This document shows, piece after piece, positions 1 through 35,508 of a stretch of 35,508 nucleotides of DNA. The DNA is from Desulfobacteraceae bacterium (lineage in GTDB: Bacteria > Desulfobacterota > Desulfobacteria > Desulfobacterales > Desulfosalsimonadaceae), in contig QZKW01000062.1 of the NCBI GenBank assembly GCA_003599885.1, positions 1 to 35,508 on the forward strand. Direction: 5' to 3'. The position numbers and the translations under genes were made by a program. The notes beneath the pieces are model-generated. The model saw only the letters and a list, made by a program, of their open reading frames with translations, was not told the DNA's origin and searched no databases. The number at the start of each line of letters is the position of its first letter. The stretch's first letter is position 1.

Positions 1-1565
1 CCATGATTTTGAATAATGCACGGGGCGAGGATGGAACCGGGTTTACGGTACCCATTGTGGAGTCCAATATGAAGACCGATGGGGTGGCCGGAACGGATGA
101 TGATGGTATTGACGCGTTTATCGCTGCGGGCGCCATTCAGCAGACAATGGTGAAAACGCTGGATAACGGGTTGAAAGTTGGTATCATGGGCCTTTTGGGA
201 AATAATGCTGAAAATGATGCGCCGCTGGCCACCCCCGTCACATTCGATCATGACTACGCGTCGATTCAGCAAACCGTGGATCACCTGAAAAATGACCTGG
301 GTGCGCAAATCGTAATCGCCCTTTCCCATTCCGGCGTCACGGATCCTTCGGGAACCCCGGGGGGGGATGATATCCTTCTTGCGCAAAATGTTACCGGTAT
401 TGATATTATTGCAGCCGGGCATGAACACGAAATGACCCCGGAGATTGTGGTGGAAAACGGCACACGAATCATCTGTGCCGGTTATTATGGGAAAAATCTG
501 GCCCAACTGGATGTGACGGTTGAAATCGGGGCAGGGGTCACAGATGCGACCCTCACCAATTATCCCATTGATGACGCCACGCCGGGGGATCCGTCCATGA
601 ATTATCTGGTGGGCATTTTTAATGCGGGTATTGATGAAGCAATAAAACCCCAGCTTGGCCTCGGCATCAAAGACGTGGTAGCTGTTTCCGGATCATCCAA
701 TCTTGGATATCCCTATATGTCGGATGAATCCGGCATGGGTAATCTTGTTGCGGATTCCCTGCGCTACATGCTGGGCGGCATGGACGGTGCCATCGGCATC
801 GTTGCCAGCGGTGTGCTCCGCGAAGGGTTCGAGGCGGGGGAAATGGTGACGTTCGCCGATATGTACAGTGTGGTTCCCCTTGGCATGACGGTGGATCCTG
901 CGCAGCAGGATGTGCCTGGATACCCGCTGATGCAGATAAACCTCACCGGCGCGCACGTGAAAAACATGTGCCAGCTGGCTGCGTATGTCATCGCTGCAGG
1001 GGATGAGACCTTTATGGCGCAGCTCTCCAACCCGGCGCATCCTTATCATGCATATTATGCAGCGCTGATTAACCTGAAATCATCTTATTATCTCAATCTT
1101 TCAGGCCTTCGGTACATTCACGCGGGTGCGGCTGGAATGTATCAGATCGTGCCGGGATCCATAACCCTGTATAATGGCGTTGATTTTAAGTGTAAAAACC
1201 CGGCAGCTCTGCCGGTGGACGACAATGGGCTGTATCCGTGCGTGATGGATATTTATATGTTTTTTGTGATGCAAAGCCCAGATTTGCAGATGCTGCTCGC
1301 AGGTCTTGGATTACCGGTTGTTCCCTTAAACAACAGCGGTGATCCCCTGACCCTGGCCAATATGCTGGATTCAAGGCTGGACAGGGATCCCACGGCTGAA
1401 GGAATTCAGGAAGTCAAGGAATGGATGGCGTTTTTGACCTTTTTGACAGCAGCCCCGGAAGCCGGCGGGTTTGTTGATCACATTATCCCGGAAGCCAATT
1501 ACGGGCAGGCGGTCCTGGCCGCGGGCGATGCCAGCCGGGTGAATGAAATGTCGCTGACGCCGTAA
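1..1565 (+). CDS. 5'-nucleotidase / UshA-like metallophosphatase, 3' part (5' end outside window)
   Basis: This is the C-terminal ~520 residues of a 5'-nucleotidase-family phosphoesterase, normally exported and hydrolysing nucleotides or related phosphate esters. The reading frame is open from the first base. The Met at base 3 is probably internal, because the N-terminal metal motifs (D-x-H and GNHE) are missing and must lie upstream. Seen here: the distal metal-binding motif GHEHE near residue 140, then the C-terminal substrate-binding domain with GMGNLVADSLR (family form SNLGNLVAD), ASGVLREGF (family form NGGGIR) and YSVVPLGMT. LNLSGLRY around residue 361 matches the family's VSG-RY strand. 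The segment around residues 380-430 is longer than I expect for UshA. The gene ends just before a strong terminator. The family call is secure; the substrate is not. Confidence 0.85.
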   Translation, partial: MILNNARGEDGTGFTVPIVESNMKTDGVAGTDDDGIDAFIAAGAIQQTMVKTLDNGLKVGIMGLLGNNAENDAPLATPVTFDHDYASIQQTVDHLKNDLGAQIVIALSHSGVTDPSGTPGGDDILLAQNVTGIDIIAAGHEHEMTPEIVVENGTRIICAGYYGKNLAQLDVTVEIGAGVTDATLTNYPIDDATPGDPSMNYLVGIFNAGIDEAIKPQLGLGIKDVVAVSGSSNLGYPYMSDESGMGNLVADSLRYMLGGMDGAIGIVASGVLREGFEAGEMVTFADMYSVVPLGMTVDPAQQDVPGYPLMQINLTGAHVKNMCQLAAYVIAAGDETFMAQLSNPAHPYHAYYAALINLKSSYYLNLSGLRYIHAGAAGMYQIVPGSITLYNGVDFKCKNPAALPVDDNGLYPCVMDIYMFFVMQSPDLQMLLAGLGLPVVPLNNSGDPLTLANMLDSRLDRDPTAEGIQEVKEWMAFLTFLTAAPEAGGFVDHIIPEANYGQAVLAAGDASRVNEMSLTP

Positions 1566-1590
1566 ATCTTATAACTTTAAATATTTAAAC

Positions 1591-1629
1591 AACAAAGGGA
1601 GCGCCGGTTCATCCGGCGCTCCCTTTGTT
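1591..1629. terminator. Strong, probably bidirectional terminator
   Basis: A perfect 17-bp inverted repeat, AACAAAGGGAGCGCCGG (1591-1607) and its complement (1613-1629), encloses a 5-nt loop. It starts 25 bp after the nucleotidase stop codon and lies between that gene and the convergent glpD stop. T-rich sequence follows on both strands, so it can end transcription from either side. Confidence 0.85.
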
Positions 1630-1696
1630 ATTTCTTGCCTTCCGGTTGTCGCGCTAATTCGAGCATCTGTTATCATTCATCACTCATCATTTTCCC

Positions 1697-3331
1697 TTAT
1701 TCCGGCAACCTCAGCAATTTTTCCGCGCTCTCCAATTCCTGAGTCACCCGTGCGTCATCCCATCCCAATTCTTTTGCAGCAGTGGCAGCGATTTTTTCAA
1801 GCCGATCCTTTCCCGGGTGACCAATGTTGCCAACGCCGGTACGGCGCATCATAATGTCTTCGAGGGTTCTGGCGGACTCCTTGCGGATGGCGTAAATCAC
1901 GGATGCCAGAATCTGCCCGTCTTCGCAAACGATTTCCGCATATTTTTTGTTTTGTTTTGCCAGGTCCAGGAGGTTGCGGCTTTCAGTGCCATAATTCCGG
2001 CCCACAAAATCCATTGTTTCAGGGCTGAATTCCGGATACGCGGCTTTTAATTCAAGCATGAATCCGGCCATATCTTTAATCTCGCATCCTGCCAGAAACA
2101 TTTTATCGGTGATGGGTGTTTTCGGAGTGCGATTCAATTTGGCCTCCACCATTTTCAGGGCGGTTTCCGCCAGATAACGGCTGGTGGTATATTTGCCGCC
2201 CTCCACAGTGATCAGCCCGTCCAGGCCGTCTGCTTTATTGTCATAAATTTCATATTTTCGTGAAGATTCGTAGGTGCCTTCGGTCTGGTCATCCACCAGA
2301 GGCCGCAGACCGCCCCAGGCATGGGCGACATCTTTGTATGTCAGACGGCCATCACCGATGGAATCGTTGGTATCTTTGACCAGCCCTTCGATGCTCTTCC
2401 GGGAGACTTTGTACAGGTCGGGGTTGCCTTCATAATCCATGTCAGTCGTGCCGATCAGTTGGAAACCCCGCCAGGGAATGGTGAAAAAATGCCGGCCTGA
2501 AGGGGTCCACATGACCACCGCATGGCTGGTTTTGAATTTTTTCGTTAAAATATGGATCCCTTCGGAACGTTTGATCTGGTGTTTGGATTTGCCGGTTTTA
2601 TCGGCGAGGTTCAGGATAATATCCGCCCACGGCCCGCCGCAGTTAATAACCAAAGAACCCTTGATATTGGTTTGGGCGCCCGTTAATTGGTCTTCAACCC
2701 TGACGCCTTCGATTTTATTGTCATGTGAAAAAAGGAAATTAACGACATTGGCATAGTTGGCGGTTTTCGCGCCGTGCTTGATGGCTGATTTAATGAAAGC
2801 AAGGGTCAGCCTTTCCGGGTAAAGGCTTTGGCAGTCATGGTAAATCGATCCGCCGGTCATTCCCTGCGCACGTACTTCTGGTTCCATTGCCATGATTTGT
2901 GATCGGGTCAGCCATGCATGATTGGGTATATGTTTACCTCTATCCCATGTTCTGTTTCTGTCAAAGGACAAGAGATCATAGATGGTCAGCCCGGCCCTCA
3001 GGATCCATTTGTTCCGCTTGATGTCCTGATATCCCGGCACCAGAAAAGGGATGGGAAACACGAGATTGGGCGCGATGTTTTCAAGGATCAAGCGTTCGCG
3101 TAATGATTCACGGACAAGGCCCATCTCCAGGTTTTGTAAATACCGAAGCCCCCCATGAATCAGTTTCGATGTCGCCGCTGATGTGGCCCACCCGTAGTCT
3201 TTTTTTTCCAGTAACGCGACCTTTAAGCCCCTGCCTGCCGCATCATAGGCCACAGCCGCTCCGGTGATCCCGCCGCCGACGACAATGAGATCAAATGTTT
3301 CATCCGTATGGGTTTCAATAAACCGGTTCAT
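1697..3331 (-). CDS. glpD: FAD-dependent glycerol-3-phosphate dehydrogenase
   Basis: Oxidises sn-glycerol-3-phosphate to dihydroxyacetone phosphate at the inner face of the membrane and passes electrons to quinone. The 544-residue product starts with a Rossmann FAD motif (VVGGGITGAAVAYDAAGRG, residues ~17-35) followed by the family signature TSKLIHGGLRYL. Further landmarks are NCGGPWAD, the strand around PWRGFQLIGTTD, and HAWGGLRPL with VEGGKYTTSRYLAE, all GlpD/GlpA-type. The C-terminal ~130 residues match the DAO C-terminal helical domain. AAAGGAG sits 9-10 nt before the ATG. No glpF, glpK or regulator is adjacent, so it appears monocistronic. It is transcribed divergently from rubrerythrin and ends at the shared terminator at 1591-1629. 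Confidence 0.93.
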   Translation of the reverse strand: MNRFIETHTDETFDLIVVGGGITGAAVAYDAAGRGLKVALLEKKDYGWATSAATSKLIHGGLRYLQNLEMGLVRESLRERLILENIAPNLVFPIPFLVPGYQDIKRNKWILRAGLTIYDLLSFDRNRTWDRGKHIPNHAWLTRSQIMAMEPEVRAQGMTGGSIYHDCQSLYPERLTLAFIKSAIKHGAKTANYANVVNFLFSHDNKIEGVRVEDQLTGAQTNIKGSLVINCGGPWADIILNLADKTGKSKHQIKRSEGIHILTKKFKTSHAVVMWTPSGRHFFTIPWRGFQLIGTTDMDYEGNPDLYKVSRKSIEGLVKDTNDSIGDGRLTYKDVAHAWGGLRPLVDDQTEGTYESSRKYEIYDNKADGLDGLITVEGGKYTTSRYLAETALKMVEAKLNRTPKTPITDKMFLAGCEIKDMAGFMLELKAAYPEFSPETMDFVGRNYGTESRNLLDLAKQNKKYAEIVCEDGQILASVIYAIRKESARTLEDIMMRRTGVGNIGHPGKDRLEKIAATAAKELGWDDARVTQELESAEKLLRLPE

Positions 3332-3470
3332 CTGTGCGTTCTCTCCTTTATCGTTGTCCTTGATGGAATAGATTCAATTTCACGGGGCAGTATTACAAAG
3401 TCCGCCAGGTTAATGCAATGGTTATGTCTGGATTCAATACTTGATTTTTTGTCGCCGGATCATATAGTGT

Positions 3471-3499
3471 TTGAGTTAACCATTAGAAATTATTATACG
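3471..3499 (+). promoter_or_regulatory. Putative sigma-70 promoter for rubrerythrin
   Basis: TTGAGT (3471-3476) and TATACG (3494-3499) are separated by 17 bp and lie about 50 bp before the rubrerythrin ATG. Each hexamer matches the consensus at 4 of 6 positions, so this is a modest prediction. Confidence 0.35.
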
Positions 3500-3548
3500 G
3501 AAGCGATGTTCACCGGAACCCTAAATACTTGTCAGGAGGGAATCGATT

Positions 3549-4055
3549 ATGCAAAAAAAAACCAGAAACAATATTGATGCTGCATTTGTAGGGGAAGCCA
3601 AAGCATATTTTCGCCTGTTGGCGTATGCGGAAAAAGCCAAAGAAGAAGGAATCCCCCAGATTGCGTTGTTGTTTCGTGCGATTGCTGAGGCGGAAAGGGT
3701 ACACGCCACACGAAATTTAAATCTTATCAAAGATCTGGTGGTGAAGGATACAGATACGAATCTTGAAAAATCCTTTCAACAGGAAAAATCCGTGAGCGAA
3801 ATTTATTATCCGGATTTTGTCAAAGATGCCGAGGAAGAGGGGGAGACAATGGCGGCGATGGCTTTCAGTCAGGCCAGGGACGCGGAAGCGGGGCATGCCA
3901 AATTATATGAACGCGCCATTTACCATGTCATTAAAGACACGGTCAACGCCTATTATGTGTGTCAGGTGTGCGGTTATGTGGCGGACACCAAAATTCCCGA
4001 AAAATGCCCGGTGTGCGCTGCGCCGAAAGAAAAGTTTAAAACCGTCGAGAATTGA
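3549..4055 (+). CDS. rbr: Rubrerythrin
   Basis: A cytoplasmic non-haem diiron peroxidase that reduces hydrogen peroxide in anaerobes using electrons from reduced rubredoxin or NADH systems. The 168-residue protein has an N-terminal four-helix diiron domain with the expected Glu/His ligands (EAKAYFRLLAYAEKA, AIAEAERVHA, EEGETMAAMAFSQARDAEAGHAKLYERA). A C-terminal rubredoxin-like iron site follows, with CQVCGY and CPVCAAPKEKF. Length and domain order are standard. The start is fixed by AGGAGG eight to nine bases before ATG. It is a single gene convergent with the small gene at 4135-4473. It fits an oxygen-exposed obligate anaerobe. Confidence 0.95.
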   Translation: MQKKTRNNIDAAFVGEAKAYFRLLAYAEKAKEEGIPQIALLFRAIAEAERVHATRNLNLIKDLVVKDTDTNLEKSFQQEKSVSEIYYPDFVKDAEEEGETMAAMAFSQARDAEAGHAKLYERAIYHVIKDTVNAYYVCQVCGYVADTKIPEKCPVCAAPKEKFKTVEN

Positions 4056-4134
4056 TGGCAGCAGGCATTCAAGGGATCGCTGATAATGGGATGAGAAGCT
4101 ATTTTTTGTGTGTACAGATAAAAATAACTCGTCA

Positions 4135-4473
4135 TCAACTTTCAATGTCGCCGGCTATAAAAGGCGTGCAGCGCACGGCAATGCTCATTTTCTTGACCCA
4201 GATCCGGGCCATGACAAACACATCGCCGTTGACGTTGACAAGGTTCTGCAATTCTTCCACAAAGGAAATATCCTCCAGTTTAAATTCATAATAAAAGGTG
4301 CTGGTGAAATAAGGATCAACCACCAAAATCATTTTTTCCGGGTCATGGGGATGTTTAAGAGGGGAGCCTGAAAACGGGATATGCGTGGCAGCGAGTTTTT
4401 TGTGGTCTTTGGGTTTTTTATACCTTTCAATTTCAAATTTTTCCGTTTTTTTCAATAACGCACTGATGGGCAT
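4135..4473 (-). CDS. Small conserved protein of unknown function
   Basis: A 112-residue soluble protein with no signal peptide or membrane helix. AGGAGG lies 7-8 nt before the ATG. It has an alternating strand pattern (MILVVDPY, FYYEFKLEDISFVEEL, VFVMARIWVKK, IAVRCTPFIA) that suggests a compact beta-rich fold. From memory, similar ~110-residue proteins occur in sulfate reducers and are sometimes labelled inorganic pyrophosphatase Ppa. I see none of the pyrophosphatase metal-binding Asp motifs and do not endorse that label. It stands alone between convergent rubrerythrin and the terminator of the upstream minus-strand block. Confidence 0.7.
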   Translation of the reverse strand: MPISALLKKTEKFEIERYKKPKDHKKLAATHIPFSGSPLKHPHDPEKMILVVDPYFTSTFYYEFKLEDISFVEELQNLVNVNGDVFVMARIWVKKMSIAVRCTPFIAGDIES

Positions 4474-4642
4474 GAATATTTCCTCCTATGCGGATGGTGC
4501 AGTGTAACAATAGCAAGCTGGCAACTTATTTTAAAAATGTATGCTTGGGTAATCATAATGCCTTTATCGGCATTTTCAAAGCAGATTTTCATTAATGCAG
4601 AAGGATAGACGTTAACGGGTTCAGAATAACGAATTGGATATT

Positions 4643-4681
4643 AAAAAAAGGAACCACTAAAAAAATGCTTTTAGTGGTTCC
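4643..4681 (-). terminator. Rho-independent terminator of the efflux/DUF1573 block
   Basis: On the minus strand, GGAACCACTAAAA (4681-4669) pairs perfectly with TTTTAGTGGTTCC (4662-4650) across a 6-nt loop and is followed by a run of seven T. It lies 60 bp after the stop codon of the last DUF1573 gene and marks the 3' end of the minus-strand block. Confidence 0.92.
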
Positions 4682-4740
4682 CCGATCTTGAATCGAATAC
4701 CAACGGTTTTGGAAATGGTATTCGACTCATAGACAAATCC

Positions 4741-5505
4741 CTATTTTGACCCCTGCATGGGCGAAGCCGGAGCTGTTCCGTTGTCAGGAGACGCCAATCC
4801 AGCCGGTTTGATATCTCCGCTGACCCTGATGGTGACCGGATTGTTTTCAGTGTTGTCGGTCAGGATGTTGATTTGACCAAAATACCGGCCTGCAGATGTT
4901 TTGGTGTTTTCTATCGTGAATTCATAGGCTTTTTCCCCGTCGATTTCGATTTCCTTCATTGAATAACGGAAATCCGCCCCGTGTAAAGTACTGATGTTCA
5001 TTATGGTAAAGGGTTCCTTTGCGTCCGGGGCCACCGTGACAACCCGGCTGATTTTTTCGCCGACAGTGCCCCTTAAAATTACTCGTGACGGGGTGATAGA
5101 TGCAAATTTTCTGACTTCACCCGTCAGGTTCAGTTGAATCTTTGCATGATCTGGATCGCTGGTTTCAACCGTGATAACTTTTTTCGCTTGACCGCTGAAG
5201 CCTTGTGTCGAAAATTTAACCGTAATTTTTCCCTCCGAACCCGGAGAGATCAGTCCATCAAATGCGACTGTTGTACACCCTCAGGTGGTTTTGACGGCTT
5301 TGATCTCAAGATTGGCGTCGCCGGTATTTTTGATGATAAAATCATGAATGACGTCTTTCCCCTCATAAGCGAAGCCGAAATCATAGGAATTGATTTCAAG
5401 TACAGCATTTGGTTTGCCCTCACTGGCCTGGGCAGGTGTTATGAAGCCGAAAAAAAAGACTGCAACAATGAGCTGGAATAAACAACATATTGCGCATTTA
5501 GACAT
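4741..5505 (-). CDS. DUF1573 periplasmic protein A, candidate selenoprotein (UGA at codon 75)
   Basis: A 254-residue exported protein if the UGA at 5283-5281 is decoded. AAGGAGG lies 5 nt before ATG, giving MSKCAICC..., with a signal peptide ending near AQA-SEGK (residues ~1-27). DUF1573 follows: DFGFAYEGKDVIHDF, KNTGDANLEIKAVKTT, then UGA, then GCTTVAFDGLISPG. The family normally reads ...(T/S)CGCT..., so the UGA replaces the first motif Cys and would give Sec-Gly-Cys. The frame stays open for the remaining 179 codons with coherent Ig-like strands (TVETSDP, LTGEV, TPSRVILRGTVGE). It is about half identical to protein B (7617-8372), which has UGA at the same codon. Standard callers would split it into 4741-5034 and 5281-5550. 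The alternative, an ordinary nonsense mutation, is disfavoured by the paralogue. Confidence 0.85.
5231..5283 (-). promoter_or_regulatory. Candidate bacterial SECIS element of DUF1573-A
   Basis: Directly after the UGA (5283-5281) the mRNA can form CAGUC (5270-5266) paired with GACUG (5255-5251), with an apical region GCAUUUGAUG beginning 16 nt after the UGA. A second hairpin, CUCUCCG (5248-5242) with CGGAGGG (5237-5231), encloses the loop GGUU. From the UGA onward, 66 nt differ at only 3 positions from the paralogue, while flanks differ at about one base in three or four. Position and loop G fit known bSECIS rules. The fold was done by eye. Confidence 0.6.
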
Positions 5506-5564
5506 GGGCACCTCCTTGTGTGATAAATATATAGAATTATAGCAATTCATTCATTGAATGACAG

Positions 5565-7052
5565 CTAATTGCGGTAATACTTTCTAACATCGTAATTGAT
5601 ATCCGCACTTATTATGTCGATGGGATTGAAATTATCGGTTAAAATAATTCCGTTTCCATTAAATTTGGCTTCATCATTTTTAAATTTGGCTTCATCTTGT
5701 GCTGACAGGCTAAGTGGCGAATTTGACGCGAAAAAAACCGCGTTTCCGGATGTTGGCGTGGTATGGGCGTGGAATGCCCGCACATGTTCAAACACAGACT
5801 CAAGGGTCGCCTGAATGCTTTCAAACTGTCCGCCGTCGACCGTGCCCATTGTATTCATGGCTATGATTCCGCCTGGTGCAAGCTTGGTAACTGCTTCTGA
5901 AAAAAAATTATTAGAGTATAAATGATACGGAATAGAGTCAATGTTTGCTGCGTCCACAACGATAAAATCGTATTGGCGATCAATCGTTTTAATAAAATTT
6001 CGGCCATCAGCGATAAAAACCCTTTCTTCATTTGTCAGGCTTCCAAAATAGTCGCGGGCTACCTTGGGAATGACCGGGTCGATGTCGACCACATCAAACA
6101 TGATCCCCGATTCCGCCAGTAATTGGGGGATCAGTCCCCCTCCCAGGCCGATACATAGTCCCGTCCGGCTATTGGGCCTGAATAACGGCAGAAGGGAAAA
6201 TTTTCTGACATATTCGCATTGAATCGGCTCTATGTCAGTTCTGAGGCTGATGTGTGAGTTCGTGTTTCCGTCAATTAAAAGAGATCTTTCTCCATATCTT
6301 TCCACAACTTCAACAAGGCCGTAAAGACTTTGTGATGAGAAAATTAAACCGTCTTTTTTTTCAGTTGTCAATTTTGCAGATGCAGGAACTATCAAGGCAA
6401 TCATAAGAATCGCTACAGCGCCATATTTTTTTTCAAAAACAATCCAGCCCAGCCCTGAAAACATCAACAGAAAGCCTGCACAACTGAGAAAAATTTCCTT
6501 GTTCCCGATAGCCGGAATTAAAAAGAAACCTGTACCGAGCGTCCCGGCAAGGCTGCCGACAGTTGAGATTGCATAAAGTTTTCCAGATGTTGATCCGATA
6601 GTTTCAACAAGCGTTGCCCGGAGGCGAATGATAAGCGGCGGTATCATTCCCAACATTATCAAAGAAGGCGAGAAGAGAACCATCGCACTGCATAATCCCC
6701 CGCCAATACTGCCAAACAGCATATAGCATTCCGTCATGATCTTACCCGAAATAAAGGGTACCGGTATCATGACAAGACCAATGGAAAGAAACAGAAAATA
6801 TAGAGTGCTGAGAACCGGTTTCTTGTCAGCGATAATCCCGCCTATCCAATAACCGATTGCCAGTGACGCCAAGGTGATGGAAATCAGGGCTGACCAGACA
6901 TAAATGCCGGATCCGAAAATGGGATTAATTATCCGTGTGCCGACCAGTTCGATGAGCATAACAGCCGCGCCGGAGATAAATATCCCGGATGCGAGATATG
7001 TTTTTTGCGGCATTTCCAATAGAAACTCTCTTTTTTTCGGTTGTTTTTTCAC
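5565..7052 (-). CDS. Membrane-anchored spermidine-synthase-like protein
   Basis: A 495-residue protein with a hydrophobic N-terminal half of about eight membrane segments (from TYLASGIFISGAAVMLIELVG to AVAILMIALIVPA). A C-terminal SpeE-like Rossmann domain follows. Seen there: the S-adenosyl-binding loop LCIGLGGGLIPQ, the acidic strand end VVDIDP, FIADGRNF, and IDSIPYHLYSNNFF, which matches the synthase motif. Such fusions are common in Proteobacteria, but their substrate is usually unknown. I chose the GTG at 7052, with AAAAAGGA nine bases upstream; the frame extends to 7370 inside the preceding gene, and a later ATG at 7013 is possible. It sits between the NTF2-like lipoprotein and DUF1573-A on the same strand, so it is probably co-transcribed. 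Confidence 0.8.
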   Translation of the reverse strand: MKKQPKKREFLLEMPQKTYLASGIFISGAAVMLIELVGTRIINPIFGSGIYVWSALISITLASLAIGYWIGGIIADKKPVLSTLYFLFLSIGLVMIPVPFISGKIMTECYMLFGSIGGGLCSAMVLFSPSLIMLGMIPPLIIRLRATLVETIGSTSGKLYAISTVGSLAGTLGTGFFLIPAIGNKEIFLSCAGFLLMFSGLGWIVFEKKYGAVAILMIALIVPASAKLTTEKKDGLIFSSQSLYGLVEVVERYGERSLLIDGNTNSHISLRTDIEPIQCEYVRKFSLLPLFRPNSRTGLCIGLGGGLIPQLLAESGIMFDVVDIDPVIPKVARDYFGSLTNEERVFIADGRNFIKTIDRQYDFIVVDAANIDSIPYHLYSNNFFSEAVTKLAPGGIIAMNTMGTVDGGQFESIQATLESVFEHVRAFHAHTTPTSGNAVFFASNSPLSLSAQDEAKFKNDEAKFNGNGIILTDNFNPIDIISADINYDVRKYYRN

Positions 7053-7080
7053 AAGAAAAATTCCTTTTTCCAGCTGGTAA

Positions 7081-7108
7081 TTCACCTGCGGGATGTCCCG
7101 CAGGTGAA
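7081..7108. other. Intercistronic hairpin, 13-bp perfect stem
   Basis: TTCACCTGCGGGA (7081-7093) and its exact complement (7096-7108) are separated by 2 nt. The hairpin begins just after the lipoprotein stop codon and ends about 28 nt before the GTG of the spermidine-synthase-like gene. No U-run follows on either strand, so an mRNA-stability or processing element is likelier than a terminator. Confidence 0.6.
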
Positions 7109-7113
7109 ATTGA

Positions 7114-7548
7114 TCATTTGCCTGTTTTAACTTCGGTGCGCAGCGGTACCTGCAGTCGCCATTCTCCGCCTTCCATAATCCAATGCTGGGTTTCGGGGGT
7201 TCCCTTGAAATCAAACCCTTTTGTCTGAATATCGTTTTTGATCTTGACCGTGGCTTCTTTTCCGGAGGGGGAAATTTCAATTTTCTCGATAGTATAGGTT
7301 TTAAAAAGGATACTTTCGATTTTTTTTGAAAAAACCTCTTTCGATTCTCTCTTTTGAAAGGATTCGTCAAAATAGGTATAGACAGTTGCCCAATCTTTAT
7401 TGATTTTGGCCTGCATCATTCCCTGGACCCTTTCCTTTAAGGCTTCCTCCGGTGCTTTATTTTTTAAAGACGCGCATGCGGTGGATGCCAGCGAAATAAT
7501 GGCGATGAACAGGACGAAAAAAATCTTACGGCTTGAATTTGTTTTCAT
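7114..7548 (-). CDS. Small exported NTF2-like lipoprotein
   Basis: A 144-residue protein with a positively charged, hydrophobic N-terminus (MKTNSSRKIFFVLFIAIISL) ending at STAC, a loose lipobox, so it is probably lipidated at Cys. The rest reads as an NTF2-like fold: helices (EEALKERVQGMMQAKINKDWATVYTYFDESF) then strands (TIEKIEISPSGKEATVKI, TQHWIMEGGEWRLQV). The start at 7548 has AAGGA upstream; an earlier in-frame ATG at 7569 has none. The gene lies between DUF1573-B and the spermidine-synthase-like gene on the same strand. Its role is unknown; by location it may be an envelope accessory of the efflux or DUF1573 proteins. Confidence 0.75.
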   Translation of the reverse strand: MKTNSSRKIFFVLFIAIISLASTACASLKNKAPEEALKERVQGMMQAKINKDWATVYTYFDESFQKRESKEVFSKKIESILFKTYTIEKIEISPSGKEATVKIKNDIQTKGFDFKGTPETQHWIMEGGEWRLQVPLRTEVKTGK

Positions 7549-7616
7549 GGCAAGTTGATTCCTTTTCATAGTGTATCTGTTTAATAAAATTGATTGATTC
7601 CATAAAAATTTTTTTA

Positions 7617-8372
7617 TTATTGTTTCATAACGTTAGGCGTTATTCCATACCCTTGGGTCCCCGGTCCGGAAGGCTTGATGTTCCCGCTGATGATGATGGA
7701 GATAGGATTATTTCCGGATTTGTCTGTCAGGATGTTGATCTGATCCAGATAGCGGCCTGGAGACGTTCGGGTGTTTTCAATGGTGAATTCATAGGCATTT
7801 TTCCCGTCGATTTCGATGTCCTTCATTGAATACCGGAAATCCACACCATGTAAAACATTGATGCTGATTATTTTAAACGGATTCTCGGCATCCGGAACCA
7901 CCGTGACGACCTGGCTGATCCTTTCACCGACAGTTCCCTTCAAAACAGCTTTTGACGGGGTGATGGATGCAAAATTTTTAACTTCCCCCGTCAGTTTCAG
8001 ATTAAATTTTGAATTGGCAGGATCGCTGGTTTCAACATTGACGACTTTTTCAATTTGACCGATGAGGCCTTTGGTCGAGAGAATAACCGTAATTTTCCCC
8101 TCCGAATCCGGAGAGATCAGTCCATCAAACGCGACTGTTGTACACCCTCAGTGGGTTTTGACGGTTTTAATCTCAAGCGCCGCATCACCGGAGTTTTTAA
8201 CGATAAAATCATGGGTGACGTCTTCTCCCTCATAAGCAAAACCAAAATTATGGGAATCGACTTCAATTGAAGCAACGGGTTTGCCATCGCCTGCCTGGGC
8301 GGGTATGATAATGCCAAAAAAACAGACAGGGACAACGACCAGGAACAACCACAATATTGCGCGATCAGACAT
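7617..8372 (-). CDS. DUF1573 periplasmic protein B, candidate selenoprotein (UGA at codon 75)
   Basis: A 251-residue exported protein if the UGA at 8150-8148 is decoded. AAGGAGG precedes ATG by 5 nt; the signal peptide runs MSDRAILWLFLVVVPVCFFG... to AQA-GDGK. DUF1573 landmarks: NFGFAYEGEDVTHDF, KNSGDAALEIKTVKTH, then UGA, then GCTTVAFDGLISPD. As in paralogue A, the stop replaces the first Cys of the CGCT motif at codon 75. After it the frame is open for 176 codons and aligns with A throughout (STKGLIGQ, VETSDP, LTGEV, TPSKAVLKGTVGERIS, LHGVDFRYSMKDIEIDG). It starts about 30 bp after the RND pump stop codon, on the same strand, so it is probably translationally part of the efflux operon. Tails differ: A is Pro/Ser/Ala-rich, B ends near TPNVMKQ. 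Confidence 0.85.
8098..8150 (-). promoter_or_regulatory. Candidate bacterial SECIS element of DUF1573-B
   Basis: After the UGA (8150-8148) the same structures as in gene A are preserved: CAGUC (8137-8133) with GACUG (8122-8118), and CUCUCCG (8115-8109) with CGGAGGG (8104-8098). The differences from A in this span are GCA to GCG, which turns an inner A-U pair into G-U, and one base in the second loop (GGUU to GAUU). No stem pair is broken. The fold was done by eye. Confidence 0.6.
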
Positions 8373-8403
8373 GAAAGCCTCCTTGGTGAAAATGAAATTA
8401 GTT

Positions 8404-11400
8404 TTATCCGTTGTTTGTCAGGCGCGTTTCCGACCGGGTTTCAAACCATTCATAAATTGTCGGCAGAACGATCAGGGTCAGCAGGGTTGACGTGATCAGC
8501 CCCCCCATGACAACCACTGCCAGCGGTTTCTGAATGTCCGCGCCGGAACCTGTTGCGTAAAGCATGGGCAGATGGCCGATGAAACTGGTGAGCGCTGTCA
8601 TCAGAAGCGGCCGGAACCTCAGTTTGCAACCGGTGCGAACCGTGTCCAACACACTTTTTCCCTCTTCCCTGAGCTGGCGGAAAAAGGCGACCAGAACCAC
8701 GCCGTTTTGAACGGCAATACCCAGCAGAACGATAAAGGCCACTGCCGCCGATACTGATAACGGCATGGCGAAGATTTTGATGGCCAGAATACCGCCTACC
8801 AATGCAAAGGGCAGGTTCAGCACAACCAGAAGGGAATCCCTGATGGAACCGAGCGCCAGATACAGAAGCAGCATGATAATCAGGATGGCGATGGGCACAA
8901 CAATGGAGAGCTGCCGCATGGCCCGCTGCTGATTTTCAAACTGGCCGCCGTATTCGATAAAATAGCCGGACGGCAATTCCTTTTCAATGCCGGCAAGCGT
9001 CTGCTGGGCTTCAGCGACAAAGCCGCCCAGATCTCTGCCCCGGATATTGACTTCCGCAGCCACGCGCCGCATGCTCTTTTCCCGGGTGATCTGGGCCGGG
9101 CCTTCCACCAGTGAAATGGCGGCTATCCGGTCCAGCGGCACCTGCTCACCGGACGCGCCGGAAAGCAGCAGCCGTTTAATGGCGGGAATGTCCGAACGGT
9201 CGGATTCCGGGAAACGCACAACGGTTGCAATGCGCATCTGCCCGTCAACCACGCGGGTCGCCTCTTTTCCGGCAATGGCGGTTTCCACCAGCTCGTTGGC
9301 GTCGGCGATGTTGATGCCGTAACGCGCCATTTCCTGACGGTTGAAGGCCACTTCAATCTGTTCCATGCCAGACACCTGTTCCACTTTCACATCTTCCGCG
9401 CCCCTGATCCCGGACAGTTTGCCCGCTATCCGGTCCGCATAACTTTTAAGCTTTTCCAGGTCATTGCCGTAGACTTTAACGGCAAGATCACTTTTCACGC
9501 CGGAAATCAATTCATTCACCCGAAGCGCAATGGGCTGTGAAAACGATAGCCGAATGCCGGGAATGGCTGACAAATCTTTCTGGATGTCATTCACCAGATC
9601 TTTCTTGTCCCGGCCGGTAGTCCATTCCCTGCCCGGTTTGAGCATGATAAAGACATCGGTCTGTTCCGGACCCATGGGATCTTCGGATATTTCCGCGCGT
9701 CCGGTTTTGCAAACCACTGCCGACACCTCGGGAAAGGACGCGAGAATCCGTTTTTCCATAAATGTTGAGACGTCTTTTGAGCCTTCAAGAGATGCATTGG
9801 GCAGACGCACCACGTTGATGGCGATGGCCCCTTCATCAAGGGACGGCATGAATTCGGTGCCGATGTCGGTGGCGGCGAAACCGGCGGCAATAAGACATGC
9901 TGCGGATAGGCCGAGAGTCAAGCCTTTTCTTTTAAGTGCCGCGTTTAAGAAATTCAGATAGCCTTCGTGAAACCAGCGGACAAACCGGAATTCTTTTTCG
10001 GCGGACTGTTTTAAGAATATTTCAGAAAGTACGGGAACAATCGTTAATGCGACAACAAGAGACGTGAGTATGGCGAAAATCATGGTCAGGGTCAGCGGCA
10101 GGAACATTTTGCCTTCGATTCCCTGGAGGGAAAAGAGCGGCGCCATCACAATCACGATGATGATGATGGAGAAAGCAACCGGTTTGGCCACTTCCCAGAC
10201 TGCCTGGGCCGTGATCTGCCGCCGCATCAGCGGGTCCCGGTGCTCGGAAAAATGCCTTCGGATATTTTCCACTATCACAATGGAGGCATCCACTACCATG
10301 CCGACGGAAAAAGCGAGTCCGCCCAGGCTCATCAGGTTGGAAGTGACGCCAAACCATCCCATGATGATAAACGTGGCAAGAAAGGTGATGGGGAGAGTGG
10401 CGACCACGATCAGAGCTGTCCGAAGTTCGGCAACAAACAGAAACAGCACCAGAATCACGAAAACTCCGCCTTCCAGCAGGGCGTCCATAACGGTTTTAAT
10501 ACAGGCCTGAATCAGGGATGTGCGGTCATAGAACACATTGATGTGCGCTTCTTTGGGAAGGCTGTTCTGTATTTTGGGTATGGCCGCCTTAACTTTGGAA
10601 ACCACCTCTTTTGAATTTTCACCCCGAAGCATGATGACCATGCCGGCCACCGCCTCTCCCTTGGCGTCGCGCGTGACCGCGCCCTGGCGGGGCTGGGGTC
10701 CGACAACGACATCCGCCACATCTTTTATATAGACCGGAGAACCGTCTTTGGCTTTCAGCACAATATGTTTGATATCGTCAATGCCGGTTAAGAGCCCGAG
10801 CCCCCGGATATAGGTCTGCTCCCAGCCGCGCACGATAACACCGCCGGCGGCGTTGGCGTTGTTTTTCTCCACGGCTTCCACAACTTCGCGAAGGGACAGG
10901 TCATATTGAAGAAGCGCATCCGGACGTACAATAATATGATATTGTTTGACAAATCCACCGAAACTGTTCACTTCATTAACGCCGGGGATCGGTTTCAGTT
11001 GGGGAGCCACCACAAAATCCTGAAGCGTTCGCAGCTCCATGGCGGAAAGCGTATCGCTTTCAAGGGTATACTGGAATATTTCTCCAAGACCTGTACTTGT
11101 GGGGCCGAGTTCAGGCTCGGCTGACGGCGGCAGGCTTTCCTTTGCCGACTGAATGCGTTCAAACACCTGCTGGCGGGCGAAATAAATATCCGTATGATCG
11201 TCAAAAACCACAATGACCTGAGAAAGTCCGGATTTGGACAATGACCGCACCTGGTTGACTTTAGGAATACCGCCCATCTGCTGTTCAATGGGGTAGGTGA
11301 TCTGTTGTTCCACATCCACCGCCGAAAGCCCCGGCGCTTCAGTCAATACCATGACCTGCACGTTGCTCACATCGGGAAATGCGTCAATGGGAAGCTGAAT

Positions 11401-11490
11401 CCACGCAATGACTCCGGCGGCAATCAACACGCCGGTCAGTGCCAGGATAAGAAATCGCGAACGAAGGATCAGTTCAATTATTTTATGCAT
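8404..11490 (-). CDS. HME-family RND heavy-metal efflux pump (CzcA/CusA type)
   Basis: The inner-membrane proton-driven pump of a tripartite heavy-metal exporter. It is 1028 residues with two RND repeats: N-terminal helix, porter domain, six-helix bundle (~335-530), second porter domain, second bundle (~865-1010). TM4 reads SVGMVVDASIVIVEN, keeping Asp401 and the Glu but with Ser where CzcA has the first Asp, which is closer to CusA. The porter domain has RVNELISGVKSDLAVKVYG, as in CzcA, and I see no Met at the three copper-binding positions of CusA. Zn/Co/Cd/Ni-type cations are therefore at least as likely as Cu/Ag. It starts 9 bp after the adaptor gene with AGGGGG before ATG. DUF1573-B follows. 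Confidence 0.93.
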   Translation of the reverse strand: MHKIIELILRSRFLILALTGVLIAAGVIAWIQLPIDAFPDVSNVQVMVLTEAPGLSAVDVEQQITYPIEQQMGGIPKVNQVRSLSKSGLSQVIVVFDDHTDIYFARQQVFERIQSAKESLPPSAEPELGPTSTGLGEIFQYTLESDTLSAMELRTLQDFVVAPQLKPIPGVNEVNSFGGFVKQYHIIVRPDALLQYDLSLREVVEAVEKNNANAAGGVIVRGWEQTYIRGLGLLTGIDDIKHIVLKAKDGSPVYIKDVADVVVGPQPRQGAVTRDAKGEAVAGMVIMLRGENSKEVVSKVKAAIPKIQNSLPKEAHINVFYDRTSLIQACIKTVMDALLEGGVFVILVLFLFVAELRTALIVVATLPITFLATFIIMGWFGVTSNLMSLGGLAFSVGMVVDASIVIVENIRRHFSEHRDPLMRRQITAQAVWEVAKPVAFSIIIIVIVMAPLFSLQGIEGKMFLPLTLTMIFAILTSLVVALTIVPVLSEIFLKQSAEKEFRFVRWFHEGYLNFLNAALKRKGLTLGLSAACLIAAGFAATDIGTEFMPSLDEGAIAINVVRLPNASLEGSKDVSTFMEKRILASFPEVSAVVCKTGRAEISEDPMGPEQTDVFIMLKPGREWTTGRDKKDLVNDIQKDLSAIPGIRLSFSQPIALRVNELISGVKSDLAVKVYGNDLEKLKSYADRIAGKLSGIRGAEDVKVEQVSGMEQIEVAFNRQEMARYGINIADANELVETAIAGKEATRVVDGQMRIATVVRFPESDRSDIPAIKRLLLSGASGEQVPLDRIAAISLVEGPAQITREKSMRRVAAEVNIRGRDLGGFVAEAQQTLAGIEKELPSGYFIEYGGQFENQQRAMRQLSIVVPIAILIIMLLLYLALGSIRDSLLVVLNLPFALVGGILAIKIFAMPLSVSAAVAFIVLLGIAVQNGVVLVAFFRQLREEGKSVLDTVRTGCKLRFRPLLMTALTSFIGHLPMLYATGSGADIQKPLAVVVMGGLITSTLLTLIVLPTIYEWFETRSETRLTNNG

Positions 11491-11499
11491 GGCGGCCCC

Positions 11500-12942
11500 C
11501 TAATCAGCGCATCCTGCGCCCATTTTTCCGCGCAGTACATCGGATTTCAGCAGAAACGACCCGTCGGCAATGATTGTCTGACCGATGGCAAGCCCTTCTT
11601 TAATCTCGACAAATTCATTAAAGGGGGTGCCGGGGGTGACCGGGCGGCGTACCCAGTAATCGCCTTCCTTGTGAACAAAAACGAATGAGCGCCCGGCGTC
11701 CTCAAGTACCGAGATCTGCGGAACCGCAATCACATTGCCGGTGCCTTGAAACAGCACCCGGATATTGACGAACATGCCGGGCTTGAGCAGACCGTCTGTA
11801 TTGGCGACGCGGATACGCGCCTTAATCGTCCGTGTCTGGGCATTCATCTGCCCGGACACCACATCCAGCACACCCGGATATTTTTGACCATCAGTGCCTG
11901 TTGTCTCAATTTCACATGCGATATCAGCATGTTGTTTCTGCAGAAACGGCAATTCCGCCTCACGGATATTCGCCCACACCCACACTTCGGAAAGATCGGA
12001 GAGAAGAAGAAGTTCCTTTCCCGCCTCGATCCGTTCGCCCGCACTCACATATTTTTCAATCACTGTGCCGGTGATCGGGGCATGAACCGGCAGTATGCCG
12101 TTGATGGCGATTGCCGCTTGACCGGCCAGCAAACCGATATCCTGTTTTGAAAAACCCAGACGTTCCAGGCGGATACCCGCATTGATGAGCTCAATTTCAG
12201 CCTCGCCCAACCGGTTCTGCGCTTCCTGAACGTCCACTTCAGCAGAAATCTTTTTGGCAAAAAGGCTGGCTTCACGCTCTGCGGTTTTTTTTGCAAGCGT
12301 CAACGCGGCTGATTTTTTCATGTATTCGGCTTTTGCTTCCGCCACTGCATCGCTGTCGAGGGCCAAAAGAACTTCGCCTTCTGTAAAGTGTCCGGCGATA
12401 TCCGCGGATAGGCTTTTAATGGTTCCCTGAAGCGGACTTGAAACGCGAACGGTTTTTGTCTCGTTTAACCGCACTTCCCCGTTCAGGAGAAGGGGTTTTG
12501 AAAAATTCATGGGAACGGCTTGCGTCACACTGACGATGCCCGGTTTATCTTTACTTTGGATCACCGTATCGGAAAGTTTGACAACGCCGAGTTCATACCG
12601 GCATTCATCACAGGTGAAGTGAAGGATATCGTGTTCACAATGGGCTGCCCAGAGTTCATCCACTGGCCGATCCAGGTCCGACAGTCCTTCCCCGTCTCCA
12701 TGACCATGCCCGCCGCAGGAAGGCGCGGCATGGCTGTCATGATCATGGGTGTCTTCTTCACGGGCGGATTCTTCTTTTTCCTCTGCGGTGTACGCTTTGG
12801 TTTTTTCATCTTTGCAGGTCGAAGCACAGGTCGCCGCGTCCTTGGGTGAGTCGTTTGATTGTGCTGCGCGAGAATTAAATACCACCGTTATGATGACAAC
12901 ACATGCGATTGCCGTCAGGGTGATGAATGATTTTTTTTTCAT
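11500..12942 (-). CDS. RND periplasmic adaptor (CzcB/CusB type) with His- and Cys-rich N-terminus
   Basis: The membrane-fusion subunit linking pump and outer-membrane channel, 480 residues. It has an N-terminal signal/anchor (MKKKSFITLTAIACVVIITVVF) and then an acidic, metal-ligand-rich segment (HDHDSHAAPSCGGHGHG) with CASTCKD before it. A small motif C-E-H...C-D-E-C (residues ~112-122) looks like a zinc-type site found at the front of some heavy-metal adaptors. The lipoyl/barrel-sandwich part (LNGEVRLNETKTVRVSSPLQG ... VHAPITGTVIEKYVSAGERIEAGK) flanks an alpha-hairpin, followed by beta-barrel strands ending VIADGSFLLKSDVLRGK. AGGAGAGACC precedes the ATG. The His/Cys-rich front suggests metal capture in the periplasm. 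Confidence 0.92.
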   Translation of the reverse strand: MKKKSFITLTAIACVVIITVVFNSRAAQSNDSPKDAATCASTCKDEKTKAYTAEEKEESAREEDTHDHDSHAAPSCGGHGHGDGEGLSDLDRPVDELWAAHCEHDILHFTCDECRYELGVVKLSDTVIQSKDKPGIVSVTQAVPMNFSKPLLLNGEVRLNETKTVRVSSPLQGTIKSLSADIAGHFTEGEVLLALDSDAVAEAKAEYMKKSAALTLAKKTAEREASLFAKKISAEVDVQEAQNRLGEAEIELINAGIRLERLGFSKQDIGLLAGQAAIAINGILPVHAPITGTVIEKYVSAGERIEAGKELLLLSDLSEVWVWANIREAELPFLQKQHADIACEIETTGTDGQKYPGVLDVVSGQMNAQTRTIKARIRVANTDGLLKPGMFVNIRVLFQGTGNVIAVPQISVLEDAGRSFVFVHKEGDYWVRRPVTPGTPFNEFVEIKEGLAIGQTIIADGSFLLKSDVLRGKMGAGCAD

Positions 12943-13015
12943 GGTCTCTCCTGTTTTGGAATCTGGTATGATGATTTGAGATATATTTTTTTGTAATTAA
13001 ACATCCTGCCGGTCT

Positions 13016-14323
13016 TTATGGCAGCGTTTGTCCGATCAGACGTTCGATTGCTGTCCGCGCTTTGTGATAGTCCCCAAGAGCGAGAAGATGCTGTTGCTTG
13101 ACTTCAAAAAGAGTGCGCTGGGCCTCAAGAACATGGGGGTAGCTGAATTTGCCTTCACGATAGCCTTCAAGGGTGGATTGAAACGCCGATTCCGCAGCAT
13201 TGGCCACCACTTCTTTGAGGGCGGATGCGGACAACGCCGCAGCGGACAGATCCTGGTATGCCTGCCCGAGGGCCGCACGGGTATTTACATAAGCGGCCCG
13301 CTGCTCTTGCCTGGCTTTTGACAGATCGTGGAGGGCTTCCTGCTTTTCTCCCTGATTGCGGTTGAAAAGGGGAATCGGTACGGACAGACTCATGACAAAA
13401 GCAGTGTTTTCCGTCTCATTATAATACCGGGGGCCTGCGCCAATGGTGACATCTGGGATCGCTTGCGCATCACTGAGCGTCACGGCAGCGGATTTTGTTT
13501 CTATTTCGGTGGTCCAGCGGGCCACATCCGGATTTCCAATGATTTTATCCTCAAGTTCATCCAGAGGCGGTATGGGTGTGATAGCATCCATCTGTCCGGT
13601 CACGGCTTCAAACATCGGGGTTGTGCTTCCCCATGCGGCAACCAGCCTTTTACGGGCCGCTTCAAGAGAATGCCGGGTTTGTTCAAGTTCAATCCGGGCG
13701 GTCGTCAGGGAAACTTTGGCCTGAAGTTCCTCAACCGGAGGGACTTTGCCCGCTCTCACCCGTTCGGCCACCGTGGTGTAAGTTTCTTCAGAAAGCCTTG
13801 CCAGCTCACGGGAAATGGCCAGATGCTCCTGGGCGGCACAAACATCCCAGAAAGCCCCTGAGATTTCGTTAAATACGTCGAGACGCTTGCTTTCGTAATC
13901 CAGATGAGCCAGTTTCGTCTCCAAGTCAGCCACTTGCTTTCGTTTTAAGCGCTTGCCTGCTGTTTCGATAAGCTGATTCACCTGAACGGTGGTTTCCGCG
14001 CTTTTAAATCCGGACTGTTCATCTTCTCCGCCGAAGTTTTCTACGCTGGTTTCAACCTCCGGATTGGGAAACAGACCGGCCTGGAGAGCCCTTGCTTCCG
14101 AGGAACGGATTTCCAATGAAAAGGCGGCCAATTCGGGATTCTGAAGCAGTCCCAGAGACAGGGCTTTATTTAAAGACAACGGGCCGGTTGGGTTTTCTAT
14201 GGACGGATTGCCGGGTGCGGTTTGGGAATGCGGGTCCGCAAGGGCGGTATTTGCATAAGAAACGTCGCAGAAACCACTCAGCGACAACACGCAAAAGAGA
14301 AAAAACAAATATTTCAAATGCAT
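13016..14323 (-). CDS. Outer-membrane efflux channel (TolC/CzcC family)
   Basis: The outer-membrane factor of the tripartite exporter, 435 residues with a signal peptide (MHLKYLFFLFCVLSLSGFCDVSYA). Two TolC-type repeats are visible: LSLNKALSLGLLQNPELAAFSLEIRSSEA...LFPNPEVETSVENFGG for the first and IPPLDELEDKIIGNPDVARW...AIPDVTIGAGPRYYNETEN for the second. Long coiled-coil helices and the conserved VPIPLFNRNQGE strand are also present. I prefer the ATG at 14323, with AAAGGA eight bases upstream, over the ATG two codons earlier, which would be too close to it. It is the first gene of the three-gene exporter set (channel, adaptor, pump); the adaptor starts about 70 bp after its stop. Confidence 0.92.
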   Translation of the reverse strand: MHLKYLFFLFCVLSLSGFCDVSYANTALADPHSQTAPGNPSIENPTGPLSLNKALSLGLLQNPELAAFSLEIRSSEARALQAGLFPNPEVETSVENFGGEDEQSGFKSAETTVQVNQLIETAGKRLKRKQVADLETKLAHLDYESKRLDVFNEISGAFWDVCAAQEHLAISRELARLSEETYTTVAERVRAGKVPPVEELQAKVSLTTARIELEQTRHSLEAARKRLVAAWGSTTPMFEAVTGQMDAITPIPPLDELEDKIIGNPDVARWTTEIETKSAAVTLSDAQAIPDVTIGAGPRYYNETENTAFVMSLSVPIPLFNRNQGEKQEALHDLSKARQEQRAAYVNTRAALGQAYQDLSAAALSASALKEVVANAAESAFQSTLEGYREGKFSYPHVLEAQRTLFEVKQQHLLALGDYHKARTAIERLIGQTLP

Positions 14324-14414
14324 GGGCATTGTCCTTTATCATATGAGATATAAGCGTTCGGTTGAGTTGAAAAAACAAATAAATGAAGACCGGCGGCTGT
14401 GCAAAAATTTTCCT

Positions 14415-14510
14415 TTCACCACAGACAGCACAGAGGACGCAGAGAAAAATCTTTATTTTAAAGGATTTATCTTTTGGTCTCGCTGTGATCCCGGTGAGAT
14501 CTGCGGTGAA
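14415..14510. repeat. Dispersed intergenic inverted-repeat element, copy 1
   Basis: A ~96-bp element whose ends, TTCACCACAGA (14415-14425) and TCTGCGGTGAA (14500-14510), are complementary except for one position. The inside carries CAGAGGACGCAGAGAA, like the CACAGAG-rich interior of copy 2 at 18170-18253. It lies between the Cys-rich gene and the channel gene, and has no coding potential. Confidence 0.65.
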
Positions 14511-14557
14511 TATTGTTTTTTACAAAGCCGTCAAAGTCAGGGTGTAACAGGAGCGCT

Positions 14558-14998
14558 TCAAATGATCAAAATAACGGACCGAAGCGTTTTTGGGGTGGAA
14601 ACGGGATGCGGGTTTGGGACTGCTGAAAATAATGTTTTGTTTAAAAGGGGATGATTATCCGGCCGGGATTGTGCAAGGATGATTTGGATGCCGCCGGATG
14701 GATCATGGGGCCGGGATAAAGGCGTATTTTCCTGTATGTAGTTAGAAATGGGAATTTCCACACAACAAAAGCATTCCTCCGGATGGGAATCCGCGAGCTG
14801 CTGTTCATCTTCGCAGGATTTCCGGCAGGAGTCATCCGGCGACATGCAGTGATCCTGCAGGTCATCGCACACGATTTCCGCATGGCAATCATCCGCAAAA
14901 CACAGCACCAGATTCTCATGGTTCATCGGCACCGGGGTCAGCATGAGGTAAAACGACAGCATGAACCAGACAGTGTATTTTTTGAAATTATGTTGCAT
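14558..14998 (-). CDS. Small Cys-rich exported protein of unknown function
   Basis: About 146 residues from MQHNFKKYTVWFMLSFYL, a likely signal peptide ending near TPVPMNHE. The mature part is acidic and holds nine Cys within roughly 60 residues, including LCFADDCHAE, DHCMSPDDSC, KSCED and ECFCC. The C-terminal 60 residues are Pro/Ser-rich without Cys. Small proteins of this kind are often seen just upstream of heavy-metal exporters, which fits its position before the channel, adaptor and pump genes. A periplasmic metal-binding role is inference. The start is uncertain: the frame opens at 15103, the chosen ATG lacks a good ribosome binding site, and a good promoter lies almost on top of it. 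Confidence 0.6.
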   Translation of the reverse strand: MQHNFKKYTVWFMLSFYLMLTPVPMNHENLVLCFADDCHAEIVCDDLQDHCMSPDDSCRKSCEDEQQLADSHPEECFCCVEIPISNYIQENTPLSRPHDPSGGIQIILAQSRPDNHPLLNKTLFSAVPNPHPVSTPKTLRSVILII

Positions 14999-15005
14999 GA
15001 CGCAT

Positions 15006-15033
15006 AAAATAGGTGTTTTTGCGTTTATGTCAA
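15006..15033 (-). promoter_or_regulatory. Sigma-70-type promoter for the Cys-rich gene
   Basis: On the minus strand, TTGACA (15033-15028) and TATTTT (15011-15006) are spaced by 16 bp. The -10 box ends about 7 bp before the ATG chosen for the Cys-rich protein, so the transcript would have almost no leader or translation would start further in. Confidence 0.5.
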
Positions 15034-15075
15034 GAAGGAAAGAATGCGCAATCCGTTTTCCATCTTGTAAACTGA

Positions 15076-15092
15076 TTTTACACAGTGTAAAA
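15076..15092. promoter_or_regulatory. Operator-like palindrome in the divergent promoter region
   Basis: TTTTACAC-A-GTGTAAAA is a perfect 8-bp inverted repeat around one base. It lies 43 bp upstream of the Cys-rich gene's promoter and 117 bp before the sigma-54 site on the other strand. The TACA...TGTA core resembles operators of small metal-responsive regulators; no such regulator gene is in the window. Confidence 0.45.
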
Positions 15093-15208
15093 AAAAATGG
15101 CATTTGGGGTTCAAATATCTCCTTAAATATGTTTTTTTTGTTTCGATCCTGATAAAAAAAATATTTAATATAAGATGGTTATAATTAAATTGACTGTATT
15201 TTCCCGGA

Positions 15209-15223
15209 TGGCATAATGTTTGC
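15209..15223 (+). promoter_or_regulatory. Sigma-54 promoter for the receiver/TauE cluster
   Basis: TGGCATAATGTTTGC matches the -24/-12 consensus, with exactly ten bases between the invariant GG and GC. The predicted start site, around 15235, is about 30 bp before the first receiver gene. Confidence 0.65.
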
Positions 15224-15267
15224 CTCTATGTTGGCGTTCGAATCAAATATCAAAGGAGCCGCCATAG

Positions 15268-15678
15268 ATGGAAAATATACGGGTACTGCTGGTTGATGAT
15301 GAAGAAAGGTTTGTTGTTTCGACCCGAAAATTTTTAATCAACAGAAACTTTGATGTTTTGATTGCCCTCAATGGTCAGTCGGCCCTCGATATGCTTTCGG
15401 TAAATGACGTTCATGTGGTGGTGCTGGATGTCAAAATGCCCGGGATGGATGGTATGACCGTTTTAAAAGAAATTAAAGCGCGCTTTCCCCTTGTGGAAGT
15501 GGTCATGCTGACCGGAAACGCCACTTATGAATCTGCGGTCACAGGCATTAAAATAGGTGCGAGCGATTATCTCATGAAACCTGCGGAACCCGGTGAGCTG
15601 GTACAGAAAATCGAAGAAGCGTTTAAGAAACGAAAACTTCATGAGGAAAAACTCCTGCATGAGAAAAAGAAACGCTGA
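15268..15678 (+). CDS. Stand-alone response-regulator receiver protein 1
   Basis: A 136-residue CheY-like receiver with no output domain. The acidic pocket is VDDE (Asp10, Asp11), the phospho-acceptor is Asp54 in VVLDVKMPGMDG, the switch Thr is in VVMLTGN, and the conserved Lys is in LMKPAEPGEL. The charged C-terminal tail (KKRKLHEEKLLHEKKKR) is probably helical. AAAGGAG precedes the ATG by 9 nt. It is first after the sigma-54 promoter and is followed 28 bp later by a second receiver with the same PLVEVVMLTG strand, so the pair likely arose by duplication. No kinase is directly adjacent; the hybrid kinase at 21299 is the nearest. Confidence 0.9.
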   Translation: MENIRVLLVDDEERFVVSTRKFLINRNFDVLIALNGQSALDMLSVNDVHVVVLDVKMPGMDGMTVLKEIKARFPLVEVVMLTGNATYESAVTGIKIGASDYLMKPAEPGELVQKIEEAFKKRKLHEEKLLHEKKKR

Positions 15679-15706
15679 ACGAACGATTTCCAAGAGGAGA
15701 TGCGAG

Positions 15707-16120
15707 GTGAAAGTTCTTTTTGTGGATGATGAGGTGGATTTTCTGGAAGTGATGGTTAAGCGGCTTAAAAAGCGCGATTTAGATGTCACGAGCCTTTCCG
15801 ATGGTAATAAAGTTATTGAATTAATAGAAAAAAATAATTTCGATGTCGTGGTCTTGGATGTCCGGATGCCCGGCTGCAAGAACGGGATAGAGATATTAAA
15901 AGATATTAAAAAATGCAGGCCCCTGGTGGAGGTGGTCATGCTGACCGGCCATGCCCTGCTGGATGTGGCGAAGGAGGGCATCGAAAACGGCGCATTTGAT
16001 TACATGGTGAAACCCGCAGATATCGACGAACTGTTTTATATATTAAATGATGCGTATAAAAAGAAAACCATTCAGGAATCCAAAATCAAGAATATCGAAC
16101 ATCTGTTGCAAAACAAATAA
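15707..16120 (+). CDS. Stand-alone response-regulator receiver protein 2
   Basis: A 137-residue CheY-like receiver with the phospho-acceptor in VVLDVRMPGC, switch Thr in VVMLTGH, and Lys in YMVKPADIDEL. I place the start at GTG 15707, seven bases after AGGAG; the frame continues upstream to 15593, but that would overlap receiver 1 and add a sequence unlike any receiver. Length and fold match receiver 1. It lies 34 bp before the TauE/SafE permease start, whose AGGAGG falls in between, so the three genes are very likely one transcript. Confidence 0.9.
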   Translation: MKVLFVDDEVDFLEVMVKRLKKRDLDVTSLSDGNKVIELIEKNNFDVVVLDVRMPGCKNGIEILKDIKKCRPLVEVVMLTGHALLDVAKEGIENGAFDYMVKPADIDELFYILNDAYKKKTIQESKIKNIEHLLQNK

Positions 16121-16154
16121 TTTAACATTTTAATAGGTTAAGGAGGTTTTGACG

Positions 16155-17438
16155 ATGAATTTTGTTAGGAAAGCGGGCCAGATTATGTATCTTGGCGCAA
16201 GGGCCCATGCAGACTGGGAAATCGAGATGGCGGGCAATATTCTGCGCAGCAGAAAACGGCTGATGGTGCTGGGATTGCTGATGCTGCCGATTTTGATTTT
16301 TGGGGTTGTGTACGCCGAAGAAGTCGCCACCGAACTGCCCCATTATCTCGGGGGTAAAACCGCCCTGAGCCCGTCGTTTTTCACCATGGGAATTTTTGTG
16401 TCGTCGATTCTCATCGGGCTGTGCGCGGGACTCATCACCGGGTGCATCGGCGCGGGCGGCGGTTTCATCATCGCCCCGGCCCTCATGAGCGCCGGTATCA
16501 AGGGTATTCTGGCAGTGGGTACCGATTTGTTTCACATTTTCGCCAAAGCCATCATGGGAAGCGTTCTCCATAAAAAGCTCGGCAATATCTCCGTCTCCCT
16601 GGCTGTCATTTTTCTCATCGGTTCCATCGGCGGAGCAAGTCTTGGCGGGCTCCTGAACCGGTATCTGTATGATCTGAACCCCATTATCAGCGATGCGTTC
16701 ATCACCACCATTTATGTTTTGATGCTGGGCGTTCTGGGGACCTATTCACTGATTGATTATCTTCAGGCCCGGAAAGCTCCGGACGGCGGCGGCGATGCCC
16801 ACGGCGGAAAATCCGAAGGCGCTGAAATGGGTAATCTGCCCAAAAAGCTTCAGGCCATCAAACTTCCGCCCATGGTGACTTTCGATGAAGGCCTGGTTCC
16901 CGGCGGCCGGCAGATTTCAAGCTGGTTTCTGATCCTTTCCGGTTTTTTTGTGGGCCTGTGCGCCGCCATCATGGGTGTGGGCGGCGGCTTTTTGACGTTT
17001 CCGATTTTCGTTTACGTTCTGGGCGTTTCCTCAATGACCACCGTAGGCACGGATATTTTCCAGATTATTTTCACCGCAGGGTATGCCGGCATCGGCCAGT
17101 ACGCCGTTTACGGGTTTATTTTTTACACCCTGGCCATGGGCATGCTGCTGGGCTCGCTTCTGGGCATTCAAATCGGCGCTATGTCCACCAAAGTGGTGAA
17201 GGGAATCACCATCCGGGGATTTTATGCCCTTGCCGTACTGGCAGGATTTATTAACCGGTTTTTTGCCCTGCCTGCGAAACTGGCGTCGGTAAAGTGGATT
17301 TCTCTTTCACCGGAAACCGCAAAAATACTGGATTTCATCGGCGTATGGTCTTTTTTCATTATTATCTCCATATTTGCCGTCTGGGTAATCGGAACGTTTG
17401 TCTTAAATATTAAAAAATTGAAGGGTGAGGAGGCCTAA
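16155..17438 (+). CDS. TauE/SafE-family anion permease
   Basis: A 427-residue inner-membrane protein of the TauE/SafE family, which exports or imports sulfite, sulfonates and similar small anions. It shows the family's internal duplication: GLCAGLITGCIGAGGGFIIAPAL with VGTDLFHIFAKA, and later GLCAAIMGVGGGFLTFPIFV with VGTDIFQIIFTAGYAG. A hydrophilic loop (~residues 205-250, rich in Gly/Lys) separates the halves. The cytoplasmic N-terminus of ~35 residues precedes the first helix. The start at 16155 has AGGAGG eight bases upstream. In sulfate reducers such permeases are plausible sulfite or sulfate-related transporters, but the substrate is not readable here. Confidence 0.9.
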   Translation: MNFVRKAGQIMYLGARAHADWEIEMAGNILRSRKRLMVLGLLMLPILIFGVVYAEEVATELPHYLGGKTALSPSFFTMGIFVSSILIGLCAGLITGCIGAGGGFIIAPALMSAGIKGILAVGTDLFHIFAKAIMGSVLHKKLGNISVSLAVIFLIGSIGGASLGGLLNRYLYDLNPIISDAFITTIYVLMLGVLGTYSLIDYLQARKAPDGGGDAHGGKSEGAEMGNLPKKLQAIKLPPMVTFDEGLVPGGRQISSWFLILSGFFVGLCAAIMGVGGGFLTFPIFVYVLGVSSMTTVGTDIFQIIFTAGYAGIGQYAVYGFIFYTLAMGMLLGSLLGIQIGAMSTKVVKGITIRGFYALAVLAGFINRFFALPAKLASVKWISLSPETAKILDFIGVWSFFIIISIFAVWVIGTFVLNIKKLKGEEA

Positions 17439-17442
17439 ACGC

Positions 17443-18147
17443 ATGATAGCCAATAAAAAGGAATTTTATGGAGGAGTGGGCTTGATGGCGGGGTTTATGG
17501 CTGTCCTGGTTCTGATTTTTCTGCCCCTGTATCATGACTCGCATGGTAAACAACAAAACGGTCTTAATTTTCTGGATGATCTGTTTAATTCCATTTCCAA
17601 GGATTCAGCCTATTATATTCCCAAGCTCAAGGACGATGTCAAAAAATCGCTGCAGGGAAAAACCATGGCGCTGGATCTGAAATTTGAAAGCGACGCCAAG
17701 GCGAAAGAGATTGAGCAGTTGTTTATAAAGGCAGGTGCGGAGGCCAAAGCCGAAGGAGCCCTTATCACCGTGAAGGGAGACCTCGACAAAATCATGGGAG
17801 CCTGTCTGGATGATGCGGATACCCTGTTTCATAACCAGTCGGACGCGCTCCGGGCGAAATACGGCATGGATGGCAAATTGGTCCTTTATGACTGGTGGCT
17901 CAGTTTAAAGTCTATGAAATCGGCTTTAGACGGTAATGAACAATTCAAGGAAGGGAAAGTCGTTTATAGTGTCATGACCAAGGCAGTGGAATGTTCATAT
18001 AATTATTATAAGGTTGAGCCCAAGGGCATGAGCACCTCCCTGGGTCTGGTGATCTTCTCCCTTGTATTTTACGTGGTCTATACCTTATGGTATGGGTATG
18101 CGATCATGTTCATGTTTGAAGGATGGGGGCTCAAGATCAGCCATTGA
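17443..18147 (+). CDS. Two-helix membrane protein of unknown function
   Basis: A 234-residue protein with a membrane helix near each end (GGVGLMAGFMAVLVLIFLPLY and LGLVIFSLVFYVVYTLWYGY). About 165 hydrophilic residues lie between them (KLKDDVKKSLQGKTMALDLKF..., YGMDGKLVLYDWWLSLKS). I do not recognise the family. It starts 4 bp after the permease stop; GGAGG sits inside the end of the permease gene, so the two are translationally coupled. Its tight link to TauE/SafE suggests an accessory or sensory subunit. A dispersed repeat follows it directly. Confidence 0.8.
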   Translation: MIANKKEFYGGVGLMAGFMAVLVLIFLPLYHDSHGKQQNGLNFLDDLFNSISKDSAYYIPKLKDDVKKSLQGKTMALDLKFESDAKAKEIEQLFIKAGAEAKAEGALITVKGDLDKIMGACLDDADTLFHNQSDALRAKYGMDGKLVLYDWWLSLKSMKSALDGNEQFKEGKVVYSVMTKAVECSYNYYKVEPKGMSTSLGLVIFSLVFYVVYTLWYGYAIMFMFEGWGLKISH

Positions 18148-18169
18148 TTTTTAAGCGCCTGCTCTTTTT

Positions 18170-18253
18170 TTTACCACAGAGCACACAGAGAAGACAGAGA
18201 AGAAAAAAACGAATACGGGTTGCCTCTTTGGCCTTTGTGATCTCTGTGGTAAA
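18170..18253. repeat. Dispersed intergenic inverted-repeat element, copy 2
   Basis: The ends TTTACCACAGAG (18170-18181) and CTCTGTGGTAAA (18242-18253) are perfectly complementary, and the interior contains CACAGAGAAGACAGAGAAG. It is related to 14415-14510. It lies between the two-helix membrane protein and the PEP-synthase-like gene and could attenuate transcription between them. Confidence 0.7.
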
Positions 18254-18291
18254 TTTTATTTTTTTTCCGGTTTATCCGGGTAAAGCGAGCG

Positions 18292-20955
18292 ATGAAAAAA
18301 TTCTGCCGGATAATCAACCGGATTTTCAAGGACCGGTTTCGGAAAATTACTGCTCCTGAAGGTTTTGACGCTGAAAAACTGCGGATCGACTTTAAGGAGC
18401 GGTACCATCATTTCAATATGCTTCTGAACGCCAACAACAAGGCCCTTGAAGTGATGGCCGGCATCGAGCAGGCGTTGCAGGGGAAGCGGCCGTTCGGCAT
18501 GTCGTTTGTTAAATCAAGCTGCATTCAAGTCACGGTCAGTCTCCTGCGTCTGATCAAGCATCTGGAGCACCTCAGCGACGGAAAGTACAATCAACTGTAT
18601 GACCGGTTTGATGATATTTCAAATAAAATCGGTCCATTAATAGAGCAAAAAAAAGGGATGACCGATGAGCGCATCGTCATCCCTTTGCATTCCATCGACC
18701 GCACCATGTCGGACCTGGTGGGCGGCAAAATGGCCAACCTCGGGGAAATCCATAACCGGACCCAAATGAAAGTGCCCGGCGGGTTTGCCATCACCGCTCA
18801 CGCCTGTCATCTTTTTTTCAGCCATAACGACCTTCAGCCGGAAATCGACAAGCGGTTTATCTCAGCCGATCTGGATACAATGGACGGTTTAGGCAGTTTG
18901 AGCGCTGATATCCAGAACCTCATCACGAGCGCCGAGATCCCTAAGGAAATTGAAGATGAAATCAGCGCGGCATGGAAAGTCCTTGAAGAAGAAATGGGAC
19001 GCCCCCTGTCCGTGGCCCTCCGGAGCAGCGCGTTTGGAGAAGACGCAGCGGAAAATTCCTTTGCCGGGCAATACCGTTCGGAACTGAATGTCCGGGAGGA
19101 AATCCTGTTTCCGGCCTATAAGGACATCATTGCAAGCCTTTACAGCCTGACCGCCATCACCTACCGTCTGAACAGGGGATTGCGGGACGAGGATATCGCC
19201 ATGAGCGTCGGGTGTATTGCCATGGTGGACGCGCTTTCGGGCGGAGTCGCGTATTCCGGGAACCCGCTGGACAACATGGATCATTCCATTATCATCAATT
19301 CGGCCTGGGGACTTCCCAAGGCCGTGGTGGACGGCGGCGTGGACTGTGATTTGTTTATTGTCGGCCGCAGCCCTCAGCTGCAGATCACGCGCAGGGAAAT
19401 CAAGGAAAAAAAAGAGCAGTTTGTCTGTTATTCGGAGGAGGGGCTCTGCCGTTTTGACGCAACAGGCGATAACAAGGATGCGCCTTCCCTCACCGACGCA
19501 CAGGCCCTGGATCTGGCCGGGCTGGCCGTGAAACTTGAGCAGTATTACGGCGCTCCCCAGGATATTGAATGGGCCATTGACCGGAAGGGGACCATTTATA
19601 TCCTCCAGTGCCGTCCGCTGCGGCAGATTCAGGCGGAGAAAGTGGATGAATCCGGAAAGCCGGATCAGAACGCCAGGGAAAACGTCATTGCCGCAGGCGG
19701 TGTGATGATTTGTCCGGGAGCTGTCAGCGGACCGGTGTTTATCATCAATAACCCGGCAGACATGGCCAAATTCCCGGACCAGGCCGTTCTTGTGGCCCGG
19801 CAGGCCCTTCCCGTGTGGGCGTCACTGATGAACCGGGCCGCCGCTGTTGTCACCGAGCAGGGCACATTCGCCGGTCATCTCGCGAATGTGGCCCGGGAGT
19901 TTAATGTTCCTGCGGTTTTCGGATTAAAAGACATTGCCACCCTGTTGAAAAACAACGCTATTGTCACGGTGGACGCCGCCCGTCAATGCGTCTACAGCGG
20001 AAAGGTCGACATCCCGTCCGCAGCCCCCCAAACGCCTAAAAACCGGATGGAAGGCAGTCCGGTCTATAATGTGCTGTCGGAAGTCAGCCGCCATATCGTG
20101 CCCCTGAATCTGCTCGATCCGTATTCGACAAAATTCAAGCCGGAAAATTGCCGGACTTTTCATGACATCACCCGGTTTGCCCACGAAAAGTCCGTCCAGG
20201 AAATGTTCAATTTCGGCAAGGAACATAATTTTGCCGAACGCTCCAGCAAGCAGCTTTATTATAAAGTTCCCATGCAGTGGTGGGTGCTGAATCTGGACGA
20301 CGGGTTTAAGGACGAGGTGAAGGGCAAATATATCCGGCTCGAAAATATCGCTTCCATTCCCATGCTCGCCCTTTGGGACGGGCTCATCGCCATTCCCTGG
20401 GACGGTCCGCCGAGCATCGACGGCAAAGGTCTGGCCTCCGTGATGTTTCAGTCCATGACCAACCGGTCGCTGGAGCCGGGAATGAAATCCTCGTATACCG
20501 AGAAAAATTATTTTATGGTATCCAAAAACTTCTGCAGTTTCTCGTCCCGGCTGGGATATCATTTTGCCATCACTGAAGCCCTGGTCAGCGAACGCCGGGG
20601 GGAGAATTACATTAGTTTTCAGTTCAAAGGCGGGGCGGCCGACAACAACCGCCGGGTCCGCCGGGTTCAGTTTATCGCTGATATCCTGACGGATAACGGA
20701 TTCCGAGTGGATGTCCGGGAGGATACATTGATCTCGAGGGTGGAGGGGTTTGAAATGGATTATATGCTGGAGCGGCTGAAGATTCTGGGCTACCTCGTCA
20801 TTCATACCCGACAGCTCGACATGATCATGACCAATCCCAATGCCGTTTGTTATTACCGCGCCAAAATTGATAAAGACATTCAGTCGATCCTGCCGCCGGG
20901 CAGCGCTGCCGTCTCTCCGAAAGTCTGCGAAGCCGATTCAATGAATAATGCATAG
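18292..20955 (+). CDS. PEP-synthase/PPDK-like protein without the C-terminal barrel
   Basis: An 887-residue protein. After ~130 helical residues comes the PPDK N-terminal ATP-grasp region: VGGKMANLGEIHN with VPGGFAITAHA (~145-170), VALRSSAFGEDAAENSFAGQ (Arg near 244), and IEWAIDRKGTIYILQCRPL (~425). A swivelling phosphohistidine domain follows with TEQGTFAGHLANVARE, His529 in the position of the phosphorylated His. PEP synthase and PPDK then have a TIM barrel that binds PEP/pyruvate. Here the last ~320 residues look different (MQWWVLNLDDGF, FCSFSSRLGYHF) and no barrel motif is visible. It may pass phosphate from ATP to another acceptor. The start has only a weak ribosome binding site (AAAGCGAG). 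It sits downstream of the TauE cluster on the same strand. Confidence 0.8.
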   Translation: MKKFCRIINRIFKDRFRKITAPEGFDAEKLRIDFKERYHHFNMLLNANNKALEVMAGIEQALQGKRPFGMSFVKSSCIQVTVSLLRLIKHLEHLSDGKYNQLYDRFDDISNKIGPLIEQKKGMTDERIVIPLHSIDRTMSDLVGGKMANLGEIHNRTQMKVPGGFAITAHACHLFFSHNDLQPEIDKRFISADLDTMDGLGSLSADIQNLITSAEIPKEIEDEISAAWKVLEEEMGRPLSVALRSSAFGEDAAENSFAGQYRSELNVREEILFPAYKDIIASLYSLTAITYRLNRGLRDEDIAMSVGCIAMVDALSGGVAYSGNPLDNMDHSIIINSAWGLPKAVVDGGVDCDLFIVGRSPQLQITRREIKEKKEQFVCYSEEGLCRFDATGDNKDAPSLTDAQALDLAGLAVKLEQYYGAPQDIEWAIDRKGTIYILQCRPLRQIQAEKVDESGKPDQNARENVIAAGGVMICPGAVSGPVFIINNPADMAKFPDQAVLVARQALPVWASLMNRAAAVVTEQGTFAGHLANVAREFNVPAVFGLKDIATLLKNNAIVTVDAARQCVYSGKVDIPSAAPQTPKNRMEGSPVYNVLSEVSRHIVPLNLLDPYSTKFKPENCRTFHDITRFAHEKSVQEMFNFGKEHNFAERSSKQLYYKVPMQWWVLNLDDGFKDEVKGKYIRLENIASIPMLALWDGLIAIPWDGPPSIDGKGLASVMFQSMTNRSLEPGMKSSYTEKNYFMVSKNFCSFSSRLGYHFAITEALVSERRGENYISFQFKGGAADNNRRVRRVQFIADILTDNGFRVDVREDTLISRVEGFEMDYMLERLKILGYLVIHTRQLDMIMTNPNAVCYYRAKIDKDIQSILPPGSAAVSPKVCEADSMNNA

Positions 20956-21298
20956 GTTGAAATTCTTTCCCGGAAATCGCCCGGTAACCGCCGTTAAAAA
21001 AAGATTGTTAAAAAGAATCCCCGGCGGTATAGTTTCAACTATTAGTCGGTGAGTATTTTTGGGACAGGGATGGCTTGTCTGTTTATATCCGGTTCTTGAT
21101 TACCCCGAATGTACATCCTGGTGATTACCGATAGCGGGTGATTCGGGTATATGCTTTTACAACCGGAACGAACCTGATTATATTCTGAATTCATCAATTT
21201 TCATCCACCGCCCCCTGTCCTCTGCCTTCTGAAACCTTGCCACACTGCCGACCCTTATTCCCGTGTTTTTTAAAGTAAGCATTCAAAAGGAGATGCTT
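20956..21298. other. Intergenic region before the hybrid kinase
   Basis: 343 bp with no convincing gene. ACCGCCG (20987-20993) and CGGCGGT (21022-21028) could form a 7-bp hairpin with a long A-rich loop just after the PEP-synthase-like gene, a weak terminator at best. The rest must hold the kinase promoter; I could not identify one with confidence. Confidence 0.4.
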
Positions 21299-23896
21299 AT
21301 GGATACACCGGACCACAGGACCACCCCCGCACAAATCCTGCGACGCAAATCTGAAGAAAAACTCCGGACCTTGAAAAGTCTGGATACTGAGGGGCTCGGG
21401 CCTGAAGAGACCCGGCAGTTGATTCATGATCTGCGTGTCCATCAGATTGAACTGGAAATTCAGAACGAAGAGCTGCGAAAGGTGCAGGGGGACCTGGATC
21501 TTTCGCTGGCCCGTTATTTCGAGTTGTACGACTTTGCGCCGGTGGGCTATATCTCCCTTTCCGAAAAAGGGGTGATTCTGGAGGCCAACCTTGCCGCAGC
21601 GGTCATGCTTGGAATGAACCGTGGGGAACTGGCCGGGCAGGCGCTGACCCGGTTTGTTTTTAATGAGGATCAGGATACCTGTTACCACTATTTAAAGACG
21701 CTATTCGGGGCTGGTGAGTCTCAGGCTTGCCGAATACGGATGCATGGGCCGTCCAGTGATACGGTTTTGGTTCAGCTGGAGGCGACTGCCGTAAGGGAAG
21801 CGGATGGCGCGATGATGTCCCGTGTCGCGATGATCGATATTACCGAGCGATGCAAGGCAGAGACTTTATTGCAGGAGAAGGAGACTTTTCTGAGCAGTGT
21901 GCTTCGGGCCGCTCCCATTGGTATCGGAGTGGTCGTTGACCGTGAGCTTGTGCAAGTCAACCTGCAAATATGTGAGATGACCGGTTACTCCCAGGAAGAA
22001 CTGGTGGGCCGGAACGCCAGAATACTTTATCTCAGTGACAAGGACTATGAAACCGTTGGACGGGAAAAATACGCACAAATCCGCGAAAAAGGCACGGGAT
22101 CTGTGGAAACACGATGGAAGCGCAAAAACGGGGAGGCGATTGATGTGCTGCTGAGTTCCACTCCGCTTGCGCTTGAGGATCTCTTGAAAGGCGTTGTTTT
22201 TACAGCTATGGACATCACTGAGCGGCGCAGAGCCGAGACTGCGCTGCGGGAGCGAGAGGCGTTACTCAGAATCGCCGGGCGGACATCAAAATTCGGCGGA
22301 TGGAGTGCAAATCTTTCCGATCAGAAGGTCATATGGTCTGATGAGGTGGCTGTCATACATGAAAAGGAACCGGGGTATTCGCCTTCTGTAGATGAAGGTA
22401 TTCAGTTTTACGCTCCTGAATACAGGGCGACAGTCTCCAGAATCTTCAGGGACTGCGCTCTTGAGGGGAAGCCTTATGACGAGGAAATGGAAATTATTAC
22501 CGCTCGTGGCCACCGAAGATGGGTGCGCACCACGGGTGAGGCGGTACGTGACGAATCGGGGGAAATTATTCGCGTACATGGGGCATTTCAGGACATTACC
22601 CGACGCAAGCGGTCGGAGGCGAAAATCCGTCAGCTCCGGAAGGCCGAAGGACTTGGAAGGATGGCCGGGGCCATTGCCCATCATTATAACAATTTACTTG
22701 CCGCTGTGATGGGGAACCTGGAACTGGCAGAGGCGGATATCTCTATGGATTCATCCGCAGCAGTTAAACTGTCTGAAGCCATGAAAGCGGCCCGGCGTGC
22801 TTCGGAAATCGGCGGGCTGATGCTGGCCTATTTGGGACAGACGGTCGCACGACGCGAACCGCTGGATCTTTCTGAAATCTGCCGCGGGCACCTGGCGGAC
22901 CTCCAAGCTAGTATGCCGGACCACGTGATCCTGGAGACGGATCTGCCATTGCCGGGGCCGGTTGTCAGTGCGAATGCCGATCAGCTCCGGCAGGCTTTAA
23001 ACGCTCTGGTCATCAATGCCCGGGAAGCTGTCGGAGAACGCACGGGTAAAGTCTCTTTGAAATTTCAAAACGTTTCCCAAACGGATATTCCGGCCGCCCC
23101 TGACCAGATCAGCCGGGTTTTGGGCGGGCTGATTGACCATGCAAAGGACTTGATTAAAAGCCGCCGGGAAGTTATTTCATTGAACGTCCGAACGGTTGCT
23201 GCTGAGGATATTTCCGGGATTAACCGTTTCCCTGTCGAATTCCAACCGGGAGCAGCCAGTTATGCCTGTCTGGAAGTGAGGGACAAGGGCTGCGGCATTG
23301 CCGAAGCCGAGATCGAAAAACTTTTCGATCCTTTTTATTCGACCAAGTTTACGGGCCGGGGTCTTGGGCTTCCGGTGGCACTGGGGGCTGTGAAAGCCCA
23401 TGGGGGGTGTATCACGGTGGAAACCGGTCCTGGCCGGGGAAGCGTATTCCGGGTTTACCTCCCGTTGACCGGCGAAAAGATTTCCCGCTCGAAACTACAG
23501 TGGCCGGATGGCACGGTCAACCTGAAAGGCGTCACGGCCCTGATAGTCGAAGATGATGAAGCCATGCGCCTGATGGCTGCCACCATGCTCGGGCTTCTGG
23601 ATATGAAGGTACTTGAAGCCGGGGATGGGGTCGAGGCAGTGGAGGTGTTTAAAAATCACGTAAATGAAATCCGCTGTGTCCTGTGCGATCTCACCATGCC
23701 GCAGATGGACGGATGGGAGACTATAGAGGCGCTTCGCCGGCTTTCACCCGGCATTCCCGTGATTCTGGTCAGCGGATACGACGCGGCCACTGCCATGGAT
23801 GGCGACCATCCCGAATTGCCGCAGGCCTTTTTGAGCAAACCTTACGGAATGAGAGCTCTGAAGGAATCGCTGGCAAAGGCGTTGGAAGGGAAATGA
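21299..23896 (+). CDS. Hybrid histidine kinase with three PAS domains and a C-terminal receiver
   Basis: An 865-residue soluble sensor kinase without membrane helices. The coiled N-terminus (HDLRVHQIELEIQNEELRK) is followed by three PAS domains, ending near DITERCKAE (~185), DITERRRAE (~310) and DITRRKRSE (~437). The dimerisation motif reads GAIAHHYNNLL, with His461 as phospho-site; most relatives have HDFNN. ATP-binding boxes: NALVINAREAVGE, DKGCGIAEAEIEKLFDPFYSTK and GRGLGLPVALG. An extra ~50 residues sit between the N and G boxes. The receiver has Asp797 in LCDLTMPQMDG. The start at 21299 has AGGAG six bases upstream. It may phosphorylate the stand-alone receivers encoded 6 kb upstream; that is inference from proximity. 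Confidence 0.92.
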   Translation: MDTPDHRTTPAQILRRKSEEKLRTLKSLDTEGLGPEETRQLIHDLRVHQIELEIQNEELRKVQGDLDLSLARYFELYDFAPVGYISLSEKGVILEANLAAAVMLGMNRGELAGQALTRFVFNEDQDTCYHYLKTLFGAGESQACRIRMHGPSSDTVLVQLEATAVREADGAMMSRVAMIDITERCKAETLLQEKETFLSSVLRAAPIGIGVVVDRELVQVNLQICEMTGYSQEELVGRNARILYLSDKDYETVGREKYAQIREKGTGSVETRWKRKNGEAIDVLLSSTPLALEDLLKGVVFTAMDITERRRAETALREREALLRIAGRTSKFGGWSANLSDQKVIWSDEVAVIHEKEPGYSPSVDEGIQFYAPEYRATVSRIFRDCALEGKPYDEEMEIITARGHRRWVRTTGEAVRDESGEIIRVHGAFQDITRRKRSEAKIRQLRKAEGLGRMAGAIAHHYNNLLAAVMGNLELAEADISMDSSAAVKLSEAMKAARRASEIGGLMLAYLGQTVARREPLDLSEICRGHLADLQASMPDHVILETDLPLPGPVVSANADQLRQALNALVINAREAVGERTGKVSLKFQNVSQTDIPAAPDQISRVLGGLIDHAKDLIKSRREVISLNVRTVAAEDISGINRFPVEFQPGAASYACLEVRDKGCGIAEAEIEKLFDPFYSTKFTGRGLGLPVALGAVKAHGGCITVETGPGRGSVFRVYLPLTGEKISRSKLQWPDGTVNLKGVTALIVEDDEAMRLMAATMLGLLDMKVLEAGDGVEAVEVFKNHVNEIRCVLCDLTMPQMDGWETIEALRRLSPGIPVILVSGYDAATAMDGDHPELPQAFLSKPYGMRALKESLAKALEGK

Positions 23897-23924
23897 AGGG
23901 TATTGGGTTTATTTTTAACTGTGG

Positions 23925-24923
23925 TCAGACCACCACCCGGTTCCTTCCATTCCGTTTGGCCCTGTACAGGTTTTCATCCGCGCGGCGGATCAGAATTTCA
24001 ATTTCTTTTTCAATATCCGATTCAATCCGGTCATGGCTGATGCCGATGCTGATGGTCACCGGCGCGTCCACTTCCTTAATATCCATGACCGCCTTCCGGA
24101 TTTTTTCGCCGATCATGTGCAAAAAATCCGGATTCACGGAAGAAAGAAATACGATGAATTCCTCACCGCCGAACCGCCCCAGAACATCGGCGGCGCGGAT
24201 GTTGAGTTTGATGGTGGCCGACACCAGCCGAAGGACCTTATCCCCGTATAGGTGGCCGAATGTGTCGTTGACTTTTTTAAAATGATCCAGATCGATCATC
24301 ATGATCCCCACCGTCGTCTGGTTGCGCTGGGCCACATGACCGAGGGTTTTCATCATGTTGAACATCCCCCTCCGGTTGAAGGTCCGGGTCAGGGTGTCAA
24401 AATTGGTCTGGACCGACATGCGGCGGTTGTCATCCCACAGACGGCGGATGGTTTCCCCGATGAGTTCGAGTTCCATGGTTGCCAGGCCGTGGTGATGGAG
24501 TTTTTCAAACAGCAGGCTGATATGGGCATGTTCCTTGTCGGGAATGATGATTTCATCACCCAGAACGTTGAAATATTGAAGCAGGTTTTCAAACGACGGG
24601 TGCAGGAGATAGAATTCCAGTTTGAACGCGACCAGGAAGGACATGGGGATATCCATCCGTGTGCGGGTTTTCTCAATCAGGTCGTGAATTTTTTTAAGGA
24701 TGGTTTGCAGTTCACCCAGGATTTCCTCAGGATTGTCAAACACCGTCGGCAGCATTCCGGATTCGGCCCATGAACGGAATGTTTCCGCATTCTGTTTTTT
24801 ATCCCTGGCGATACCCGCCCAGAAAGATATCATGTCCTCATCCGTTACGTTCATGGACAGATGATCATATACCTGCGCGGCATCCTGAAAGATCCTCTCA
24901 CACTTAAAGATAATCCCGGCCAT
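23925..24923 (-). CDS. Diguanylate cyclase with ferritin-like N-terminal domain
   Basis: A 332-residue protein. The C-terminal half is an active-looking GGDEF domain: DLDHFKKVNDTFGHLYGD and RFGGEEF, with the inhibitory site R-A-A-D exactly five residues before GGEEF. It should make cyclic di-GMP and be product-inhibited. The N-terminal ~165 residues are helical with a rubrerythrin-like pattern (CERIFQDAAQVYDHL, SFWAGIARDKKQNAETF, HHHGLATMELE), suggesting a degenerate ferritin-like or hemerythrin-like sensor. GAGGAG six bases before the ATG at 24923 decides the start over an in-frame ATG at 24959. It is convergent with the hybrid kinase (28-bp gap) and follows the DUF1304 gene on the same strand. 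Confidence 0.9.
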   Translation of the reverse strand: MAGIIFKCERIFQDAAQVYDHLSMNVTDEDMISFWAGIARDKKQNAETFRSWAESGMLPTVFDNPEEILGELQTILKKIHDLIEKTRTRMDIPMSFLVAFKLEFYLLHPSFENLLQYFNVLGDEIIIPDKEHAHISLLFEKLHHHGLATMELELIGETIRRLWDDNRRMSVQTNFDTLTRTFNRRGMFNMMKTLGHVAQRNQTTVGIMMIDLDHFKKVNDTFGHLYGDKVLRLVSATIKLNIRAADVLGRFGGEEFIVFLSSVNPDFLHMIGEKIRKAVMDIKEVDAPVTISIGISHDRIESDIEKEIEILIRRADENLYRAKRNGRNRVVV

Positions 24924-24973
24924 TATTTTCTCCTCTTCATTTCCCATAGCGAACCCCATCTGGAGGTTTTATT

Positions 24974-25330
24974 TCAGGACAGCAGCAGGAGCGCCAGTCC
25001 GATGGCTGCCGGAACCGCCTGGATAAACAGGATTTTCCGGCTGGCCGTGGCCGCGCCGTATAACCCGGCAACCAGAACGCAGACGAGAAAGAAAATCTTC
25101 ACGCTGTTTCCGGCAGCGCCCAAACTCAGACCCCAGAACAAACCGGCGGCCAGGAAGCCGTTGTAAAGTCCCTGATTCGCAGCCAGGACTTTGGTGGCGG
25201 CAGCAGCCTCCTTTTTTTGGCCAAATGCCCGGAGGCCTGCGGGTTTGTCCCAGAGGAACATTTCGAGCACGAGGATGTAAACATGCAGGAGGGCGATGAG
25301 GCCGATGAGGATGTTGGCAAGGATGGACAT
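24974..25330 (-). CDS. DUF1304-family small membrane protein
   Basis: A 118-residue protein with four predicted membrane helices. It carries the family's features: LHVYILVLEMFLWDKPAG, a cytoplasmic KKEAAAATKVLAANQGLYNGFLAAGL, and two further hydrophobic segments. AAAGGAG lies five bases before the ATG. Its function is unknown in the family. It ends 50 bp before the diguanylate cyclase start on the same strand, so the two may be co-transcribed. The dispersed repeat at 25353 begins directly upstream of it. Confidence 0.88.
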   Translation of the reverse strand: MSILANILIGLIALLHVYILVLEMFLWDKPAGLRAFGQKKEAAAATKVLAANQGLYNGFLAAGLFWGLSLGAAGNSVKIFFLVCVLVAGLYGAATASRKILFIQAVPAAIGLALLLLS

Positions 25331-25352
25331 GGATTCTCCTTTGGCTGTGGAT

Positions 25353-25618
25353 TTTCCCCCATTGCGATGCGGCCCTGAACCGAAGGTTTCCGTGGATCAC
25401 GGGGGCAAACTGTTTGAGCGGGCAAATGCCGAGTCATCTGCCGGTTGCGATAAACTGTATCGACACAACCAGGCCCGGCATTCCGATTGATCAGCGAGTT
25501 TTTGCCCACGCCGCGGGAGCCTGAAGGGGCAGGGGGATTTCCGCAGCGCACGGGCGGGTTTCTTTTGTTACTTTTCTTTGCCCGTCAAAGAAAAGTAAAA
25601 GGAGAAAAGTCGATTAAT
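25353..25618 (+). repeat. ~265-bp structured repeat, left copy
   Basis: Fills nearly all of the non-coding stretch between DUF1304 and the HNH gene. It matches the reverse complement of 26875-27143 in blocks: ATTGCGATGCGGCCCTGA, GGGGGCAAACTGTTTGAGCG, GCGAGTTTTTGCCCACGCC, TTTCCGCAGCGCACGGGC and GTCGATTAAT, with a variable ~90-bp centre. Near its inner end is a perfect 13-bp hairpin, TTACTTTTCTTTG (25568-25580) with its complement (25586-25598). Short ORFs in it are not credible genes. Confidence 0.85.
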
Positions 25619-25658
25619 AAGATATAACATATTGAATCACAAACAAAAAATTGCGCAG

Positions 25659-26552
25659 CTATATTTTGTCCGGTGCATTCAATTGTTCGCCACTGGTTTG
25701 TCCGTGGTGCAACTCCCGGTGACAGTTTGGACACAATGCGGCCGCATTCTCCACTGTGTCTTCTCCACCCTGACTGAGTGGCGTCCAATGGTGCGTTTCG
25801 AGATATGGCGTTCCGTCTGACCGCCGGATGAAAGGAGCTCTTTGCCCGCATCGTTCACAAATGCCTTTTGCACGACGAAAAACGGCTACTATGACATTAG
25901 GATTGCGCCTATAACCTACTGAGACAACTTGAACTCGTTCAGGGATTTTTACAGCCGACGCAAGCCTCTCGTGTAACTCATCGTCTGACAAGTTGACAGT
26001 CTCAGCAACGCTGGAAGAAAGTTCGGATTTGTATTGCTCCCGAGTCTCGACTGGAAGATTCACGCAATCACCAATGTCGTAGACTTCGCTCCACCCACCT
26101 GCTCTCGTTCTTTTCTTAAGAGGTAAGTCGTCGGACGCTTTCCGAAGGAGGCTTGTTGAGTGCAGTGAATCGAGTCGGCGCAATGAGCGGATAGTAACGA
26201 GATTCACCGATTTATTCGCGTTCCTGTCAAATCCCGTAAAGTGGCCGGCTTCTCCAGATTGATCCCGCTTGAGGATAGCAGCTACTTCTTCGCTTCGCTG
26301 TTCGGAAAGTTCCCTTTTGTCCTCCCAACGGATAATTTCTGCAGTGTAGCAAATTTGTGACAGGTTCTCAGTCGTCGATATGTATAGCCGTATCGGTGCG
26401 TCTGATGTCGGCTGTTGCTTTTTAAGGAATTTGATAACTTGCCCTTTGTAGGGCTGGAGAAAATATTCTCCGCCATTATGCGCATCCTGAGCTTGGATGA
26501 TTTCGGTAAGGACGCCATTGAATATCCCATTAATGAAGAGTGCATTGCTCAT
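25659..26552 (-). CDS. HNH endonuclease, possible modification-dependent restriction enzyme
   Basis: A 297-residue protein with a C-terminal McrA-like HNH nuclease: zinc Cys pairs C-E-R-C (232-235) and C-P-N-C (274-277), and catalytic THHWTPLSQGGEDT with N269 and H278. The upstream segment SVGYRRNPNVIVAVFRRAKG is the usual lead-in to this type. The N-terminal ~90 residues (LQPYKGQVIKFLKK, IRLYISTTENLSQICYTAEIIRW) look like a small barrel of the PUA/EVE/ASCH kind, which would make it a reader-plus-nuclease defence enzyme; that is inference. GGAGG lies just before the ATG. Base composition is more AT-rich than its neighbours, and the gene is flanked by inverted repeats, so it was probably acquired. 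No methylase is nearby. Confidence 0.88.
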   Translation of the reverse strand: MSNALFINGIFNGVLTEIIQAQDAHNGGEYFLQPYKGQVIKFLKKQQPTSDAPIRLYISTTENLSQICYTAEIIRWEDKRELSEQRSEEVAAILKRDQSGEAGHFTGFDRNANKSVNLVTIRSLRRLDSLHSTSLLRKASDDLPLKKRTRAGGWSEVYDIGDCVNLPVETREQYKSELSSSVAETVNLSDDELHERLASAVKIPERVQVVSVGYRRNPNVIVAVFRRAKGICERCGQRAPFIRRSDGTPYLETHHWTPLSQGGEDTVENAAALCPNCHRELHHGQTSGEQLNAPDKI

Positions 26553-26575
26553 TTGTCCTCCGGCGAACAGTGTTG

Positions 26576-26599
26576 ATACATGGAAATTATTCCATGTAT
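26576..26599. promoter_or_regulatory. Perfect palindrome upstream of the HNH gene
   Basis: ATACATGGAA (26576-26585) and TTCCATGTAT (26590-26599) form a perfect 10-bp inverted repeat with a 4-bp spacer, 24 bp upstream of the HNH start codon. The position suits an operator or a 5'-leader hairpin. The core TTCCATG/CATGGAA recurs at 26643-26649 and 26672-26678. Confidence 0.5.
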
Positions 26600-26631
26600 G
26601 CTGATATCAAGAGGGTAAACATGGGAAAAAA

Positions 26632-26692
26632 AGGTCAGCCTTTTCCATGTTTGTATTTCAATATCCAATAGCATGGAAAAAAGTTCTGACCT
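26632..26692. other. Compound inverted repeat upstream of the HNH gene
   Basis: AGGTCAG (26632-26638) plus TTTTCCATG (26641-26649) are mirrored by CATGGAAAA (26672-26680) plus CTGACCT (26686-26692). This makes a two-part imperfect palindrome of about 60 bp that reuses the motif of 26576-26599. It is non-coding, and may be a regulatory site or the trace of an insertion end. The remaining sequence to 26875 shows no gene. Confidence 0.5.
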
Positions 26693-26874
26693 GAATTTCA
26701 AGCTGGCGGGCCAATCTGACATCAAAACTGCCGACCACGGGCCATAACGAAGTTACGATGCCTCAGTATCACTTAACATCCTAACATGTAAAGAATATTT
26801 TTTTGTCTTTGGATGGGCGGTGAGGAAAAGGAATGAAATCGGTTCTGTTCTGATTTCCGGGAACAGACTGTATA

Positions 26875-27143
26875 ATTAATCGACTTTCTTCCCTCTACTT
26901 TTCTTTTGCGGGAAAAGAAAAGTAGCAAAAGAAACCCGGCCCGTGCGCTGCGGAAACCCCCCTGACGCCTCCGGTTTCCGTGGCGTGGGCAAAAACTCGC
27001 TGACAAAGTTTGAGTGCCGGAGGGCGATATTTCGAAAGTGTCTGTCGAAACCTAAAGGTTTATTGGTTTTTAGCCGCTCAAACAGTTTGCCCCCGTATTC
27101 CACGGAAACCATCGGGTCAGGGCCGCATCGCAATGGGCAAAAA
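26875..27143 (-). repeat. ~265-bp structured repeat, right copy (inverted)
   Basis: The reverse-oriented partner of 25353-25618, sharing its end blocks and differing in the central ~90 bp. Its hairpin is CTACTTTTCTTTT (26895-26907) with the complement at 26913-26925. Compared with the left copy, two stem pairs changed on both sides, so pairing is preserved. The repeat's outer end lies 43 bp from the stop codon of the glycyl-radical enzyme gene. Confidence 0.85.
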
Positions 27144-27185
27144 ATACCGGAAGCGACAGAACTGCGGGTGAGTTTTTCAGATGGG

Positions 27186-30100
27186 TTATAATCCGTATTC
27201 CGCTCGTTCAATTAATTCCATCTGAATGTCCCGGTTGAGCATCACAAAATAGGCGTTGTAGCCGGAAATGCGCACCATCAGGTGCCGGTATAGTTCCGGA
27301 TGGGCCATGGCGTCCCTGAGCATTTCCGATGTGACCACATTGAACTGGAGCTGCATGCCGTTCAGTTCAAAATAGGTTTTCACATAGGAAGCCATGATGC
27401 CCACGTTCTTCTCCCGGCTGTCCTCTTCGCTCAGATTGATTTTGACGTTAAAAGCGATGTTGTTGTCCATGGATTCCGGGGGAAGCTTTGCCACGTCCCG
27501 GATATTGTCCAGAAAGTTGGCGGACGCTGACGGATGGGGCGTAAGTCCGGGTGTGAAGGCTTTTCCTTTGCGGCGGCCTGACGGCAGGGCCCCGGAAAGA
27601 GAACCATAGGCCACGTGCTGGGACATGGACCAGAAGCCGGTGGTGTAGGGGCCGCCCCGGAAATTTTTGTGTTTGCCGTGGATTTCATGGACCGTGCGGG
27701 CCACCCGGTCGGCCATGGCAAGGGCTTCCGGATCACCGGACCCGAATTTGGGAACCTGTTTGTCGATCATGGCCGATAGGGTTGCATCATGGTTGAAATC
27801 ATCGTCAATGGCGTGTTTCAGCCGCGCAAAGGACACGGCTTTCTGGTCATACACCAGACGCTTGATGGCCATCAGGGAATCGGCCACATCCGCCAGCCCG
27901 ATATTGGAGGTTCCGGATGAATTGTAAGTCGCCCCGCCACGGGTCACATCTGTTGCCGATTCCACCGGGCCCTGCATAAGGGCGCTTAACAGCGGCGTGG
28001 GCCGATAGCGGGCGTGAATTTCCGCCAGCAGGTTGTTGAAGGTGATGGCCTGTTCAATAAGAAACTCCAGCTGTGTCGCGTAAGCAGTATAAAAATCCTC
28101 GAATTCCGGAAAGTCGCCGGCTTCCACCCGGCCGGTTTCCGTTCCCGGCCGCCAACGCATAAGCGGGTGATGTCCGTTGTGCAGGGCCATTTCCAGAGGG
28201 GCCACCAGGTTGAACAGGATGGCCCCCGTGTGTCCCATATGCTTGCCGGAAATGGTGGGCTCGACGCATCCGGTGGCGGACCAGTCCCGGATATCTTCTA
28301 TGGGATATCCGTGCCGGGCAAGGGCCGAAAACACCGCTTTGTCGTTGTGCAGGGAAGGGGTTCCGGCAGTAATGATGTTGACCTCGCACAGGCGTCTTAA
28401 ATAGGTGTCGGTGTTGATGCCCGGATGGAATCGGGCATTGACGTTTACATCCCGGAGCCCGAGCATTTCGGCGGCTTTGAGCATGATATAGGTCATGTCG
28501 TTGACACCGTCTTTGCCGTCAGGAGTGACGCCTCCCAGGGTCAGGGCCTGGGTGGAGGATGCGCCGCCGAAAAGGTAGTTGCCGATGTCCGGGGAAAGGG
28601 GCAGGTGGTCCGAGAGTCTCAGAAACAGGCAGCCGATGAGTTCAATGGCATAGCGGATATAATCGGAACGTTCGGAATCGGTTTTCAGTTTTTCCATATC
28701 CGAAAGAAAATAGGGCTGGAGCCACTGGTCCAGGCGGCCAAAGGACAATCCGGTGTTGGCGTTTTCCATGTTGATGGCGATCCAGACCATGTTGACGCAG
28801 TTGACGGCTTCGTCCAAGGTCAAGGCGGGTAGTCTGGGAATTTTGGCGCAGATGTCGACAAGACGCAGCAGCTCCGCCCGGCGCTTGGGATCGGTTGCGG
28901 TTTCCGCCTGTTTTCGCGCAGTTTCAGACAGATTGGCAGCCTGGGCGTCAAGCCCGCTCAGTACAATGCGCATGGCGGTCAGGGAGTTTTTTCCGGAAGG
29001 TTCCAGGCCGGGATTACTCATGCGACGGTCAATGTCTTCCCTGATCCCATTGGTGCCTTTTTCCAGAATTTTCCGGAAATCCGGGATGGTGTGGGAAATG
29101 CCCACGGATTTCCATACAAAATAGGCCACCCACCGTTCCTCGATTTTCTGGCACAGGGGATGGTTGTGGCTGGTGCGGACCCATTCCCGGAAATTCCGCC
29201 TGAGCCAGAAAGGGAAAATGTCGTGATGGAGTTTGCGGGCGGTTTCCGTTGAAATGGCATAGGGGGTGAGCATTCGCTTGTCGATGGATCCCAGTTCCCC
29301 CCAGGCCATGGTTCCCTGTGCGTCCGGGTAGATGACAACGCCGATAACGTCATGGGTGGTGGTGGTGCCGGCAACCAGATCGTCTTCGCGGATGACGGGT
29401 TTTTTGTGATTCATGAGATGGTAAAAAGCCTCTGCATGACGGCTCTCAGGGTCATGGGGATTCCCCTGGCGGTCGGTTTCAAATCCGTTTTCACGGAACC
29501 ACGCAGTGAGAAGTTCGGCCCGTTCCGGACAGATTTCGGGCTTTGCGCTGAAAAACTGGTCATGAAATTTTTTTAGTCGGGGGAAATCTTCAATGCCGTA
29601 ACCGGACAGATAGGGATCGGGCAGAAACCGGACACCAGGGTCAATGGTTTCTGCGGCCATCCGGTATTTCCGACGGTTTGCAAGTTCTGCCGATAGTCGG
29701 GGCTGATTTTCGGGAAAGGAGCGAAGCCGTTCAGCCACATCTCTCCGCTGGATTTTTTCCAACATTTTCTGATGGGTCTTTCCCATGAGCAGCGAGACCA
29801 GATAATTGAACAACTGAAGGCACGACAGGTTGCCGTCTAAAATCATCCGGTTTTTTAAAATCAGGTTCAGCACTTCATTGGGAGTAGTCCGGAACATCTC
29901 AAGGAGGGCGGATTCATCCTGAAAACTAAGGATAGCGTCGGCGTTTTCCGGAATCCCGCGTTTTACCGACATTTTTCCGTTTTTAAACACCGCCGCCTGG
30001 CACACGCTCCCGGTTTCCGTTTGAAAACCAATGGTGAAATTAATCCAGCCGTCGGTCCCTTTGAGATAAAGGTTCAGGGAAGGCCGCTGGTTAAACAGCA

Positions 30101-30227
30101 CGGCCATGAGGGAAAGCAGGGCATGGGCCATGGAGTCAAACATAAACCGTTTTCCTTTGCCGGAAAATTTCAGGGCCGGGACGACCAGAAGGGAGGTCAG
30201 TAGTTGTTGAAAAGGGGTTGGGTTCAT
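27186..30227 (-). CDS. Glycyl-radical enzyme (PFL-like eliminase) with N-terminal extension
   Basis: A 1013-residue oxygen-sensitive radical enzyme. The glycyl-radical loop is VRISGYNAYF with Gly989, and the thiyl-radical loop is ATGCVEP with Cys654 and Glu656. The Cys-to-Gly spacing of 335 matches diol dehydratase/choline-lyase type members. C-x-E marks the eliminases (dehydratases, C-N lyases), not pyruvate formate-lyase, which has two adjacent Cys. About 165 extra N-terminal residues include FDSMAHALLSLMAVLFNQRP and GWINFTIGFQTETGSVCQAAVFKNG, resembling an SCP2-type lipid-binding fold. No radical-SAM activating enzyme is within the window. The start has GAGG eight bases upstream and lies 55 bp after the TetR gene, so the two are likely one operon. 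Substrate unknown, possibly hydrophobic. Confidence 0.92.
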   Translation of the reverse strand: MNPTPFQQLLTSLLVVPALKFSGKGKRFMFDSMAHALLSLMAVLFNQRPSLNLYLKGTDGWINFTIGFQTETGSVCQAAVFKNGKMSVKRGIPENADAILSFQDESALLEMFRTTPNEVLNLILKNRMILDGNLSCLQLFNYLVSLLMGKTHQKMLEKIQRRDVAERLRSFPENQPRLSAELANRRKYRMAAETIDPGVRFLPDPYLSGYGIEDFPRLKKFHDQFFSAKPEICPERAELLTAWFRENGFETDRQGNPHDPESRHAEAFYHLMNHKKPVIREDDLVAGTTTTHDVIGVVIYPDAQGTMAWGELGSIDKRMLTPYAISTETARKLHHDIFPFWLRRNFREWVRTSHNHPLCQKIEERWVAYFVWKSVGISHTIPDFRKILEKGTNGIREDIDRRMSNPGLEPSGKNSLTAMRIVLSGLDAQAANLSETARKQAETATDPKRRAELLRLVDICAKIPRLPALTLDEAVNCVNMVWIAINMENANTGLSFGRLDQWLQPYFLSDMEKLKTDSERSDYIRYAIELIGCLFLRLSDHLPLSPDIGNYLFGGASSTQALTLGGVTPDGKDGVNDMTYIMLKAAEMLGLRDVNVNARFHPGINTDTYLRRLCEVNIITAGTPSLHNDKAVFSALARHGYPIEDIRDWSATGCVEPTISGKHMGHTGAILFNLVAPLEMALHNGHHPLMRWRPGTETGRVEAGDFPEFEDFYTAYATQLEFLIEQAITFNNLLAEIHARYRPTPLLSALMQGPVESATDVTRGGATYNSSGTSNIGLADVADSLMAIKRLVYDQKAVSFARLKHAIDDDFNHDATLSAMIDKQVPKFGSGDPEALAMADRVARTVHEIHGKHKNFRGGPYTTGFWSMSQHVAYGSLSGALPSGRRKGKAFTPGLTPHPSASANFLDNIRDVAKLPPESMDNNIAFNVKINLSEEDSREKNVGIMASYVKTYFELNGMQLQFNVVTSEMLRDAMAHPELYRHLMVRISGYNAYFVMLNRDIQMELIERAEYGL

Positions 30228-30282
30228 AGGGGGTGCCTCATATTATAAATGATGAATGATAAGTGATGAATGATGAAGCTAT

Positions 30283-30963
30283 TTATGACTTACCGGGTTT
30301 CGCAGTATCATCAGCACGGATACCAAGGAATTTTTCAAGCAGGTCCCCGACCAGTCTGTTGATGAGCATATCGGCGGCCGCCTCAACTTCCTGAAGTACG
30401 CGGCTGTTGTAAAGATTGACCATGCCATGCAGCGCGCTCCATAAGGCGATGGTGGCATATCCGGCGTCTTCCTCAGACAAAGAGGCTCTTGCCTGGATGG
30501 ATGCATTGTATGACATGATGGCTTGTGTCGTGATGTCGGCCACCTGAAGAGCGGTCTGTTTTTCGATGGCCGCCGCAGGTTCCATGGGCGTGTTTTTGTA
30601 ATCAGCAAATTTGGGGGTGTTCCGGCTGAACATGATCTCATAATAGTCCGGATTGCCCACCCCGAAATCCACATAGGCGCGCATCATGGCCGAAAGTTTG
30701 TCCGGCTCAGGCACAGGGGATGCGGCGATTTCCTGAAACCGGTCGCACAGCATCTGAAAGCCGTTGGTCTGGATGGCCAGATACAGTTCATCCTTATTAT
30801 TATAATAATTGTAGATGTTGGCGGCGGTCATGCCAAGGCGCAGGGCGAGTTTGCGCATGGAGAGCACATCGAACCCGTCGTCACACATCATGGCAAGGGC
30901 CGTGTCCAGAATATTCTTTTTTACGGTTTCCACCTCAACGGCGGATCGAACAGGTTTTGGCAC
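30283..30963 (-). CDS. TetR/AcrR-family transcriptional regulator
   Basis: A 226-residue repressor-type protein. The N-terminal helix-turn-helix reads KKNILDTALAMMCDDGFDVLSMRKLALRL then GMTAANIYNYYNNKDELYLAI, the TetR hallmark. The C-terminal ligand domain includes VDFGVGNPDYYEIMF and ATIALWSALHGMVNLYNSR. The start is GTG at 30963 with AAAGGA ten bases upstream. A perfect operator lies at 31000-31024, so autoregulation is likely. It is directly upstream of the glycyl-radical enzyme on the same strand and probably controls it in response to the substrate or a related ligand. A tandem GATGAATGAT sequence fills the short gap between the two genes. Confidence 0.93.
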   Translation of the reverse strand: MPKPVRSAVEVETVKKNILDTALAMMCDDGFDVLSMRKLALRLGMTAANIYNYYNNKDELYLAIQTNGFQMLCDRFQEIAASPVPEPDKLSAMMRAYVDFGVGNPDYYEIMFSRNTPKFADYKNTPMEPAAAIEKQTALQVADITTQAIMSYNASIQARASLSEEDAGYATIALWSALHGMVNLYNSRVLQEVEAAADMLINRLVGDLLEKFLGIRADDTAKPGKS

Positions 30964-30999
30964 AGTATGAAATTCCTTTGAAATAGTTTATTAAACGAT

Positions 31000-31024
31000 G
31001 TTAATTTAACGCTGTTAAATTAAC
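31000..31024. promoter_or_regulatory. Probable TetR operator
   Basis: GTTAATTTAAC and GTTAAATTAAC form a perfect 11-bp inverted repeat with a GCT spacer. It ends 37 bp before the TetR start codon, where the promoter must be. Size and symmetry are typical of TetR operators. Confidence 0.8.
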
Positions 31025-31322
31025 TTGTCAACAGGTATTCTTTGCTGTTTGCAGTTCCAGTTTTTTATCTCTTCGTGTTTTATTCCTGGGGCTGTTTCAG
31101 GCTAAAAGAGTATTTTTCATGAAACAATTATTTGTATTGAAAATGATGCTTAATAACTGAAAGATAAAATCACTCCGAATTAAATAATATGACAGGCGCA
31201 ACACCCGGTTTTTGACACAAAGCTGAACAGTGTTTGCATGAAAAAACCGGGTTAAAATAAGTAAAAATGGTGGGCCTCAACGGCTTTCCAATCCGCTAAA
31301 CAGATAACAGGGGGAGGGGATT
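31025..31322. other. Divergent intergenic region with an 11-bp inverted repeat
   Basis: No gene was found between the TetR operator and the lipase. ACCCGGTTTTT (31203-31213) and AAAAACCGGGT (31242-31252) form a perfect 11-bp inverted repeat with a 28-nt loop, about 70 bp before the lipase ATG. No U-run follows, so it is more likely a leader structure or regulator site than a terminator. Confidence 0.45.
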
Positions 31323-32180
31323 ATGAAAAAAATACTTGTAATGGCGATGGGTTTGTTTTTGTTATCCACAGCGACACTGTATGCGAAGTCTTTTGATCTG
31401 GTGTTGCTTCACGGCTTGACCAACAAACACGCATGGAGCGATTCTTTTTTAAGCAAATGCGCCGAGATCTGGGGTTCAGGAAATGTCTATGTGATCTATA
31501 CCAATGAATCCACCCGCGTCTGGACCCGGAGCATCGGCGGCCGGACGGTTTATTTCTGCGGTGAAAACGATTTTACAGCCGGCGACGACTATATCTGGGA
31601 CCAGTCGGCCCTGATGCGCACCAAAATTGTCAAACTTCAGGGATCATACGGTCTGAGCGCCAAATTCAATGTCATTGCCCACAGCATGGGCGGACTGGTT
31701 TCCCGGTATTACGCCAAGCAATATCCTTATACCATGGCCGGGTTGGTGACGCTGGGAACGCCGCACCATGGTTCTTCTCTGGCCACTGCCGCTGACTTTA
31801 TGTTCCTGAGCTATTTTGTCGGTGCGGCGCACGCCATGGACCACCTGAAACCGGCATGGGTGAAAGGCACGTTTAACACAACCCTTGCGCCCATCAATTC
31901 CACACCGCTGGCCGATGGCCAGAAAGTCTGGACCATTGTGGGCGACGCAGACGGCTGGGACTGTTTTGGCTGGGGGGGTGAACTGTTCGCCGGATGGCCG
32001 ATTCTGGGGATCGCGGAAGGAGACAATGACGGGCTTGTCTCTCACCAGTCCGCCATGCTGTCGGGTGTCGATAATCACAATGGTGATGCGAATACGGCTG
32101 GTTTTTTCTGGAGTTACGACCATATGGATCTCGTGCAAAATGCCAGTGTAGCAACATTGGCTGCCTCAAAATTAAGGTAA
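31323..32180 (+). CDS. Exported triacylglycerol lipase-like alpha/beta hydrolase
   Basis: A 285-residue secreted or periplasmic lipase/esterase. The signal peptide is MKKILVMAMGLFLLSTATLYA-K. The mature chain starts with the oxyanion motif VLLHGLTN. The nucleophile elbow is AHSMGGLVSRYYA with Ser121, followed by VTLGTPHHGSSLA, a strong mark of family I lipases and PGAP1-like hydrolases. The likely acid is Asp236 in EGDNDGLVS, and the base is His267 in YDHMDLV. Cys residues at CAEIW, YFCGEN and WDCFGW could form a disulphide. GGGGAGGGG lies just before the ATG. It is followed by a strong terminator, so it is monocistronic. It could supply fatty acids as a growth substrate. Confidence 0.9.
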   Translation: MKKILVMAMGLFLLSTATLYAKSFDLVLLHGLTNKHAWSDSFLSKCAEIWGSGNVYVIYTNESTRVWTRSIGGRTVYFCGENDFTAGDDYIWDQSALMRTKIVKLQGSYGLSAKFNVIAHSMGGLVSRYYAKQYPYTMAGLVTLGTPHHGSSLATAADFMFLSYFVGAAHAMDHLKPAWVKGTFNTTLAPINSTPLADGQKVWTIVGDADGWDCFGWGGELFAGWPILGIAEGDNDGLVSHQSAMLSGVDNHNGDANTAGFFWSYDHMDLVQNASVATLAASKLR

Positions 32181-32212
32181 TCGCCTGACATCATCACAAT
32201 CTGTTAGATTTT

Positions 32213-32251
32213 AAAAAATGCCGCAATTGACTTCAGTTGCGGCATTTTTTT
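32213..32251 (+). terminator. Rho-independent terminator after the lipase gene
   Basis: AAAAAATGCCGCAA (32213-32226) pairs perfectly with TTGCGGCATTTTTT (32237-32250) across a 10-nt loop, ending in a T-run. It lies 33 bp after the lipase stop. The A-run on the other side would also let it work in reverse. Confidence 0.92.
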
Positions 32252-32376
32252 GCAAAAAATTCTTGTCAGCCAATTCTTGACAGGTTGAATCCGGCATTGA
32301 TAGAGTGGATATTCAATTTAAATCATAACCCGCTGTTTTATGAAAAAGAATCTCTTTATCCAGGGCGGCTGGTCCC

Positions 32377-34620
32377 ATGAAAGATGACATCTCCAAACAC
32401 GACCGTGCGATCTCGGCCATTATGGCGGTTTTCCCCACCGTTGAAACCGTTGATGAATTTGTTTCCGATAATCCGGACGCCGCCAGTTTGCGGACGTTTA
32501 TTGATTTCGCCGGAAAATATGGCGTTCTGGACGCTGCGGATGAATCCGGGTTTCGTCTTTTGATCCGGTCCCATCAGCGGGCATCCGATGAATGTATGGC
32601 TCCGGAGAATGTGAACATTGAAAGTATTTTTGAATCCCGGAAGGATATCCTGCGGATTCAATTTTCAGTGCGAGGGCTGCTCCAGCGGATCAACACGCTT
32701 ATCGCCTCTTCCGGCGTCGACCTCCCGGAAATCAGTAATACCATGATCAGCCGCCTGAAACGGGAAGCCGTGGATACTCCGCGAAAACGCAATACCCTTC
32801 GCTCTCTGGCCTTCTGGCTCGGGCATGAACGCCCGTACCTCGGCCCTTCGTGGAATTATCTTTCCCTGTTGAAACTCTGCCGTCAGGAACCGTTGAACAC
32901 CTGTTTCCGGGAAGGGGCGCGCATTGCGTTTTCACTTTCCAGCCGGGGGGACGTCATCGGTCATGAAATCGTCGACTGGATGCGCCGGGAACTCAAAGTC
33001 TGCATTAAGGACACCATCCCCCGGTTTCCTTACAGTAACTGGGGAACCGTTCATTCCTATGATTTGACCACGCTCTATGTGGATTTTCCCATGGAACAGG
33101 ATGTCAGCAATCCTTCCTCATACCAGCAATGCATCCGGAACGCGATTGCCTTGGCCCATCAGATCGCCATGCGCTGGTCTTTGTCCGCATTTTTCACACA
33201 AAAACGGTTCATGTCCATCGGGATTGCGGCCGGTGATTATTCCGCCATCGACACGTACCTTTTGCCGGCGCTGAAGGTCAGCCTTCCCGGTGACCCGGTC
33301 ATCCGCATGACGGATTTTGCACGGCAGTGTGTTCTGATCAACGATATCCGGGCCATGTTCAACCAGACGCCGAAACAGATGGTCCTTTTTAATGGTGAAA
33401 TATTATACGTCTGGTGGGTCGTGGGCATGTGGAGTCTCATTTACTGGGATTTTGTCCCACGGCTGCTTCATGATCCCATTCTCCAGGGCAACGAAGCTGC
33501 GGTTCTCGCGTTGACAAGGCTTCTCTGGTTTTCCGATGAAATTACCCGGGAAGAGATTGTCCGTTATCATCCGAATGCGGTGACAATTTATTTAAGGTCT
33601 CCCCACAATACCATCCTCGGTATTGAAATTGCCAAAACCCTTTATTATAAGCGCAGGTACTGGGAGGCGAACGAAATTCTCCGGATTATCGTCAGCATTT
33701 ATCCCTTTAACCTCTATGCCCGAAGCTTCCGGATGATGATTTACCGGTGCCTTGCCCTGGGTTCAACGGATTATGGAAAAGCGCGCCTTCATTTTAACCG
33801 GGCCGAGGAAGAGGCGCTCTATATTCAGAGCAACTGCCGCGCGCTGAATGAGGATTATTATGATGAATATGCAGTCATTAAGCTGACCCATGCCATGGTG
33901 ATTTTTCGGCTGATTCGGGTGAATGGCGGGAGGTTTGTCATTCCGGAAGTGGATTTGAAAAAGGATGACGTGTTTGGCCTGCTCAACGAATCGGAAATCC
34001 TGTTCGAAAAAGGGCTGGCGGTTTCTCCCACCGGTATCCGGTCCCTTTTTCTGGTGGCTTGTGTCCGTATCATCCGCCGGATTCTGAAGAAAAATGACAA
34101 CGCTTTCGTGAACCCGGAACTGACGCTGACGGACTACTCGCAGGATTTTGTGCAACCGGCCCTGGATGCATTTGCCGCGCTGGGATGGCTTCGGGAAGAA
34201 TTTGATGAAAAGACAGGTGCTGCGGTTTTGCATGCGATTTTAGAGAAAGTATTTAAAACTCATCGGGATTCCGTCACATTGAGCGCTTACCGGCCCACTA
34301 TTTATTACTGTTTTGCCGTGGTGTTGTGGGATTTTCTCCCCCGGAAAACCGGCAAACTTGTCCGGCGGGTGCATGAACTCCTCAGTGACGCCTGTCAAAT
34401 GGCTGAAAGTATGAAAAAGGAAAATCTCTGTATTTATTCCTATACCCGGTGCCATGGAGAAATGATGCCCGCAGATGCGTTTAATGCGCATATCGCTATG
34501 GGACTTGAAATGATAGAAACATTCGCCGGAGGAAAGACCGCCCTGGAGCAGTGCCCGGATGATGTGGTAATGAATTGCGCGGGGAAGGAGCGGAAATTGT
34601 TGTTTATGTTGAATATGTGA
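32377..34620 (+). CDS. Large protein of unknown function (747 residues)
   Basis: I do not recognise this family. The product is soluble and mostly helical with no signal peptide. The middle section has several hydrophobic, Trp/Tyr-rich stretches (ILYVWWVVGMWSLIYWDF, around residues 346-363) that look like a buried helix more than a membrane span. The region from about 420 to 520 (IAKTLYYKRRYWEANEILRIIVSIYPFNLYARSFRMMIYRCLALG) reads like TPR-type helical pairs. Codon use matches the neighbours and the frame is clean, so it is a real gene. The ribosome binding site is weak. It is followed 60 bp later by the pRiA4b-like gene on the same strand. Confidence 0.75.
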   Translation: MKDDISKHDRAISAIMAVFPTVETVDEFVSDNPDAASLRTFIDFAGKYGVLDAADESGFRLLIRSHQRASDECMAPENVNIESIFESRKDILRIQFSVRGLLQRINTLIASSGVDLPEISNTMISRLKREAVDTPRKRNTLRSLAFWLGHERPYLGPSWNYLSLLKLCRQEPLNTCFREGARIAFSLSSRGDVIGHEIVDWMRRELKVCIKDTIPRFPYSNWGTVHSYDLTTLYVDFPMEQDVSNPSSYQQCIRNAIALAHQIAMRWSLSAFFTQKRFMSIGIAAGDYSAIDTYLLPALKVSLPGDPVIRMTDFARQCVLINDIRAMFNQTPKQMVLFNGEILYVWWVVGMWSLIYWDFVPRLLHDPILQGNEAAVLALTRLLWFSDEITREEIVRYHPNAVTIYLRSPHNTILGIEIAKTLYYKRRYWEANEILRIIVSIYPFNLYARSFRMMIYRCLALGSTDYGKARLHFNRAEEEALYIQSNCRALNEDYYDEYAVIKLTHAMVIFRLIRVNGGRFVIPEVDLKKDDVFGLLNESEILFEKGLAVSPTGIRSLFLVACVRIIRRILKKNDNAFVNPELTLTDYSQDFVQPALDAFAALGWLREEFDEKTGAAVLHAILEKVFKTHRDSVTLSAYRPTIYYCFAVVLWDFLPRKTGKLVRRVHELLSDACQMAESMKKENLCIYSYTRCHGEMMPADAFNAHIAMGLEMIETFAGGKTALEQCPDDVVMNCAGKERKLLFMLNM

Positions 34621-34679
34621 CTTTTAATGCTCTGGAACCATACATTATTTATCAATATTGTGGGAAGGGAGGAACAGGC

Positions 34680-35241
34680 ATGGCGGCAAAATCAGTCGGT
34701 TCAATTTATCAGTTAAAAATTACATTGAAAGATTCAAAACCGCCCATCTGGCGGCGGGTGCTGGTTCCCGGAAGCTTCAGACTGGGCAAACTGCATCGGG
34801 TCATTCAGATCGCCATGGGCTGGACGGACTCGCATCTTCATATGTTCATTGTTAATGGAAATTATTACGGCGTTCCCAGTCCCGACGATTACGAACCGGT
34901 GAAAAGCGAGACGCGTTTTAAGCTTGAAACCATTGCGCCGCCGGTGAAAGGCAAGTTTATATATGAGTACGATTTTAACGATAACTGGATACACACGGTG
35001 TTGGTTGAAAAAATTCTGCCGCCCGCGCCGGGCGAGAAGTATCCGCAATGCATCACCGGAAAACGCGCCTGTCCGCCCGAAGATGTCGGGGGCGTGTGGG
35101 GGGTATGAGGAATTCCTGGAAGCCGTTTCAGACCCGGATCACGAAGAGCATGAATCCATGCTTGAGTGGGTTGGAGGGGAGTTTGATCCGGAAACTGTGG
35201 ATCTGGAGCAAATCAATCAGGAGTTGCGGCGGGTGAAATAA
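34680..35241 (+). pseudogene. pRiA4b ORF-3-like protein gene, frameshifted
   Basis: The N-terminal frame (from ATG 34680, with GGAGG seven bases upstream) gives the family's opening: IYQLKITLKDSKPPIWRRVLVPG, LHRVIQIAMGWTDSHLHMF, FIYEYDFNDNWIHTVLVEKI and GKRACPPEDVGGVWG. It then reaches a stop at 35106-35108. The remainder is in another frame: YEEFLEAVSDPDHEEHESMLEWVGGEFDPETVDLEQIN, ending at 35241. Removing one G from the six-G run at 35098-35103 restores DVGGVWGYEEFLEA, the family consensus. This is either a recent single-base insertion or a homopolymer sequencing error. Function of the family is unknown; it is often carried on plasmids and mobile DNA. Both halves otherwise look intact. Confidence 0.85.
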
Positions 35242-35255
35242 AAATTATCCCTCAA

Positions 35256-35301
35256 AATAAAAAATCCTGATGCAGCACATGCCGTATCAGGATTTTTTAT
35301 T
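35256..35301. terminator. Bidirectional terminator between the pRiA4b-like gene and the transposase
   Basis: AATAAAAAATCCTGAT (35256-35271) and its exact complement (35286-35301) form a 16-bp stem with a 14-nt loop and A/T runs on both sides. It lies 15 bp after the plus-strand stop and 33 bp beyond the minus-strand transposase stop. Confidence 0.88.
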
Positions 35302-35333
35302 AATGGAATATTTGATGCCGTGTTATTCCATTT

Positions 35334-35508
35334 CTAATTCAACAATGAATTAATAATCCACGGCCATGCCACAATGGAATGGACTTGTTTTTGGTTGAGC
35401 TCCATTTCGCGGAGAGAAACTTCCAGATGGGGCTCAAGGGCATCCAGGCTATCAAACACAGCATTCCCAAAGCATTTTTCCCGCAATTCGTCCCATAAAT
35501 GTTCAACC
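35334..35508 (-). CDS. IS630-family transposase, C-terminal fragment (continues outside window)
   Basis: The minus strand is open from the window edge to TAG at 35336-35334, giving 57 residues that begin VEHLWDELREKCFGNAVF. They continue with SLDALEPHLEVSLREME and end WPWIINSLLN. The pattern E-x-(L/I)-W-x-x-(L/I)-R-x-K...FxSLxxLExxL followed by a C-terminal W-x-W-I is the end of the IS630/Tc1-mariner DDE transposase, just after the last catalytic acidic residue. No start codon is in the window, so the fragment is easily missed. The insertion sequence's right end should lie between the stop and about 35300; I could not fix its terminal repeat. Confidence 0.8.
   Translation of the reverse strand, partial: VEHLWDELREKCFGNAVFDSLDALEPHLEVSLREMELNQKQVHSIVAWPWIINSLLN

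Follow-up and report, generated by a model that had tools for sequence, protein, structure and literature searches.

A tandem pair of DUF1573/OS_HP2 genes in a Desulfobacteraceae bacterium with in-frame UGA codons most likely read as selenocysteine

Selenium-containing members of the DUF1573 family have been in print since 2007–2008. OS_HP2 (pfam07610, motif UxC) is part of the 2008 GOS selenoproteome (PMC2398784), and DUF1573, with the motif UGC, is listed among selenoproteins in reviews of 2022 (PMC9312934) and 2026 (PMC13188914), both of which cite Zhang and Gladyshev 2007 for the family. The Sec-type family is curated by NCBI as NCBIfam NF041425. An earlier note on the DNA studied here hinted that DUF1573 is absent from the usual lists of bacterial selenoproteins; in view of these sources, that hint is wrong. 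The passages on the family in the three papers give no function for it. A second use of UGA is described for the Desulfobacterales, in which a tRNA-Cys with a UCA anticodon (selC*) and a dedicated factor (selB*) recode UGA to cysteine (PMC7609411, PMC11415595; Mukai et al. 2017, via the review PMC7609411). In that order, cysS* is reported downstream of selB*, and the tRNA is reported to carry A1:U72.

Our window covers positions 1 to 35,508 of contig QZKW01000062.1 (assembly GCA_003599885.1) of a Desulfobacteraceae bacterium. It contains two DUF1573 genes, copies A and B. Both pass the curated cut-off of the NF041425 OS_HP2 (seleno)protein profile (121.7 bits for copy A and 103.2 bits for copy B; cut-off, 100) and the gathering cut-off of the PF07610 DUF1573 profile (79.8 and 71.9 bits; cut-off, 26.1). 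They share the domain, the position of Sec, and the kind of organism with the described family and differ from it in nothing essential, so that they are a well-supported additional member and no new family. Particular to this case are the tandem arrangement, the presence of five UGA paralogues in the genome, and hairpins that are weaker in copies A and B than the family mean. The features of the locus are as follows.

4741..5505, minus strand: copy A, two-domain DUF1573/OS_HP2 protein, predicted exported; 254 residues with the UGA read through, stop TAG
5113..5391, minus strand: DUF1573 domain of copy A (PF07610)
5251..5270, minus strand: candidate SECIS hairpin of copy A, CAGUC-G-CAU-UUG-AUG-GACUG, +11 to +30 after the UGA
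5281..5283, minus strand: in-frame UGA, most likely read as selenocysteine; codon 75 of copy A, at the first Cys position of the CGC(T) motif
5425..5505, minus strand: residues 1-27 of copy A, a putative signal peptide (...PAQA/SEG) assigned by eye
5510..5517, minus strand: ribosome binding site AAGGAGGT of copy A
5565..7370, minus strand (that of the copies): membrane protein located between copies B and A, with a spermidine synthase-like domain (NF037959)
7114..7569, minus strand: small exported or lipoprotein-like open reading frame with no Pfam match, between copies B and A
7617..8372, minus strand: copy B, tandem paralogue of copy A, 251 residues, 65% identity to copy A
8118..8137, minus strand: candidate SECIS hairpin of copy B, at the position matching that of copy A
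8148..8150, minus strand: in-frame UGA of copy B, codon 75, the same codon number as in copy A
8404..14329, minus strand: RND efflux genes upstream of copies A and B, on the same strand
8404-11490, minus strand: RND pump
11500-12942, minus strand: membrane fusion protein, CusB/HlyD type
13016-14329, minus strand: outer membrane factor

The TGA at 5283-5281 is the sole internal stop of a 255-codon frame (5505-4741, minus strand). The ATG is preceded at 4 nt by AAGGAGGT, and the N-terminus, judged by eye, resembles a Sec signal peptide with the end AQA. The earlier note had described just such a gene, with a single UGA at codon 75, a good ribosome binding site, and a signal peptide, and these observations confirm it. 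Gly-Cys-Thr directly follows the TGA, which gives the motif U-G-C-T. The first in-frame ATG, GTG, or TTG past the TGA is codon 158, indicating that a separate downstream gene is implausible. Between copies A and B, dN/dS is 0.21/0.62 before the TGA and 0.17/0.52 after it, and constraint is likewise maintained past the TGA in comparison with two other loci (L197 and L198). Copies A and B group as sisters in a tree built from 101 domains, next to one copy from a genus-mate.

In the source genome (4.5 Mb, 90 contigs), five of the seven DUF1573 matches contain exactly one TGA. To this genome we add 59 from its genus, family, and order. DUF1573 matches are present in 53 of these 60 genomes, and the resulting table has 85 TGA-bearing rows, read by eye, of which 82 were fetched for analysis (G007:C446, G007:C177, and G027:C119 were left out). 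Nineteen copies without TGA were fetched as well, leaving out 20 such rows, counted by eye, with long frames or scores below the cut-off. The TGA occupies the first position of the motif in 82/82 fetched copies (80 UGC, one USC, and one UGL), which come from 47 genomes, with a maximum of five copies per genome. The 19 copies without TGA comprise ten with CGC, three with CAC, and six with neither, so that Cys-Gly/Ala-Cys stands at the motif column in 13 of them. UGA/Cys pairs among DUF1573 homologues, which the earlier note had proposed to look for, are thus present. Matches from named genomes (Desulfobacteraceae, Desulfococcaceae, other Desulfobacterales MAGs, and one Hydrogenedentota) have UGA at the motif in 17 of 18 cases, with CGC in the remaining one, from the Hydrogenedentota. 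Several of these records duplicate genomes of the 60-genome set, and the two sets are not independent. Two DUF1573 proteins (L210:721-2049 and L211:822-2150) are 443 residues long with the UGA at codon 76 and, judged by eye, have extra repeats of the C-terminal Ig-like domain.

The recurrence of one TGA in five of seven matches within the genome, and of its position in 82 of 82 copies, indicates that the in-frame TGA is not due to chance. It also bears on the view that copy A is a pseudogene, or contains a sequencing error or an ordinary premature stop, and yields a 74-residue product. The weak hairpins of copies A and B, each taken singly, would fit this view, but the TGA is repeated in the tandem copy and at the motif throughout the fetched set, and constraint persists downstream of it. 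We therefore reject this explanation and regard it as highly improbable.

The region after the UGA was compared with synonymous-codon shuffles (60 per copy). In the 82 UGA copies, the 42 nt 3' of the UGA fold with a mean z of -1.23, and z is below -1 in 60% of them. In the equivalent test on the Cys homologues, from which the six copies with neither motif were excluded, mean z is +0.05 (n=13), and z ranges from -0.46 to +0.27 at seven other sites in the UGA genes. Of 80 distinct UGA sequences, 63, 67, 63, and 64 have canonical pairs at 13-28, 14-27, 15-26, and 16-25, respectively, of the main register, against 2, 4, 6, and 6 of the 13 Cys copies (raw counts, uncorrected for kinship). The pairs alternate between T-A, C-G, and T-G among the UGA copies. 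At the level of the family, a SECIS stem-loop is present just after the UGA, with a strong signal. Copies A and B have a bulged hairpin at the family position. Taken singly, it is no better than dinucleotide shuffles (z of +0.51 and +0.93) and is not unusually stable against synonymous shuffles (z of +0.36 and +0.44), and we infer a candidate SECIS in these two copies from the family.

These data likewise address a genome-wide reassignment of UGA, or its suppression in a signal-free manner, for example as Trp. We found no support for either; UGA is the terminal stop of 27 of the 82 UGA-bearing genes, the homologous residue is Cys rather than Trp, and the fold signal is confined to the stretch after the UGA. 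On the use of UGA as a stop in these very genes, reassignment is rejected, and we consider the probability of either reading negligible.

The earlier note had named selA, selB, selC, and selD as genes to be confirmed, and all four are present in the source genome: SelA (609 bits), SelB (369 bits), SelD (365 bits), and a tRNA-Sec with a UCA anticodon and G73. The SelD gene (G000:C2:71353-72273; L054) has an in-frame TGA of its own, which suggests that SelD is probably a selenoprotein itself. In each of the 47 genomes from which UGA copies were fetched, one or more of SelA, SelB over the cut-off, and a strong tRNA-Sec are present. All three are found in 29 of the 47; in the other 18, one or two of them are missing from incomplete assemblies. 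SelB over the cut-off was not found in G006, the assembly of which is 97% complete.

In accordance, the reading of the copy A UGA as selenocysteine, which the earlier note had proposed, is strongly supported by the UGA/Cys pairs, the hairpin at the family level, and the SelA/SelB/SelD/tRNA-Sec set, with cysteine as a real alternative. SelA, SelB, SelD, and tRNA-Sec would insert selenocysteine at codon 75, and a stem-loop lying some 11-30 nt 3' of the UGA, observed for the family and presumed for copy A, would direct the decoding. We put the probability that copy A is an OS_HP2/DUF1573 selenoprotein, with its UGA read as Sec by the canonical set, predicted to be exported and most likely active in Sec-Cys redox chemistry, at roughly 0.88.

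The source genome has a second UGA-reading tRNA, directly before a divergent SelB (G000:C28:11517-13542; L059:11518-13554). The tRNA (C28:11517-11606) and the SelB gene (C28:11659-13542) adjoin each other on a contig other than that of copy A. The tRNA has a UCA anticodon, U73, an 8-bp acceptor stem, and G1:C72. Among the 60 genomes, ten have the second SelB, and the tRNA precedes it at all ten loci, each time with U73 and an 8-bp acceptor stem; the first pair is A1:U72 in seven and G1:C72 in three, including the source genome. In a SelB tree, a single branch with support 100 separates the ten second SelBs from 28 canonical ones (28 of 30 canonical loci; G018 and G039 were left out). Contamination is not supported as the origin of the second SelB, which is found in ten genomes with the tRNA adjoining each time, and a plain duplicate of the Sec set is rejected on the U73 of all ten tRNAs.

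The second pair appears to match the published selC*/selB* tRNA-Cys system. The UCA anticodon, U73, the 8-bp acceptor stem, and a dedicated SelB directly downstream are shared with what is described of that system. In contrast, the source locus has G1:C72 in place of A1:U72 and no adjacent cysS* (none was found beside the second SelB among the listed open reading frames of the locus), and switch I of its SelB is degenerate and lacks the usual sequence. Elsewhere, the genome encodes a CysK-CysRS fusion of 789 residues (G000:C58:19674-21128; L216:1492-3861), in which a part resembling cysteine synthase is joined to one resembling cysteinyl-tRNA synthetase, in addition to the canonical CysRS on contig C7. 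The neighbourhood of the second SelB (L059:602-11499) contains HdrA/FlpD-like redox genes, a Cys-type DUF1573, and a molybdopterin-domain protein, as well as a TonB receptor, rhodanese-like lipoproteins, and an IscA/HesB-type protein. A similar neighbourhood, again with a Cys-type DUF1573, is found in a second genome (G048; L183).

Because this second UGA-reading tRNA/SelB pair is present, insertion of cysteine is a real rival in the source genome: the UGA may be read as cysteine, always or at low selenium, by the U73 tRNA and the divergent SelB. The side-by-side position of the two genes is consistent with this reading, as are the Cys-type discriminator U73 in 10/10 second loci, against G73 in the canonical tRNA-Sec, the fully supported separation of the second SelBs from the canonical ones, and the recoding described for Desulfobacterales (PMC7609411, PMC11415595). 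However, ten genomes have the second SelB and 47 have UGA copies. Twenty genomes with UGA copies have SelA, SelB, and tRNA-Sec, and no second SelB was found in them; since the UGA is retained there, the canonical route suffices in those genomes. The degenerate switch I and the location of the CysK-CysRS fusion elsewhere, with no cysS* adjoining, also argue against the cysteine reading, and we consider it very unlikely.

Decoding as selenocysteine thus remains our preferred reading, and we take the product of copy A in this form. AlphaFold predicts two beta-sandwich domains (mean pLDDT, 87.1; pTM, 0.66; structure alignment A3 of 15 named loci and the two window copies, with L208, L210, and L211 left out). 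In the first domain, a loop links strand 66-73 to strand 78-82, and residues 75-77 fall within it. Foldseek matches include Ig-like domains of the HYDIN type and SPD-2, plus a Porphyromonas gingivalis protein. Foldseek and Pfam (PF22544) agree on a fold like that of Ig-like ASH/PapD-like domains (HYDIN, the SPD-2 domain of CEP192, P. gingivalis 2qsv), with TM-scores by query length of 0.21-0.53 among the matches listed; no chemistry is suggested by these listed matches. A sequence search of the PDB gave no solved relative, with chance matches only (E of 0.11 or more). The product would be an exported protein with two Ig-like (ASH/PapD-like) domains and Sec-Gly-Cys in the loop of the first.

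Past the signal peptide, copies A and B have no selenol or thiol groups other than Sec75 and Cys77, and in 68 of 78 full-length copies (four of the 82 UGA copies were left out) there is no Cys past residue 30 besides the motif. A Sec-Cys redox pair is therefore our first guess, and the likeliest activity would be reversible formation of a Sec-Cys selenenylsulfide in the periplasm, with binding of a soft metal as second choice. In the metal-binding case, the copies would be part of the upstream RND metal-efflux operon, with a soft metal ion held at the Sec-Gly-Cys site. Copies A and B do lie downstream of the RND pump, the CusB/HlyD-type adaptor, and the outer membrane factor, on the same strand. 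However, the RND-pump family does not recur in the gene clusters shared by at least two genomes near the 82 UGA copies, and the most frequent neighbours, a HAD hydrolase at 37 loci and a DNA polymerase I-like protein at 29, give no pointer to metals. The case for a metal-efflux partnership is weak, and we regard a metal role as rather unlikely.

The HAD hydrolase gene follows DUF1573 in 37 of the 82 loci, a gene judged by eye to be a probable DNA polymerase I is near 29, and MauE is near three. In one group of UGA paralogues (L071:5657-6274 and 36 other loci), the order DUF1573, HAD hydrolase is fixed, with a median gap of 7 nt, and the DNA polymerase I-like gene comes next in 29 genomes.

Copy A is, on the preferred reading, one selenoprotein gene that automatic annotation would split in two. 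The presence of two UGA-reading SelB/tRNA pairs in one cell raises the question of whether Sec, Cys, or both are inserted. We think it unlikely, to a degree between the metal role and the pure cysteine reading, that UGA is programmed to be read in two ways in these genes here, as Sec through SelB and tRNA-Sec and as Cys through the second SelB and the U73 tRNA. If it were, the supply of selenium would decide whether one and the same exported protein is produced with Sec or with Cys. In both the source genome and G048, the distance between the second SelB and the Cys-type DUF1573 gene is a few kilobases, and this would fit a selenium-independent back-up set. At genome scale, with UGA copies in 47 of 60 genomes, the Sec form is the usual form of DUF1573 in this order.
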